NCBI GenBank assembly: GCA_026393075.1
Contig: JAPLAW010000028.1
Location: forward strand, 1-64,000
Source: Actinomycetota bacterium
GTDB taxonomy: Bacteria; Actinomycetota; Actinomycetes; Nanopelagicales; Nanopelagicaceae
Length of the DNA: 64,000 bases
Reading direction: 5' to 3'
Of this stretch, positions 1-64,000 are shown one piece after another. The notes beneath the pieces were generated by a model. The model was not told where the DNA came from. It made no database searches and worked only from the letters and a program-made list of their open reading frames with translations. The position numbers and the translations under genes were made by a program. Every line of letters begins with the position of its first letter. The first letter of the stretch is position 1.

Positions 1-390
1 AACGCGCTCTTTCAAACGTGGGAACAAGTGATAAACCTTCTCGAGATCTTCTTGCATTTCAGCTTTGCGATTCTTGCGGTGGAATTTACCCATCTCAAGG
101 TTTTCTAGAACTGTCATGCCTGGGAAAATTCCGCGGCCTTCGGGAGCTTGTGAAATACCAAGGTCTACACGCTCGTGCGCAGGGACCTTAGAAATATCTT
201 TACCATCGAAGATGATCTGACCAGAAGTTACTGGGCGCAGACCAGAGATCGTCTTTAGCATCGTGGTCTTACCGGCACCGTTAGCACCGATCAAAGTTAC
301 GATTTCGCCTTCATTTACGACAACTGAAACGCCTTTAATCGCTTCAATCTTGCCGTAGTGAACGTGCAGATCTTTAATTTCAAGACGCAT
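1..390 (-). CDS. livF: Branched-chain amino acid ABC transporter ATPase LivF (partial)
   Basis: This is the N-terminal ~130 residues of an ABC ATPase; the rest lies beyond the left edge. The start ATG is the complement of 388-390. The Walker A motif GANGAGKTT is at residues 35-43, and further on QAPEGRGIFPGMTV is the LivF-type Q-loop region that distinguishes LivF from LivG. The protein energises high-affinity import of leucine, isoleucine and valine (or related amino acids) at the inner face of the membrane together with LivG, LivH, LivM and LivK. The start overlaps the end of livG, so it is translationally coupled as the last visible gene of the liv operon. The C-terminal Walker B cannot be seen. 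Confidence 0.93.
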   Translation of the reverse strand, partial: MRLEIKDLHVHYGKIEAIKGVSVVVNEGEIVTLIGANGAGKTTMLKTISGLRPVTSGQIIFDGKDISKVPAHERVDLGISQAPEGRGIFPGMTVLENLEMGKFHRKNRKAEMQEDLEKVYHLFPRLKERV

Positions 391-1165
391 CTGCTGGTAC
401 TCCTAAATACGCTTCGATAACACGTGGATCGTTTTGCACAACAGATGGAATATCGTCGGCAATCTTGGTTCCGAAATCTAGAACAACGACGCGATCAGAG
501 ATTCCCATGATCAACGACATGTCGTGCTCGATTAGTAGAACTGTGTAACCCGCATCGCGAACTTTCTTAATGGTTGCTGCGAGCTCTACTTTTTCAGCTG
601 GGTTGAAACCAGCTGCTGGCTCATCAAGAAGAACTAACTTTGGTGAAGTTCCGAGTGCGCGAGCAATCTCTAACCGGCGCTGAACACCATATGGCAAGTT
701 CTTAGCCAGACGATCAGAATATTCATCGATACCGATGAAGCGCAAAATCTCCATAGCGCGTGCGCGATTTTCGACCTCTTCACGACGAGCACGAGGCAAG
801 CCAAAGAGGGCGCCAACTAACCCACTCTTCTTATGCACATCAGTTGCAGTGATCACATTTTCAAGTGCAGTCATATCGCCCCAGAGGCGAATGTTCTGGA
901 ATGTACGAGCAACACCGAGACCGGTTACTTGGTAACGCTTTTGGCTACCAAGAGAAGTGCCATCGAAATCTACGATGCCGCTGGTCTGCTTGTAAACACC
1001 AGTGATTACGTTAAAGACAGTGGTCTTGCCAGCGCCATTAGGACCGATAAGGGCCAAGATCTCGCCCTCTTTAACTTCGAGGTTAACGCCATTTAGCGCA
1101 GTTACGCCGCCGAACTTCATGGTGACGTTATCGAGCTTTAACAAAGTCTTTCCAATTTTAGCCAT
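380..1165 (-). CDS. livG: Branched-chain amino acid ABC transporter ATPase LivG
   Basis: This 261-aa ABC ATPase has Walker A GPNGAGKTT (41-49), a LivG-type signature LPYGVQR (157-163), Walker B KLVLLDEP (176-183) and the H-loop histidine at 214. The insert around FGLPRARREEVENRA is typical of the LivG/BraF branch. It would pair with LivF as the heterodimeric motor for LivH/LivM. Its start overlaps the livM stop by one base and its end overlaps the livF start, so the operon is translationally coupled. The length is normal for the family and nothing is missing. Confidence 0.96.
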   Translation of the reverse strand: MAKIGKTLLKLDNVTMKFGGVTALNGVNLEVKEGEILALIGPNGAGKTTVFNVITGVYKQTSGIVDFDGTSLGSQKRYQVTGLGVARTFQNIRLWGDMTALENVITATDVHKKSGLVGALFGLPRARREEVENRARAMEILRFIGIDEYSDRLAKNLPYGVQRRLEIARALGTSPKLVLLDEPAAGFNPAEKVELAATIKKVRDAGYTVLLIEHDMSLIMGISDRVVVLDFGTKIADDIPSVVQNDPRVIEAYLGVPADAS

Positions 1166-2202
1166 TATGCGTTAGCCCCTTTCTTGACGATCGCTTTCTC
1201 GCGTTTCTTGCGTGGCAAGAGGCCATCTGGGCGGAAGTTCATCACGATAACTAGAACTAAACCGAATACTAAAAGTCGAGCATCAGAGATGAAGCGGATT
1301 CGATCAGGCAAGTAGCCCAGGATTGTGGCGCCAACTACTACACCCCAGATATTTCCAATTCCACCGAAAACCACGCAAGCCAGAATCAAAATCGAAACGT
1401 TGAGCGTAAACATTTCTGGTGCGATGTAAAGATTCTTTGATGCATATAGAACACCAGCGGCGCCACCAACAGCGGCACCTAAGGTGAATGACCAAATCTT
1501 GTACTTAAGCGTTGGTACACCCATAAGTTCAGCTGCATCTTCATCCTGGCGAATTGCTTCCCAGGCACGACCAGGACGACGCACTGTAAGGCGACGAATC
1601 ATCCAGATCGTTAACATAATCATCGCCATTACAACCCAGAAGAAAACTTTCTGGTTTTCAAGTTCAAATTTTAACGGACCAAGATTTGGCGGCATTGGAA
1701 TATTTGCTATTCCGTTAGGGCCTTTTGACCAAGATGAGTTCAATACAACCAGGCGAACAATTTCACCAAAGCCAAGAGTCACGATCGCGAGATAGTCGCC
1801 ACGCAGGCGCAGTGTAGGAATACCAAGTAAGACACCGGCGGTCATCGCAAATGCGATACCGATTGGCATGATCTCCCAGGTATTTAACCCAGTAGTAGTT
1901 CCCAGAATCGCCATTGTGTAGGCACCGATTGCAAAGAACGCTACATAACCAAGATCAAGCATGCCGGACTTGCCCACCACAATGTTTAGACCAAGTGACA
2001 TAAGCACGAACATGCCAACTGGGTACACCAGAACTGCATCAAAAGAGGCAATTGGGGTAGCCAGAATGCTGCCACCCATAAATGGCAGAAGTCCTACCAA
2101 CACAATTGAAATCAAAGCAATTGCTACTCGCACGGGACGACTAGCGTTCTCCCAGGTGCTGGCGCCGAAGTCACGTAGATTCCAGTAATTACGGATCTTC
2201 AT
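1165..2202 (-). CDS. livM: Branched-chain amino acid ABC transporter permease LivM
   Basis: This is a 345-aa polytopic membrane protein. Hydrophobic helices begin near residue 26, and the family stretch GLNIVVGKSGMLDLG lies near 71-85. The cytoplasmic coupling (EAA-like) loop at 211-230 reads as GRAWEAIRQDEDAAELMGVP, which is the ATPase contact site. The charged C-terminus (RKKREKAIVKK) should be cytoplasmic. It forms the translocation pore with LivH. It sits 2 bp after livH and touches livG. The only unusual feature is a ~25-residue N-terminal extension before the first helix. Confidence 0.95.
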   Translation of the reverse strand: MKIRNYWNLRDFGASTWENASRPVRVAIALISIVLVGLLPFMGGSILATPIASFDAVLVYPVGMFVLMSLGLNIVVGKSGMLDLGYVAFFAIGAYTMAILGTTTGLNTWEIMPIGIAFAMTAGVLLGIPTLRLRGDYLAIVTLGFGEIVRLVVLNSSWSKGPNGIANIPMPPNLGPLKFELENQKVFFWVVMAMIMLTIWMIRRLTVRRPGRAWEAIRQDEDAAELMGVPTLKYKIWSFTLGAAVGGAAGVLYASKNLYIAPEMFTLNVSILILACVVFGGIGNIWGVVVGATILGYLPDRIRFISDARLLVFGLVLVIVMNFRPDGLLPRKKREKAIVKKGANA

Positions 2203-2204
2203 AA

Positions 2205-3155
2205 TTATGCCCTCGTAGTCTGAACAGCTTCACCAAACAAACCATTTGGCTTAAAGAGGAGTACTAATACCAAGACGACGAAAACGGTGACTGCTTTCCA
2301 TTGCGTGCCAAGGACCGCAGAAGCGTAAACCTCGAGCAAACCAAGGAATAAGCCGCCATAGAAAGCGCCACGGATATTGCCGATTCCACCAAGTACGGCT
2401 GCAGTAAATGCTGCCATACCCATAGTGAAACCAATATTAAATTTTGTGTACTCAAATACCGTGATGTAGAAGAAGCCAGCCGCACCTGTTGCTAAGCCAC
2501 CAACTAAGAAGGTAGTTGTGATCACTCGGTTTAAGTTAACACCCATCAACTTGGCTGCATCTTCATTCATTGAAACGGCGCGGATTGCTTTACCCATACG
2601 AGAAAGTTTTACGAAACGTTCTAGTAAGAAGTAGATCAAAGCTGCAGCAAAAATTGTCACGATTGTATCGAGGCGGATATTGGCGCCCCAGACTTCAGTC
2701 AAAATTATTTTCTCTAGTACTCGAGGTGAACCAACTGGACGAGAGCTAGTTAACAAACGCATGATCTCTGAAAGGACGATTGAAATTCCGATTGCTGAAA
2801 TCAAAGTTGCTAACCGGTTTGTGCCTTTTGCGCGCAAGCGACGGTAGGCGACGAATTCAACAAAGACCGCAGTTAATCCGGCAACTGCCATGGACATTAA
2901 TAGCTGGCTGATTAGAACTAACGCCAATTTAGGTCCAGTTGCAGGTGCAGATGTTTGGGTGTAACCAAAAATATCTCGCGATGTGACGATCGTGCCAAAT
3001 GTGCCCCACATGAAAATTTCGGAGTTCGCAAAGTTAATCATGCGAAGAACGCCGTAAACCATGGTGTAACCGAGAGATACCAAAACGTAGATGAAGCCAA
3101 GGGCAACTCCGGCAATGGTCAAAGACCAGAACTGGTCAATCAGTACTGCAAACAT
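2205..3155 (-). CDS. livH: Branched-chain amino acid ABC transporter permease LivH
   Basis: This 316-aa inner-membrane permease has the N-terminal family pattern SLGYTMVYGVLRMINFANSE (about residues 27-46) and a coupling loop KAIRAVSMNEDAAKLMGV (189-206). It pairs with LivM. A good Shine-Dalgarno (AAGAGGAGA on the minus strand) precedes the ATG. It is separated from livK upstream by about 130 bp that contain a strong hairpin, so it may be expressed below the level of the binding protein. Confidence 0.95.
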   Translation of the reverse strand: MFAVLIDQFWSLTIAGVALGFIYVLVSLGYTMVYGVLRMINFANSEIFMWGTFGTIVTSRDIFGYTQTSAPATGPKLALVLISQLLMSMAVAGLTAVFVEFVAYRRLRAKGTNRLATLISAIGISIVLSEIMRLLTSSRPVGSPRVLEKIILTEVWGANIRLDTIVTIFAAALIYFLLERFVKLSRMGKAIRAVSMNEDAAKLMGVNLNRVITTTFLVGGLATGAAGFFYITVFEYTKFNIGFTMGMAAFTAAVLGGIGNIRGAFYGGLFLGLLEVYASAVLGTQWKAVTVFVVLVLVLLFKPNGLFGEAVQTTRA

Positions 3156-3210
3156 GTATCTCCTCTTACCGCAAAACTACGTTGGGCAAAGATAGTCGAA
3201 AAATCAAAGA

Positions 3211-3252
3211 AATGGGTGCTCTACCTCTCTTTCGAGAGACAGAGCACCCATT
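3211..3252 (-). terminator. Hairpin between livK and livH (attenuator or terminator)
   Basis: A perfect 12-bp inverted repeat (AATGGGTGCTCT at 3211-3222 and AGAGCACCCATT at 3241-3252) encloses a second stem (CTCTC 3225-3229 with GAGAG 3234-3238). Read on the minus strand the stem is followed by a T-rich tract (TTTCTTTGATTTTT). This is the expected layout of a partial terminator that gives more binding-protein mRNA than permease mRNA. The structure is seen; the role is inferred. Confidence 0.75.
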
Positions 3253-3289
3253 TACTACTTAGCTAATCTGGCTAATCAAGATGCGTTAA

Positions 3290-4444
3290 TTACTTAACGA
3301 TACCTGTATTAACTAGAACGCCATTCTTTGTGGTGAAACCAGCAAAGAGCCCGTATGAAATGTCGCCATTTGCAGAGAACTTGATGGTGTTGCCAGTGAT
3401 GCTCTTGCCGTTATAGGCCTTGACCCAAGCAAGCATCTTGGCACGTGTTGTATTGCCCTTCAAGATTCCTTGAAGAAGGATGTTTGCTGCATCTAGTGAT
3501 TCCACTGAATAAACACCTGATGAAACGCCCATCTGCTTCTTGTAATCAGCTTCAAGAGCTGCGCTTACGCCAGCAAGTCCGCCAACACCAGTAACACGTG
3601 ATTCTTCAGCTGCAGCTCCTGCAAGCTTTGGGAACTCCTGGTTGAAGACTCCGTCGCCGCCAGCGAAGATCGCCTTTGAACCTGAGTCACGTAGTTGCTT
3701 GATGAATACTGCAGCTTGGCTGTAGTAACCGGTGTAAATAACAACGGTTGCACCAGATGTCTTGATCTTTGCAATTGTTGGTGAGAAGTCAGTTGTTGTG
3801 TTTGGAACTGAGTCAGTTCCAACAACAGTTGCTCCTGCAACCTTTGCAAGGCCACCCTTTACGTAACCAGCTAGTGGTACAGCGTATGAAGATTGGTCAT
3901 CGAAAACGAAAACCTTTGCATTCGATACACCTTGTGTTGCGTACTTAGCTAGCGCTGGACCTTGTAGATCGTCTTTACCAACAACACGGTGGAAAACTGG
4001 TCCGCCGAAGTCAGGTGAAGCTGAATCTGTTAGAGATACACGAGTTGCTGATGGAGAGATAAGTACTAGTCCGCCAGCCTTATAGAAAGGTAGTGATGCG
4101 ATTGTTGCGCCTGAGTATGCAGGTCCAACTACGCCAAGGATTGCCTTGTTCTTGCCAATTCCTGGAGCAACTGTTCCAGCTACTGCTGGGTCGCCTTGAT
4201 CGTCAATTGAAACTAGCTTTACATTGTAAGTTGCTTTGTTCTTTGCATTGAAAAGCTTGATTGCATACTTAACTGCATTCTGCTCGTCAGTACCAGTTGA
4301 TGCTTCGCCACCAGATAGTGGACCCTGGTATGCAATGGTTACAGTCTTTGGCGCTGCGTTTGCTGATGTCTGTGCTGCTGCAACTCCGAATACGAGTGCT
4401 GCTGCTGAAACAACGGCAAGTGAACGCTGGATCTTCTTGTTCAT
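3290..4444 (-). CDS. livK: Branched-chain amino acid ABC transporter substrate-binding protein
   Basis: This 384-aa type I periplasmic-binding-fold protein is the first gene of the liv operon. A Sec-type signal peptide covers about residues 1-31 (KK near the N-terminus, hydrophobic core, cleavage after ANA). The family motif IAYQGPLSGGEASTGTDEQN follows near 37-56, and the receptor-family fold covers the rest. There is no lipobox and no cysteine anywhere in the protein, so unlike most Gram-positive binding proteins it cannot be lipid-anchored by Lgt. An AGGAAAGG ribosome site lies 8-9 bases before the ATG. The substrate is probably a branched-chain or related amino acid; the exact ligand cannot be read from the sequence. 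Confidence 0.93.
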   Translation of the reverse strand: MNKKIQRSLAVVSAAALVFGVAAAQTSANAAPKTVTIAYQGPLSGGEASTGTDEQNAVKYAIKLFNAKNKATYNVKLVSIDDQGDPAVAGTVAPGIGKNKAILGVVGPAYSGATIASLPFYKAGGLVLISPSATRVSLTDSASPDFGGPVFHRVVGKDDLQGPALAKYATQGVSNAKVFVFDDQSSYAVPLAGYVKGGLAKVAGATVVGTDSVPNTTTDFSPTIAKIKTSGATVVIYTGYYSQAAVFIKQLRDSGSKAIFAGGDGVFNQEFPKLAGAAAEESRVTGVGGLAGVSAALEADYKKQMGVSSGVYSVESLDAANILLQGILKGNTTRAKMLAWVKAYNGKSITGNTIKFSANGDISYGLFAGFTTKNGVLVNTGIVK

Positions 4445-4466
4445 TTATTGCCTTTCCTGTTCTTGT

Positions 4467-4478
4467 GTCCCGGGACAG
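4467..4478. promoter_or_regulatory. 12-bp palindrome in the livK leader
   Basis: TGTCCCGGGACA is a perfect palindrome about 23 bp upstream of the livK start. In the transcript it also allows CCTGT to pair with a downstream ACAGG that lies next to the ribosome-binding site. It could be an operator or part of a leader RNA switch. No regulator family is recognised for it. Confidence 0.35.
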
Positions 4479-4541
4479 GGAGGAGATGAGGGTAACGGCA
4501 GGGGTGATGTTTGGACAAGCCCAGATGGCCAAAATCTCGAT

Positions 4542-4573
4542 TTTTATACGCTTGTTAAATTACATCTGTGTAA
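4542..4573 (-). promoter_or_regulatory. Putative livK promoter with inverted repeat
   Basis: On the minus strand an AT-rich -10-like element (GTATAAAAAT) lies near 4541-4549. Just upstream is an inverted repeat, TTACA-N4-TGTAA, at 4560-4573. The site is about 100 bp before the livK ATG. The repeat sits where an activator or repressor would contact polymerase. Neither the start site nor the regulator is known. Confidence 0.4.
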
Positions 4574-4627
4574 CATTTTGGCGAATTTTCCGCCTGTCAT
4601 CGCATCTAATTGCGAAGCCCTTGCACC

Positions 4628-5239
4628 TTACTTATCTGGAACGGCTGAAGGTGAAATTACTGCCTCAGCGACCTCTTTCATGGTGATTCGGCGATCCATG
4701 GCAGCTCGTTGAATCCAAGAAAATGCCTCGGGTTCGGTGAGATTTAGCGCCTTCATCAAAATACCTTTTGCGCGATCAATTACTTTACGAGTCTCTAGTC
4801 GATCGTGAAGATCTGCTACTTCATCTGCCAGTGATCGCATTTGAGTATGTCGGCTGATTGCAATTTCTATCGCTGGCACCAAATCAGAAATCGTGAATGG
4901 TTTAACGACATATGCCATTACGCCAGCATCACGCGCACGATCAACGAGCTCTCGCTGACTAAATGCAGTCAACATGAGAACTGGAGCGATCGCGATAATT
5001 TTTTCAGCAGCAGAAATTCCGTCGAGAACTGGCATCTGTACATCAAGAATAGCTAGATCAGGTTTATGTTCATTGGCTAATGTGATTGCTTCTTCGCCAT
5101 TAGTTGCTTGGGCAATAACTTCATAACCAGCTTCGGTAAGCATCTCGACTAAATCCATGCGAATTAATGTTTCGTCCTCAGCAACCAAAATGCGAGTGGC
5201 AGGTGAAGTAGAACTCTTGCTACTACTTTGTGAACTCAT
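4628..5239 (-). CDS. pdtaR: ANTAR-domain response regulator (PdtaR-like)
   Basis: This is a 203-aa two-domain protein. The N-terminal receiver domain (about 15-125) has the acidic pair E21/D22, the phospho-acceptor D66 in LAILDVQMP, the T/S position in LMLTAF and the K in VVKPF. The C-terminal ANTAR RNA-binding domain (about 135-195) has the signature DRAKGILM and ends with a helix rich in RITM. Mycobacterial PdtaR (Rv1626) has the same layout and acts by binding paired hairpins in mRNAs to prevent termination. The ATG lies one base after the mature tRNA 3' end, so no room exists for a Shine-Dalgarno outside the tRNA. Its kinase partner (PdtaS type) is not in the window. Confidence 0.92.
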   Translation of the reverse strand: MSSQSSSKSSTSPATRILVAEDETLIRMDLVEMLTEAGYEVIAQATNGEEAITLANEHKPDLAILDVQMPVLDGISAAEKIIAIAPVLMLTAFSQRELVDRARDAGVMAYVVKPFTISDLVPAIEIAISRHTQMRSLADEVADLHDRLETRKVIDRAKGILMKALNLTEPEAFSWIQRAAMDRRITMKEVAEAVISPSAVPDK

Positions 5240-5240
5240 G

Positions 5241-5313
5241 TGCCTCGAGTCGGATTCGAACCGACACTATGCAGTGTTTGAGACTGCCCTCTCTACCGTT
5301 GGAGTACCGAGGC
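5241..5313 (-). tRNA. tRNA with CAA anticodon (Leu, class I shape)
   Basis: A 73-base cloverleaf folds cleanly. It has a 7-bp acceptor stem (one terminal G-U) with discriminator A73, a D-arm with CTC/GAG, an anticodon stem GCAGT/ACTGC closing loop CTCAAAC, a 5-base variable loop ATAGT, and a T-arm GTCGG/CCGAC with loop TTCGAAT. CCA is not encoded. The anticodon is CAA, which reads the leucine codon UUG. Bacterial leucine tRNAs are normally class II with a long variable arm, so the short variable loop is unexpected. A73 fits leucine identity. A -10-like TACAAT lies ten bases upstream. Confidence 0.88.
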
Positions 5314-5323
5314 TAGAATGGCA

Positions 5324-5329
5324 ATTGTA
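5324..5329 (-). promoter_or_regulatory. -10-like element for the tRNA-pdtaR unit
   Basis: TACAAT on the minus strand matches five of six bases of a sigma70-type -10 box. It ends ten bases before the mature tRNA 5' end, so transcription would begin only a few bases before the tRNA. No convincing -35 was found at the usual distance. Confidence 0.45.
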
Positions 5330-5362
5330 GCGGTAAGAAAATTGGCTACGAAACGCAAGCCG

Positions 5363-6802
5363 TTAGCGATACGCAGGCGCAGCGCCTGATATCGCATCGC
5401 CAATTCGGTGCACACGCATCGCATTGGTTGAACCTGGAATTCCGGGAGGCGAGCCAGCCACGATCATTACATTCTCGCCCACTACGCCACGGCCACTTTC
5501 GACCAGCAAAGTATCTACTTGCTTAACCATCTCATCAGTGTGGCTAACCATCGGCATGATCATCGACTCAACGCCCCAAGAAAGGGCTAATTGGTTATAA
5601 GTAGCAGGATCTGGCGTCAGTGCCAAAATCTGAATTGGTGAGCGAAGCCGTGACATACGGCGGGCTGAGTCACCACTTTTAGTAAATGCAATTAAGAATT
5701 TAGCATCGACAATCTTGCCAACTTCAGCAGCGGCCTTAGTAATAGCACCACCCTTGGTTTTAGGCTGAGTACGCATTGGGCGAATTCGATCCATCATGTC
5801 CTGCTCAGTTTTAACAATGATGCGAGACATAACCTGCACTGCTTCAATCGCAAATGCACCAACGCTGGTCTCGCCAGAGAGCATTAACGCATCGGCGCCA
5901 TCTAGAACTGCGTTTGCGCAGTCAGTTGCTTCAGCGCGTGTTGGCGTTGAATTAGTAATCATTGAATCAAGCATCTGGGTTGCCACGATTACTGGCTTCG
6001 CGGCTTCGCGTGCCAGTTCGATACAACGCTTTTGAACCAAAGGCACATCTTCAATTGGTAATTCTACGCCCAGGTCACCACGTGCAACCATAATGCCGTC
6101 GAAGGCATCAACAATTTCTTGTAAATTTTCAACTGCTTGCGGCTTTTCAATCTTGGCAATAACTGGGCGACGGATACCAACTTGATCCATGATCGCGTGA
6201 ACATCATCAATATCAGCAGCGCTGCGAACAAATGAGAGAGCAATAAAGTCGGCGCCCGCAGCCAAGCCCCAAAGAAGATCTTCTTTATCTTTTTCAGATA
6301 GCGCTGGAACAGATACTGCAACACCTGGCAAATTAATACCTTTGTTATTGCTAACAGTGCCTGGCTCAATCACTTTCGTTACAACGTCGTTGCCTTTAAC
6401 TTCAACAACTTCAACAGTTACTTTTCCATCATCAATCAAGATTCGATCCCCTGGCTTGCAATCTCCAGGTAAGCCTTTATAGGTGGTGCCAACGCGCTCT
6501 TTAGTGCCCTCGACTTCATCGGCTGTGATCGTAAAAATATCTCCGCGAGCTAAATCATGTGGTCCATTAGCGAAACGAGCCAAGCGAATCTTGGGACCTT
6601 GTAAGTCAACCAAAATAGCAACTGGCTGATTTGTTTCAGCTGCAACTGAGCGAACTAAATCAAGTCGGCTTTGATGTTCGTCGTATCCCCCGTGTGACAG
6701 GTTTAGTCGAGCCATGTTCATGCCAGCTGCAATCAGCTCATGAACCTTCTCGGAAGATTCAACAGCTGGACCCATCGTGCATACAATTTTGGCGCGGCGC
6801 AT
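5363..6802 (-). CDS. pyk: Pyruvate kinase
   Basis: This 479-aa enzyme converts phosphoenolpyruvate and ADP to pyruvate and ATP, the last step of glycolysis. The substrate and metal region begins KIVCTMGPA with R32 in NMARLNLSHGG. The catalytic lysine segment IEKPQAVENL, the metal-binding GDLGVELP and the signature VATQMLDSMI are all present. The C-terminal allosteric domain is intact. It lies between gltD and the tRNA-pdtaR pair, as in other Actinobacteria, and a 9-bp perfect inverted repeat lies just upstream. The length is standard. Confidence 0.97.
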   Translation of the reverse strand: MRRAKIVCTMGPAVESSEKVHELIAAGMNMARLNLSHGGYDEHQSRLDLVRSVAAETNQPVAILVDLQGPKIRLARFANGPHDLARGDIFTITADEVEGTKERVGTTYKGLPGDCKPGDRILIDDGKVTVEVVEVKGNDVVTKVIEPGTVSNNKGINLPGVAVSVPALSEKDKEDLLWGLAAGADFIALSFVRSAADIDDVHAIMDQVGIRRPVIAKIEKPQAVENLQEIVDAFDGIMVARGDLGVELPIEDVPLVQKRCIELAREAAKPVIVATQMLDSMITNSTPTRAEATDCANAVLDGADALMLSGETSVGAFAIEAVQVMSRIIVKTEQDMMDRIRPMRTQPKTKGGAITKAAAEVGKIVDAKFLIAFTKSGDSARRMSRLRSPIQILALTPDPATYNQLALSWGVESMIMPMVSHTDEMVKQVDTLLVESGRGVVGENVMIVAGSPPGIPGSTNAMRVHRIGDAISGAAPAYR

Positions 6803-6816
6803 ATCTGTAGCCTATC

Positions 6817-6837
6817 TACTTAAAGTGTCTTTAAGTA
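6817..6837. promoter_or_regulatory. Perfect inverted repeat upstream of pyk
   Basis: TACTTAAAG-N3-CTTTAAGTA forms a 9-bp inverted repeat in the 54-bp gltD-pyk gap, 15 bp before the pyk ATG. It is AT-rich and is not followed by a T-run towards pyk, so an operator is more likely than an intrinsic terminator. The binding factor is unknown. Confidence 0.45.
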
Positions 6838-6856
6838 TTTGTTTGGAGTTATTTAG

Positions 6857-8311
6857 CTAGACCATCATTGGTCGAGCGGTAGGAAGAATTGGCGCCGGCA
6901 ATTGTGTATCGCCAGTTAAATACTTATCTACCTCAGCCGCCGCGCTGCGACCTTCTGCGATCGCCCAAACAATGAGCGATTGTCCACGACCAGCATCGCC
7001 GGCCACGAAAATTCCTTCTTGACTACTTTGGTAATCCAAACCACGTTTGATGTTACCGCGTTCATCGAGTTCGACTTCGAGTTGCTCGATTAGCGCTGTT
7101 TTTTCTGGGCCAGTAAAACCCATTGCCAAGAAAACAAAATCAGCAGGTATTTCTTGCTCGGTACCTGGAACTGCTTCGAACTTACCATTTTCAAATTTAG
7201 TTTCAACCAGCTTTATTGCACGTAGATTGCCATTGCCATCACCTAAGAACTCTTCGGTACTAACTGCAAACATCCGATTATCCATTTCTTCGTGAGCGCT
7301 AGATACTCGATAAATCATTGGATAAGTTGGCCAAGGTTGCCCAGCTGGACGTTCTTCAGTTGGACGAGGCATTATTTCGAGCTGGATAACATTTGCCGCA
7401 CCTTGGCGAATCGAAGTACCTAGGCAGTCAGCACCAGTATCGCCACCACCAAGAATTACTACCTGCTTGCCAGCTACATTTATTTCTGGTGTCTCAACTT
7501 CTTCCAAAGCTTGACGATTGCCCCAAGGTAAAAATTCCATCGCTTGATAGACGCCTTTGAGCTCGCGGCCAGGAACATTTAGATCGCGCCACTGTGTTGC
7601 GCCAACTGCAAGAACAATTGCATCGTACTTAGTGCGCAATTGTGAACCAGTAAGTTCTACTCCGACGTTTACGCCTGGGCGAAAACGAGTTCCTTCTTTA
7701 GTCATTTGGTCTAAGCGACGATCAAGAATTGCTTTCTCCATCTTAAATTCTGGAATACCGTAACGAAGCAAACCACCGATTTTGTCGGCGCGGTCATAAA
7801 CCGCAACTGTGTGACCCGCTCTTGTTAATTGTTGCGCAGCAGCTAACCCAGCCGGGCCAGAGCCAATTACCGCAACGGTTTTGCCAGTTAGGCGATCTGC
7901 AATTAAAGGTTCAACATTGCCATCTTTAAAAGCTTCTTCGATCGTACGTAGCTCAATTTGCTTGATAGTTACTGCGGTTTTGTTAATCGCAACAACGCAA
8001 GCAGTTTCGCAAGGTGCTGGGCATAAGCGCCCGGTGAATTCAGGGAAGTTATTTGTTGCGTGTAATCGATCAATTGCTTCGTTCTTGTCGCCGCGCCAAA
8101 TTAAGTCATTCCATTCTGGAATTAAATTACCAAGTGGACATCCGGAATGGCAGAACGGAATTCCGCAATCCATGCAACGACCAGCTTGCTTCTGCAGATC
8201 CGGAAATGCTTGCTCTTCGTAAACTTCTTTCCAGTCTTTGATGCGGACATCAACCGGGCGTCGTGTTGGTACAGCGCGATCAGTAGTCAAAAATCCCTTT
8301 GGATCAGCCAT
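6857..8311 (-). CDS. gltD: Glutamate synthase small subunit
   Basis: The 484-aa beta subunit passes electrons from NAD(P)H via FAD and iron-sulfur centres to GltB, for glutamate synthesis from glutamine and 2-oxoglutarate. The N-terminal cysteine clusters [14 protein letters not shown] and CPAPCETAC, the FAD motif [10 protein letters not shown] and the nucleotide motif GGGDTGADC are visible. I place the start at the ATG at 8311 (protein begins MADPKGF), with GGAGG eight bases upstream. A frame-extending TTG at 8320 would add three residues and is less likely. The ATG overlaps the gltB stop, so the two subunits are translationally coupled. Confidence 0.96.
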
Positions 8312-11300
8312 TTGCTGCAACCTCCATTACAACTTGATCAACTGGTAAACCTTCGCGAGTGGCGCGCTCAATTGCGGCCAATACGCGCGCATAGTCACGT
8401 GGCATAACTAAAGTGAAGCGAGTTAGAGCTGCTGGCCAATTTGCTAATAGTCCTGCTGCAATTTCCGAACCAGTTTCAACTTGGAAATCTGAGACGATAG
8501 ATTTCAAATTCTCTTTCTGATCTTCAGGCACTGCCATTAAATCAACCATTTCAGTATTTACATTTGCGCTATCGATATCGAGCATGAATGCTCGACCACC
8601 AGACATACCAGCTGCAAAGTTTCGACCCGTTGCGCCAAGAACCACGACAGTGCCACCAGTCATGTATTCGCAACCGTGATCGCCAATACCCTCAACAATT
8701 GCAATTGCGCCAGAGTTACGAACGCAGAACCGCTCGCCTACCTTGCCGCGCACATAGATTTTGCCTGAGGTGGCGCCGTAACCAATAACGTTTCCGGCAA
8801 TTACATTTTCTTCTGACTTAAAAGAAGCTTTCTCATCGGGGCGCACCACAACAGTGCCGCCAGAAATTCCCTTTGCCACGTAGTCGTTCGAATCACCATA
8901 AAGGCGAATCTTGAGACCACTTGGAATAAATGCACCAAGTGATTGACCAGCTGAACCGTGCAGAGTCACATCGATGGTGCCAGCAGGCAAACCATTTCCG
9001 CCATAACGACGAGTGATTTCAGCGCCCAACATAGTTCCGACGGTGCGGTTAACATTTCGAACCGGCAGATCAATTTTTACTGCCTCACCCTTGGTAAGTG
9101 CGATTTCAGAGAGCTCGATTAACTTGTTATCAAGAGCGGCAGTTAAGCCATGATCTTGCGTTGAAGTGTTGTGTAGCGGGCTATCAACATCTGGACGCAC
9201 TAACAGTGGTGCTAAATCTAGGCCGGCAGCTTTCCAGTGATTAACCGCATCGCGAGTATCGAGCGATTCCACGTGGCCAACAGCTTCGAGCAATGTGCGG
9301 TATCCGAGTTGAGCTAATAGCGCGCGAACTTCTTCGGCAATGTATTCAAAGAAAGTTTCGACGAATTCTGGCTTGCCGCTGAAGTTCCTGCGTAGCTCTG
9401 GGTTCTGCGTAGCAACACCAACTGGGCAGGTATCAAGATGACATACGCGCATCATGATGCAACCTGAAACAACTAGTGGTGCTGTGGCAAAACCAAATTC
9501 TTCAGCACCAAGAAGGGCTGCAATAACGACATCGCGTCCTGTCTTTAACTGACCATCTGCCTGAACTACAATACGATCGCGCAAATTATTAAGTAGCAGG
9601 GTCTGCTGAGTTTCAGCTAATCCGAGTTCCCAAGGCGCACCCGCATGCTTAAGAGATGTAAGAGGTGAAGCGCCAGTTCCGCCATCGTGGCCAGAGATAA
9701 GAACAACGTCTGCATGTGCTTTAGAAACACCAGCAGCAACTGTGCCAACGCCTACCTCAGCAACTAACTTCACGTGAACACGAGCATTCTTGTTAGCATT
9801 CTTTAGATCATGAATTAGTTGTGCTAAATCTTCAATTGAATAAATATCGTGATGTGGTGGTGGTGAAATCAAGCCAACGCCTGGGGTTGAATACCGAATC
9901 TTGGCAATCCACGGATAAACCTTGTTACCTGGTAATTGGCCGCCTTCACCTGGCTTTGCACCTTGGGCGATCTTGATCTGAATATCATCGGCATTTACTA
10001 AGTACTCTGAAGTAACGCCAAATCGACCGGAAGCGACTTGTTTGATTGCCGAACGCTTTGAATCACCATTTGCTTCCTTGGTGAAGCGAACCGGATCTTC
10101 ACCGCCTTCACCAGTATTTGATTTAGCACCTATCCGATTCATAGCAATAGCTAGGGTTTCATGCGCCTCTTGTGAAATCGAGCCAAGTGACATTGCTCCA
10201 GTTGAGAAACGTTTTACGATTTCCGAAACGGGTTCAACTTCATCAATTGAAATTGGTTGGCGCACACCATCAGCAAATTTGAAGAGGCCGCGTAGCGTCA
10301 TTAAACGATGGCTTTGCTCATCAACTCGATTGGTATAACGCTGGAAAATATCAAACCGCTTATTGCGAGTTGAATGCTGCAGGGCAAATACGGTTTCTGG
10401 ATCAAATAAGTGTGGTTCGCCATCGCGACGCCATGAGTACTCGCCGCCAGTTGGCAGACGCTTAGAACCAGGAACTTCTCCCCCTGGCGGATATGCAATG
10501 TGATGACGCGCAATAGTTTCTTGCGCGATGATGTCTAAGCTAATTCCGCCTAAACGAGAAGTTGTACCTACGAAGAATTCATCGACAACTTCTTGGCTAA
10601 TGCCAATTGCTTCAAACACTTGAGCGCCGGTATATGAAGCGATAGTTGAAATACCCATCTTCGACATAACTTTAAGCACGCCTTTACCCAGCGCCTTAAT
10701 TAAATTACGCACGGCCTTTTCAGGCGCGATACCTGTTATGACACCTTGTCGCACTAAATCTTCAGCAGATTCCATAGCTAGGTATGGGTTTACCGCAGCT
10801 GCGCCATAACCTATTAGAAGTGCCACGTGGTGAACTTCGCGCACATCGCCAGCTTCAACAACTAAGCCAACTTGGGTGCGCTTCTTCTCACGAATCAAAT
10901 GGTGATGAACTGCAGATGTAAGCAATAAAGATGGAATAGGTGCATCTTCGGCATCGCCATCGCGGTCAGAAAGTACGATTAAGTGAGCACCATCATCGAT
11001 TGCTTTAGAAACTTCGCGCTTAATTTCATCGAGTCGCTTACGAAGTGCTTGACCATCGCCATTTACTGGAAATAGCCCGCGCACAACATAGGTCGCTAAT
11101 TCTGGATACTCATCATCGGCATTAACGTGAATGATCTTGGCTAGCTCATCATTATCAATAACTGGGAAAGCTAATGAAATTTGACGGCAAGAAGCAGGAC
11201 CTGGATCAAGCAAGTTATGTTCTGGGCCAATTGATCCACCGAGTGAGGTAACTAGTTCTTCGCGAATCGCATCGAGAGGTGGGTTAGTAACTTGAGCAAA

Positions 11301-12821
11301 GAGTTGTGAGAAATAATCGAAGAGCAAACGTGGCTTGGCAGAGATTGCCGCAATTGGTGAATCGCTACCCATTGAACCAAGTGGTTCGCCACCACTACGC
11401 GCCATCGGGGTAATCAAAATTTTCAGATCTTCTTCGGTATAACCAAAGGCACGTTGACGACGAACAACTGATGAGTGTGGGTAAACAATATGTTCGCGTG
11501 AAGGTAGGTCAGCTAATTTAACGATGCCATCTTGTAACCACTGGCCGTAGGTTTCGGCATCTGCTAATGAATCTTTAATTTCATCATCTTCGATAATGCG
11601 ACCAGCTGCAATATCAACTAAGAACATCTTGCCTGGTTGTAAACGGCCCTTGCGAACAATTTCCTCCGGTGCGAAATCTAGAACGCCTACTTCGCTGGCC
11701 AAAACAACTAAACCATCTTTAGTTACCCAATAACGAGATGGTCGCAATCCATTGCGATCGAGCACTGCGCCAACTTGGTTTCCATCAGTGAAAGTTACGC
11801 AAGCAGGACCGTCCCAAGGTTCCATTAGAGAGGCATGGAAAGCATAAAAGTCACGTCGCTTTTGCGACATGGTGGTGTGATTTTCCCAAGCTTCTGGAAT
11901 CATCATCAAAATTGCATGTGGCAATGAGCGACCGCCCAAGTAAAGCAATTCAAGAACTTCATCAAAGGAAGCTGAATCAGAGCCAGACATTTCAACTATT
12001 GGGAATAACCGCTTGAAGTCGCCCGGAATCACATCGGATTCAAGGAGTGATTCGCGAGCACGCATCCAGTTTCGGTTTCCTTTAACAGTATTGATTTCAC
12101 CGTTATGGGCAATGAATCGGTATGGGTGAGCAAGCGGCCAAGATGGGAAGGTATTGGTAGAAAAACGTGAGTGAACAAGTGCCAGTGGTGATTTAACTCG
12201 AGCATCACTTAGATCTGGGAAAAATTCTTCTAGTTGGCCGGTTGTGAGCATGCCCTTGTAAACAATGGTCTGCGCAGAAAGCGAAGGAAAATAAACATCC
12301 ATCGAATGCTCAACTCGCTTGCGCAGACAAAATGCCAAGCGGTCTAGCGCGATACCGGATTCACTATTTGCGCCAGCAAGGAATAGTTGTTCAAACTTTG
12401 GCATAACGCCAAGGGCAGTTTTTCCCAGTGCAGCGGAATTAATTGGAAGTTCGCGCCAACCTAATACAACTAAACCTTCTTCGGCTGCTAACGCTGCAAT
12501 TTCATTTTGGAAATCAAAACTTTGACCAACAAAGGCAATACCTGTTGCGTAACTTCCGGCAGCAGGCAATTTAAATCCTGCAACAGCTTGATAAAACTCA
12601 TCAGGCACGCGAATTAAAATTCCAGCACCGTCACCGCTATCTGGTTCAGCTCCTGATGCGCCGCGATGTTCAAGATTACGAAGTGCAGTTAGTGCTTGAG
12701 CAACAATTTCGTGAGTGGCAACTTTATTTAGAGTAGCAACCATTGCAACGCCGCATGCATCATGCTCGTTTGCTGGGTCATAAAGACCTTGTGCTGGTGG
12801 AAACTCTTTTGGTATAGCCAT
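8304..12821 (-). CDS. gltB: Glutamate synthase large subunit
   Basis: This 1505-aa alpha subunit has an N-terminal class II glutamine amidotransferase domain. Its nucleophile is probably C23 in [10 protein letters not shown], exposed after removal of a short propeptide. The central and FMN-binding synthase domains follow, with the [10 protein letters not shown] and [11 protein letters not shown] segments. The 3Fe-4S cysteines are in [15 protein letters not shown] and the C-terminal GXGXG beta-helix is present. It makes glutamate from glutamine and 2-oxoglutarate with GltD. The length is normal. A leader of about 200 bp separates it from the upstream VIT gene and contains a stem-loop. Confidence 0.97.
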
Positions 12822-12848
12822 TAGGTTGTCGCCAGATCCTTTGCTACT

Positions 12849-12882
12849 AGTTGTCTTGTGCCGCTTAATTCACGGGACAACT
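12849..12882 (-). other. Stem-loop in the gltB leader
   Basis: AGTTGTC (12849-12855) and GACAACT (12876-12882) are perfect inverted repeats around a 20-base loop that can pair further (GTG with CAC). It lies 28 bp upstream of the gltB ATG. It does not match a riboswitch I recognise. The rest of the 209-bp gap (12822-13030) shows no gene and no convincing promoter. Confidence 0.4.
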
Positions 12883-13030
12883 TTGGCCCTGGTCGTACTG
12901 TTTCTCGGTCTTCGAGATGGGTAAGGGTAGCAATCTAGAGCGGCGAAAGGTAAGTCGAATACGATAAAAAGTTAGCGAAATGTATGTGATCTATGCCCTG
13001 CCTTTACGGGCCACAAAACCTATTGACTAG

Positions 13031-13741
13031 TTAAATGCCACTCAAATGAGCAAAATGGCCAATGCCCGCGGTAATTGCCATACCTAAGCAGCCACCAATC
13101 ATCACGCGCACAGTCGGTTTCAAAACGCTTGCCCCTGATGAGCGAGCGCTAATAATGCCGGTAGCCAAAAGCCCAGCCATCGTGAAGCCAACAATGCTTA
13201 CCGCGACCGCACCAGCAGTCGGTGCGAATGCGCCCGCAAATGGAATTAGACCACCCATTGTAAAACTTAGCGCCGACGCAACCGCTGCTTGAACCGGGCG
13301 TGCTTTGGTACTTTCAAATTGACCTAGCTCATCGCGAAGATGTGCTTCAAGCGGATCTTTGGCATGCATCTGCTCGACAACTTCGCGGGCTAACTCTCGA
13401 GTTAGGCCGCGGTGTACATAGATTTCAACTAACTCAAGAAATTCACCTTCGGGGTCTGCTGCCAAATGCTCGATCTCAAGCAACCGATCAGATTCTTCGA
13501 CATCATTTTGCGCGCGTACTGAAACATATTCACCGACTGCCATTGACATCGCACCAGCTGAAATTCCGGCGATGCCAGCTGTAATCAAGAAACTGTCACT
13601 AACGCGGGCAGCAGCGACACCAATCATTAATGACGCAGTTGAAACCAAGCCATCGTTAGCACCTAGTACTGCGGCGCGCAACCAACCTGCACGATGAGTG
13701 CGGTGATGTAAGTTTCTTTGATAAACATCCTCTAAAGCCAT
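13031..13741 (-). CDS. VIT1/CCC1-family metal transporter
   Basis: This 236-aa membrane protein belongs to the VIT family of Fe2+/Mn2+ transporters. The N-terminal family block GWLRAAVLGANDGLVSTASL (about 19-38) and the helix with SAGAMSMAVGEYVSVRAQ are characteristic. A charged cytoplasmic segment rich in Glu and His (about 80-140) matches the metal-binding region. Two or three further helices follow. It likely exports iron or manganese, but the metal is not determinable here. It lies 9 bp after lgt and could be co-transcribed. There is no regulatory link to gltB downstream that I can see. Confidence 0.88.
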   Translation of the reverse strand: MALEDVYQRNLHHRTHRAGWLRAAVLGANDGLVSTASLMIGVAAARVSDSFLITAGIAGISAGAMSMAVGEYVSVRAQNDVEESDRLLEIEHLAADPEGEFLELVEIYVHRGLTRELAREVVEQMHAKDPLEAHLRDELGQFESTKARPVQAAVASALSFTMGGLIPFAGAFAPTAGAVAVSIVGFTMAGLLATGIISARSSGASVLKPTVRVMIGGCLGMAITAGIGHFAHLSGI

Positions 13742-13750
13742 ATTGAAATA

Positions 13751-14578
13751 CTACCCGATTTCAGTCTCTTTCTGGCGAGCGAAACGAAGCGCCAGCGTGC
13801 TCGCAATGAGACCAACGATTAGCGCAGTCCACAAATTAAGTCGCAAACCTAAGATCTTATTTGCATCATCAATGCGTAGTGATTCAATGGCAAACCTGCC
13901 TACACAATAAAGTGCCACGTAAATAGCAAAACTTTGACCAGCTTTTAGCTTAGGGGTGAGCCAGATCAGCAGCGCTGCTATCAAAAGGCACCAAATTGCT
14001 TCATATAAAAAAGTCGGATGAAAACTTTCAAATTTGAGATAGCCAATCGGGCGTTTAGCCAGTGGTATTTCAAGTGCCCAAGGCCCAGAAAATGGCCGGC
14101 CAAAAAGTTCGCCATTAAACCAATTCCCGATTCGCCCAATTGCTTGCGCAATCAGAATTCCAGGTGCCAGAGCATCTAGAAATAGGCGAAAACTTGGTAG
14201 CTCTAAACCTTTGGAGCGCTTTCGATAGCCAAACCAAGCGGCTAGTGCGCCTAATGAAATAGCGCCCCAAATACCTAAACCACCTTCATAAATCTTTAAC
14301 GCATCAATTGGATTTCCATTTTTACTGAAGTATTGCGCAGGTGATGTAATCACGTGATAAATGCGCCCACCAATTATTCCGGCGGGTACAGCGTAAATTG
14401 CCACATCGGCAACTACGCCGATTGACTGATCACTGCTATTTGCAAAAGTGCGGTAACGCTTGTTGCCTAGCCAAATAGCAACGGCAACGCCAACGATTAT
14501 GCATAAGGCATAGTAATGAACAGTAAGCGGCCCAATTCCGATCGCCGAATTAGTTGGCGTTGGAATCGAGGAAAGCAT
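13751..14578 (-). CDS. lgt: Prolipoprotein diacylglyceryl transferase
   Basis: This 275-aa polytopic enzyme transfers diacylglycerol from phosphatidylglycerol to the lipobox cysteine of prolipoproteins. The Lgt signature GRIGNWFNGELFGRP and the GGRIYHV segment are present. Hydrophobic helices span the protein and the N-terminal region has the typical PLTVHYYALCII pattern. Its partner lspA is at 30138-30605, so the first two steps of lipoprotein maturation are both encoded here. The gene is 3 bp from the DsbA-like gene upstream. Confidence 0.96.
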   Translation of the reverse strand: MLSSIPTPTNSAIGIGPLTVHYYALCIIVGVAVAIWLGNKRYRTFANSSDQSIGVVADVAIYAVPAGIIGGRIYHVITSPAQYFSKNGNPIDALKIYEGGLGIWGAISLGALAAWFGYRKRSKGLELPSFRLFLDALAPGILIAQAIGRIGNWFNGELFGRPFSGPWALEIPLAKRPIGYLKFESFHPTFLYEAIWCLLIAALLIWLTPKLKAGQSFAIYVALYCVGRFAIESLRIDDANKILGLRLNLWTALIVGLIASTLALRFARQKETEIG

Positions 14579-14581
14579 TAA

Positions 14582-15250
14582 TTAGCCTGCAATAGCTTTA
14601 GCAAATGCCTCGACATTGAAGTACTCAGTATTACGGTCAAGCTCTTTACCATTTACAAATACTGTTGGTGTCGAATTAACATTTGCTTTTGCGCCAGCTT
14701 CGGCAACATTTTTAACCCATTCAGAATAGCCACCATTATCGACGCAAGCTGCGAACTTAGCTGAATCGATTCCGATTGCTGCACCGATGCTCTTTAAGAA
14801 TGTCGCATTAATCGCACCTGCATTTTCAGCTGGCTGATTGGCATAGAACGCCTTATGGAAAGCTAAGAACTTATCTTCATCAGATGCACATGCCGATCCG
14901 TTTGCAGCAAGAATCGACTCTGTGCCGAGGAAGGAAAGAACGTGATAAACGACTTTTGCTTTCTTCTCTTCAATTGCTTTTTCTAAAGTTATGCCGTTAA
15001 TTGCTTCAAAGCGGGCACAAACTGGGCACTGGAAATCTTCGTAAACATCAATTGTTGGCACATTTGGCACATCTGCATTAAAGACGATTCCATATCCGTC
15101 ATCTTTAGAAACACTGGAAGGAATCGCTGCAGTTGTGGAGCCTTTTGAACCGAAGTATGAGAATGAAGCACCGACCACAACGACTAAAGCAACCATTCCG
15201 ATTACTAAATTGCGTGTGAACTTATCTCCACCAGATGAACCTGTTGCCAT
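14582..15250 (-). CDS. Membrane-anchored DsbA-like thiol-disulfide protein
   Basis: This 222-aa protein has a short cytoplasmic N-terminus, one transmembrane helix (about 14-33) and an extracytoplasmic thioredoxin-fold domain. The active site is C75-P-V-C78 in EDFQCPVCARF and the cis-proline is in NSTPTVFVNG. Two further cysteines (in GSACASDE and AACVDNGG) may form a structural disulfide. It resembles the actinobacterial DsbA/DsbG-like oxidoreductases that oxidise or isomerise exported proteins. It lies 4 bp after a MauE-like gene, which may recycle it. The exact redox direction is not known. Confidence 0.9.
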   Translation of the reverse strand: MATGSSGGDKFTRNLVIGMVALVVVVGASFSYFGSKGSTTAAIPSSVSKDDGYGIVFNADVPNVPTIDVYEDFQCPVCARFEAINGITLEKAIEEKKAKVVYHVLSFLGTESILAANGSACASDEDKFLAFHKAFYANQPAENAGAINATFLKSIGAAIGIDSAKFAACVDNGGYSEWVKNVAEAGAKANVNSTPTVFVNGKELDRNTEYFNVEAFAKAIAG

Positions 15251-15254
15251 GTAC

Positions 15255-15737
15255 TTACTCTCCTTGGGTTTTCGTCATTTTTTCTACTGCAAATCTAGTC
15301 AAAGGGTAGCGAAATAAATATAAAGCTAACAATGCCAAGCCAGCGTCACGCAAGATTTCGCTCAAATACTTGGTCTCACTTGGGTCCACAGTGCCACCCC
15401 CGCCGAAACATCCGCAATCAATTGAGAGGCCACGTGCCCAAGCCTGAGAAATTGCTGCGATGAAGACGACCATTAAGGCGCCACCGAAAAATGCGGAAAG
15501 TCGTACTGCGATTCCTAAGATCAATAGAACTCCTAAACCAACTTCAAACCAAGGTAGAAAAATTCCGAGGAAATTAGCTAACGGAATCGGAAGTACTTCA
15601 TAAGCTCGAACTGCCATCTGAGATTTAGCAGGTGTAAAAATTTTCAACCAGCCAGCGGCAAATAGTACGCCACCTAAAGTTAAGCGAGCCAAAAGCCCAA
15701 ACCACTTTCCATATTTATTAAATAAGTTTGTAATCAT
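15255..15737 (-). CDS. MauE/DoxX-family membrane protein
   Basis: This 160-aa protein has four predicted transmembrane helices. The MauE-type pattern includes RLTLGGVLFAAGWLKIF at the start, LPWFEVGLG in the second helix, and a cysteine pair C108/C110 in SIDCGCFGGGG. MauE was first described in methylamine dehydrogenase maturation, where it helps form disulfides. Together with the adjacent DsbA-like gene it probably forms a membrane electron-transfer module for exported thiols. Its start overlaps trpA by 4 bp, so it is coupled to the trp operon although no role in tryptophan synthesis is expected. Confidence 0.87.
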   Translation of the reverse strand: MITNLFNKYGKWFGLLARLTLGGVLFAAGWLKIFTPAKSQMAVRAYEVLPIPLANFLGIFLPWFEVGLGVLLILGIAVRLSAFFGGALMVVFIAAISQAWARGLSIDCGCFGGGGTVDPSETKYLSEILRDAGLALLALYLFRYPLTRFAVEKMTKTQGE

Positions 15738-16543
15738 CGCGCTTCACGAACTCCCTTAGCTAATTCGCTCGCTAAGTGTGCAACTGCTGCTAAACCGCTC
15801 TCTTCATCAGGGGCATCTTGAATTGCTTTAATAAATGCCGAACCAACAATTACTCCATCGGCAAAAGTGGCAACTTCTTTGGCTTGCTCTCGATTTGAAA
15901 CGCCTAGTCCAACACTGATTGGCTTATCGCTAACTTTGCGTAGGCGGGCTACAAGTTCGCCAGCACCGCTTGAAATTCCAGATCGGGCACCCGTTACACC
16001 CATCAAGCTAGCTGCATAAATAAATCCGCCACATTGATCGGTAACTTTTACTAAACGCTCAGGCTTCGTGCTTGGAGCAACAACGTAAATTGGATTGATT
16101 GAACTGTTCTTGACCGCAACGCGCCATTCATCAGATTCTTCAATAGTTAAATCTGGCGTAATAACACCGGAACCACCATTGTCGGCGATTGCTTGCGCAA
16201 ACTTCGCTGCGCCATATTTTTCAATTGGATTCCAATAAGTCATTACAACTGCAGCAACGCCTTGATCAGTTGCATGCTTAAGAGCTGCAAAAACTTCAGT
16301 GACACCAGTTCCGTTTTCCAGGGCCTGCGTTGCAGCTGCTTGAATAGTTGGGCCATCCATTACTGGGTCGCTATATGGGTAGCCAATTTCAATCGCATCT
16401 ACCCCAGCTTTTGCCAGTGCTTCAATTACTTTGTGACAACCTGCTTGTGACGGAAAACCGGCTGGAATATAAGCGATCAAAGCTGCGCGATTTTCAGCAC
16501 GAGTCTTAACAAATAGTTGATCAAGCGCCGTATTGGTGCTCAC
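15734..16543 (-). CDS. trpA: Tryptophan synthase alpha subunit
   Basis: This 269-aa TIM-barrel enzyme cleaves indole-3-glycerol phosphate and passes indole to TrpB. The catalytic pair E52 and D63 sits in AIEIGYPYSDPVMDGP, and the phosphate-binding loop GLGVSNREQA is near the C-terminus. The start overlaps the trpB stop by one base. The length is normal. Confidence 0.97.
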   Translation of the reverse strand: MSTNTALDQLFVKTRAENRAALIAYIPAGFPSQAGCHKVIEALAKAGVDAIEIGYPYSDPVMDGPTIQAAATQALENGTGVTEVFAALKHATDQGVAAVVMTYWNPIEKYGAAKFAQAIADNGGSGVITPDLTIEESDEWRVAVKNSSINPIYVVAPSTKPERLVKVTDQCGGFIYAASLMGVTGARSGISSGAGELVARLRKVSDKPISVGLGVSNREQAKEVATFADGVIVGSAFIKAIQDAPDEESGLAAVAHLASELAKGVREAR

Positions 16544-17745
16544 TACAGTGGAATTCCAAAGTAATCAGCTGCAGTCTGTACATCTTTATCGCCGCGACCC
16601 GAAAGATTGATTAATAGCGTTGCATCAGGGCCAAGTTCATTTCCAACTTGTAGCGCACCAGCTAGCGCATGCGCTGTTTCAATTGCCGGAATAATTCCCT
16701 CAGTCTTGCAAAGCAGTGCGAACGCTGCCATCGCTTGTGCATCGGTAATCGCACGATATTCAGCGCGACCGATGTCGTGCAGATATGCATGCTCTGGGCC
16801 AACGCCGGGATAATCTAAACCAGCTGAAATCGAATGAGATTCAACAGTCTGACCATTTTCATCTTGCAAGACATAAGAGCGAGTGCCGTGCAGAACTCCT
16901 CGGGTGCCACCAGTAATTGTTGCGGCATGACGACCTGTTTCAACGCCATCGCCACCGGCTTCAAGACCAATTAAGCGGACATCTTTATCTTTTATAAAAT
17001 CGTGGAAGATGCCAATTGCATTAGAACCGCCGCCAACGCAAGCCAGAACTGCATCCGGAAGTCTGCCGGTTAATTCAATAACTTGAGCTCTCGCTTCTTC
17101 GCCAATAATTTTATGGAAATCGCGCACCATAGTTGGAAACGGATGTGGCCCGGCAACTGTGCCTAATAAGTAATGAGTATTTTCAACATTGGTAACCCAA
17201 TCGCGCATCGCTTCATTGATGGCATCTTTTAAGGTGCGGGAACCTGAAGTCACTGGCACTACTTGAGCGCCTAGCAATTTCATGCGTGCCACATTTAACG
17301 ATTGGCGCTTCGTATCTTCTTCACCCATGTAAACAACACACTCAAGGCCCATCAGCGCTGCCGCTGTTGCAGATGCGACACCATGTTGGCCAGCGCCAGT
17401 CTCGGCAATGATGCGACTCTTACCCATGCGTTTAGTTAGAAGTGCCTGTCCTAAAACATTATTAATCTTGTGGCTACCCGTGTGATTTAAATCTTCGCGC
17501 TTTAAAATAATGCGCGCACCACCGGCGTGCTCAGCAAATCGCTTTGCTTCGGTAATGATGCTTGGTCGACCGCTATAAGTACGATGCAGTTCGGTTAATT
17601 CGGCTTGAAAAATTGGATCTACTAAAGCAGAAGAATGTGCGGCTTCGAGTTCTTCAAGTGCGCCGATCAACGCTTCAGGTACGAATCGGCCACCGTAAGG
17701 ACCGAAATGGCCGAGGCCATCGATAACCAATTTCGAATCTAACAT
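16543..17745 (-). CDS. trpB: Tryptophan synthase beta subunit
   Basis: This 400-aa PLP enzyme condenses indole with serine. The PLP lysine is K93 in [10 protein letters not shown], the phosphate-binding loop is VGGGSNAIG, and the C-terminal region ends normally. It belongs to the TrpB1 type with an alpha partner adjacent (trpA). Its start overlaps trpC by 7 bp. Confidence 0.97.
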
Positions 17746-18491
17746 GGGGCAAGCCTACCTTTGGCCCAATAGGTCGCGCCGCCAACCAAAATCGCGTTCG
17801 CACCATATCTCTGGGCGAATTCCACATCGCTACGCTGGGAAATTCCTGATTCAGCAACCCGGATTAACTCTGTGGGAATCTGGGGCAATAGCTCGGCAAA
17901 TGCTTTCGGATCAACTTCTAGGGTCTTAAGGTTTCGCGAATTGATTCCAATTAGTTCGGGTTTAATCTCAAGAGCGCGTTCTAATTCGTGATGAGTGTGA
18001 ACCTCAACAAGTGCCCGCATGCCTAATTGATTTGTAAGCGCTGCAAATTCATTTAATTGGCTATCGCTAAGGCCGGCCACAATAAGTAGAACAAGATCTG
18101 CGCCATGGGCCCGGGCTTCGAAGAACTGATACTCATCGACCATAAAATCTTTTCGCAGAATAGGTAACGTAACTCGCTTACGAACCGCATCAAGATCAGC
18201 CAATGAACCACTAAATCTACGTCGTTCAGTTAGAACGCTAATCGCACTGGCACCAGCTTCTTGGTATTGCTCAGCAAGTGCTGCGGGATCGGCAATGGTT
18301 GCTAGCGCACCCTTACTTGGTGAAGATCGCTTTACTTCGGCGATAACTGCTATCTCTTGCGCGCGCATAATTGGTAAACAATCAATTACGGGAGCTGCTC
18401 CATACGCCGCTGCTTCGACTTCACTTCGCGGAATTTTGCGCTCTTCTAAATCTTCTTTTACGCCAGCAATAATTTCATCGAGAACACTCAT
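17739..18491 (-). CDS. trpC: Indole-3-glycerol phosphate synthase
   Basis: This 250-aa barrel enzyme closes the indole ring. The motifs [11 protein letters not shown] (substrate and catalytic lysine), [24 protein letters not shown] and VAESGI are all visible. It is monofunctional: no TrpF domain is fused. The start forms an ATGA overlap with the stop of the small ORF upstream. Confidence 0.97.
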
Positions 18492-18664
18492 CGATCAGAC
18501 TCGATATCTATAGTTGGGTCAATCCCCTGATCTTGCGCATTCCAGTCCGAAAGTTTATGAGGCTTACGTTCGTATCTGGTAGATAACTTGAGTGAGCGAC
18601 TTAATATCAATGTAAGTGCAACCACGACAACTACTGAGATTAAAACTTCAACGGCGCGGTTCAT
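18488..18664 (-). CDS. Small single-pass membrane protein in the trp operon (58 aa)
   Basis: This ORF was read directly from the sequence. It begins with an ATG that overlaps the trpE stop (ATGA) and ends with a TGA that overlaps the trpC start (ATGA), so it is coupled on both sides. It has one hydrophobic helix (about residues 6-24, VLISVVVVALTLILS) and a polar tail ending [20 protein letters not shown]. Tight coupling on both sides argues that it is real. Small proteins with a W-D/N-A-x-x-x-G-x-DPT tail occur beside actinobacterial trp genes, from memory. Its function is unknown. Confidence 0.8.
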   Translation of the reverse strand: MNRAVEVLISVVVVVALTLILSRSLKLSTRYERKPHKLSDWNAQDQGIDPTIDIESDR

Positions 18665-20145
18665 TTGTTAACCAACTCATTAGCAGCACTAATTGCACCT
18701 AATACTGCAGCTGCCTTGTTGTGGCACTCCTGATTTTCAGATTCGGCATCTGAATCAGCTACGACTCCAGCGCCTGCTTGAACAAAAGCTTTGCCATCTT
18801 TAATTAACGCAGTTCTGATCGCGATACAAGTATCAATATTTCCGGTGAAATCTATGTAGCCAATTGCGCCGCCATAAAGCCCACGTCTAGTTGGTTCTAA
18901 CTCTTCGATAATTTCCATTGCCCGCGGTTTAGGAGCTCCAGATAACGTACCGGCTGGGAAAGTCGCAAAGAGGGCATCAACTGGCAATGCATCGCTTGCC
19001 AGCTTTCCTGTTACGGTAGAAACAATATGCATTACATGTGAATAACGTTCGATATGCATGAAATCGACAACTTCAACACTTCCGGCAGAACAGATCCGGC
19101 CTAAGTCATTACGCCCAAGATCGACCAACATTAAATGTTCGGCTCGCTCTTTGGGATCTGCTAACAATTCAGTTGCCAGACGAGCATCTTCTTCGGGTGA
19201 ATCAGAACGCTTACGAGTGCCCGCAATCGGATGAACCATTACTTCGCCATCGGTGACCTTGACTAGAGCTTCAGGACTTGAACCCACCACTGAAACACCA
19301 TCGGCGAAATGGAATAAATACATATAAGGACTTGGGTTATGCAAGCGCAGCATGCGGTAGACATCGATTGGTTCGGCTTTGCATTCAATCTCAAAACGCT
19401 GTGAAAGCACTACTTGAAATGCTTCACCTGCCAAAATTTCTTCTTTGATCGCGGCAACTTTAGCTAGAAACTCTGGGGTTGAAATATTCGAAGCTATTGC
19501 ACTACTTGCTGGCTTACTTAATTCTGAAAGATATCCAGGAAGTGGCGACGCTAAGTCTTTTGCCATTTGATCTAAGCGGGCTACTGCTGCGTGATAAGCC
19601 TCATCAACTCGCTCATCGCTACCATCCCAGTTGATCGCATTTGCAATCAAAGTAATCGTGCCATCGCTGTGATCAAGCACTGCAAGATCTGTAGTTAACA
19701 TAAAAGCTAATTCCGGGATTTGTAAATCATCGATCGCTAAGTTGGGGAGTTTCTCTAATCTGCGCACGCTGTCATAACCAAGGTAGCCAACTAAACCGCC
19801 AGTTAGTGGCGGAAGCCCAGCAATTTTTGGTGACTTCAAATGATTAGCACTTAGTCGAAGCGCTGCCAATGGATCGATACCACTTGGCGCACCAGCAGGT
19901 GGCTTACCTAACCAAGTTGCCAAACCATTTTCGGCCGTCAAGGTTGCTTCGCAATTTACGCCGATGAATGAATAACGTGACCAAGCGCCACCATGTTCGG
20001 CAGATTCCAAAAGAAAAGTAGCTGGTCGGTTAGCACCTAGTTTGCGATATACCGCAAGTGGTGTTTCACCATCGGCTAATAACTTACGCGAAACCGGAAC
20101 TACATTGAAGTTACGTGCGTACTCGCGAAATTCAGCTAGCTGCAT
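18661..20145 (-). CDS. trpE: Anthranilate synthase component I
   Basis: This 494-aa chorismate-utilising enzyme makes anthranilate. The feedback-inhibition motif LLES is at residues 45-48. The chorismate-binding core includes GEAFQVVLSQRFE, IAGTRKRSDSPEEDARL, LVDLGRNDLGR and the C-terminal GAGVVADSDAESENQEC. The glutaminase TrpG is not adjacent and is presumably elsewhere. It starts 5 bp after hisI, which leaves no room for a classical trp leader-peptide attenuator at this position. Confidence 0.96.
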   Translation of the reverse strand: MQLAEFREYARNFNVVPVSRKLLADGETPLAVYRKLGANRPATFLLESAEHGGAWSRYSFIGVNCEATLTAENGLATWLGKPPAGAPSGIDPLAALRLSANHLKSPKIAGLPPLTGGLVGYLGYDSVRRLEKLPNLAIDDLQIPELAFMLTTDLAVLDHSDGTITLIANAINWDGSDERVDEAYHAAVARLDQMAKDLASPLPGYLSELSKPASSAIASNISTPEFLAKVAAIKEEILAGEAFQVVLSQRFEIECKAEPIDVYRMLRLHNPSPYMYLFHFADGVSVVGSSPEALVKVTDGEVMVHPIAGTRKRSDSPEEDARLATELLADPKERAEHLMLVDLGRNDLGRICSAGSVEVVDFMHIERYSHVMHIVSTVTGKLASDALPVDALFATFPAGTLSGAPKPRAMEIIEELEPTRRGLYGGAIGYIDFTGNIDTCIAIRTALIKDGKAFVQAGAGVVADSDAESENQECHNKAAAVLGAISAANELVNK

Positions 20146-20150
20146 CGTGA

Positions 20151-20495
20151 CTACTCGCCGATCAATTCATTGTGAAAACAGGTGCGATCGCCGGTATGAC
20201 AGGCAGCGCCAACTTGTTCTACTTTGATTAAAATTGCATCGCTATCGCAATCTAGCGAAACTGAAATCACTTTCTGCGTGTGGCCTGAAGTAGCACCCTT
20301 GACCCAAAGTTTATTACGCGAACGTGACCAGTAAGTAGCTGCTTTAGTCGTTAACGTTTGGGTCAAAGCTTCGTGATTCATATATGCCAGCATCAAAACT
20401 TCACCGGTTTCGGCATCTTGGGCAATCGCTGGAATCAAAGCGCTGGGATCACTGAGCCGAGCCATTAACTCAGCCGGAAACTCGATTGCGCTCAT
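20151..20495 (-). CDS. hisI: Phosphoribosyl-AMP cyclohydrolase
   Basis: This 114-aa enzyme opens the purine ring in histidine synthesis. The motif [20 protein letters not shown] and the metal-binding DCDSDAI and [10 protein letters not shown] segments are present. It is not fused to HisE, which is not in this window. It links the his genes to trpE in one run. Confidence 0.96.
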
Positions 20496-20509
20496 TAGGC
20501 AATTCTGCC

Positions 20510-21283
20510 CTACGTAAGTGCGCTGGTGCGAACCGAATAGCCTTGCTGGCTCAAATAGCGCTTAACATCACCGATGCGGTGAATGCCAAAGTGAAAAACA
20601 CTCGCTGCCAATAACGCATCAGCGCCGGCATCAAGGGCTGCAGCGAAATCAGATAACGCCCCTGCCCCACCACTTGCAATCAATGGCACATTTGCAACTT
20701 GGCGGACAGCTTTAATCATGCCAATGTCATATCCAGCTCGAGTGCCATCGGCATCCATTGAGTTTAAAAGAATTTCACCGACGCCAAGTGCGCAAGCTTT
20801 TTCTACCCAAGCTAAAGCATCAAGGCCAGCGCTCTCGCGGCCACCATGTGTAGTTACTTCAAAACCAGAGGGGGTATTTGCGCGACGAGCATCAACGGAT
20901 AAAACCAATACTTGTGAGCCAAACCGATCAACAATTTCAGAGATTAATTCGGGCCGAGTGATCGCAGCAGTATTTATCGAAATCTTGTCAGCGCCTGCTC
21001 GTAGCAAATTATTTACATCAGCCACACTTCGAATACCACCACCAACAGTAAGTGGAATAAAGACTTGTTCAGCAGTGCGAGCAACCACATCAAGAGTTGT
21101 TGAACGGTTCATGTTACTCGCTGAAATATCCAAGAAAGTTAATTCGTCAACGCCCTCTAAGTTATAAACTTTCGCCATCTCAACCGGATCGCCGGCATCT
21201 ACTAAATCGGTGAAGTTCACGCCCTTTACAACTCGACCTTCGGTTACATCAAGGCAAGCAATAACTCGACTAGCTAGCGTCAT
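20510..21283 (-). CDS. hisF: Imidazole glycerol phosphate synthase cyclase subunit
   Basis: This 257-aa (beta-alpha)8 barrel uses ammonia from HisH to close the imidazole ring. The catalytic aspartates lie in [14 protein letters not shown] and LSVDARRA. The phosphate-binding loops VGGGIRSV and ASGGAGAL are present. It lies 3 bp after hisA. Confidence 0.97.
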
Positions 21284-21286
21284 TTC

Positions 21287-22018
21287 TTAAAACTTTCCAT
21301 TTGCAATGGCCAAGGCTTCGGGCAGTGTGAAAGCTCCGGCGTAGAGAGCTTTGCCGACGATGGAACCTTCGATGCCGATCTCGACTAACTCTGCAATTGC
21401 GGCGATATCGGCCAAGGATGAAACGCCACCACTTGCGACTACCGGCGCTTTGGTCACAGCGCAAACTGATTTCAATAACTCCAGATTTGGCCCAGTTAAC
21501 GTGCCATCTTTTGCCACATCGGTAACGATGTAACGAGAGCAACCATCACGATCAAGTCGCTCAATAGTTTCGAATAGCTCGCCGCCCTCTTTAGTCCAGC
21601 CGCGAGCTGCCAGAGTTGTGCCCCGCACATCGAGACCAACTGCGATGCGGTCGCCATATTGTTTAATTACTTTAGCTGTCCACTCGGGATCTTCAAGAGC
21701 GGCAGTTCCTAAATTAACTCGAGTGCAGCCAGTTGCTAAAGCACGTTTAAGCGATTCATCATCACGGATGCCGCCAGAAAGTTCGACCTTAATATCTAAA
21801 GCTGCAACTACTTCGGCCAATAACGTGGCATTACTTCCTCGACCAAAGGCGGCATCAAGGTCAACCAAGTGCAGCCATTCGGCGCCAGCGGCTTGAAACT
21901 CCAGCGCAACTTCAAGTGGTGCGCCATAAATACTTTCTTTATCAAGTGCGCCTTGAACTAAGCGAACTGCGCGACCATCTTTAACATCGACGGCAGGTAG
22001 AAGTTCTAGTTTTTTCAC
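21287..22018 (-). CDS. priA: HisA of the PriA type (ProFAR isomerase, probably also TrpF)
   Basis: This 243-aa barrel isomerase matches the actinobacterial PriA subfamily, which acts on both ProFAR (histidine) and phosphoribosyl-anthranilate (tryptophan). Residues D11 and D171 fit the catalytic acids, and the flexible loop carries R139-G-W141, equivalent by a constant offset of four to the R143/W145 loop and D175 of Mycobacterium PriA. No trpF is found in the trp block, which supports a dual role. The proof of dual function is not in the sequence. The gene overlaps hisH by 4 bp. Confidence 0.9.
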
Positions 22019-22617
22019 AGGCTCTTACTCCAGTTCGAGATCAATTTAAGTCCGGCGGTGCCAGATTTTTCCGGATGAAACTGGGTAGCCGTTAGTGCCC
22101 CATCTTCAACTGCGGCTAAGAATGGTTCACCGTACTCAGACCAAGCTTGATATTGCCCGACCGGCGCGGTTGCTGCATATGAATGCACAAAGTAAAAACT
22201 TTCATTTTCCACCCCGGCAAAAATTGTTGAGCCCGGAGTTGTTGAAACGGTATTCCACCCCATGTGCGGCAAGATCGGGGCGTTTAATTTTTTAACCATA
22301 CCTGACCAAATGCCAACACCTTGGTGAGCACCATTTTCAGCGTGCTCTAACCCGCTCTCAAAAAGAATTTGCATCCCGATGCAGATGCCTAAAGTTGGGC
22401 GACCAAGTGCAACACGTTCACGTGCAATCTCATCACCCGCCACACTTTTAAGTCCGCTCATGCAAGCAGCAAATGCGCCAACCCCAGGAATCACCAAACC
22501 AGTTGCTTCGAGGGCAATTTTGCGATCAGCAGTTACAACTACATCGTGACCAGACGTCGCAAATGCACGTTCTGCTGAACGTAGATTTCCGGAGCCGTAA
22601 TCAAGAATTGCAATCAA
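22015..22617 (-). CDS. hisH: Imidazole glycerol phosphate synthase glutaminase subunit
   Basis: This class I glutamine amidotransferase supplies ammonia to HisF. The nucleophile is in [14 protein letters not shown] and the oxyanion region PGVGAF is present. The C-terminal His/Glu dyad is in QFHPEKSG. I choose a TTG start at 22617 (protein begins with [10 protein letters not shown]), giving about 200 aa. The open frame runs 51 bp further upstream, but that extension lies inside hisB and has no family match. A TAGG motif sits six bases before the TTG. Confidence 0.92.
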
Positions 22618-22624
22618 TGATGAC

Positions 22625-23209
22625 CTACAACGAACCCTTGGTTGATGGAATTCCAGAGACGCGACCATCTAGTGAGACCGCATCACGCAATGCACGTGCT
22701 ACGGCTTTGAATTGTGCTTCGAAAACGTGGTGCGCATTGCGCCCTTCGAGAACGCGGATATGAAGTGCGATGTGCGCCTCAGCCACAATTGATTCCCAAA
22801 TATGTTTTCCAAGAGTGGTATCAAAAGTTCCGATTAACTCAACGATCTCTGGTTGACGGTGTACTAAATATGGTCGCCCCGAGAGATCAACTGCTGCTTG
22901 AACTAATACTTCATCAAGTGGAACCATCGCATCACCGAATCGGCGGATACCAGCTTTATCGCCGAGTGCTTCACGCAGCGCTTGACCGAAAGCAAGAGAA
23001 GTATCTTCAACTGTGTGGTGTGAATCAACATCGACATCGCCAGTGGTCTTGACTGTTAAATTAAAGCCAGAGTGCTTGCCCAGTTGCGAGAGCATATGAT
23101 CAAAAAATGGCACACCAGTGTCAACATTGATTGAGCCATCGCCATCTAAATTTAATTCGACGAGGACATGAGATTCCTTAGTCTTTCGTTCGACGCGGGC
23201 AGTTCTCAT
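22625..23209 (-). CDS. hisB: Imidazoleglycerol-phosphate dehydratase
   Basis: This 194-aa enzyme is the monofunctional dehydratase without the HisN phosphatase domain. The manganese motifs [33 protein letters not shown] and the C-terminal [14 protein letters not shown] are present. It abuts hisC and is followed by hisH. The length is standard. Confidence 0.97.
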
Positions 23210-24322
23210 TCACTTATCTCCTTCTGCTAGTACTTCGGTGAGGGCCGATAGAAATGCTTGATTTTCGGCGGCAGTGCCAATGGTGACGCGAAGTTGACCC
23301 AATAATCCCACATCTCGAATCAAGATGCCGCGATCTAGTAATTTGCGCCAGAGCTGATCTGCAGGTTGGGTAAAGCCGCTAAATAGCAAGAAATTAGCCG
23401 CACTCGGCGTGATATTTAAACCTAACTTGGTTAACCCAGCCTGCACGATCTCGCGCTGGGCGATCAAAGTATCAACGCCAGCTAAGAGTTCATCTGCAAA
23501 AGAGAGTGCAACTTCAGCAACTGCTTGGGTGATTGCACTTAAGTGATACGGCAAGCGGACCAGTTGTAGCGCATCGATTATGGCGGGGTCTGCAATCAAA
23601 TAACCTAATCGAGCACCAGCAAAAGCGAAGGCTTTACTCATGGTGCGAATAACAATCACATTTGGATATTGCGCAATTAACGTAACTGCCGATATCTCAC
23701 TTGAGAACTCGGCATATGCCTCATCTACTACTAGCAAGCCACCAATTGAAGCAGTGGCCTTTGCCAGTTCGACGATCTCAGAAATTTTGACTACTGAACC
23801 AGTTGGATTATTTGGCGTAGTAATGAAAGTAAGAGTTGGCTTGCCAGTTAGGACTTGCTGGGCAGCAACGTCAACATCGAGGGAATGATCATCGCGGCGC
23901 TTTCCATCTAACCAATTAACTGAAGTTACTATGGCAATCAATGGGTGCATTGAGTAGGAAGGCGTGAAACCAAGGGCACTTTCGCGACCAAATGCCAGAA
24001 AGATAGATTGGATAATTTCGTTACTGCCATTTGCGGCCCAAAGATTAGAAACTTCAAAAGAAACGCCAGTCTGCGCCGTTATGTACTTAGCTAACTCGGC
24101 GCGCAATGCAATTGCATCACGATCTGGATACCTATTAAGAGTCGCGCTAACTTCGCCTACGCGTTTAGTAATTGCAGCAACAAGGGCCGCAGATGGTGCG
24201 AAAGGATTTTCATTGGTATTTAGTTGAGCACTTGCCGCAACTTGTGGCGCTCCATATGGCGACAATGGCTTAAGTGGCTCGCGCAGCGGCAGCCAAGTTG
24301 GCCAATTATTTGAATTACTCAT
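23210..24322 (-). CDS. hisC: Histidinol-phosphate aminotransferase
   Basis: This 370-aa fold type I PLP aminotransferase has the NENPFAPS N-terminal motif, the TPNNPTGS segment, and the PLP lysine in [15 protein letters not shown]. It starts with an ATGA overlap with hisD and abuts hisB. Some HisC family members have wider substrate range; its place in the his block makes histidine synthesis the likely role. Confidence 0.95.
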
Positions 24323-25626
24323 GGCTGTTCCAGACGAGCAGTCATCGCTTCACCATGTGCAGGTAAATCTTCAGAATTAGCCAAGGTCACAACGGTAGGA
24401 ACCAGATCAAGGAATGACTCTTGGTTGTAGGAAACAAAGTGCAAGCCACGTAAGAATGTTTGCACTGATAAACCGCTGGAATGACAGGCGCAACCGCCAG
24501 TTGGCAGAACATGGTTAGAGCCAGCTGCGTAGTCGCCTAATGAAACTGGCGTGAATCGACCGATGAAAACTGCGCCGGCATTGCGAATTTGTTCTGCATC
24601 GCTGGCTGCATTCTTAGTTTGAATCTCTAAGTGTTCGGCGGCATATGCATTAACAACATCTAGGCCTTGCGCAATTGAATCAACTAAAACAATTGCGGAC
24701 TGGATACCCGAGAGCGCTGTGGTAATTCGATCACTATGTTTAGTTGCCGCAACACGATTCTTTAGTTCGACTTGAACCGCAGTTGCTAGCTCAATCGAAG
24801 TTGTAACTAGCACTGCAGCTGCAATTGGATCATGTTCAGCCTGGCTAATTAGATCTGCTGCAACATCACTGGCGAATGCACTTTCATCGGCCAAAATTGC
24901 AATTTCAGTTGGGCCAGCTTCAGAGTCGATGCCAATCACGCCGCGAAGTGCTCGCTTAGCGGCAGCAACATAAATATTTCCTGGGCCAGTTACTAAATCA
25001 CACTTTTCACAGAAACCATCTATTCCATAAGCAAATAGCGCAACCGCCTGGGCTCCCCCAACTGCATAAACTTCAGTGATGCCAAGCAATGCGCAAGTTG
25101 CCAAGATAGTTGGGTGCGGAAGTCCGCCAAATTCTTTTTGTGGCGGCGATGCAACGGCAATACTCGTAACTTTTGCAATTTGCGCTGGAACTACATTCAT
25201 CATGACGCTACTTGGATAAACCGCACGACCGCCTGGAACATATAGCCCAACGCGATCTACTGGTATCCATTTCTCAGTTACGGTGCCGCCGTCAACTACT
25301 TGCACAGTCTTGACGCTACGTACTTGATCCTCGTGAACTTTGCGGATTCGCGAAATTGAAAGCTCGAGCGCCGTGCGAATTGCTGGATCTAATTCGGCAC
25401 GAGCTTGGTCAAGTGCTGTCTGCGGAACTCTAATTTGTGCTGGCTTTACGCCATCGAATTCTTGCGCCAACTCACGCAGGGTTTCTTCAGAGCCATTTTT
25501 AACTCGCTCCAGAATTGGTGCAATCGCAACCATGGCAGTCTCAACATCTAATCGAGCGCGCGGAATTTCGCGGTTAATTTCCGCTTTGCTTAATTTGCGA
25601 CCACGCAGATCGAGGGTTCGAATCAC
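24319..25626 (-). CDS. hisD: Histidinol dehydrogenase
   Basis: This 435-aa zinc enzyme performs the last two oxidations of histidine synthesis. The signature [11 protein letters not shown], the segment [14 protein letters not shown] and the C-terminal [10 protein letters not shown]-like region ([10 protein letters not shown] here) are visible. It is the first his gene, 22 bp after dnaE. A promoter could lie inside dnaE, but none was identified. Confidence 0.96.
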
Positions 25627-25648
25627 ACCCCTATTCTACTTATAAGAG

Positions 25649-28600
25649 CTACACGTTCTGCAGACAATTAACCCCGAGGATCGCTTTGAGGTCAGCACTC
25701 AGACTTGGCGACGAGGTGACCTTAAATTCCAGTTTCATCACTGTGTTACCGCTGGGTTCTTCTAATTGCAGATGGACTTCGCGCTTTCCAGGATGAGTGC
25801 GCAAGATCTCTTTTAAGCGATCGACAATTGGTGGCGTGCATTGGGCCACTGGCATCGAAATTACTAATGGGCCAGCTGGTCCTTGCGTAATGTCAGGAAA
25901 AGTTACTTCGAGGGCAGTGAAACGAAGTTTATCTTCGCGGCGATCTACCCGACCGCGAATAAGTGCTACTCGATCTGTCGTTAAGGTCAGTGCGTATTGA
26001 TTGTAAGTATTGGAAAAGAATAAAACTTCAAGAGCACCTTCGAGGTCTTCGATATTTACCACTGCCCAGTTCGAACCAGTTTTAGTAATTTTGCGAGTAA
26101 TTCCAGTGATTAAGCCACCGATGGTCACAATCTGTTCGTGATCTCCACCTTCATCGATTAACTCAGAAATTGATTTCGAAACGCTGGCTCGCAGAATATG
26201 TTCCACACCAAGAAGTGGATGATCAGAAACATAGAGTCCTAACATCTCGCGCTCATAACTCAAGAGCAACGCTTTCTCCCATTCACCAGTTGGCACTTCT
26301 ACTTCCATGGTTGCAACTGCAGTTGTGCTATCACCACCGAAAAGATCGAATTGACCAATCGCTTCTGCGCGCTTACTTTCAATTACTGAATCAATTGCTT
26401 CCAGATGAATACTCATTAGACCTTTACGGGATTCGCCCAGTGAGTCAAAAGCACCAGCTTTAATTAAGGATTCAATAGTCTTCTTATTGCAGACTTGAGC
26501 ATCTACTTTGGCCAAGAAATCACCGAATGAAGTGAAGCGACCTTTAGCTTCACGCGCTGCCTTAATGGAAGCAACCACACCTTCACCAACGTTACGAATA
26601 GCAGCTAGACCGAAACGGATATCGATTCCGCGTGGGGTGTATTCAGCATCTGATTCATTAACATCTGGTGGAAGAACTTTGCTGCCCATACGGCGGCATT
26701 CGGATAAATAGAGTGCCGATTTATCTTTGTCATCGCGCACACTTGTTAGAAGTGCTGCCATGTATTCGGCTGGGAAATTGGCCTTTAGATACCCCGTCCA
26801 ATACGAGACCATTCCATAGCCCGCACTGTGTGCTCGGTTGAATGCGTAATCTGAGAACGGAATTAGCACATCCCAAAGACGCTTAATTGCCGGAGCTGAG
26901 AAGCCATTTCCACGCATGCCGCTTTCGAAGTGAACATACTCTTTATCTAGAACATCACGGTTCTTCTTACCCATTGCCTTACGCAAAAGATCTGCGCGCC
27001 CAAGTGAGAACCCGGCCACTTTCTGGGCAATCGCCATAACCTGTTCTTGATAAACAATAAGCCCGTAGGTATCACCCAGAATCTCTTCGAGTGGTTTTTC
27101 GAGTTCAGCATGAATTGGCTCAACTGATTTACGTTTATTTTTTCGGTCGGCGTAGTTGTTATGCGCGTTTTCACCCATTGGACCTGGGCGGTATAGCGCA
27201 ATTACCGCTGAAATATCGGCAAATGAATCTGGCGCCAAACTCTTAAGTAGTGCGCGCATTGGCCCGCCGTCGAGTTGGAACACACCCAGGGTGTCGCCAC
27301 GGGCAAGTAATTCGTAAGTTTTCTTATCATCAAGTTTGAGAGTCTCAAGCACAACTACTTCATCGCGGTTAGCTTTGATATTTAGCAAGCAATCATCAAG
27401 AACAGAGAGGTTTCGTAGTCCTAAGAAGTCCATCTTTAATAAACCAGTAGCTTCACAAGCACCCATATCGAATTTGGTAATAATCGCGCCATCAGCTTCG
27501 CGGCGATGAATTGGAATTACATCAAGTAACGGTTGAGCAGAGAGAATCACACCAGCTGCATGAACTCCCCACTGTCGCTTAAGACCTTCGAGACCACGAG
27601 CAGTATCTACGACTACTTTGCTATCAGGGTCAGTTTCATAAAGTTGGCGGAATTCATTTGCTTCGCCATAACGATCATCTTGCGGGTTAAATACACCGCC
27701 TAATGAAATATCTTTACCCATTACAGCTGGTGGCAAAGCTTTAGTTAACCGTTCCCCGATTGCGTATGGATAACCAAGAACTCGGGTTGAATCTTTAATT
27801 GCTTGCTTTGATTTAATTGTGCCGTAAGTAATGATCTGGGCAACGCGATCTTCGCCGTATTTAGTTGTGGCATAACGAATCATCTCGCTGCGACGACGTT
27901 CATCGAAGTCCAGATCGATATCAGGCATCGAGATACGTTCTGGATTTAGGAATCGCTCAAACAACAGCCCATGTTCAATTGGATCAAGTCCGGTAATTCC
28001 TAAGGCATATGCAACTAATGAACCAGCCGCCGAACCGCGACCAGGGCCAACTCGAATCCCTTGGCTTTGTGCGTGTGAAACTAAGTCGGCAACTACCAAA
28101 AAATAGCCCGGAAAACCCATTTTGTTCATTACTTCAAGTTCATAATTTAAACGCTCGGAATATGCCACAGGAACTTCGCCATTTAGCCGGCGCGATAAAC
28201 CTGCTTGTGATTCCTTAACCAACCAAGTTACTTCAGTTTCGCCAGCCGGAACTGGGAACACTGGCATCAAATTTTCATTCTCGCGTAATTTCACATCACA
28301 TCGTGAGGCAATAAGTAAGGTGTTATCACAGGCTTCGGGCAACTCCTTAAAGAGTTCGCGCATCTCAGCTGGTGTCTTTAAATAAAATTCATCGTTATCG
28401 AATTTAAAGCGTTTTGGATCAGCCAGCGTTGAACCTGATTGCACGCAGAGCAGCGCTTCGTGCGATTTGGCATCGGCTTTGGCCGTGTAGTGCAGATCAT
28501 TAGTTGCTAATAGCGGCAACTTTAAATCTTTTGCTAACTTCATAAGATCGGCTTTAACTCGAGTTTCAATATCGATGCCATGATCCATTAATTCGAGGAA

Positions 28601-29149
28601 GAAATTATTGGCACCAAATATGTCGCGGTAATCACTTGCAGCGCGTAGTGCCTCTTTATATGCACCCATGCGTAATCGGGTTTGAATCTCGCCGCCGGGA
28701 CAGCCAGTGGTTGCAATAATTCCTTCGGCGTACTTAGAAAGTAACTCACGATCCATGCGTGGCTTGTAGTAGAAACCCTCAAGGGAAGCCAACGAAGATA
28801 ACCGGAAAAGATTTGCTAGCCCTACATTGTTTTCGGCCAACATCGTCATGTGGGTATATGCGCCACCACCTGATACATCGTCTTCGCCACCATCGGCCCA
28901 CTTAACTCGACTCTTATTAAATCTAGATTCGGGTGCTACGTAAGCTTCAATACCAATGATTGGCTTTACGCCAGCTTTTGTTGCCTGCTTATAAAAATCA
29001 AAAGCACCGAAAACGTTTCCGTGATCGGTCATTGCAATCGCTGGCATTTCTTGCTGAGCTGCTGCTTGCACTAGTTCGCCAATGCGCGCCGCACCATCGA
29101 GCATCGAGTACTCGGTATGTACGTGTAAGTGAACGAATGAGTCAGACAT
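25649..29149 (-). CDS. dnaE: DNA polymerase III alpha subunit (replicative)
   Basis: This 1166-aa C-family polymerase starts with a PHP domain (HLHVHTEYSMLDGA). The active-site acids are in PDIDLDFDERRR and a second acidic segment in LLKMDFLGL. A sliding-clamp motif QFDLF lies near the C-terminal third, followed by an OB domain (VTIGGLITGI). Length and motifs fit the replicative DnaE1. A second alpha subunit of the mutagenic DnaE2 type lies at 53567-56812. The gene follows rluD by 33 bp. Confidence 0.96.
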   Translation of the reverse strand: MSDSFVHLHVHTEYSMLDGAARIGELVQAAAQQEMPAIAMTDHGNVFGAFDFYKQATKAGVKPIIGIEAYVAPESRFNKSRVKWADGGEDDVSGGGAYTHMTMLAENNVGLANLFRLSSLASLEGFYYKPRMDRELLSKYAEGIIATTGCPGGEIQTRLRMGAYKEALRAASDYRDIFGANNFFLELMDHGIDIETRVKADLMKLAKDLKLPLLATNDLHYTAKADAKSHEALLCVQSGSTLADPKRFKFDNDEFYLKTPAEMRELFKELPEACDNTLLIASRCDVKLRENENLMPVFPVPAGETEVTWLVKESQAGLSRRLNGEVPVAYSERLNYELEVMNKMGFPGYFLVVADLVSHAQSQGIRVGPGRGSAAGSLVAYALGITGLDPIEHGLLFERFLNPERISMPDIDLDFDERRRSEMIRYATTKYGEDRVAQIITYGTIKSKQAIKDSTRVLGYPYAIGERLTKALPPAVMGKDISLGGVFNPQDDRYGEANEFRQLYETDPDSKVVVDTARGLEGLKRQWGVHAAGVILSAQPLLDVIPIHRREADGAIITKFDMGACEATGLLKMDFLGLRNLSVLDDCLLNIKANRDEVVVLETLKLDDKKTYELLARGDTLGVFQLDGGPMRALLKSLAPDSFADISAVIALYRPGPMGENAHNNYADRKNKRKSVEPIHAELEKPLEEILGDTYGLIVYQEQVMAIAQKVAGFSLGRADLLRKAMGKKNRDVLDKEYVHFESGMRGNGFSAPAIKRLWDVLIPFSDYAFNRAHSAGYGMVSYWTGYLKANFPAEYMAALLTSVRDDKDKSALYLSECRRMGSKVLPPDVNESDAEYTPRGIDIRFGLAAIRNVGEGVVASIKAAREAKGRFTSFGDFLAKVDAQVCNKKTIESLIKAGAFDSLGESRKGLMSIHLEAIDSVIESKRAEAIGQFDLFGGDSTTAVATMEVEVPTGEWEKALLLSYEREMLGLYVSDHPLLGVEHILRASVSKSISELIDEGGDHEQIVTIGGLITGITRKITKTGSNWAVVNIEDLEGALEVLFFSNTYNQYALTLTTDRVALIRGRVDRREDKLRFTALEVTFPDITQGPAGPLVISMPVAQCTPPIVDRLKEILRTHPGKREVHLQLEEPSGNTVMKLEFKVTSSPSLSADLKAILGVNCLQNV

Positions 29150-29182
29150 TTAAATGGAGATCTTCTTTCCGGAAGCCGATAA

Positions 29183-30151
29183 TTATGGAAGAACCGCGTC
29201 GCTGAGCAGCCCCAACGATGTTTGCAGGTCACTTGGATAAGGAGCCTTGAACGCCATTGGTGCCCCAGTAATCGGGTGGGCAAATCGTAGTTCTAACGCG
29301 TGGAGCCAAGGTCGCGCCATGCCTAAACTTTTAGCTAATACTGGGTCTGCCCCATAAGTTGTATCGCCAACTAGCGGATGATGCAGTGCTGAGAAGTGAA
29401 CCCGAATCTGGTGTGTGCGGCCAGTCTCGAGTTCTACTTGAACTAATGAAACTGATCGATAATATTCAATAACTTCGTAGTGAGTAATACTGATTTTGCC
29501 ATTAGCAACTACGCCAAAGCGATGATCTTCTTTTGGGTGACGATCAATTGGTGCATCAATGGTGCCACTAGAAGGATCAATGTGTCCTTGAATCAGAGCA
29601 TGATAAATCTTTTCAACAGTGCGATCACGGAACGCTTCCTTTAACACGTGATAAGCCTGATCAGATTTTGCAACCACCATTAGCCCGGAAGTTCCAACAT
29701 CAAGACGATGAACAATGCCGGCACGTTCGGCTGGCCCAGTTGTAGTAATTGTGTAACCGGCTGCAGTTAGTGCGCCGACCACAGTCGGACCGGTCCAACC
29801 AGGGCTTGGATGTGCGGCGCAACCAACTGGTTTATCAATGACCACAATTGCATCGTCATCGTAAATAACAGTTAGACCTTCGATTGGGGTCAATGGAATT
29901 GGATCCGGATTTAGTGGTGCCGGTAAAAGAACTTCAATTATTTGACCAGCTTCAACTCGTTCAGATTTTTGAAGTGCGCGACCATCGGTAGTGATGTCAC
30001 CATCTTCTAGAAGTCGCACAACTGCAGTACGAGATAGACCCAAGACGCGAGTTAGTGCGCTATCGATTCGCTCGCCGGCTACTCCTTCAGGAACAGCCAA
30101 AGTCCGCAATTCACGGCCATTGTTATCCAAACCAAAATTACTTTGCGACAT
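29183..30151 (-). CDS. rluD: RluD-family 23S rRNA pseudouridine synthase
   Basis: This 322-aa protein has an N-terminal S4-like domain (about 18-75, with ERIDSALTRVLGLSRTAV) and a catalytic domain with the key aspartate in HRLDVGTSGLMV. The GRTHQIRVHFSALHHPLVGD block is typical. It probably modifies 23S rRNA helix 69 uridines. It overlaps lspA by 14 bp, an arrangement common in bacteria. Confidence 0.95.
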   Translation of the reverse strand: MSQSNFGLDNNGRELRTLAVPEGVAGERIDSALTRVLGLSRTAVVRLLEDGDITTDGRALQKSERVEAGQIIEVLLPAPLNPDPIPLTPIEGLTVIYDDDAIVVIDKPVGCAAHPSPGWTGPTVVGALTAAGYTITTTGPAERAGIVHRLDVGTSGLMVVAKSDQAYHVLKEAFRDRTVEKIYHALIQGHIDPSSGTIDAPIDRHPKEDHRFGVVANGKISITHYEVIEYYRSVSLVQVELETGRTHQIRVHFSALHHPLVGDTTYGADPVLAKSLGMARPWLHALELRFAHPITGAPMAFKAPYPSDLQTSLGLLSDAVLP

Positions 30152-30605
30152 CTACTGGCCCAACGTTTCTAATTGTTAAAACTATTGCTAGGAACGCAGC
30201 AACTACGATCGCGCTATCAGCCAAATTAAATACCGGCCAATGAGTTAATTCGAGCCAATCAATTACTTCGCCTTTTAGGAAGCCTGGGCTTCGAAATAGT
30301 CGATCAGTTAAATTGCCAAGAACTCCGCCGAGAACCAAACCAAGGGTGTTCGCCCAGCCTAGTGATGTGATTTTAGTACTGTAATAAAGGATTGCAATGA
30401 CCGCGGCAAAAGATATAAATGTGAAGACAATCGTGGCTCCGGTAGCGAAACTAAAAGCTGCGCCAGGATTTCGAACCAAAGTTAATTGAAAGAAAGAACC
30501 AAGAAGTTCAACTGGATTACGAGCTGAAAGATTGTTAACTGCCCAAATCTTGGTGGCAATGTCCAGCCCCCATGTAAGTGCCGCGACTAAATAGAGGCGG
30601 CGCAC
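30138..30605 (-). CDS. lspA: Lipoprotein signal peptidase
   Basis: This 155-aa aspartic protease with four transmembrane helices removes the signal peptide of lipid-modified proteins. The two catalytic aspartates lie in GNLTDRLF and FNLADSAI, and VRNPGAAFSF is also family-typical. The start is a GTG one base after the stop of the preceding DksA-like gene. It works after Lgt (13751-14578). Confidence 0.96.
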   Translation of the reverse strand: MRRLYLVAALTWGLDIATKIWAVNNLSARNPVELLGSFFQLTLVRNPGAAFSFATGATIVFTFISFAAVIAILYYSTKITSLGWANTLGLVLGGVLGNLTDRLFRSPGFLKGEVIDWLELTHWPVFNLADSAIVVAAFLAIVLTIRNVGPVDVAK

Positions 30606-30606
30606 G

Positions 30607-31443
30607 TTAGCGCCGTTCTTCCTTAGCTTTGCAGATCATGCAGAGCGTTGCGCGTGGGAAAACTTGTAAGCGGGCTTTGCCAATTGTGTTGCCACATTCT
30701 TCGCAAAGACCATAACTCTTGGTATCGATTCGCTCTAAGGCGCGTTCGGTTTGCAGCACCATGTCACGTGCGTTAATTACCAGCGACATTTCATGTTCGC
30801 GTTCGAAAGTCTTAGTACCTGCATCGGCCTGATCGTCGCCAGCACCTTCAGAAGAAGAATGAATTAAGTCATCCATCTCAAGTTCAACTTTTGCTAGCTC
30901 ATCTTTTAAGCGCAGAAGTTCTTTTGAAATCTCGGCCCGGATCGCCTTGAGTTCCGCAGCAGTCCAAGCTCCTTCATTTTCAGCAGCAACCAACGGTGAT
31001 GGCGCAGCTTTCAATGGCTTAAGAGGCGCGACCTTTTTAGCACTCTTATTCGGACGCGGTGGTGGTGGCATTACTAAGCGACGCTCTTCGACCACAACTT
31101 CAACTGGTGCAATTACAACAGTATTAACACTTACAGTTTGTGACTTTTCATCAACGCTAATTGTGGTTTTTGATCCTGCTTTAGCCGGAAATGGTTTGCC
31201 GATTGTTTTGCTAGAAGCTGGCTTAGTTGCAGCTGGGCGGGCAACGCTGGTTTTGGCCTTTTTAACTGGCGCAGCTTTCTTTGCTGGCGCCGCTTTTTTA
31301 GCTACTGCTTTTTTGGCAGGTGCAGCCTTCTTGGCCAAAACTTTCTTGACTGGGGCCTTTTTTGCTACAGCTTTCTTCGCTGGGGCTGCCTTTTTGGCAG
31401 GAGCTTTCTTCGCAGCGGGTTTAGCACTTTTTTTGGTAGGCAC
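30607..31443 (-). CDS. DksA/TraR-type zinc-finger protein with a Lys/Ala-rich tail
   Basis: The C-terminal domain (about 180-278) has a coiled-coil-like helix pair and a C4 zinc finger: C247, C250, C268 and C271, in CEECGNTIG and LCMICKAKEERR. This is the DksA/TraR family that acts in the RNA polymerase secondary channel. The N-terminal ~60 residues are repeats of AKKA and PAKK units, like histone H1 or mycobacterial HupB tails. I choose a GTG start at 31443 with AAGG eight bases upstream. The open frame extends to 31581 but that would overlap the ileS promoter and has no family match. The role of the basic tail is unknown. Confidence 0.82.
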   Translation of the reverse strand: MPTKKSAKPAAKKAPAKKAAPAKKAVAKKAPVKKVLAKKAAPAKKAVAKKAAPAKKAAPVKKAKTSVARPAATKPASSKTIGKPFPAKAGSKTTISVDEKSQTVSVNTVVIAPVEVVVEERRLVMPPPPRPNKSAKKVAPLKPLKAAPSPLVAAENEGAWTAAELKAIRAEISKELLRLKDELAKVELEMDDLIHSSSEGAGDDQADAGTKTFEREHEMSLVINARDMVLQTERALERIDTKSYGLCEECGNTIGKARLQVFPRATLCMICKAKEERR

Positions 31444-31539
31444 GCGGGGCACCTTATGCCCAATAGGCGCTAAATGCCACTCGCGCCACCGCGCTGCGAC
31501 CAATTCAGACAAATTTTGGTTGCCAGCCTTTGCTTGGAT

Positions 31540-31545
31540 TAGAAT
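31540..31545 (+). promoter_or_regulatory. -10-like element for ileS
   Basis: TAGAAT matches five of six -10 positions and lies about 230 bp before the ileS ATG, just ahead of the T-box. A start near 31552 would include the whole leader RNA. The -35 is weak (TTGGTT, 18 bp upstream). Together with the T-box this fills the 327-bp stretch between the chosen start of the DksA-like gene and ileS. Confidence 0.4.
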
Positions 31546-31570
31546 TGCCCCAGGTTCAAAGCGCAATGAC

Positions 31571-31764
31571 CAGGCCATCACCTGAGAGCGTTCCAGAAGA
31601 GGCGGCAGCTGCCGCAGTAGAACTGGAAAATGAACGCTAGTAAATAAGTGATCTATCGCTTCTCTGACTGTTTGCGGTTAAGCGATGGATAAGGCGGGTG
31701 GTACCGCGGTGATCGCTAAGTTGCGAAACCCGTCCCTCCATTTTCGAAAGTTATGAAGATGGAG
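31571..31764 (+). ncRNA. T-box leader controlling ileS translation
   Basis: A stem I arm forms from AGCGTTC/GAACGCT with an inner CCAG/CTGG. A stem III forms from 31651-31661 with AAGCGATGGAT (one G-U). The conserved T-box GGTGGTACCGCG is at 31697-31708; its TGGT can pair with the uncharged tRNA 3' end ACCA. CTCCAT (31736-31741) pairs with ATGGAG (31759-31764), which hides the Shine-Dalgarno of ileS. No terminator with a T-run is present, so control is at translation, as known for actinobacterial ileS T-boxes. The specifier codon is probably in the loop near 31638-31650 but I could not fix it. Confidence 0.92.
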
Positions 31765-31770
31765 AAGTAA

Positions 31771-34700
31771 ATGACATTTCGCGCAATCCCAGCAGCTATT
31801 GATCTGCCTGCCATGGAGCGTTCCATCCTGACTTTCTGGAAAGAAAATTCAGTTTTCGAAGAATCCGTTAGCAATCGTGATGGTGCTGATACTTGGACTT
31901 TCTACGAAGGTCCACCAACTGCCAATGGTTTGCCTGGCACACACCATATTGAAGCGCGGGTATTCAAAGATGTTTTCCCTCGCTTTCACACCATGAAAGG
32001 CAAACAAGTAATCCGCAATGCTGGTTGGGATTGCCACGGTTTGCCGGTTGAAATTGCAGTTGAGAAAGAACTTGGTTTTGCTGGCAAAGGCGATATCGAA
32101 AAGTTTGGAATTGCCGCCTTTAACGACAAGTGTCGCGAATCAGTGCAACGTCACGTAGGTGCATTTACTGACATGACTAATCGCATGGGCTTCTGGGTAG
32201 ATTTCGAAGAAGCGTATTGGACTATGTCACCACAATATGTCGAGAGCGTTTGGTGGAGCTTAAAAGAGATTTGGCAAAAAGGTTTACTTGTACAAGATCA
32301 TCGCGTTGCACCGTATTGCCCTCGTTGCGGAACTGGGTTATCAGATCATGAATTAGCGCAAGGCTATGAAACTGTTACTGATCCATCGGTATTTGTGCGT
32401 TTTCCAGTTACTAGCGGTCCCCTGCAAGAACTAGGTGCAGCACTTCTGGTTTGGACCACCACACCATGGACTTTGGTATCTAATACCGCGATTGCAGTAC
32501 ATCCTGAAGTGACTTACGTTGTAGCCAAAGTAACAACTGTGCAAGACGAAGTTTCTAGTAGCGAAGTTTTAATCGTTGCCGAGAATCTTATTTCAGCCCT
32601 TAAAGGTGAAATTGAAATCTTGCAAAGCATGCCAGGAAGCGCTCTTGAACATACTAAGTACCAACGCCCATTTGATTTCGTAGAGATTCCAGATTCCCAC
32701 TTCGTAGTTCTAGCAACCTACGTAACCACTGAAGACGGCACTGGTTTAGTGCATCAATCCCCTGCATTCGGTGCTGATGACTTAGCGGTCTGTCGCTCAT
32801 ATGGATTACCAGTTGTTAATCCAATTGCGCCCGATGGAAAATTTTTACCTGAAGTTAAATTTGTTGGTGGCCTCTTCTTTAAAGATGCGGACAAACCGTT
32901 GGTTAAGGAACTCAAATCACTTGGTGTTCTTTATAAGCACGTGCAATATGAGCACTCTTACCCACATTGCTGGCGCTGTCACACTGCTTTGATTTATTAC
33001 GCACAACCTTCTTGGTATATCCGCACCACTTCTATCAAAGACGCCCTAATTCGCGAGAATAAAAAAACTGATTGGCATCCAGAAACGATTAAGACCGGTC
33101 GTTATGGCGATTGGTTAAATAACAATATTGACTGGGCACTTAGCCGAAACCGTTTCTGGGGTACACCGCTACCAATTTGGCGCTGCGAGAATAAACATGA
33201 AGTTTGCGTTGGTTCACTAGCCGAGCTCGGTGAGCTTGCTGGACAGGAACTTTCTAACCTCGACCCTCATCGCCCATTTGTTGATGACATTTCATTTAAT
33301 TGTGCAGAGTGCAAAGAACTAATGACTCGCACCCCTGAAGTTATTGACTGTTGGTATGACTCAGGTGCAATGCCTTTCGCGCAATTTGGTTACCCACATA
33401 AAGAGGGCTCCAAAGAGAAATTTGCTGCCGCCTACCCAGCTGACTTCATCTGCGAAGCGATCGATCAAACTCGCGGCTGGTTCTACACGCTAATGACCAT
33501 CGGAACGTTAGTTTTCGATGAGTCTTCGTATAAAACCGTTCTCTGCTTAGGTCATATTCTTGATAAAGATGGCCGCAAGATGAGTAAGCACTTAGGCAAT
33601 GTTTTAGAACCAATGGCACTTATGGAACAACATGGCGCCGATGCCATTCGTTGGTACATGTTGGCCGCTGGTTCGCCTTGGTCTGCGCGTCGAGTTGGGC
33701 ATGAAGCAATTACAGAAGTTATTCGTAAAACGCTATTAACTTATTGGAACACTGTTTCTTTCCACGCCCTTTATGCCCAAGCAGCCAACTTTGAGCTATC
33801 TCAAGCACCAGAAATGTCTACCCGACCACTGATGGATCGCTGGATTAATAGCGAATTGCAATCTTTGATTATTGAAGTTGACGAGGCGCTAAGTGATTTC
33901 GATTCGCAACGCGCAGGCAAAGCGCTCGCAGCATTTATTGATGACCTTTCTAATTGGTATGTGCGTCGATCTCGTCGTCGGTTCTGGGATGGCGATGTTG
34001 CCGCTATGGCAACTTTGCACGAATCACTAGTTGTTCTCACTCAATTAATGTCACCTATGGTGCCATTTATTACGGAAGAAGTTTGGCAAGTACTTGTGCG
34101 CCCAGTTGATGTAAATGCAGTTAGCTCAGTCCACCTAACCAATTTCCCGGTAGCTAATCAATCCCAGATAGATGTAACACTATCTGCCCAAGTTGCTCTA
34201 ACTAAGCGCATCGTCGAACTAGGCCGAGCTGCTCGCGCCGAAAGTGGTGTAAAGATTCGCCAACCACTACAACGCGCATTGATCTCAGCTAAAGGTTGGG
34301 CAGCTCTGCCAGTTGCCATGAAAGAGCAGATCGCCGAAGAGTTAAATGTGATTGATCTAGAAGATATTGCTAGCGCTGATGGCGAACTAGTTGATATCTC
34401 AATCAAAGCTAATTTCCGCACTTTGGGAACAAAATTTGGTGGCGCGGTGCAAGAGATCGCTAAAGCAATTTCGGCACAAAACCCTTCTGAACTAGTTGCA
34501 ACGCTGCGTGCAAACGCTTCAACCAAAGTTGGCGAATGGGAAATTACCCTCGATGACTTAGTTGTTACTGAAACCCCGAAGAGTGGCTGGAATGTAGCTA
34601 GCCATGACGGCGAGAGCGTTGCCCTTGATTTAGCGTTAAGTCCTGCTCTGATAACTGCCGGACTAGTGCGCGAAGTGGTTCGCTTTATTCAAGATGCACG

Positions 34701-34896
34701 CAAAACTAGTGGTTTTGATATTTCTGATCGAATAAACATCTTGTACAACGCTAATAACGATGTTATGACTGCTATCGCATCAGACTTATCGCATATCCAA
34801 GGCGAAGTTCTTGCTACCCAAATGCAGGCAGATACCGCGCTTGTTCTAGGAGAAAACGAACTTGGATTAACAGTTAAGTTGGTTAAACAGGCTTAA
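31771..34896 (+). CDS. ileS: Isoleucyl-tRNA synthetase
   Basis: This 1041-aa class I synthetase charges tRNA-Ile. The HIGH-equivalent motif is GTHHIEA (56-62) and KMSK is at 603-606. The CP1 editing domain (WTTTPWTLVSNTA) and the anticodon-binding domain are present. The length and the GTHH variant fit the long, eukaryote-like IleS2 branch typical of Actinobacteria, which often tolerates mupirocin. It is the only plus-strand gene in the left 57 kb, transcribed against the neighbouring genes. Its stop abuts the yggT stop. Confidence 0.97.
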   Translation: MTFRAIPAAIDLPAMERSILTFWKENSVFEESVSNRDGADTWTFYEGPPTANGLPGTHHIEARVFKDVFPRFHTMKGKQVIRNAGWDCHGLPVEIAVEKELGFAGKGDIEKFGIAAFNDKCRESVQRHVGAFTDMTNRMGFWVDFEEAYWTMSPQYVESVWWSLKEIWQKGLLVQDHRVAPYCPRCGTGLSDHELAQGYETVTDPSVFVRFPVTSGPLQELGAALLVWTTTPWTLVSNTAIAVHPEVTYVVAKVTTVQDEVSSSEVLIVAENLISALKGEIEILQSMPGSALEHTKYQRPFDFVEIPDSHFVVLATYVTTEDGTGLVHQSPAFGADDLAVCRSYGLPVVNPIAPDGKFLPEVKFVGGLFFKDADKPLVKELKSLGVLYKHVQYEHSYPHCWRCHTALIYYAQPSWYIRTTSIKDALIRENKKTDWHPETIKTGRYGDWLNNNIDWALSRNRFWGTPLPIWRCENKHEVCVGSLAELGELAGQELSNLDPHRPFVDDISFNCAECKELMTRTPEVIDCWYDSGAMPFAQFGYPHKEGSKEKFAAAYPADFICEAIDQTRGWFYTLMTIGTLVFDESSYKTVLCLGHILDKDGRKMSKHLGNVLEPMALMEQHGADAIRWYMLAAGSPWSARRVGHEAITEVIRKTLLTYWNTVSFHALYAQAANFELSQAPEMSTRPLMDRWINSELQSLIIEVDEALSDFDSQRAGKALAAFIDDLSNWYVRRSRRRFWDGDVAAMATLHESLVVLTQLMSPMVPFITEEVWQVLVRPVDVNAVSSVHLTNFPVANQSQIDVTLSAQVALTKRIVELGRAARAESGVKIRQPLQRALISAKGWAALPVAMKEQIAEELNVIDLEDIASADGELVDISIKANFRTLGTKFGGAVQEIAKAISAQNPSELVATLRANASTKVGEWEITLDDLVVTETPKSGWNVASHDGESVALDLALSPALITAGLVREVVRFIQDARKTSGFDISDRINILYNANNDVMTAIASDLSHIQGEVLATQMQADTALVLGENELGLTVKLVKQA

Positions 34897-35181
34897 CTAA
34901 AACGAGCGTAGAAGCGGAGCAATTCGCGAAATTACAATGAAGAGAATAAGCATTGAGAGATCGATACTGATTCCACCAATGCGAAGTGGCTTTACGAAGC
35001 GACGGACAAAACGAAGTGGCTTGTCAGTTACGGCATAAATAAAATCTGCGGCAATTAGAAGTACGCCACGTGGCCGCCAGGATGATGATGCCATGCGGAC
35101 ATAATCCAAGATAAGTCGCAGAAATAAGCAGAGTAAAAAGAGTTGCAGTAAATCGGCGATTAATCCGCCAATACTAAACAT
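34897..35181 (-). CDS. yggT: YggT-family membrane protein
   Basis: This 94-aa protein has two hydrophobic segments (about 5-22 and 70-90) with a cytosolic loop containing RGVLLIAADFIYAVTDKPLR. YggT/YlmG proteins are linked to envelope and division functions. It is the last gene of the division block and ends one base from the convergent ileS stop. In many Actinobacteria divIVA follows here; it is absent. Confidence 0.92.
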   Translation of the reverse strand: MFSIGGLIADLLQLFLLCLFLRLILDYVRMASSSWRPRGVLLIAADFIYAVTDKPLRFVRRFVKPLRIGGISIDLSMLILFIVISRIAPLLRSF

Positions 35182-35188
35182 CTAAGAA

Positions 35189-35641
35189 TCAGCTCTGGTT
35201 GAAAAAAGATGCTTCTGCTGCGGCAGCTTTTGCATCATTGCTGACACTTACATTTTCAGGTGAGAGCAAGAATACTTTTGAAGTAACACGTTCAATGCTT
35301 CCGTGAAGTCCAAAAACTAAACCACTTGCGAAGTCAACTAAGCGCTTGCGCTCGGTTTCTTCCATGTCGCTCAGATTCATAATTACTGGATTGCCTTCGC
35401 GATACTGCTCGCCAATTACACGTGCTTCGCTATAGGTGCGTGGGTGCAACGTGACGATGCGATCCATAGTTGAAAGCTCCGGTTGCACAGGTACGACTAC
35501 TGGTCGTGTGCCACGTGATTCACGAATCGTTACTCCGGTACCACCGCGCACTGGTTCGCGTGGAACTACTGCGACTTCATTTAGTTCTGGATCGTCCTTC
35601 AGACCTAAGAAGGTCGCAACTTTGCCTACTGAAAATGCCAT
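35189..35641 (-). CDS. sepF: Cell division protein SepF
   Basis: This 150-aa protein has the SepF core (about 55-140) with [21 protein letters not shown]-like sequence and [16 protein letters not shown]. SepF binds the FtsZ C-terminal peptide and tethers FtsZ to the membrane in Actinobacteria, which lack FtsA. The N-terminal amphipathic segment [14 protein letters not shown] fits a membrane-targeting helix. It is 12 bp from yggS. Confidence 0.94.
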
Positions 35642-35653
35642 GTAACAAGGTTA

Positions 35654-36325
35654 CTAGTGGGGTGATCTGGAACCGAGGATTGAACTACCTACCCGAATAT
35701 GTGTCGCACCGTACTTTATGGCAGCTTCGAAATCACCACTCATACCAACAGATAGAAATTTTGAGTTTGGATATTGGCCCACAAACCCTTGATTTATCTG
35801 GGCCAAATCAGCAAATGCTTTCATTGGTTCAACACCTAAAGGTGCAACTGCCATCAACCCTAAAAGGTCTAGGTTGTTGCTCTGATTTACCAGGTCAGCT
35901 AATTGAGCCAATTCAGCCGGATTGGCTCCCCCTCGACCTTCTTCCCCATCTAGTGATACCTGCAAGAAAACTTGATGTTTACGAGAGCTTTGAGCAAATT
36001 TTAGGATTTCTTTTTCGCTTGAAATCGAATGAATCACATCAGCCCACCCGCAGATAGATTTAATTTTATTGCTCTGGATCTGGCCTTGAAAATGCCAAGT
36101 AGCGCTAATCAATTCAGCTTTAGGGCCGGCCTCTTGGTCTCTATTCTCACCAAAATTTGATTCGCCTAATTCGCACAGGATTTTGATATCTGAAATTGGA
36201 AAAGTCTTAGTAACGACAATTAAATTAATCTCAGCCGGGTCTCTATTTACTGACTTTGCAGCAGCGCTAATCCGCTCTTTAACTTCTTGTAAGTTCTGGG
36301 TAATTTCAGATTTGCGATTACTCAT
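35654..36325 (-). CDS. yggS: YggS-family PLP homeostasis protein
   Basis: This 223-aa protein has an alanine-racemase N-terminal barrel. The PLP lysine is K40 in NLIVVTKTF, and HFQGQIQSNKIK and SVGMSGDFEAAI are family motifs. It likely maintains vitamin B6 homeostasis and has no racemase activity of its own. It overlaps pgeF by 4 bp, matching the conserved ylmDE pair next to ftsZ. Confidence 0.94.
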   Translation of the reverse strand: MSNRKSEITQNLQEVKERISAAAKSVNRDPAEINLIVVTKTFPISDIKILCELGESNFGENRDQEAGPKAELISATWHFQGQIQSNKIKSICGWADVIHSISSEKEILKFAQSSRKHQVFLQVSLDGEEGRGGANPAELAQLADLVNQSNNLDLLGLMAVAPLGVEPMKAFADLAQINQGFVGQYPNSKFLSVGMSGDFEAAIKYGATHIRVGSSILGSRSPH

Positions 36326-36984
36326 AATTTAATTACTCCGCCTTGACGTCCGGTTACTTGATTTCTGCGGTAGGAGAAATAACTTTCATCTTCTAAAGTG
36401 CAGTCAACTGAATTTCCAACTGGTACATCAACTGCTGCAAGGGCCGCAATTAGCGCTCCTGGTAAATCTAACGCTAGCGTACCGAATTTAGTTTTGCTGC
36501 TTGCCAGTGGGTGCGCTGCACTGACTTGATCGTGCAATTCCTGTGGAACTTCATAGCAGCTACCGCAAATAGCCGGCCCAATAGAGCCAGAAATTTGTGT
36601 CGCACCAAGTTCGCGCATCTTCGAAACTGTCTTGAGTGCGATGGAATTCATTAGCCCTGCTCTACCGACATGTATTGCTGCTACTAACTTTTCACTTCGC
36701 AAGAGAAGTGGGATGCAGTCAGCCACCATTACAACTAAAGCTAAATCTGGATATCCGGTAATCAATGCATCGGCGACTGGTACTTGCATCGGAAATTCAT
36801 CAAGGACGACAACGGTGTCACCGTGAACTTGCGACATGACTGCGAAATTGCCAACTTGCTCGCGCAACTTCGCTCGATTTAGTTCGACATCAGCTGGGTC
36901 ATCACCTACATGACTCGCTAAGTTCCAGGAAGAGTAATCGCCATGGCTAAAACCACCATGGCGATTAGTAAAGAAGCTATCCAT
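36322..36984 (-). CDS. pgeF: PgeF/YfiH-family multicopper-like protein
   Basis: This 220-aa protein belongs to the laccase-domain (YfiH, YlmD) family, shown in other bacteria to remove faulty peptidoglycan precursors or to act as a purine nucleosidase. The motifs MSQVHGDTV, MVADCIPLLL, AIHVGRAGL and AICGSCYEVP supply the metal-binding Cys and His residues. It lies 2 bp after ftsZ. Its exact activity here is uncertain. Confidence 0.92.
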   Translation of the reverse strand: MDSFFTNRHGGFSHGDYSSWNLASHVGDDPADVELNRAKLREQVGNFAVMSQVHGDTVVVLDEFPMQVPVADALITGYPDLALVVMVADCIPLLLRSEKLVAAIHVGRAGLMNSIALKTVSKMRELGATQISGSIGPAICGSCYEVPQELHDQVSAAHPLASSKTKFGTLALDLPGALIAALAAVDVPVGNSVDCTLEDESYFSYRRNQVTGRQGGVIKL

Positions 36985-36986
36985 TT

Positions 36987-38120
36987 CTATTTCATAAAGT
37001 CAGGCACATCAATATCATCTTCAGAGACAAGCTCTTCAAACTTTACGCGTGGGCGCAATGGTCGATCGGCATCGAGATCAAGTGCTACCGAGATTGGGTC
37101 ATTAGTTGGAAGCGGATCAGCGTTGCCAGAAAGGGCAGCAGCATTAATCACTGGAACCGAAACCTTCTTTGGCTCTCCCCCAGAGAAACCAGCCGCAATA
37201 ACAGTTATGCGGACCTCATCGCCCAGTGCGTCGTCAATGGTGGTTCCGAAAATTATGCGCGCATCGGGATGTGCTGAAGCTTGTACAAGTTCGCAAGCTT
37301 CATTAATCTCAAAGAGACCTAGATCTGAGCCACCGGCAACTGATAGCAATACACCCATTGCGCCATCTATTGATGCTTCAAGTAGAGGGCTTGAGATAGC
37401 AAGCTCAGCTGCGCGACGAGCACGATCTTCGCCACGAGCAGAACCGATACCCATTAGAGCCGAACCAGCATCAGTCATAACTGTTTTTACATCGGCAAAG
37501 TCCAAGTTAATTAATCCTGGTTGCGTGATGATTTCAGTTATTCCTTGAACACCTGAGAGCAGAACTTGATCAGCTGATCTAAAAGCATCAACTGCAGTAA
37601 TACTGCGATCACTAATCGCTAACAAGCGGTCATTTGGAATAACAATCAACGTATCTACTTCGCTACGAAGTTCTTCGATTCCAATATCTGCTTGTGATTG
37701 GCGAATCTTTCCTTCGAAACTAAATGGACGAGTAACCACACCAATTGTTAAGGCACCCAAATCGCGCGCAATTTTGGCAACCACCGGAGCGCCACCAGTA
37801 CCTGTACCGCCACCTTCGCCTGCAGTAACAAAAACCATATCCGCGCCGCGCAAAATTTCTTCAATTTCATCTGCGTGATCTAGCGCTGCTTCGCGACCTT
37901 TTTCAGGAGCAGCACCAGCGCCAAGACCTTTAGTTGATTTACGACCGATATCTAATTTCACATCAGCATCGCTCATTAACAAATGTTGTGCATCAGTATT
38001 TATCGCAATGAACTCGACACCTTTTAAACCAACATCAATCATGCGATTGATTGCATTAACTCCACCGCCACCAATACCAACAACTTTGATGACCGCTAAA
38101 TAATTCTGTGGTGAAGCCAC
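36987..38120 (-). CDS. ftsZ: Cell division GTPase FtsZ
   Basis: This 377-aa tubulin homologue has the GTP signature GGGTGTG (103-109), the T7 loop [11 protein letters not shown] and a C-terminal peptide ending [10 protein letters not shown], which binds SepF and FtsW in Actinobacteria. The start is a GTG with a strong AGGAGG at suitable distance. It is separated from ftsQ by 149 bp with a promoter, so it can be expressed apart from the rest of the dcw operon. Confidence 0.97.
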
Positions 38121-38147
38121 TTTTTATCCTCCTAAAGAACAGTAAAC

Positions 38148-38158
38148 CTCAAGTTGAG
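38148..38158. promoter_or_regulatory. CTCAAGTTGAG palindrome before ftsZ
   Basis: This perfect 11-bp palindrome is about 28 bp upstream of the ftsZ GTG, between a likely promoter and the ribosome-binding site. Similar TCAA/TTGA-rich repeats lie before ftsZ in several Actinobacteria, from memory. The binding factor is unknown. Confidence 0.35.
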
Positions 38159-38174
38159 AATCACTGTTATGCCT

Positions 38175-38203
38175 GATATATAGGCGAAAGTATTCTTTGT
38201 CAG
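38175..38203 (-). promoter_or_regulatory. Putative ftsZ promoter
   Basis: On the minus strand CTGACA (complement of 38198-38203) matches five of six -35 bases. After 17 bp comes TATATC (complement of 38175-38180), a moderate -10. This lies about 55 bp before the GTG, in the intergenic gap. Shifted TATATA variants are possible. Confidence 0.5.
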
Positions 38204-38269
38204 CCGTGTAGGCAAAGACCGCCACGCATCTTTTTTATTTTTTATTTTAACTACTTTTCGAGCAAAAAT

Positions 38270-38938
38270 TTATTTCACTATTGGTGAAAGTGGTTCAGTT
38301 AAATCAATTTTCTTAATTTTAGAATTCTCGGGCAGTGCCACTAAAGCCTTATATACCTTTAGTTTGAGATCAATTTCAATATCGGATCCCCAGACAACCG
38401 TTAGCGATCGCTTTCCTTCGGTTATTTTGAAATTAATATTTTCAGGAGAGGTTGCAGTAAAGGCTGAAGTACGGGTTGAGAATTCTGTCGGCAATTTAGT
38501 AAACAATTTGATTGCAGCTAAGCCGCTCTTGGCATCTCTGGCGAAAACTGAAGGCAACTTAGCGTCATAGCCACCTGGCAACTCAAATCTTTTGCCAGTT
38601 GCATCCATCAGTTGCCCGTTAAAAGTCGCGATGGGTAAACGAGGCGTGATTGCAATAACTATTTTTCCTGAAATCCAATTTCGCGATAGATCGGCGTTAT
38701 CTACCCATGGCAAATTTTGTAAGCGCGCTGCAATTTTGCGAGTTTCAATTCGCGCTAGCCGTTCACCCACTTCTAAGTTAGTCAAATTCTTAACAGTTGC
38801 TTCGCTATTTTTTGTGGGCGATCCTGTGTAACTAATCTCCTTGATAGTTAGAACATTCGACCAACCGAGTAAGTAAGCCAATCCTGCTATTAGCAAGATC
38901 GCCAAAACGGTGAATAGTCGATGCTTCAGTAAGAACAT
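38270..38938 (-). CDS. ftsQ: Cell division protein FtsQ
   Basis: This 222-aa protein has a short cytoplasmic start, one transmembrane helix (about 8-26), and a POTRA domain (about 30-100, with VLTIKEISYTGS and ARLQNLPWVDNADLSRNW). It links FtsL and FtsB-type proteins to the divisome. It lies next to murC without a gap. The length is at the short end for Actinobacteria. Confidence 0.93.
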   Translation of the reverse strand: MFLLKHRLFTVLAILLIAGLAYLLGWSNVLTIKEISYTGSPTKNSEATVKNLTNLEVGERLARIETRKIAARLQNLPWVDNADLSRNWISGKIVIAITPRLPIATFNGQLMDATGKRFELPGGYDAKLPSVFARDAKSGLAAIKLFTKLPTEFSTRTSAFTATSPENINFKITEGKRSLTVVWGSDIEIDLKLKVYKALVALPENSKIKKIDLTEPLSPIVK

Positions 38939-40321
38939 TTATTTAGCTAGCTCTTCTACGATAATTGGCGCTAAAGAACTCACGTCACCAGCTCCGAGCG
39001 TAATAATCACATCACCAGGTTTGGCTGATTGAACTACAGCATCTACGGCATCAATAAAGTTTGGAATGAATTTGCCATGCTTCATTTTTTCGACAATAGC
39101 TTCTGAACTTATTCCAACTATCGGCTTCTCGCTAGCGGCATATATTTCGAGCACAATTATTTCATCAGCCAAATCTAAGGCGGCTGCAAAATTATCAATA
39201 AAGGCTTTAGTTCGAGAGTACCGGTGAGGTTGGAAAACTACGATCAATCGGCCATCGCCAGCAAATCTGCGTGCCGCAGTTAAAGTAACTTCAATTTCAG
39301 TTGGGTGATGGCCATAGTCATCAATTACTCGGATTCCGTTTATGGTTCCTTTTATTTCGAAGCGACGACCAGCACCTTTAAATGTTGCTAAGCCATCAAT
39401 CATTTCTCCTGGAACTTGCTCCAGGACTATTCCGGCTGCCAGTGCAGCAGAAGCGTTCATCAAGTTATGGTGGCCAGGAACATTTAGCTCTAATTTGCCA
39501 AGAACTTTGCCATGCCAGATGGCGCGACCGCTTGAACCAAGGGGCAAAAGAGTTATCTGATCAATTACTAAATCCGAATCTGGTGAGGTTCCGTAAGTAA
39601 AGGTACGTGTGCTGGTAACTGCACTGCCAAGCTTTCGGGCCCCTTTATCGTCATTGCAATAAATCAAAAAGCCTTCACTATCTATCGTCTTAATGAAATC
39701 TGAAAATACTTCAAAAACCGCGCTCTCATCAGCAAAGTAGTCGACGTGATCGTATTCAATATTTGTGATTATCCCGCCATAAGGATGATAAGCAAGAAAG
39801 GATCCATCAGATTCATCGGCTTCGGCAACAAAGAATTCCCCAGTGCCTCGATGAGCATTTGAACCAGAAGCGGTAATTGTGCCACCGATAGCAAAAGAAG
39901 GATCTGCTCCTGTTGCTTGAAGGGCGACGGTAAGCATTGATGAAGTTGTAGTTTTTCCGTGCGTTCCTGCTACAGCGATACTTTTCGTTTCTGACATCAG
40001 AAGTGCCAACGCAGTTGCTCGCGCAATAAGTGGGATTCCTAATTCGATCGCACGTAATCGTTCTGGGTTACCCTCAGAAATTGCAGTTGAGTACACAACT
40101 AAATCTGCACCATCGACGTTCTCGCTTTGGTGTCCAACTGCGACGCTTGCACCAAGGGCCGTGAGTGCGATTACAACATTTGAATCCTTGGCATCAGAGC
40201 CAGAAACTTTAATTCCATGTGAAAGTGAAATGCGAGCTAAGCCGCTCATTCCAGCTCCGCCAATGCCAATGAAGTGCACGCGTTTACCTATTAACTCTAG
40301 CAAAGTTAGATTCGGCTTCAT
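38939..40321 (-). CDS. murC: UDP-N-acetylmuramate--L-alanine ligase
   Basis: This 460-aa Mur ligase adds the first amino acid to UDP-MurNAc. The N-terminal HFIGIGGAGMSG segment, ATP loop GTHGKTTT, DESDGS and the DDYGHHPTEI motif are all present. It lies directly between murG and ftsQ, with single-base gaps. Confidence 0.97.
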   Translation of the reverse strand: MKPNLTLLELIGKRVHFIGIGGAGMSGLARISLSHGIKVSGSDAKDSNVVIALTALGASVAVGHQSENVDGADLVVYSTAISEGNPERLRAIELGIPLIARATALALLMSETKSIAVAGTHGKTTTSSMLTVALQATGADPSFAIGGTITASGSNAHRGTGEFFVAEADESDGSFLAYHPYGGIITNIEYDHVDYFADESAVFEVFSDFIKTIDSEGFLIYCNDDKGARKLGSAVTSTRTFTYGTSPDSDLVIDQITLLPLGSSGRAIWHGKVLGKLELNVPGHHNLMNASAALAAGIVLEQVPGEMIDGLATFKGAGRRFEIKGTINGIRVIDDYGHHPTEIEVTLTAARRFAGDGRLIVVFQPHRYSRTKAFIDNFAAALDLADEIIVLEIYAASEKPIVGISSEAIVEKMKHGKFIPNFIDAVDAVVQSAKPGDVIITLGAGDVSSLAPIIVEELAK

Positions 40322-41392
40322 TTAACCAATTCTGCCATGACGGCGCATTAACTTAACAATATTTGCGACGGCGGCGCGATCACTTTCATTTCCAGCCGTG
40401 AATTCTCGGGATTTCATCAAAACGCTCGGCATATTCTTAATTAGCCACTGTGCGCTAAATTCAATTTGCGGCACTAGTACCGCGCGGCCTTGCTCAATTA
40501 GGAAATCAGCATTGCGCGCTTGCTCGCCATTACCAATTGCCAGTGGAACAAAGATCGCATACTTACCCAAAGCGTTAACTTCTGCGCAAGTGATAGCACC
40601 ACTTCGCCCGATAATTAGATCAGCTGCTAGATAGGCGGTTGCCATATCTTCAATATAGGCAACTGGCTGATATCCAGCACTTGCTAACGGCAGTTGATTC
40701 TTACCGCCAACTGAGTGAATGACCTCGAAGTCGGTTAGTAAATTAGCAAGCGAGCTGGCAATAATTGAATTAATCGCAGCTGAGCCTTGAGATCCGCCCA
40801 AAATTAGAAGCAAAGGCTTGTCAGATTTAAGTCCGAGTTTCGCTTTTGCTGAGCGCCGCGCAGCGGGCCAATCACTTTTTGCCGTATCCAGAGCGGAACT
40901 GATGGCCGGTTTAAGTGGCAATCCAACAACTTCAGCATTTCTAAATTTTCCAGCTTTAACAGGCTTCCCGACGGCCATTGCCCCACCTAAGAATGCGCCA
41001 AATTTATTCGCCCAACCAGGAATCGCGTTTGCTTCATGTATCACGAATGGAATTCTGCGTATAGCTGCTGCAAAGTAAATCGGAGCCGATACATATCCGC
41101 CAAAACCGATTACGCAGTCAGCGCCATTTACTATCTGCAGCGATCTAGCCAGAGCTTGGCCAAAACGAATAGGTGCCGACAGACCAGCAGGTGAAAGTGC
41201 TCGTGGCAAGGTAACTTTCGGGATTGTGCTTAATTTATATCCAGCACCAGTAACCAAAACATTTTCAAGCCCTGTAGTCGTGCCAACAAACTCGAACTTA
41301 CTCTTTGGGAATTCTTTTTGCCATTCATCAGCCACTGCTAAAGCCGGTTCTATGTGTCCAGCTGTGCCCGCCCCCGCTAGGACAATCTTCAT
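40322..41392 (-). CDS. murG: UDP-N-acetylglucosamine transferase MurG
   Basis: This 356-aa GT28 glycosyltransferase makes lipid II from lipid I. The GAGTAGHIEPALA motif is at the N-terminus, HEANAIPGWANK follows, and the UDP-GlcNAc site LILGGSQGSAAIN and the ADLIIGRSGAITCAE block are visible. It is peripheral on the inner membrane face. It begins with an ATGA overlap with ftsW. Confidence 0.97.
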   Translation of the reverse strand: MKIVLAGAGTAGHIEPALAVADEWQKEFPKSKFEFVGTTTGLENVLVTGAGYKLSTIPKVTLPRALSPAGLSAPIRFGQALARSLQIVNGADCVIGFGGYVSAPIYFAAAIRRIPFVIHEANAIPGWANKFGAFLGGAMAVGKPVKAGKFRNAEVVGLPLKPAISSALDTAKSDWPAARRSAKAKLGLKSDKPLLLILGGSQGSAAINSIIASSLANLLTDFEVIHSVGGKNQLPLASAGYQPVAYIEDMATAYLAADLIIGRSGAITCAEVNALGKYAIFVPLAIGNGEQARNADFLIEQGRAVLVPQIEFSAQWLIKNMPSVLMKSREFTAGNESDRAAVANIVKLMRRHGRIG

Positions 41393-42561
41393 TTAGAATT
41401 CGACTTTCGGAACTCACGAATTCCACGAGCAACTTCAGGATCACGAAGAGCCGCGCCTAAGACAAAACCCAGCGCTAAATAAGTGGAAATAAGTGATGAG
41501 CCACCGTATGAAATCAACGGCAAAGTAACGCCAACTACTGGCACCAAACTAATTGCAGAACCGATATTGAAGAAACATTGAATTGAGATCCAAACACCGA
41601 TGCCGGCGCATGTGAATCTAACCATCGGGTCATTGGCGCGAATTGTGATTCGGAAAATAGCGAAAATTAGTCCGCAGAAAAGAAGAATGGTCCCGATAGT
41701 TCCAAGTAGCCCTAGTTCTTCACCAATAACCGAGAAAATAAAATCTGTGTGAGCTGCAGCTAAATAACCCCATTTTTGCCGACTAGCTCCGAGGCCAACA
41801 CCTAATAGCCCACCAGTTGCCAAACCCATGAGGCTATGTGCAGGTTGCCACCCATAATTCTTGTAGTCACCTTCAGCGAAAGGATTGAAAACAACCAGGA
41901 ATCGAGCTGCTCGATATGGAGCACTCAGAATTAGAACACTCACACCAGCCATGCCTAGTGCTGAAATCGTGCCAAAAAGTCGAAGTGGGATTCCGGAAAC
42001 AAAAAGTAACCCAGCCATGGTCGCACCAATAACTGCGGCAGTTCCTAAATCTTTGCCGGCTAATACGAAGATAAGAACACCGAAATAGCCGGGCACAATT
42101 AGCTTCAAAACATTTGTCCGCACAATTCCGGCATTTTCATACTGTGCCAACATGGTCGCCGCCCAAAGAATCATCAGAAACTTTGCAAACTCAGAAGGCT
42201 GAACTACAAATGGGCCAATCCCAATCCAGTTTCGGTTTCCATTAACGGCATGACCGATACCAGGAATAAGCAGCACAGCTAGCATGCCGATAGATACCAA
42301 TAGCGAAATACGTCCGATCGCTCGCCACAAATTTAGTCGTAACTTTGCCGCTACCCAACCAATCGGAAGAGCCAAAATCAGGAAGATAAGTTGTCTTACG
42401 AATGTTCCGTAAGTATTTCCATTTACTTTTGTCGAATAAATCGTCGAGGCCGAGAAAACCATGACCAAGCCTAAGATGCTTAAAGCTATTACACAGATGG
42501 AAAAGAGCGCAAAAGTATTAAATGGCTGAAGTAACTTACTGCGCTTAACTTGCGTTGTCAT
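41389..42561 (-). CDS. ftsW: Peptidoglycan polymerase FtsW
   Basis: This 390-aa SEDS-family protein has about ten helices. The motifs GHAVNGNRNWIGIGPFVVQP, GKDLGTAAV and the C-terminal PLISYGGSSL are typical. It polymerises septal glycan with the transpeptidase FtsI. It overlaps murD by 17 bp and murG by 4 bp, so translation is strongly coupled. Confidence 0.96.
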   Translation of the reverse strand: MTTQVKRSKLLQPFNTFALFSICVIALSILGLVMVFSASTIYSTKVNGNTYGTFVRQLIFLILALPIGWVAAKLRLNLWRAIGRISLLVSIGMLAVLLIPGIGHAVNGNRNWIGIGPFVVQPSEFAKFLMILWAATMLAQYENAGIVRTNVLKLIVPGYFGVLIFVLAGKDLGTAAVIGATMAGLLFVSGIPLRLFGTISALGMAGVSVLILSAPYRAARFLVVFNPFAEGDYKNYGWQPAHSLMGLATGGLLGVGLGASRQKWGYLAAAHTDFIFSVIGEELGLLGTIGTILLFCGLIFAIFRITIRANDPMVRFTCAGIGVWISIQCFFNIGSAISLVPVVGVTLPLISYGGSSLISTYLALGFVLGAALRDPEVARGIREFRKSNSK

Positions 42562-43993
42562 TTTTACCCACTATTTCTCGAACTGATTTAGCAAAACGAT
42601 CACCGCGATCGCCATATGAAACAAATTGGTCCATCGATGCACATGCTGGCGCCAGTAGCACAGCGTCGCCATCCTGAGCTAGAAGTTTTGCCGCTTTAAC
42701 TATTTGATCCATAAAGTCATTTTTCGCACCGCTTCGATCATGGCCAGGCATTGGATCTACTCGAATTAGCGGCACATTTGGGAAATTGGTTTGTAATTCA
42801 TGGGCGATTAATTCTCGATCGGTGCCGATTAAAACAACACCGCGCAAACGTGAGCCCACTTGCGTAATTAAGTCACTCATCTCAGCGCCTTTAGCTAGCC
42901 CCCCAGCTATCCAGACCACGCTTAGTTCAGACATTAGCGAAGCTTGGGCAGCATGCGGATTAGTTGCCTTGGAATCATCAATCCAGCGAATTTTATTATG
43001 TTCTAACACTAATTCAATGCGATGACGCCCTGGTCGAAATTTCTTAATAGCCCCACGTATTACTTCGTGTTCGATGCCAATTGCGCGCGCCAAACCAGCA
43101 GCCGCTAATGCGTTGGAAACCGAATGGGGCGCAGTTGGTTGTACTTCGTTTAGTTCACAAAACATGGCAGCTTCAATTGGATCTACTACAAATGCGCGAT
43201 CAACCAAAAGATTTTCGACTAACCCAATCTCACCTGGCTTAGGGGTTTGCAGAGTGTAGAAAACTTTCCGACCTTGCCAGTGTGCGCTTCCCTCTACAAC
43301 TGATTGGTCATCGCCATTTAGGATCGCAGTTACTGAGCGGCTCAGTAAATCTAGCTTTGCTTTTGCGTATTCTGAGAAAGAGCCATGCCAATCAATATGA
43401 TCCAGCGCAATGTTTAGGATTGAACCAGCCACAAATTCGGCAGACTCTGACCAATGTAACTGGAAAGAGGATAGTTCAAGAACTAAATAGTCATACCTCT
43501 GCTCAGAGATAACAGCGTCAATTACTGGTGTTCCGACATTTCCGCAAGCAAAGGCATTGATGCCAGCAGCCTTAAGAATTGATTCAGTAAGTTCGACCGT
43601 GGAAGTTTTTCCGTTAGTGCCAGTTACTGCTAACCACTTCTGCCCTGGTGCTACCTGTTGCTTAATTTCCCAGGCTAGATCAATTTCATTCAGTAATGGA
43701 ATTTCGCGATTTCGAAGATCGGCAATTATTGGATGACTAGGACGCCAACCCGGCGAGACAACCGCTGCTGCCCAATTGATATTTGATACCTCGTTTAGTG
43801 TCACTCGTTGAAAATCAAACTCACTGCTCTCGTTTTCATCATAAACAGAAATCTCAGCGCCCATGTTTCTTAGAACTTGAGCGACCGATCGACCAGTAAC
43901 TCCGCCTCCAAGTACCAAAACCTGTGCATGGGCAATAGCTACGCCGCCAAGTGTTGTTACTTTTGACAATGAAACTGGAGGAGTAATTGACAT
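42545..43993 (-). CDS. murD: UDP-N-acetylmuramoyl-L-alanine--D-glutamate ligase
   Basis: This 482-aa Mur ligase adds D-glutamate. The ATP loop TGTNGKTST, ALDHIDWHGS and the C-terminal block LLAPACASMDQFVSYGDRG are present. The first ~15 residues before VLVLGGGVTGRS may be an extension, since an internal start is possible. It lies 3 bp from mraY. Confidence 0.96.
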   Translation of the reverse strand: MSITPPVSLSKVTTLGGVAIAHAQVLVLGGGVTGRSVAQVLRNMGAEISVYDENESSEFDFQRVTLNEVSNINWAAAVVSPGWRPSHPIIADLRNREIPLLNEIDLAWEIKQQVAPGQKWLAVTGTNGKTSTVELTESILKAAGINAFACGNVGTPVIDAVISEQRYDYLVLELSSFQLHWSESAEFVAGSILNIALDHIDWHGSFSEYAKAKLDLLSRSVTAILNGDDQSVVEGSAHWQGRKVFYTLQTPKPGEIGLVENLLVDRAFVVDPIEAAMFCELNEVQPTAPHSVSNALAAAGLARAIGIEHEVIRGAIKKFRPGRHRIELVLEHNKIRWIDDSKATNPHAAQASLMSELSVVWIAGGLAKGAEMSDLITQVGSRLRGVVLIGTDRELIAHELQTNFPNVPLIRVDPMPGHDRSGAKNDFMDQIVKAAKLLAQDGDAVLLAPACASMDQFVSYGDRGDRFAKSVREIVGKNDNAS

Positions 43994-43996
43994 CTT

Positions 43997-45067
43997 TTAG
44001 CCCTTAAGGCTCAGCCATTGAGCATAGAAAAGACCCAAACCAAGCGCTACACATAGCCCCGCAATGATCCAGAAGCGAAGCACGATAGTTACCTCGCCCC
44101 AACCTTTTAATTCAAAGTGATGATGCAGTGGAGCCATTCTAAAAATTCTTTTTCCGCCAGTTGCTTTGAAGTAAAGCGTCTGAATAATTACCGACATCGT
44201 GATAATTACGAAAAGTCCACCAAGTGGAATTAATAGAAGTTGAACTCGTAGTGTGCTGGCTAGACCTGCTAACGCACCACCGAGTGCCAATGATCCGGTA
44301 TCACCCATAAATATTTTTGCCGGAGAAGCATTCCACCAAAGAAATCCAGTACACGCGCCAGCGAGAGCGGCGGCTAATACTGCTAAGTCCAGCGGGTCAC
44401 GTACTGAATAGCAACCGCTGGTTAAATCAGTTGCAATCGCACAGCCTTGACCAAACTCCCAAATTCCAATCAAAATAAAAGCTAAGAAAGTCATCACTGA
44501 CGCACCGGTTGCTAAACCATCAAGCCCGTCAGTTAAATTAACGCCATTACTCGTGGCAGTTACCATTAATGAAATCCAGATAACGACAGCTACTGCGCCA
44601 AGCACAATACTGGTATCGCGAACTGCTGATAAATTTAATGAGATTGGGGTTAGGCCTTCGTTGTCAGCAAATTGAATTCCGAAATATCCGAACGTCGCGG
44701 CAATTACTACTTGACCAAGAATTTTGTAGCGTCCTTTTAGACCCAGAGATTTTTCTCGAGAAACTTTTAGCCAGTCATCTAGGAAACCGATAAAGCCAAG
44801 TCCAATTACTAGCGCAAGCACCAGGAGTGCAGACGCCGTCATCGAAGTCTGCGTTGCTCCATGACTTGCTAGATACCCTGCGATAGCGGCAAAAATAATT
44901 ATTAGACCACCCATGGTTGGAGTGCCGCGCTTGGTGTGATGTGAACTCGGACCGTCATCTCGAATGATTTGGCCATAACCGCGTTTAGCCAACAAGCGAA
45001 TCAACACAGGCGTGCCGAATAAAGCGAAGAAGAGTGCAATTGCACCCGAGATAAGGACCTGTCTCAT
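43997..45067 (-). CDS. mraY: Phospho-N-acetylmuramoyl-pentapeptide transferase
   Basis: This 356-aa polytopic enzyme makes lipid I from UDP-MurNAc-pentapeptide and undecaprenyl phosphate. The motifs [41 protein letters not shown] and MAPLHHHFE are all present. It abuts murF without a gap. Confidence 0.97.
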
Positions 45068-46459
45068 TTATTCGTCATCCTTCTTTCTTGCCTCAGTTTG
45101 CCAGTTCGCTACTACTTCTTGGGCTATTTCTTCAAAATGTTCGGCTCGGGATGCTTTCACCAACAACACATCACCTGATTGCATCTGATTTAAAAGTGAA
45201 ACGACTGAATTCTTATCATCTAGTTCATGAACTTTTGTTTCGCTTTTACTTGGAACTCCCTGGCTATAAGCAGGCATCGAAACTGTTAGTAGGTGATCAA
45301 CACCTAAATCGCTAACTAATTTTCCGATCGTGGCATGATCTGATTCCTCAGCTGGTCCCAATTCATGCATTTTTCCTAACACTGCCCAGGATGAGCCACC
45401 ACGTTCTTGCGCAAACAGAGCCAACGTTCGTAGAGCTGCAGCCATTGATTCCGGGTTAGCGTTATATGAATCATTAATCATCAAGCGGCCATCTAATTCA
45501 AAAATTTCCATTCGCCACTTACTAGCAAGTTCAGCCATTGAAAGAGCGCCGGCGATTTGATCTACCGATAATCCCAACGCACTTGAAATGGCGGCAGCGG
45601 CTAGGGCATTAGGAATTTGATGTAGTCCGACTAGGCGCATGCCGACTGCTGCGCGACCAGATTTGGTAACTAAATCAAAGTGCGGACGACCTTCACGAAT
45701 TTCAACATCAGCAGCCCGCACATTGCAATCACTGCGTTCGCCAAAAGTTAGCACTGCTACCCCATCGGCAACTTTCATAGCAGGTGTAAATTGATCATAC
45801 GTTCCAAGGATTGCCGTACCGCCACTGATTAGTGAAGTAATTAACTCTGATTTAGCCTGGGCTATTGCTTCGCGAGAACCAAATTCGCCAATATGTGCGT
45901 TGCCGACTTTTAGCACCGCACCAATTTTTGGTTTAGCGATTTCGCAAAGTGCTGAGATATCGCCAATATGTCGAGCGCCCATTTCAACGATGCAGTACTT
46001 AGTTTGCTCATTGCACTCCAATATTGTGAGTGGCACGCCCAATTCGTTATTGAATGAGCCAACTGGTGCCACAGTTTCACCAACTGAAGAAAGTATGTAG
46101 TTCAGTAGATCCTTTGTAGTTGTTTTACCTTGTGAGCCAGTGATTCCGATAACCGTTAAATTCTCTAACTGCACTCGGGCGAATTTGGCTAGATCTGCCA
46201 CTGCCTGCATAACATCTGAGACAACTACGCAAGGTTGCTCAATTACCTGGGTAGTTAGGGCCAATACCGCCCCATTAGTGAAAGCATCAGAGCAGTACTC
46301 GTGACCATCGGTATTTTCACCAACTAAAGCTAGAAAGAGTGAGCCAGCTTTAGCCCTGCGAGAATCAAATACTGGTGGCTGCGAGACCATAATGTTTTCA
46401 TCACCATGAAGTGAGCCATTAACAATTAGTGAAATTTCACGGGCTGATAATTTGATCAT
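45068..46459 (-). CDS. murF: UDP-MurNAc-tripeptide--D-Ala-D-Ala ligase
   Basis: This 463-aa Mur ligase completes the pentapeptide. The ATP loop is TGSQGKTTT, with CIVEMGARHIGDIS, the lysine region around KSELITS, and INDSYNANPESMAAAL. It overlaps murE by 4 bp. The length is normal. Confidence 0.97.
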   Translation of the reverse strand: MIKLSAREISLIVNGSLHGDENIMVSQPPVFDSRRAKAGSLFLALVGENTDGHEYCSDAFTNGAVLALTTQVIEQPCVVVSDVMQAVADLAKFARVQLENLTVIGITGSQGKTTTKDLLNYILSSVGETVAPVGSFNNELGVPLTILECNEQTKYCIVEMGARHIGDISALCEIAKPKIGAVLKVGNAHIGEFGSREAIAQAKSELITSLISGGTAILGTYDQFTPAMKVADGVAVLTFGERSDCNVRAADVEIREGRPHFDLVTKSGRAAVGMRLVGLHQIPNALAAAAISSALGLSVDQIAGALSMAELASKWRMEIFELDGRLMINDSYNANPESMAAALRTLALFAQERGGSSWAVLGKMHELGPAEESDHATIGKLVSDLGVDHLLTVSMPAYSQGVPSKSETKVHELDDKNSVVSLLNQMQSGDVLLVKASRAEHFEEIAQEVVANWQTEARKKDDE

Positions 46460-47949
46460 GGGGTCGCCTCTATTGCCGCTGCAAGCACTAAACGATCATC
46501 AAAGTTATGCTTTACGCCGGCAATCTCCTGGCCTGGTTCGTGTCCTTTTCCTAGGAGTACAACAACATCACCAGGTTTTGCAGCTGCTACCGCAATTTCA
46601 ATCGCTCGTTTACGATCGAGCTCGATCGCACTTGTAGCAGGCAAAGTTAAACCAGAAACCATATCTTTTACGATCGATGCTGGGTCTTCACTTCGGGGAT
46701 TATCACTAGTAAAAATTGCCATGTCAGATCCTGCTAATAACGCAGCGCCCATTAAAGGTCGCTTACTTTTGTCTCGATCTCCACCGCAGCCTAGGAGTGC
46801 GATAACTTTTCCAGAAGTGCTTTTCCGTAGAGTTTCCAAAACACTTGTTACCGAATCTGGTGAGTGTGCGTAATCAACTAGTGCAGTAAATGACTGACCG
46901 AGATCAACTTTTTCAAGTCGGCCTTCGGCGCCGATAAGCGATGGCGTAATGGCTGCAATATCGATTGGATCAATTCCGCTGGCAACGCAAATTGCTATCG
47001 CCATTAGCAGGTTATCTAAATTGAATTCGCCTACTAATTTCGTCGTTGTCTCAATTAAGATACCGCCAGCACCTCTGATTGCAAGCTCGGTACTGTGAGC
47101 GCCAGTTTCAATTCTCTCAAAATACCAATCTGCGGATTTCGTATTGCGCGAAATTGAAACGACTGGCAATTCTTGAATTTCCAACAACTTCTTTGCCCAA
47201 GTTGAATCGATATTTATATAGGCAGTATCGGCATATTTATAGCTAAATAGGGCTGCTTTTGCAGCAAAGTAGGAATCCATATTGCCATGGAAATCCAAGT
47301 GATCTTGTGACAAATTAGTAAAGGCTGCAATATCAAAATGTGAGCCACCGATACGATTCAAAGAAACTGCGTGGCTAGAAACTTCCATAAATAGATTGCG
47401 CATATGTCGCTCACGCATTACGGCAGCTAAAGATTGCAGTTCCGGCGCCTCCGGAGTGGTACGGAGCGCTTGAACCACTTCATCGCCAATTCGAGTCTCA
47501 ACTGTGCCGACTAAGCCACTTTGTCTGCCAGCTACCATCGCTATTTGATGAAGAAGAGTTGTTACGGTGGTTTTGCCATTAGTGCCAGTCACCCCAACGC
47601 TAAACATGTCGCGCATTGGTTCATTGTGTAACCAAGCTGCAATCACACCTGCAGCAGCTCGAGGGTCAGCAACTACTAAAACTGGCAGATCGGTAATTAA
47701 AGCAGCGCCTACTTCGTCAGTTAGTACGGCAACGGCGCCATTTAGTTTTGCATTACCCGCATAAGTTGCTCCGTGAACTTTTGCGCCAGCAACAGCGACA
47801 AACAAATCACCAGCCTCAATTTGGTGTGAATCTATCGAGACGCCAGTGATTGCAATATTTTCTAAATCTGGATACTTTGAAAACGCTGAAGTAAGTTCAC
47901 CGACCGCACGAAGATTTCGTCCAGGAATTGGATCGTGTGGTCGTAACAT
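46456..47949 (-). CDS. murE: UDP-MurNAc-tripeptide synthetase (meso-DAP-adding)
   Basis: This Mur ligase adds the third residue. The ATP loop is TGTNGKTTV, and the residue-selecting motif is DNPRSEDP: DNPR is the signature of meso-diaminopimelate enzymes. I take the ATG at 47949 (protein begins MLRPHDPIPG, 497 aa), two bases before which ftsI ends. The frame extends upstream to a TTG at 48003 within ftsI, which is less likely. No clear Shine-Dalgarno is seen. Confidence 0.94.
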   Translation of the reverse strand: MLRPHDPIPGRNLRAVGELTSAFSKYPDLENIAITGVSIDSHQIEAGDLFVAVAGAKVHGATYAGNAKLNGAVAVLTDEVGAALITDLPVLVVADPRAAAGVIAAWLHNEPMRDMFSVGVTGTNGKTTVTTLLHQIAMVAGRQSGLVGTVETRIGDEVVQALRTTPEAPELQSLAAVMRERHMRNLFMEVSSHAVSLNRIGGSHFDIAAFTNLSQDHLDFHGNMDSYFAAKAALFSYKYADTAYINIDSTWAKKLLEIQELPVVSISRNTKSADWYFERIETGAHSTELAIRGAGGILIETTTKLVGEFNLDNLLMAIAICVASGIDPIDIAAITPSLIGAEGRLEKVDLGQSFTALVDYAHSPDSVTSVLETLRKSTSGKVIALLGCGGDRDKSKRPLMGAALLAGSDMAIFTSDNPRSEDPASIVKDMVSGLTLPATSAIELDRKRAIEIAVAAAKPGDVVVLLGKGHEPGQEIAGVKHNFDDRLVLAAAIEATP

Positions 47950-47950
47950 T

Positions 47951-49777
47951 TTAGAGTGCGCCGCTCGCAGAGGTAGTTTTTGCTTGCGCTTTAGCTTTAG
48001 CAATAGCCTTGATTAATTGTTTTTCATCTAGGGCTACTGGCACAATTTTGGTGCCTGTTGGTGCAATGTGCTTTGACTCAAGTACAAATGACATCACTTT
48101 CTTAAATACTGGTCCGCCTAGATATCCGCCCCAGTGCATTCCTTTGGGATCTTGGATAGTTACTGAAATTACATATCTAGGAGCATCAGATGGTGCGAAG
48201 CCAATGAATGAAGCCGTAAAGCCGCTATAGCAGCCACAAATATCGTTATAACGATTAGCAGTTGCAGTCTTGCCAGCCACTCGATAGCCAGGAATGGCTG
48301 CAGATGGCGCAGTTCCGTTTGCAGATACCACGCTCTCCATCATGAGGCGCACTTTGATGGCTGTTTCGGCGCTTACTACTCGCACAGTTGTGCGGGGTTT
48401 TGCGGGAGTGAAATTTCCGTTCGCTTCATTTGTTCCGGCAATAACAGTTGGCGATACTCGAACTCCATTGTTTGCAATAGTTGCAAATACGCTGGTTGCT
48501 TGCATCGCGGTCAGTGAGTATCCCTGGCCGAAAGCAATTGTCGGTGCTGAAGTTCCTGACCAATCTGAAACCGGACGGAGAATGCCACGTGATTCGCCAG
48601 GGAGCCCTGAACCAGTACTTTCTCCGATACCAAATTTACTCAAGTAATCGTGTAACTGATTATTAGTAAGTTTCTCGCCTATCTGAATTGTGCCGGTGTT
48701 ACTAGAAACTGCCAAAATACCTGAAGTTGTTAATCGCCAGTCTGCGTGATTTTTATGATCATGGAATTTAGAGCCACCGCGCTTTAATACATCAGGAACC
48801 GTGAAAACAGTTGTTGGCGTAACTTTATTTTCTTCAATAGCAGCAGCAACCGTCATAATTTTTCCAGTTGAGCCTGGCTCATAAACATCTTGCACTGACG
48901 GGTTACGCATTGCCGCGAGTGAAACACTGTCACGATTATTTAAATTGAAGGTAGGTGCTGTTGCATGAGCCAGAATTGCGCCAGTTTTTGGGTCCATGAC
49001 AATTACAGTTCCGCTACTTGCATTGGCTGACTTAACCGCTTCGGCTATAGCTTTTGAGGCCACCCACTGAATATCGCGATCAATAGTCAATCGAATTGAG
49101 GTTCCAGCTTTAGCTGCAATGATCTCCGATTGAGAACCGGGAATTTCAGCACCATAACCATTTGCGTATGAATATTTGCCATTGGTGCCGGTGATAATTG
49201 AATTCATGCTTGATTCCAAGCCAGTTGCGCCATTACCTTCTTGATTAACAAAGCCAATTAAGGAAGCCACCAAAGAGCCAGATGGATACTCGCGGATGTA
49301 GGCGCGCTCTGGATAGAAAGCTGTTATACGTTGATCGAAATCTTTAGGTTCTAAAGCACTGTTGTGTTCTGCAATGGCTTTCTTTAAAGCACTCCAAACA
49401 GCAGGCTTGGCATTGCGATAGATCAATTTCCACTTTAATTCACCGGTATATAGATTTTTAAGTTCTGAAACCGGCATTCCCAAAATAGGAGAAGTAAATT
49501 TGGCGGTAAAAGCTGGATTTGAAATCGCACTCTGATCAACCACGATATTGATGGCATTTACGCTTTTTGCTAGCGCAACGCCATTTACATCGGTGATAGT
49601 GCCGCGAGGCGCTTGTAGCGTCGCCACATTTTCCATCTCGTTTACTGCCCAAGTCCTAATTGAGTTAGCAGTAATTACCTGCACCCAAATAACCTTTGCG
49701 ACGAAAATCGCCATAAAAATTAAAGTCAGCACAATTAAGACTTGAATGCGCTTACGAACTAGAGCGAAATTACCCAA
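47951..49777 (-). CDS. ftsI: Septal peptidoglycan transpeptidase FtsI (PBP3 type)
   Basis: This class B penicillin-binding protein has one N-terminal helix, a dimerisation domain, and a transpeptidase domain with STGK (catalytic Ser), SSNTG and KTA as the third motif. No PASTA repeats follow. I choose a TTG start at 49777 (begins GNFALVRKRIQ, about 608 aa), which overlaps the ftsL stop and has GGAGG five bases upstream. The frame runs 45 bp further up inside ftsL. It forms the septal synthase with FtsW. Confidence 0.92.
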   Translation of the reverse strand: MGNFALVRKRIQVLIVLTLIFMAIFVAKVIWVQVITANSIRTWAVNEMENVATLQAPRGTITDVNGVALAKSVNAINIVVDQSAISNPAFTAKFTSPILGMPVSELKNLYTGELKWKLIYRNAKPAVWSALKKAIAEHNSALEPKDFDQRITAFYPERAYIREYPSGSLVASLIGFVNQEGNGATGLESSMNSIITGTNGKYSYANGYGAEIPGSQSEIIAAKAGTSIRLTIDRDIQWVASKAIAEAVKSANASSGTVIVMDPKTGAILAHATAPTFNLNNRDSVSLAAMRNPSVQDVYEPGSTGKIMTVAAAIEENKVTPTTVFTVPDVLKRGGSKFHDHKNHADWRLTTSGILAVSSNTGTIQIGEKLTNNQLHDYLSKFGIGESTGSGLPGESRGILRPVSDWSGTSAPTIAFGQGYSLTAMQATSVFATIANNGVRVSPTVIAGTNEANGNFTPAKPRTTVRVVSAETAIKVRLMMESVVSANGTAPSAAIPGYRVAGKTATANRYNDICGCYSGFTASFIGFAPSDAPRYVISVTIQDPKGMHWGGYLGGPVFKKVMSFVLESKHIAPTGTKIVPVALDEKQLIKAIAKAKAQAKTTSASGAL

Positions 49778-50189
49778 TTGAGCCTCCAGCAACTGCTTCA
49801 GCTTCAGGAACCAGAGGTTCATCGAGATTTAGAAATGCCGGAGTTGCAGATGGTTTCATGCCCATCTCGGTTGCTGCGGCAGCAAGTGCAATAGGTGATG
49901 AGATTCGATCTAACTGGCGTATATATGCTTCTCGCTGATCAGTTAGTAAACGTGCCTCAAGTTGTAACTTTGAAAGTTTGAACGCGTCTTGTGCAAGCAA
50001 AGTATTGATAAAGAGAAGTGCAACCAGACCAAGTGCCCCAATGCCAGTTAAGAATAGAATGAAAACTTTTTGGTCAGCTCGCTTGTCGATGTCAATCTTC
50101 GGCACTAGACGAAGGGCGACTTCCGAAGATCGTTCAATTACTTTCTGCTTTGATCGGCTGATTGCTGGAGCGAGTGCTGTAATTGCCAT
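49770..50189 (-). CDS. ftsL: FtsL-like divisome protein
   Basis: This 139-aa protein has a charged cytoplasmic N-terminus, one transmembrane helix (about 43-64) and a short coiled-coil (about 70-105) containing KLQLEARLLTDQREAYIRQLD. Position between rsmH and ftsI and architecture identify it as FtsL, although FtsL proteins are poorly conserved. It overlaps ftsI and rsmH at both ends. Confidence 0.85.
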   Translation of the reverse strand: MAITALAPAISRSKQKVIERSSEVALRLVPKIDIDKRADQKVFILFLTGIGALGLVALLFINTLLAQDAFKLSKLQLEARLLTDQREAYIRQLDRISSPIALAAAATEMGMKPSATPAFLNLDEPLVPEAEAVAGGSIG

Positions 50190-51136
50190 TATGCGGCCAA
50201 CCGTTCTATTGCACGTAGACGAACAGATTGCGCACGCGAGTTCGCGGCAATCTCTGCTTCACTTGGGAGAACCGAACCGCGAACCACTAGAGCGAACTTC
50301 GCAGCGAATTCAGGTAGATCAATTGGCAAATCACGTGGCGTACCTGACGTTGTAGCTTGAGTGAAAATCTCTTTTACGATGCGATCTTCAAGTGATTGGA
50401 ATGACATCACTACTAGACGGCCGCCAACTTTGAGCAATTCAAGTGCTTGCGGAATAGCACGGTTAACTGCGCCAAGTTCATCGTTGGTTTCAATGCGAAG
50501 TGCTTGGAAAGTGCGCTTAGCTGGATTGCCACCAGTACGACGGGTTGCTGCCGGAATGCTCTCTTTAACCAAGGTAGCTAGCTGAGCAGTTGAATTAAGC
50601 GGTGCCTTAGCTCGCTCTTTAACAATGTTTTCAACGATACGTGTTGCGAATTTTTCTTCACCGTAGGTGCGCAGAATTCGCACTAAATCACCTGGGGTGT
50701 ATGTGTTAACAATTTCGCTGGCAGTTATTCCAGTTGATCGATCCATGCGCATATCAAGGGGCGCATCTTGTGAATAAGAAAAACCACGATCACTCTGATC
50801 AAGCTGCATTGATGAAACACCTAGATCAAAGAGAATTCCGTCAACTTGTTCAAAACCAAAACTATTTACTACATCTGTTATTTCATCAAAGATTGCGTGG
50901 CTTACCATTGCGCGATTCTCAAATTTAGCTAAACGATTCTTCGCTTTTACAATTGCATCTAGATCACGATCAATTCCAATTAAAACTAAATTTGGATTTG
51001 ATTCAAGTAATGCTTCGCTATGTCCGCCAAGGCCAAGAGTTGCATCAACAACAACTGGAGTTTCTGATTTATTAATTGCGGGGGTTAGCAGATCAATGCA
51101 GGTATCTCGCATTACTGAAATATGTTCTAGCATCAA
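50189..51136 (-). CDS. rsmH: 16S rRNA m4C1402 methyltransferase RsmH
   Basis: This 315-aa SAM-dependent enzyme (MraW) methylates C1402 in the ribosomal P site. The SAM motif VVDATLGLGGHSEALL and the block GFSYSQDAPLDMRMD are present. The upstream 166 bp hold a long RNA hairpin. It lies downstream of mraZ in the usual dcw order. Confidence 0.96.
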   Translation of the reverse strand: MMLEHISVMRDTCIDLLTPAINKSETPVVVDATLGLGGHSEALLESNPNLVLIGIDRDLDAIVKAKNRLAKFENRAMVSHAIFDEITDVVNSFGFEQVDGILFDLGVSSMQLDQSDRGFSYSQDAPLDMRMDRSTGITASEIVNTYTPGDLVRILRTYGEEKFATRIVENIVKERAKAPLNSTAQLATLVKESIPAATRRTGGNPAKRTFQALRIETNDELGAVNRAIPQALELLKVGGRLVVMSFQSLEDRIVKEIFTQATTSGTPRDLPIDLPEFAAKFALVVRGSVLPSEAEIAANSRAQSVRLRAIERLAA

Positions 51137-51198
51137 TTCCCCCTTTCGCTAATTACTGCTTTACTGCTTGTGTTCCATGTTCTGTTTTTCGTTATCGC

Positions 51199-51294
51199 TA
51201 TCTGCTCTGGTCACCGCCGGCCGACGGATTTTCTTAAACGGCACCGGGGAAGGGGCGCCGTTTTCGTAGGGTCGGCGGTGGCCAAAAGAGATAG
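51199..51294 (-). ncRNA. Long structured RNA upstream of rsmH (mraW-motif candidate)
   Basis: The mraZ-rsmH spacer folds into a long hairpin. Outer arms TATCTGCTCTGGTCACCGCC (51199-51218) and its mate ending 51294 pair with a few wobbles; GTCGGCGGTGGCCA (51271-51284) closes onto the TGGTCACCGCCGG arm. Inside, AAACGGC (51236-51242) pairs with GCCGTTT (51256-51262). The minus-strand transcript would carry it in the rsmH leader. An RNA called the mraW motif was described upstream of mraW in Actinobacteria; I propose a match, from memory, without alignment. Confidence 0.65.
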
Positions 51295-51302
51295 TGGATA
51301 GA

Positions 51303-51734
51303 TCAAAAGAGACCTGGGAACACCTCCTCGGAAACTTCAGCGAATCCCTTTTCGCGATCGCTTAGGTATTGGTTCCAAGAAGTTGAGTCCCAAATCTCAA
51401 CGCGAGTATTTGCGCCGATAACAACGCAATCGCGATCAAGGCCGGCATAGGTACGAAGTGCTTGCGGAATAGTTATGCGACCTTGACGATCAGGAATTTC
51501 ATCGTGCGCGCCAGCAAACATCACGCGCATGTAGTCACGTGCACCTTTAACAGTTACAGGTGCTTGTCGTAGTTGTTCAGTAAGAGTTGCGAATTCAGCT
51601 GATGGAAATACATAAAGACAACGCTCTTGGCCCTTAGTAATTACTAGGCCGGCGGAAAGATCTTCGCGGAACTTGGCAGGAAGGATTAAGCGACCTTTTT
51701 CATCAAGGCGAGGCTCGTGAGTGCCGAGAAACAT
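51303..51734 (-). CDS. mraZ: Transcriptional regulator MraZ
   Basis: This 143-aa protein has two AbrB-like SpoVT domains with the repeated DExGRxxxP pattern: [15 protein letters not shown] and [15 protein letters not shown]. It represses or tunes the dcw operon by binding phased repeats upstream. I choose the ATG at 51734 ([10 protein letters not shown]), with a GGGGGAG ribosome site. The frame runs 18 bp further up. Confidence 0.95.
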
Positions 51735-51765
51735 GAGCTCCCCCTTCCCCAAGGTTTGAATGCTC

Positions 51766-51835
51766 TAGTTCCCCACTTTACTCCCTTTTACTCCATTTAC
51801 AACCACCCTTCGCCACTTATTTCCCCAATCCCCCC
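51766..51835 (-). promoter_or_regulatory. Seven phased MraZ-box repeats
   Basis: On the minus strand seven consecutive 10-bp units begin with a GG doublet: GGGGGG, GGGAAA, TGGCGA, TGGTTG, TGGAGT, GGGAGT and TGGGGA. Each repeat falls on the same face of DNA. The E. coli and Mycoplasma MraZ boxes are repeats of TGGG spaced by about 10 bp, so this fits an MraZ operator 30-100 bp before the mraZ ATG. The number of repeats is larger than the three or four usually described. Confidence 0.7.
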
Positions 51836-51904
51836 TTTTTATGGGCAGATCCCTCCACTTGTTTTCTTGGCTCTCCCCACTAATTGGGCAAGGTCTAGCG
51901 GGCA

Positions 51905-51930
51905 TAAAAAAAGACCCCGGTTAGGGGGCC
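51905..51930 (-). terminator. Intrinsic terminator after DUF3040
   Basis: On the minus strand GGCCCC pairs with GGGGTC (51913-51930) around CTAACC, followed by seven T residues (51906-51912). It lies 23 bp after the DUF3040 stop and before the mraZ operator, so it insulates the SOS cassette from the dcw operon. Confidence 0.85.
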
Positions 51931-51952
51931 TTGATTTGATTACGACTACGAA

Positions 51953-52324
51953 TTAATCGATTGGATTTGGTCCACGGTTATCCCAGCGATCATCCATACG
52001 CTCTTTAAAGCCTTTTTTAGCTGGCTTTGCGGGGCGTTGACCCTTGGCGATTGCTTCAACTTTGCCCTTTAGGCCGGCAGCTAAAATCGATAAACCGGTC
52101 AAGCAGATTAGGAATCCGACCCAACTAATTGGATAGATCTTGCTAAATACGCCACCGAAAACAGCGCCAAAACCGGCAAAGAATAAGACAACTGCTAGAC
52201 CTAAATTACGGCGGCTTGATTTTGTCGGAGCACCAGTTAGAGCTGAAACTAGGCGTGGGTCATCGACCAACATGGCCTTTTCCATCTGGGCCAGTAGCTT
52301 CTCTTCACGCTCCGAAAGTGGCAT
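51953..52324 (-). CDS. DUF3040 membrane protein
   Basis: This ~123-aa protein has the DUF3040 start MPLSEREEKLLAQMEKAM, then two hydrophobic helices (about 45-85). I choose the ATG at 52324 because this is the usual family start; the frame extends upstream to 52372, within dinB. The C-terminus is charged. DUF3040 genes sit beside dcw genes in Mycobacterium and relatives. Its function is unknown. It could be read through from dinB. Confidence 0.82.
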   Translation of the reverse strand: MPLSEREEKLLAQMEKAMLVDDPRLVSALTGAPTKSSRRNLGLAVVLFFAGFGAVFGGVFSKIYPISWVGFLICLTGLSILAAGLKGKVEAIAKGQRPAKPAKKGFKERMDDRWDNRGPNPID

Positions 52325-52349
52325 AAGGCCACAATAGAACATGTGCGCC

Positions 52350-53570
52350 TTACTCGCTACTTTTTTCGTCATCTAGCGCCTTGGGATCTGCTGAGGATTT
52401 CTCAATCAGTCGCCCTGGCCGCACGCTGCCACCGCCGAAGCGTAATTTGGCCCGATCAATAGCCGTATCTGCCTCGCGCCAGCCTTTCTCGCGGGCTCCC
52501 AACAGCAATTGCTCTGGGGCAGCTTCGCTCAAGTTATCAAGTGAGATACCAACTAGACGCAGGCGAGCACGATCAAGGTTAAGCGCTAGATAAAGTGTTT
52601 TAGCAATTTCATAAATATCGTGAGTGCTATCTATCGGCAGCGGCAAAGTTTTTGAACGCGAGATAGTTGAAAAGTCAGCGAAGCGAACTTTGATTGAAAT
52701 TGTCTTGGCATAGTAATTATTTTCACGCAATCGGGCTGCTGCTTTTTCAGTAAGACGTAAGAACTCCTGCAGAATTTCTTCGGGGTCATCAATATCTTGC
52801 GCAAAAGTTTCCGCTGCCGAAATGCTTTTATCTGGTTCATTCGGAGTCACATCACGATAATCACGGCCCCAAGCTAATTCATAAAGTGAGGCACCACTTG
52901 CTTGGCCAAGGGCCCGAATTAAAGTGGCCCGAGGTAAATTAGCAATATCGGCAACTGTGCGCAAACCTAGCCGTTCAAGGGTTTCAGCTGTCTTTGGCCC
53001 GACTCCCCAAATTGCATTTACTGGCAGCGGGTGTAAGAAATTTAGAATGCGATCTGCTGGAATTTCTAAGATGCCATTTGGTTTGCAATGACCCGATGCT
53101 AACTTGGCAATGAACTTAGATGGCGCAATACCAACTGAACAAGTAATACCTTCGCTGGCTTCTACTTGACGACGAATCTCAACTGCAATCTCGCGACCGG
53201 TACCTAGTAATTTACGAGCACCTGTTACATCAAGAAAAGCCTCATCGAGTGAAATTGGTTCGACTAGTGGCGTAAATGAATCAAAGATTTCCATTACTTT
53301 TGCCGAAACTTCGGAGTAGCGGGAATGATCAGGAGTAACAAAAATTGCATGTGGCGCCATTCGCTTTGCCCGACCAACTGGCATTGCAGCACGAATTCCA
53401 TATTTACGTGCTGCGTAGTTTGCCGAGAGCACAACACCGCGCGCCCCTGCGCCAACTACAACTGCTTTTCCGCGTAGTGATGGGTCATCTCGTTCAGCAA
53501 CCGAGGCATAAAAAGCATCCATATCAACATGCAAAATCGTTGCGGTGCCCTCAGTTGGTTCCGTACTCAT
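52350..53570 (-). CDS. dinB: DNA polymerase IV (Y family, catalytically intact)
   Basis: This 406-aa Y-family polymerase has the metal acids D16 and D18 in HVDMDAFYAS, and D109/E110 in SLDEAFLD. The helix-hairpin-helix KTAETLERLGLRTVADI and little-finger domain follow. A clamp-binding-like EQLLLG lies near 365. It begins with an ATGA overlap with dnaE2. ImuB proteins in mycobacteria lack these acids, so this one should be active. It replicates past damage with low fidelity. Confidence 0.92.
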   Translation of the reverse strand: MSTEPTEGTATILHVDMDAFYASVAERDDPSLRGKAVVVGAGARGVVLSANYAARKYGIRAAMPVGRAKRMAPHAIFVTPDHSRYSEVSAKVMEIFDSFTPLVEPISLDEAFLDVTGARKLLGTGREIAVEIRRQVEASEGITCSVGIAPSKFIAKLASGHCKPNGILEIPADRILNFLHPLPVNAIWGVGPKTAETLERLGLRTVADIANLPRATLIRALGQASGASLYELAWGRDYRDVTPNEPDKSISAAETFAQDIDDPEEILQEFLRLTEKAAARLRENNYYAKTISIKVRFADFSTISRSKTLPLPIDSTHDIYEIAKTLYLALNLDRARLRLVGISLDNLSEAAPEQLLLGAREKGWREADTAIDRAKLRFGGGSVRPGRLIEKSSADPKALDDEKSSE

Positions 53571-56500
53571 ATCGCCACTTTATTAGATAACCATTGGTTA
53601 TAGACATCAGATAGCGACCAAGCTGCATCAGCGCGTAGCGATACTCCCCTAGCGCCAGTTCGGCGCACTTCGCCTCGAACTAGCAATAATTGCGAGTTAT
53701 AAAGCGTGCCAGCGTAATCAGCTTGGGCATCAGGAAAGAAGGTCGCATCGCTACAACCATAACCATCGTCGAGTGTTAAGAAAATTACTCGCTTGCCTGA
53801 TCGAACCGGTGGCGTCTGCAAAGTTACTTTAACGCCAGCAACCAAGATTGAAGTCCGCGAACGTTGTTTCAAAAGTTCAGATGACCGCACTGCACCAATT
53901 GCATTTAGAAACTCGCCATAAAACTCGATCATATGATGCGTTACATCCATACCTAGTCGCTCTACCTCATGTTGCACTTTCTCGCTCTCTCGCAGTTCAG
54001 GCAACCCACTTGGAATTAGCACAGGGGGTGCAAAACCAAAAGTTAATTGTGATCCCGAGATTGCTTGAACTGGTCCTTGCTGCAAATCACTTAAATGTAA
54101 TAAGAGGTCACGGCGATTTAATTCGGTGCTAGCTAAGTTATGTATCGCATCGAAAGCCCCAGTAAGAATTAGTGATTCGATCGTCGGCATCGCTGCCCCA
54201 GAGCGACGGAAGAAATCTGCCAGATCAACATATGGCCTAGCTGCAATAATGCTTTCGATCTCGCGATCACTAATGCCGCCAACAGTAGATAGTGCAATAC
54301 GAATTGCGCTGCCGTTATCTTCAACCCGATAAACCCGATCAGAGTAATTAATATCAAGCGGGGCAATCGTTAAACCTAATTGGCGTACCTCGTCGAGAAT
54401 TAACCGCTTCGGATACATGCCTGGGTCATGCGTTAAAACACCAGCTAAGAAAGCTGCTGGGTAATGAGTTTTTAGCCAAGCTGATTGATAAGTGGGCAGC
54501 GCAAAGGCTGCAGCATGTGCTTTACAGAAACCAAAGGAGGCAAAAGCGCGCAGAACTTCCCAAACTTCGTTAATTACCGGCAGCTCAAAGCCAGCTTCGG
54601 TGGCAGCTGGAAAGAACCAATCGCAGACTTCTTGCTGGCCATCGCGGTCGCCAAGTGCGCGCCGTTTTTCATCGGCTTGGGCTAATGAGATGCCAGCCAT
54701 TTCAGCAATGATGCGGATTACTTGTTCGTGAAAGACCACTACGCCTTCGGTTTCCGCCAAAATATCGTGCAACCTGGGATGAATTAATTTAGCTGGTGAC
54801 CAACCATGACGCGCTTTTAGAAAGGGCGTGATCATGTCGCTTTTAACTGGCCCCGGTCGAAAGAGTGAGATCTCGATAATTAAATCGTTAAAAGTATTTG
54901 GTTCAAGTTTGCCAACTAATTCGCGCTGGCCCGGACTTTCAATTTGAAATATCCCGAGCGTCTTAGTCGATTTAATCAGTTCGAAAGTTTTCACATCATC
55001 TAGTGCGACTGCATCAATCTCAATACTTTTAGCTTCAGTGCGTTCAATTTCAGAGAGCGCAAAAGAAATGCTCGATTGCATGCGTACGCCCAAAATATCT
55101 AACTTTAATAACCCAACTGCTTCGACATCGTCTTTATCAAATTCGACCATCGGATAACCACCCGCATTTAGCGTTAGCGGCGCGCGATCTAGTAAGCCAC
55201 CATCAGATAAGACCACAGCGCATGGATGCATAGCTAGGTGGCGCGGCAAACCATCGAGCCGTTCGGCTAATGAAATAGTCATAGCGGTAAGGGGCGCCGA
55301 TAGATTTAAACTCTTTAGTTCGGGCAAATTTGCGAGCGCTTGGGAAATATGGCGTGCTCGCACATGTGGCAAAGACTTGGCAATTAAATCAATCTCGCCC
55401 AGCGACATTCCCATGGCGGCGCCAGTATCGCGAATCGCATGGCGAGCCCGATAGGTATCAACCATTGCCACAGTTGCACAACGTGAGTTGTTGCCCGGTT
55501 TGCTCCAGTCGCTATCGCCATAACGTTTAAAAACTAAATCATAAATTTCAAGTCGCCGATCAGATTCAACATCGATATCAATATCTGGCAGTGCGCGACG
55601 AAGCGGTGAACAGAAACGTTCCATTAATAAACCATGAGTCATCGGTTCAACCCCTGAGATACCAAGTAGATGACAGATCAATGAGCCAGCACCTGAACCA
55701 CGAGCTGCTACGCGAATCGAACGTTCGCGCGCCATATCGGTGATGTCAGCAACTGTTAAGAAATATGACTCGTAACCAAGCGTTGCCACGGTTGCGAGTT
55801 CGTCATCTAACCGTTGCTTTGCTCTAGCAATTGTGGCGCTATCGCGATATCGCCAGTTAAGCCCTGATTCACAACGGCTACGCAATAACGTGCGCATCTC
55901 TTGCTGGTTAGCGGCGCCTACTACGTGCGCTTCAGGTAAATGAATTCCACCTAAGCCAATATCGCGTGTTGGCGAAAGCAGCGCGCGTTCGGCCCACTTA
56001 CGAGTGGTCTTTAATAAATAACGCGGAGTTCGCTCGCCGGCAGCTAACGCAATTTCAGAAGCGAGTGCAGCCATGGCATCAGTTGACTTTAGAAATGCTT
56101 CGGCATTGCGTCGTTCGACATGGCGTGGATGCAGCGGCACTAATTGTCTAGCCGCATCGAGAATGTCAGCAATTGGCCCATCTTCGGGGTCGCGCATTCG
56201 TACCGCGTTTGTTAGGACAGCATCTAGATCATGGTCGCGCGCAAAGATTAGTGATCGAGCTGCATGTGGGGTTGATCTGGGCCCACTGCCAGCAACTAAG
56301 TGCGAAACAATTTCAATTGCATGGTCACCAAAGAGATCGCGAGTTTTATTAAAAACTTCAATTGCTAAATCAGGTCGCTTATCAGCGATGGCATAGCTAA
56401 CTGGTGATTCGGGGCCATGTAGAACTTGTAAACCTAAACTGTATTCACTAAATCGTTCGAGTAGCTCTAACGTAATTATTGGTGTTCGATTAGTTGCAGT

Positions 56501-56812
56501 TAAATTCAAACTTGTCATAAAGCGACATAGTGATCGCCAACCACCATCGCCATTTGCCAGCAGGGTCAACCTCGGCAATTTCTTACCCTCAAAGCCCGGC
56601 AACTTAATTGCTAAATCAACCCCAATGATCGGCGCGATTCCTTCGGCTACACAACTTTGCGCAAAACGAATTGCACCGGCCAAACCATCGCGATCAGTTA
56701 TTGCTAGCGCCGGCATATTAAATTCGCGGGCACGAGCAACTAAATCAGCAGGTTGCGTTGTTCCGTACTTAAGTGAGTACGCGCTAGCAACATGTAAGTG
56801 AATAAAACTCAT
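53567..56812 (-). CDS. dnaE2: DNA polymerase III alpha, DnaE2 (error-prone) type
   Basis: This 1081-aa C-family polymerase has a PHP domain with HLHVASAYSLKYG at the start. The catalytic acids are in PDIDIDVESDRR and LLKLDILG. It is shorter than DnaE1 (1166 aa) and its neighbours are DinB and DUF6504, the association seen for DnaE2 in Actinobacteria. A QLTFGF segment near the C-terminus could be a clamp-binding site, but it is not certain. It overlaps dinB by 4 bp and is controlled by the LexA box upstream of DUF6504. Confidence 0.92.
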   Translation of the reverse strand: MSFIHLHVASAYSLKYGTTQPADLVARAREFNMPALAITDRDGLAGAIRFAQSCVAEGIAPIIGVDLAIKLPGFEGKKLPRLTLLANGDGGWRSLCRFMTSLNLTATNRTPIITLELLERFSEYSLGLQVLHGPESPVSYAIADKRPDLAIEVFNKTRDLFGDHAIEIVSHLVAGSGPRSTPHAARSLIFARDHDLDAVLTNAVRMRDPEDGPIADILDAARQLVPLHPRHVERRNAEAFLKSTDAMAALASEIALAAGERTPRYLLKTTRKWAERALLSPTRDIGLGGIHLPEAHVVGAANQQEMRTLLRSRCESGLNWRYRDSATIARAKQRLDDELATVATLGYESYFLTVADITDMARERSIRVAARGSGAGSLICHLLGISGVEPMTHGLLMERFCSPLRRALPDIDIDVESDRRLEIYDLVFKRYGDSDWSKPGNNSRCATVAMVDTYRARHAIRDTGAAMGMSLGEIDLIAKSLPHVRARHISQALANLPELKSLNLSAPLTAMTISLAERLDGLPRHLAMHPCAVVLSDGGLLDRAPLTLNAGGYPMVEFDKDDVEAVGLLKLDILGVRMQSSISFALSEIERTEAKSIEIDAVALDDVKTFELIKSTKTLGIFQIESPGQRELVGKLEPNTFNDLIIEISLFRPGPVKSDMITPFLKARHGWSPAKLIHPRLHDILAETEGVVVFHEQVIRIIAEMAGISLAQADEKRRALGDRDGQQEVCDWFFPAATEAGFELPVINEVWEVLRAFASFGFCKAHAAAFALPTYQSAWLKTHYPAAFLAGVLTHDPGMYPKRLILDEVRQLGLTIAPLDINYSDRVYRVEDNGSAIRIALSTVGGISDREIESIIAARPYVDLADFFRRSGAAMPTIESLILTGAFDAIHNLASTELNRRDLLLHLSDLQQGPVQAISGSQLTFGFAPPVLIPSGLPELRESEKVQHEVERLGMDVTHHMIEFYGEFLNAIGAVRSSELLKQRSRTSILVAGVKVTLQTPPVRSGKRVIFLTLDDGYGCSDATFFPDAQADYAGTLYNSQLLLVRGEVRRTGARGVSLRADAAWSLSDVYNQWLSNKVAI

Positions 56813-56826
56813 AACGGTAAGCGCAG

Positions 56827-57117
56827 CTAAACGCTACGAATAATCCATTTACCTGAGATCTCATCGCGTTCGAGTTCGAAGGTAGTTAGCGCCCCAATTG
56901 GTGCGGCTTCAACGCGCCAAAGTGCGCGGGCTTGATCGTCGGGACGATAGATGCCATCGCTAATGCGATTCCACCAACCGCCTGCTTCGCACCATCTAGT
57001 CAGCACTGCATGAATTCGAAAGCGTCGACCGCGATAAGAAAATTCAATTGGTGTTGCGGCCCCATCGGTCATAACTTCTGGGCCGGCGACGACGATAGGT
57101 GCGGTATTGGCTGACAT
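56827..57117 (-). CDS. DUF6504-family protein in the SOS cassette
   Basis: This 96-aa soluble protein is dominated by a beta-rich segment, with FSYRGRRFRIHAV, LTRWCEAGGWWNRIS and the C-terminal FELERDEISGKWII. The family is found beside dnaE2 and dinB/imuB in Actinobacteria. It is the first gene behind the LexA box, with AGGAG at a 9-10 base distance from the ATG. Its biochemical role is unknown; its place suggests a part in mutagenic DNA repair. Confidence 0.82.
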   Translation of the reverse strand: MSANTAPIVVAGPEVMTDGAATPIEFSYRGRRFRIHAVLTRWCEAGGWWNRISDGIYRPDDQARALWRVEAAPIGALTTFELERDEISGKWIIRSV

Positions 57118-57149
57118 TTTGCTAGTGCTCCTGGTTTTCCTGTGGATAT

Positions 57150-57165
57150 TCGAACAGATGTTCGA
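57150..57165 (-). promoter_or_regulatory. LexA (SOS) box
   Basis: TCGAACAGATGTTCGA matches the actinobacterial LexA consensus TCGAAC-N4-GTTCGA perfectly on both arms. It lies 33 bp before the DUF6504 ATG and about 157 bp before the divergent DoxX gene. The whole DUF6504-dnaE2-dinB run should be induced by DNA damage. The rest of the 204-bp gap shows no gene. Confidence 0.93.
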
Positions 57166-57321
57166 AAAGTACCCTTAGACACTGACAGGCGCAAGTAGCC
57201 GCTATCGAGGCGGCAACACACCCCGAAATAGTTTAACTTTCAACTACTTTTGCTCTACTCTAGCCAAGTAAGCAACACATTCAAGCCCCACCACAAACCC
57301 AGATAGGTAAGAAGGAGTCCC

Positions 57322-57735
57322 ATGGACGTAGTACTAGTAATCGGCCGCGTACTTTTCGCGCTGCTCTTCATCAACTCAGGCATCGCACACCTCACCAAGC
57401 TTGAGGCAATGACTGGCTATGCAAAATACAAGAAGGTTCCAGCAGCCAAGCTAGGCGTGATCGTTTCCGGTCTAATGATTCTGGTTGGCGGACTATATGT
57501 AGCACTTGGAATTTACGCTGACTTAGGCGCACTCCTAATCGCGCTATTCCTAATTCCAACCTCATTCCTAATGCATGCATTCTGGAAAGAAACTGATGCG
57601 ACTGCAAAGCAGAACGAGAGCATCGGATTCTTCAAGAATCTATCTATGGCTGGCGCAGCCCTAATCATCTTCGCACTAGTTGCAACTGGTACAGATTTTG
57701 GTCCAAGCATTACATCTGCATTCTTTAGCCTCTAA
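57322..57735 (+). CDS. DoxX-family membrane protein
   Basis: This 137-aa protein has four predicted helices and the DoxX pattern (GRVLFALLFINSGIAHL, KYKKVPAAKLGVIVSGLMIL). DoxX proteins in mycobacteria act with SodA and a thiosulfate sulfurtransferase in redox balance; no such partner is adjacent here. An AAGGAG site lies 6 bases before the ATG. It is the first gene of the plus-strand block. A hairpin terminator follows. Confidence 0.88.
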   Translation: MDVVLVIGRVLFALLFINSGIAHLTKLEAMTGYAKYKKVPAAKLGVIVSGLMILVGGLYVALGIYADLGALLIALFLIPTSFLMHAFWKETDATAKQNESIGFFKNLSMAGAALIIFALVATGTDFGPSITSAFFSL

Positions 57736-57753
57736 ATAAACTCAGCAGTAATC

Positions 57754-57785
57754 AGAACGCCCTCGGATATTTCCGGGGGCGTTCT
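57754..57785 (+). terminator. Hairpin after DoxX gene
   Basis: AGAACGCCC pairs with GGGCGTTCT; TCGG pairs with CCGG (one G-U), giving a strong 12-13-bp stem with a short loop. No T-run follows (GCCATTCTG), so termination could be of the U-less type known in some Actinobacteria, or it may protect the mRNA end. Confidence 0.6.
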
Positions 57786-57799
57786 GCCATTCTGTACCA

Positions 57800-58546
57800 G
57801 TGTTAATTATCGAAGGTCTACTCGCTGGCGCGTTAATTGGTTCAGTTCTAGGTTTTATCGGAGCTGGCGGTGCCATGCTTTCAGTGCCAATTTTGATTTA
57901 CGGATTTGATTTCTCGGCTAGCCACGCGACAACTGCAGCCTTAGCCGTTGTTTTACTAGCAGCTTCATCGGGTGTGATTCCAAAATTTAAGTCTAAAGAT
58001 GTCCTCGTTAAGGAAGCTACGGTTATTTGGGGAATCGGGTTAATTTCAAATATCTCAACTTCGCTAATCGCTCATCAACTAAGTGAACGTTTCATCTTGA
58101 CTGGCTTCTCATTAGTTCTGTTAGTAGCTGGCTCATCAATGCTAATAAAGCCATTTAACTCCGGCCCGGAACGAAAGATGCCAGCCTGGGCGCTCGTTCT
58201 AGTATCGCTAGTAATTGGCTCAATGACCGGGCTATTTGGTATCGGTGGCGGCTTCTTGGCGATACCGGTGCTTGTTCTATTCTTTCAAGTGCCGCAGAAT
58301 AAAGCAGCAGGCACATCGCTACTAATAATTACGCTTAATTCGATTACTGCTTTCTTGGGTCACTACAAAATTTGGTCTGAAGTGAGTTGGGGAACGCCAA
58401 TAGCAATGGCAGTTTCTGCTGTTGTTATCTCACAAATAGCATCAGGCAAAAGTGCTCGAGTTTCACCAACAATTCTTAAGCGTGCCTTTGCAGTTTTACT
58501 CTTTTCAATTTCAGCAATCACGCTATTAAATGCGTGGGTCTTCTAA
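57800..58546 (+). CDS. TauE/SafE-family membrane transporter
   Basis: This 248-aa protein has two repeats of about four helices, with GFIGAGGAMLSVPILIYGF in the first and GLFGIGGGFLAIPVLVLFF in the second. This symmetry identifies the TauE/SafE family of sulfite, sulfoacetate or related organosulfur exporters. The start is a GTG with no clear ribosome site, 15 bp after the hairpin, so it could be leaderless. The substrate is not known. Confidence 0.88.
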   Translation: MLIIEGLLAGALIGSVLGFIGAGGAMLSVPILIYGFDFSASHATTAALAVVLLAASSGVIPKFKSKDVLVKEATVIWGIGLISNISTSLIAHQLSERFILTGFSLVLLVAGSSMLIKPFNSGPERKMPAWALVLVSLVIGSMTGLFGIGGGFLAIPVLVLFFQVPQNKAAGTSLLIITLNSITAFLGHYKIWSEVSWGTPIAMAVSAVVISQIASGKSARVSPTILKRAFAVLLFSISAITLLNAWVF

Positions 58547-58564
58547 AGCAGGTATTTTGTAGCC

Positions 58565-59050
58565 ATGGATGGCGTCCTTGAGAAAGCTGCAGTAAAGCGA
58601 GTGATCGCTGCCCTTGCCGAACATGGCTGTGCTGGGCAAATTAAAGTTCTATCCGATAGCGCGCGCACTGCAGCCGAAGCTGCTGCAGCTCTTGGCATTG
58701 AAGTTGGACAAATTGCATCATCGCTAATCTTCAAACTACCTGATGGATCACCTCTTTTAGTTATTACTAGTGGTCGTCATCGGGTTGATACTGATCTAGT
58801 TGCAAGTAATTTAGGAATTGAAAAACTTGGTCGAGTTGATGCCGATTACGTAAAGGAACAATCTGGCTTTTCAATTGGCGGTGTAGCACCTTTAGGTTGG
58901 GTCTCCCCCGCAACCATTCTGATCGATCAAGCGCTAAATGATTACGAAGTTGTCTGGGCAGCCGCTGGTCACCCACATGCGGTTTATCCAACTTCTTTTG
59001 CCGAACTCTTAGCAATCACTTCAGCTAAACCAATGGTAGTTGGCGAATAA
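58565..59050 (+). CDS. YbaK/EbsC-family aminoacyl-tRNA deacylase
   Basis: This 161-aa protein has the YbaK/ProX fold, with TAAEAAAALGIEVGQIASSLIF and GVAPLGWVSPATILIDQAL. Members hydrolyse mischarged tRNA such as Cys-tRNA-Pro or Ala-tRNA. The exact tRNA is not evident. It is 18 bp from TauE and directly abuts the VOC gene (TAAATG junction). Confidence 0.87.
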   Translation: MDGVLEKAAVKRVIAALAEHGCAGQIKVLSDSARTAAEAAAALGIEVGQIASSLIFKLPDGSPLLVITSGRHRVDTDLVASNLGIEKLGRVDADYVKEQSGFSIGGVAPLGWVSPATILIDQALNDYEVVWAAAGHPHAVYPTSFAELLAITSAKPMVVGE

Positions 59051-59434
59051 ATGAACACTCTCGGGATGATTGCAATCGTGATCGATGACTACGACATAGC
59101 AATTTCACATTATGTAAATGATCTGGGCTTTACCTTAATCGAAGACAAAGTTTTGTCTCCTGAAAAAAGATGGGTTGTAGTTGCTCCAAGCAAAGAAGGA
59201 GTCAGAATTCTCTTAGCTAAGGCTGCTAATGATCAACAGAGATCCGCTATTGGAAACTCAACAGGCGGACGTGTTGGGTTCTTTCTGTACACAGCGAACT
59301 TTACGGAAACTTACGAAACTTATAAGTTTCAAGGTATTGAATTCATTGAACAACCTCGGCAAGAGACTTACGGTCAAGTAGTTGTATTTAAAGATAAGTA
59401 CGGAAATAAGTGGGATTTAATTGAACAGAAATAG
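59051..59434 (+). CDS. VOC-family (glyoxalase-like) protein
   Basis: This 127-aa protein has the paired beta-alpha-beta-beta-beta units of the vicinal oxygen chelate family: IAIVIDDYDIAISHYVNDLG, then EQPRQETYGQVVVFKDKYGN. The position of metal ligands (histidine, glutamate) is not fully conserved, with E at the final strand. The substrate is unknown. It begins immediately after the deacylase stop. Confidence 0.85.
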   Translation: MNTLGMIAIVIDDYDIAISHYVNDLGFTLIEDKVLSPEKRWVVVAPSKEGVRILLAKAANDQQRSAIGNSTGGRVGFFLYTANFTETYETYKFQGIEFIEQPRQETYGQVVVFKDKYGNKWDLIEQK

Positions 59435-59455
59435 CGGACTATGGTTGGCAAATAA

Positions 59456-60244
59456 ATGATTCTTAACTTTAAAGAATTCGGATCAGCCAACTCTGGTATC
59501 CCACTAATTCTGATTCATGGCATGGGTTCAGCAGCTACCGCTTGGCAATTAGTTGTGCCTGACCTAGCAAAGAGTTACCGCGTTATAACTGTAGATCTAC
59601 CTGGCCATGGTGAAACGCAATTACCAGCTGGTCTTGATATGAGCCCAAAATCTTTAGCAGAGTACGTTTTAGAAACGATGGATTCATTAAGTATCGAAAA
59701 AGCGCATCTGGTTGGCAATTCATTAGGTGGTTGGACTGCGCTAGAACTTGCAGCGATGAAACCTGAACGTGTTGCCAGCATTTTAGGCTTAGCGCCAGCT
59801 GGGCTTTGGTTAGCGCCATTTAATGTGCGTTACCCAGGCACTGCAATTGCGCGAAACTTAGCCAGCAGTTTAAAAGTTGTTTCACCCTTCGGGCTTAAAT
59901 ATGAATGGGGTCGCAAACTTGGTTTCGGCGATGTAAGCCCACAATGGCGAAAGTATTCATACCAACTTTGTTTAGATGCCACTTTGGCGCTTGGAAAGGC
60001 GGCCGGCTATTTTCCCGCTTGGGATGCGCTGTTAAAGAAACGTTTTGACGAAAAGGTTTCGCCGACTGTCCCAATCACAATTGTTTTTGGCGATAGCGAT
60101 AAAACTTTGCCGGCTAGCTCTTGTCAGGAAAAATCGCTAGCCCCAAAACATGCTATCTGGATCAATTGGGAAAGTTGCGGGCATGCGCCAATGTGGGATT
60201 ACCCTGAACGTGTAGTTGCCGAAATTGAAAAGCTCACCAAATGA
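59456..60244 (+). CDS. Alpha/beta hydrolase
   Basis: This 262-aa alpha/beta fold protein has an oxyanion motif HGMG (21-24), the nucleophile S89 in VGNSLGG, an acidic residue in FGDSDKTLP, and the catalytic His in ESCGHAPMWDYPE. It overlaps the CrtA-like gene by 4 bp, so it is coupled to the carotenoid genes. It could act on a carotenoid ester or be unrelated; the substrate is not identifiable. Confidence 0.85.
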   Translation: MILNFKEFGSANSGIPLILIHGMGSAATAWQLVVPDLAKSYRVITVDLPGHGETQLPAGLDMSPKSLAEYVLETMDSLSIEKAHLVGNSLGGWTALELAAMKPERVASILGLAPAGLWLAPFNVRYPGTAIARNLASSLKVVSPFGLKYEWGRKLGFGDVSPQWRKYSYQLCLDATLALGKAAGYFPAWDALLKKRFDEKVSPTVPITIVFGDSDKTLPASSCQEKSLAPKHAIWINWESCGHAPMWDYPERVVAEIEKLTK

Positions 60245-60903
60245 TCACGGTAATTTACTTCTGGAAAATTAAGCGAAGCAGTATTCCATTTGCGCTATTT
60301 CGTATGGCAATTGATCGCACGCTACTGCGACGAAGCAATGGTGTGACATTTGCGAAGATGCTTGGCTGCGGCAAAGGTGAAACTTTTACGCCAAGTGATG
60401 CTGATCCAAATCGCTGGGGATGCTTAGTTGTAATTCCTGAGAGCCAGTTAGCGTGGCTAGATAGTTCAACATCTATTAGAGCATGGCGCCATAAATCAGT
60501 TTCCGAATTTCGAGTTGTTCTTGATCCAATTGCGGCGACTGGATTGTGGTCAAAGCGCAAACCATTCGAACCAAGCGCGCCAGCTAATTTTGAAGGTCAA
60601 GTTGTTGCAATTACTCGTGCTCGCATCAAAGCAAGCCAAACCTTGAGATTTTTCAAATCAGTTCCACCGGTAACTGCGAGTCTGCATTCCAGCCCTGGCT
60701 TGATTTCGACAATCGGTATTGGTGAAGCGCCGATCGGCTTGCAAGGCACTTTCTCGCTTTGGGAGTCAATGCAGGCAATCAAAGATTTTGCTTATAAGGG
60801 CGCCGCGCATCAAAAAGCTATTGCCCAAACTGCTGAGTTTGATTGGTATGCCGAGGAGTTGTTCGCCCGATTCGCCGTGCGCGAGATACGGGGCACGATT
60901 TAA
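60241..60903 (+). CDS. CrtA-like spheroidene monooxygenase family protein
   Basis: This 220-aa protein resembles CrtA, the heme-dependent oxygenase that adds a keto group to C-2 of acyclic carotenoids. The GIGEAPIGLQGTFSLWES motif and the FAKMLGCGKGETF segment are characteristic. It lies before cruF, cruG and a phytoene-desaturase-like gene, which supports a carotenoid role. Its exact substrate may differ from spheroidene. Confidence 0.83.
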   Translation: MITVIYFWKIKRSSIPFALFRMAIDRTLLRRSNGVTFAKMLGCGKGETFTPSDADPNRWGCLVVIPESQLAWLDSSTSIRAWRHKSVSEFRVVLDPIAATGLWSKRKPFEPSAPANFEGQVVAITRARIKASQTLRFFKSVPPVTASLHSSPGLISTIGIGEAPIGLQGTFSLWESMQAIKDFAYKGAAHQKAIAQTAEFDWYAEELFARFAVREIRGTI

Positions 60904-60930
60904 CTTGCCTAAATAGGGCAGACTAAGCAC

Positions 60931-61731
60931 ATGTCCATTCGCAACTACGCCCCTCGCCGTCGGCGCCGTGGCGTTTCACCATTTGCAAATGGCATCCAAG
61001 TGGGCACCATGGTTGCAGCCCTTTTCTTACAAATTACTTATCCCCTGTTATCAGGTGAGGCCCTCCGGGTTGTAACCATCGCAACTGTCTATTTCGGTGC
61101 AGCTGCCATGTTTGTACACGCCCGACTTGCTTATGGTTGGAAATACGTAAGGCGCTACATATTTATTACTTTGCCATTTGCATTCTTAATTGAATTAATT
61201 GGTGAAAATACTGGCTGGCCATTCGGAACTTATTCATATGATCCATCCCTTGGTCCGCAGCTGCTTGGAATTCCAATCGTGGTTCCGTTTGCTTGGGCGA
61301 TGATGGCTCATCCACTTCTAATTGTCGCTCGCCGAATGTCTAAGACTTGGACATTTCTCTACGGTGGTTTTGCACTAATGGCATGGGATCTTTTTCTTGA
61401 TCCACAAATGGTTGGTGACGGTCGTTGGAAATGGGAAGTCACTGGCTCACATGTTCCGTTTCAGCCAAACATCCCGCTATCAAATATGTTCGGCTGGTTA
61501 TTAGCCGGAATCGCACTGATTGCAATACTAAATTTCTCATTACCTAAAGAGCAACGAAAATACGGTTCTTCACTCATTGCCGTAGATATCTTCTTGGCTT
61601 GGAGTTGGTTTGGTGGAATTATCTCGAATCTCTTCTTCTTTGACCGACCAGGTGTTGCGCTATTTGGTGGCTTTTTCTACACCTTGGCGCTAGCGCCCTA
61701 CTTTTTTGCTCGCTGGCTCGGTCGTCCATAA
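60931..61731 (+). CDS. cruF: Carotenoid 1,2-hydratase CruF-like membrane protein
   Basis: This 266-aa protein has seven or so hydrophobic helices and the CruF/bisanhydrobacterioruberin hydratase family pattern: ELIGENTGWPFGTYSYDP, VPFAWAMMAHPLLIVAR and ALMAWDLFLDPQMV. Members hydrate the end of linear carotenoids at C-1',2'. It is followed by a glycosyltransferase 9 bp downstream, the same pairing as cyanobacterial cruF and cruG. Confidence 0.85.
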   Translation: MSIRNYAPRRRRRGVSPFANGIQVGTMVAALFLQITYPLLSGEALRVVTIATVYFGAAAMFVHARLAYGWKYVRRYIFITLPFAFLIELIGENTGWPFGTYSYDPSLGPQLLGIPIVVPFAWAMMAHPLLIVARRMSKTWTFLYGGFALMAWDLFLDPQMVGDGRWKWEVTGSHVPFQPNIPLSNMFGWLLAGIALIAILNFSLPKEQRKYGSSLIAVDIFLAWSWFGGIISNLFFFDRPGVALFGGFFYTLALAPYFFARWLGRP

Positions 61732-61740
61732 CTATTTAAT

Positions 61741-62814
61741 ATGTTAAATGTTTCTCTCTTTTTAACGTTAGCAATGTTCTTGCTGACCTTTATTAATGCT
61801 CAGTTAATTCGTATCCCCCGCAATGGTCGAGATTTATCAGCTTCGGTCGCTGTTCTTCTGCCAGTTCGCAATGAAGCCGCCAACATTGTGGATTTAGTGG
61901 CATCACTTAAAGTACAAACTGGTATCTCGGACCTGAATTTCTATTTTTTAGATGATAATTCTGAAGATGAAACACTTGAGCTCTTAAAGCGCGAGATTGC
62001 CGGAGATAAGAGATTTTCGATTACTAACGGCCAACAGTTACCAGATGGTTGGCTCGGAAAGCCATGGGCACTTGAGCAATTGCGCTCTAAAGCTAAGGCT
62101 GACTACTTTGTTAATATTGATGCTGATGTGCGCATAGTTCCGCGAGCAATTTGTGCAGCTCTAAATTTACTCATTGATAAAAAGCTTGATTTCGTCTCAC
62201 CATATCCAAAGCAGATCGCAAAATCCTTCGGCGAACGAATGATTCAACCGCTACTTCAATGGTCTTGGTTATCGACAGTGCCAATTCGGATTGCTGAAAA
62301 ATCAGGTCGGACTTCTCTTGCGGTAGCTAATGGGCAATTCTTTGCAGTAAGTGAAAGCGCGCTTAGCGCTGTTTCTGGATATTCAGCCTCAAAGACAGCA
62401 GTCTTAGATGACATGGAACTTGCCCGTGCGTTGTTGCGAAATGGATTCAAAGGCTGCGTTGCAGACGGTTCACATATTGCAACTTGCCACATGTATAACT
62501 CATGGGCCGAAGTTAAAGCTGGCTACGGTAAATCACTCTGGGCTGCGTTCGGATCGAGGCTCGGTTCGTTCATAGCGATTGCTTTCTTATTTCTAACTGG
62601 AATTCTCCCTCTACTTGGTGCTATCGCTGGCTATACCGCCGGCTTCTATGCTCTGGAATTCGTAATCATTTCGAGAATCATCGCCGCTCGCGTCTCTGGT
62701 GGTCGATTCCTTGATGCTTTTTTGCATCCGATTTCAACCTTGCTGTTGATTTACTTAATTCTTTACTCTTGGAGCGCCCGCGGAAAAGTGGAATGGAAAG
62801 GGCGCACACTATGA
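61741..62814 (+). CDS. cruG: Family 2 glycosyltransferase (CruG-like)
   Basis: This 357-aa protein has an N-terminal helix, a GT2 domain with LPVRNEAANIVDLV, the acidic FLDDNSEDET and DxD-type NIDADVRI, and DDMELARALLRNGF, and C-terminal helices. The membrane topology and context fit CruG, which glycosylates carotenoid hydroxyls. The sugar is not known. It overlaps the next gene by ATGA. Confidence 0.82.
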   Translation: MLNVSLFLTLAMFLLTFINAQLIRIPRNGRDLSASVAVLLPVRNEAANIVDLVASLKVQTGISDLNFYFLDDNSEDETLELLKREIAGDKRFSITNGQQLPDGWLGKPWALEQLRSKAKADYFVNIDADVRIVPRAICAALNLLIDKKLDFVSPYPKQIAKSFGERMIQPLLQWSWLSTVPIRIAEKSGRTSLAVANGQFFAVSESALSAVSGYSASKTAVLDDMELARALLRNGFKGCVADGSHIATCHMYNSWAEVKAGYGKSLWAAFGSRLGSFIAIAFLFLTGILPLLGAIAGYTAGFYALEFVIISRIIAARVSGGRFLDAFLHPISTLLLIYLILYSWSARGKVEWKGRTL

Positions 62815-64000
62815 GCAAAGTAGTCGTCATTGGCGCTGGCATTGGTGGCATGAGTGCCGCGGCACGTATTGCTAAAGCTGGCCATCAAGTTGAAATCTTT
62901 GAAGCGGCGAACTTCATCGGCGGAAAATGTCGCACCGAATGGATTGGTCGCTATGCCTTTGATACTGGCCCATCGCTGCTAACTCTGCCGGCTGTTTATC
63001 GTGACTTCTTTCTAAAAACTGGTGCCCTAATGGAAGAAGTTTTAACTCAGATTCCGGTTGATCCCGCTTTTGATTATCGCTTTGCCGATGGTTCAAACGT
63101 TAAGTTTGCCAATCTTTCGCGCTACCAAACTTTGCAAGCGATCACCACATCATTTGGAAGCGAAGCGGCTACACAATGGGATCAAATCATGAAGCGTGCC
63201 GAGGCAATGTGGGATGTTTCACGTGAACCGTTTATTGAATCTGAACTTACTTCGATAGCTGCTCTCTTTAAACGAGTGACATTGATAAGAGATTTACTGG
63301 TTATCGCGCCTCATAAGACGCTGCGCGAGATAGCAACTGAGAAATTAACTGATCAAAGGCTTCGTTACATAGTCGATCGCTATGCCACCTATAGCGGATC
63401 TGATCCTCGTAAAGCGCCGGCGGTATTACTTAGCATTGCTTTCGTTGAAGAAGCTTTCGGTGCTTGGCACTTAGCTGGCGGAATTGGCCAATTAGCTATT
63501 GCAATTGAAAAACGATGTTTAGATCTAGGTGTCAAAATTCATTTAAATTCACCGGTAACCAAAATTCAAACTGATAACGGAGTCGCTACCGGAATCGCAT
63601 TAACTGATGGCACAGAAATTGCAGCTGATTTCATTGTTTCAAATAGCGATGCCAGCCTTACCTATCACCACTTAATTAGTCCTGCTGAAAAGCGCGCTAA
63701 GAGTGAACGTAAGAACTTAGCTAAGACGCAAAAATCCCTGGCTGGCTTCTCGCTGCTTCTTGGTTTGCGGCCATCTGAGTCTGCTGAAAAGTTAAATCAT
63801 CACACAATTCTTTTCCCGACTGATTACGACGCTGAGTTTGAAGCGATCTTCACCCAGAAGAGACCGGTAGAAAATCCCACCATCTACATCTGTGCGCCCG
63901 ATGATCCGCTAATGGTTAAGGATGCTGGCCATGAAAGTTGGTTTGTTTTGGTAAATGCTCCACGTCATGATGAGAGCGCAAAGAATGGCTTTGATTGGCG
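62811..64000 (+). CDS. Phytoene desaturase family protein (partial)
   Basis: Reading from the ATG at 62811 (overlapping the cruG stop) gives about 396 residues without a stop before the window ends. The FAD motif VIGAGIGGMSAAARIAKAG is at the N-terminus, then GGKCRTEW and TGPSLLTLP. GTEIAADFIVSNSD lies in the middle. Both CrtI (phytoene desaturase) and CrtD (3',4'-desaturase) share this. The neighbouring hydratase and ketolase favour CrtD, but the end of the protein is missing. Confidence 0.85.
   Translation, partial: MSKVVVIGAGIGGMSAAARIAKAGHQVEIFEAANFIGGKCRTEWIGRYAFDTGPSLLTLPAVYRDFFLKTGALMEEVLTQIPVDPAFDYRFADGSNVKFANLSRYQTLQAITTSFGSEAATQWDQIMKRAEAMWDVSREPFIESELTSIAALFKRVTLIRDLLVIAPHKTLREIATEKLTDQRLRYIVDRYATYSGSDPRKAPAVLLSIAFVEEAFGAWHLAGGIGQLAIAIEKRCLDLGVKIHLNSPVTKIQTDNGVATGIALTDGTEIAADFIVSNSDASLTYHHLISPAEKRAKSERKNLAKTQKSLAGFSLLLGLRPSESAEKLNHHTILFPTDYDAEFEAIFTQKRPVENPTIYICAPDDPLMVKDAGHESWFVLVNAPRHDESAKNGFDW

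Follow-up and report, generated by a model that had tools for sequence, protein, structure and literature searches.

A class I-shaped tRNA-Leu(CAA) gene adjoining pdtaR in a Nanopelagicales genome and its short-armed counterparts in Actinomycetota

Structure of the locus

The window, a stretch of 64,000 nucleotides, contains a single tRNA gene according to ARAGORN, namely a tRNA-Leu(CAA) on the minus strand (5240/5241-5313). The gene (5241-5313) sits between pyk, its upstream neighbour encoding pyruvate kinase (5363-6802, minus strand; Pfam PF00224 and PF02887), and a pdtaR-like gene encoding a response regulator receiver domain and an ANTAR RNA-binding domain (4628-5239, minus strand; Pfam PF00072 and PF03861). 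The reverse complement of 5241-5313, GCCTCGGTACTCCAACGGTAGAGAGGGCAGTCTCAAACACTGCATAGTGTCGGTTCGAATCCGACTCGAGGCA (73 nt), matches Rfam family RF00005 with 54.2 bits (E value 7e-9; gathering score 29). On direct reading it folds with an acceptor stem of 7 bp, including one G-U pair, a D stem of 3 bp followed by a C13/A22 mismatch, and anticodon and T stems of 5 bp each; CCA is not encoded. The CAA anticodon (positions 34-36), read from the sequence and by ARAGORN, lies at 5278-5280 on the minus strand and the variable loop AUAGU (positions 44-48) at 5266-5270 on the same strand, its terminal U48 pairing with A15 in a combination that covaries with G15-C48; the discriminator A73 is the minus-strand base at 5241. 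The preliminary description of an intact 73 nt cloverleaf with a CAA anticodon, a 5 nt loop and A73 is confirmed by ARAGORN, Rfam and direct reading; it was silent on the minus strand and on the end of the tRNA 1 nt before the pdtaR start codon.

The shape is that of a class I tRNA, with a variable loop within the 4-5 nt range and 7/5 acceptor/T stems, whereas the variable region of a class II tRNA exceeds about 10 nt and forms a stem of its own. The 7/5 arrangement also rules out an allo-tRNA (8/4 or 9/3). Across 14 diverse homologs, standard pairs fill 99.3% of pair cells and double-sided changes occur in 15 of 21 pairs, compared with 8.2 in shuffles and at most five with the partners slid. 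A pseudo-tRNA was rejected on the basis of these compensatory changes and the absence of decayed stems. Orthologs were found in 39 of 39 Nanopelagicales loci. A TACAAT sequence 10 nt upstream of the tRNA 5' end (5324-5329, minus strand) is a possible -10 box, and TAnnnT motifs resembling it precede the tRNA in most relatives; it is graded as a weak candidate because a full sigma-70 match was absent from the upstream region at the scan threshold.

Leucine tRNAs of the source genome and its relatives

The best matches of the PdtaR protein are from Nanopelagicales (acI freshwater actinobacteria), including Ca. Planktophila versatilis and P. lacus; the source organism belongs to this order and is Planktophila-like. 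The source assembly (1.42 Mb in 70 contigs, 94% complete) contains four leucine tRNAs in an Rfam search: CAA and UAA, both short, and UAG and GAG, both long. The same four, with the same arm lengths, occur among the 38 tRNAs of the complete chromosome of Ca. P. versatilis MMS-IA-79; given this four-member set, the short tRNAs are the only ones with UUR anticodons in that organism. Two further complete relatives have both short UUR tRNAs, and a pattern search of these two chromosomes found no long one. No CAA or UAA tRNA with a long arm came to light in the source genome or its relatives, either in the Rfam search or with a pattern spanning both lengths, and the class II tRNA-Leu(CAA) envisaged elsewhere by the preliminary description was accordingly not found in the source genome or the complete relatives. 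Because the both-length pattern overlooks tRNAs whose D loop lacks GGYAGA, as in Streptomyces, the complete tRNA sets of a Mycobacterium-like and a Streptomyces-like genome were read separately (see below).

Two incidental observations concern these assemblies. Source contigs C32, C50 and C65 carry unusual tRNA-like genes whose calls are Val(GAC), Val(TAC) or ambiguous; three have an identical T arm, and the anticodon stems are weak or shifted. These genes are absent from the complete P. versatilis set. In addition, Nanopelagicales-type loci with PdtaR 80-95% identical to that of the window occur in public MAG records under the titles Bifidobacterium breve or Streptomycetaceae, and these titles look wrong.

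Meaning of the UUG and UUA codons

Genes of the window and of the three complete-genome relatives were aligned with other actinobacteria by tblastn to tally which residue stands opposite each codon. Leucine occupies 76.9% of 3381 cells in UUG columns and 74.6% of 3962 cells in UUA columns, compared with 69-76% for the four CUN codons in the same test. Where window UUG columns are conserved to at least 90%, the residue is leucine in 14 of 14. Of the 343 leucine codons in the seven window genes compared, 146 are UUR. By this alignment, UUG and UUA are decoded as leucine and coincide with conserved leucine positions at the same rate as CUN codons; reassignment of UUG was rejected on the same grounds.

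UUA is readable only by the short UAA tRNA, and therefore at least this tRNA must carry leucine. The CAA tRNA should likewise be leucylated, judging from the identity core that the two share. The UAA tRNA could in principle also wobble to UUG, so that the codon test speaks more directly for leucylation of the UAA tRNA than of the CAA tRNA.

Leucine identity and charging

Leucylation in Escherichia coli is reported to require A73, A15-U48, G18G19 and A20a, the variable arm being dispensable; for other systems A14 and U8-A14 have been given as leucine identity elements, and an armless tRNA-Leu(UUR) is a substrate of human mitochondrial LeuRS (PMC9976931). The tRNA-Leu(CAA) of the window possesses all of these elements, A14, U8-A14, A15-U48, G18G19, A20a and A73. 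The joint occurrence of A14, A15, YAG after G18G19 (the D-loop beta region, with A20a), A22, U48 and A73 characterizes the four leucine tRNAs of P. versatilis and is seen in no tRNA for another amino acid in its 38-tRNA set. A14, A22 and A73 occur in every one of 45 distinct short tRNA-Leu sequences (45/45 each); A20a is present in 43, as are A15 and U48, the remaining two having G15 with C48, a compensatory change.

A full-length, bacterial-type LeuRS is encoded in each of the three complete relatives. No LeuRS gene was found in the incomplete (94%) source assembly, where it has probably been lost in an assembly gap: in P. versatilis the gene directly follows tRNA-Ala(GGC), and in the source assembly this tRNA (contig C46, 39-111) sits 38 bases from a contig end.

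The gene is, in our assessment, very probably a working tRNA-Leu that reads UUG and is charged by LeuRS without a long arm, and that together with the short UAA tRNA decodes all UUR codons. Recognition by LeuRS would rest on A73 together with the folded core of D loop and T loop (A14, A15-U48, G18G19 and A20a), and the missing long variable arm is one that bacterial LeuRS reportedly does not require; leucine would then be attached to the short tRNA and UUG read, with the equally short tRNA-Leu(UAA) as a partner completing coverage of UUR. Both charging by LeuRS and expression of the tRNA are what we infer from sequence.

Of the two readings offered in the preliminary description, a LeuRS tolerant of a short arm is strongly favoured, because UUG and UUA mean leucine, the short tRNAs are the sole UUR readers in a complete relative and the identity core is intact. 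The other, in which a different synthetase charges the tRNA and UUG is reassigned or ambiguous, went unsupported: the atypical shape alone speaks for it, class I tRNAs being normally substrates of other synthetases, and with UUG matching CUN in how often it falls on conserved leucine positions, and a leucine-type core shared with no tRNA for another amino acid, we regard it as highly improbable. Somewhat less remote, although still unlikely, is a pseudogene or a non-translational role, with the UAA tRNA reading UUG. The U34 of that tRNA could wobble to UUG and the CAA gene is tightly fused with that of a regulator, but the cloverleaf has been kept through extensive compensatory change, the tRNA is present at every Nanopelagicales locus seen and the complete genomes hold no other CAA tRNA; moreover, the UAA tRNA is short-armed too, so that the main conclusion would hold even then. 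Deletion of the arm by an assembly or sequencing error, raised in the preliminary description and conceivable for a genome in 70 contigs, has a negligible probability and is refuted by the same short gene, nearly identical, in three independent complete chromosomes and about 36 other assemblies.

Junction with pdtaR

The pdtaR start lies exactly 1 nt after A73 in 31 of the 39 Nanopelagicales loci, including the window (5239-5241). At this spacing the start codon is ATG, or GTG in five loci, and is nearly always the sole in-frame start, with the next codons varying freely. The remaining eight loci have a pdtaR start 28-64 nt downstream, several with a Shine-Dalgarno-like stretch. This arrangement suggests that the tRNA fixes the 5' end of the pdtaR mRNA. 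Human mitochondrial tRNA-Leu(UUR) also closely precedes an open reading frame, which is left with hardly any leader. As a gap of 1 nt cannot accommodate a leader, processing of the tRNA 3' end would yield a nearly leaderless pdtaR mRNA, or else the GAGG of the acceptor stem would serve as the ribosome site of an unprocessed transcript. Nearly leaderless mRNAs starting with ATG or GTG are translated well by mycobacteria (PMC4633059). A search of four Nanopelagicales genomes for RNase Z of the standard family, a candidate 3' processing enzyme, yielded nothing above the cut-off.

Distribution in Actinomycetota

The preliminary description implied that such a tRNA is rare. This proved wrong: at least 77 of the 396 Actinomycetota genomes sampled contain short-armed tRNA-Leu(UUR) by a pattern with class I spacing (UYAAA, 8 nt, AGUGU, T arm), and many phages carry it too. 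The reversed control pattern gave zero matches in the genomes listed. In the complete Mycobacterium-like genome (45 tRNAs) both UUR tRNAs are short and the three CUN tRNAs are long; in the complete Streptomyces-like genome the CAA tRNA is short and the UAA tRNA (bldA-like) is long, the genus labels being ones that we infer, among other things, from gene content. A paper on six Streptomyces genomes gives one CAA tRNA gene for each, SCOt09 being the sole UUG tRNA of Streptomyces coelicolor M145 (PMC4932002). Short and long versions of one anticodon were not found together in any of 40 genomes (pattern search).

Every CAA tRNA checked by synteny, short or long, adjoins pdtaR. The short form occupies this locus in Nanopelagicales, the Streptomyces-like and Mycobacterium-like genomes, Kineococcus, Actinomyces, Demequina and more distant families, and the long form occupies it in Arthrobacter and its relatives, Kineosporia and Humibacillus. 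By synteny, the short and long CAA genes next to pdtaR are versions of one orthologous gene. No plasmid match to the CAA gene was found, and spread by plasmids was rejected for this reason. A tree of 86 PdtaR proteins implies at least five changes of arm length, at least two of them forced by well supported branches; under midpoint rooting the deepest branches carry short forms, the direction of change being dependent on the root.

A broader reading, which we put forward tentatively and consider rather less than an even chance, is that the short tRNA-Leu(UUR) is an old, phylum-wide alternative that has been swapped with the long form repeatedly at one locus, and that it serves in addition as tRNA punctuation in Nanopelagicales, where processing behind A73 would give a pdtaR mRNA with a 1 nt leader, such that tRNA maturation sets the expression of an ANTAR RNA-binding regulator.

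Relation to known leucine tRNAs

The short form resembles bacterial class II tRNA-Leu in its leucine anticodon, A73, A14, A15-U48, A20a and 3 bp D stem with a 13/22 mismatch, and shares its place beside pdtaR with the class II tRNA-Leu of Arthrobacter, Kineosporia and Humibacillus. It differs in having a variable region of 5 nt rather than 11-18 nt, C13 where class II tRNA-Leu mostly has G13, and a conserved AGU(G/C) before the T stem. Like animal mitochondrial tRNA-Leu(UUR), it combines a short variable loop with leucine identity through A73 and A14 (PMC9976931), although the tRNA described here is bacterial and its canonical arms are fully paired. A leucine tRNA with a short variable loop, tRNA-Leu(UAG), has also been reported from a tRNA gene cluster of two mycobacteria; it is an extra isoacceptor, with a normal long-armed one elsewhere, and is not the sole reader of its codons (PMC6582537). 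A paper on an M. tuberculosis toxin names Leu-2, 3 and 5 as the long-looped ones (PMC11541572).

According to a 2023 review, bacterial tRNA-Leu is always long-armed (PMC9976931). This rule does not hold for Actinomycetota: in the Mycobacterium-like and Streptomyces-like genomes, among others, UUG or UUA has a short tRNA as the sole reader found. Such genes are not new, phage copies being publicly annotated as tRNA-Leu, and the generalization was not found in a search of open-licence literature, which turned up scattered contrary remarks and no description of the phenomenon as such; this is weak evidence of novelty. There are consequences for tRNA gene annotation, isotype calling and models of how LeuRS and SerRS discriminate between tRNAs, as well as for predictions concerning toxins that recognize the variable arm and for the choice of orthogonal tRNAs. 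With both forms at one orthologous locus, the reason for retention or loss of the arm is directly testable.

Short leucine tRNAs in phages

The CAA tRNA as query gave three phage matches and the mycobacterial short UAA tRNA gave 121, not all of which are UUR tRNAs. The hosts of the matched phages include Streptomyces, Mycobacterium, Escherichia, Shigella, Citrobacter, Salmonella, Vibrio, Pseudomonas, Rhizobium, Lactobacillus, Bacillus and cyanobacteria. In eight phage records the matched stretch was read and a short leucine tRNA was confirmed, with the anticodon UAA, CAA or UAG. The strict pattern gave at least 120 matches in IMG/VR; among the matches listed, 80 of 80 loci are short tRNA-Leu(UAA/CAA), with U48 in 79 and A73 in all 80. 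Phage short tRNA-Leu, such as those of Streptomyces phage Alone3, Synechococcus phage S-CREM1 and Escherichia phage vB_EcoM_3HA14, share the short loop, the core and (some with variants) the AGUGU motif with the tRNA of the window; they differ in that their hosts may own a long-armed tRNA-Leu and in that some anticodons are UAG. Phages may have spread the short form or may have taken it from actinobacteria.

Short-armed tRNA-Leu(UAG) occurs in phages of E. coli, Bacillus and Streptomyces, extending the short form to a CUN reader. Matches to the short tRNA-Leu query in Acinetobacter phage 133 and Vibrio phage vB_VpP_BA6 are annotated as tRNA-Met or tRNA-Trp and are either cross-matches or mis-annotated tRNAs.
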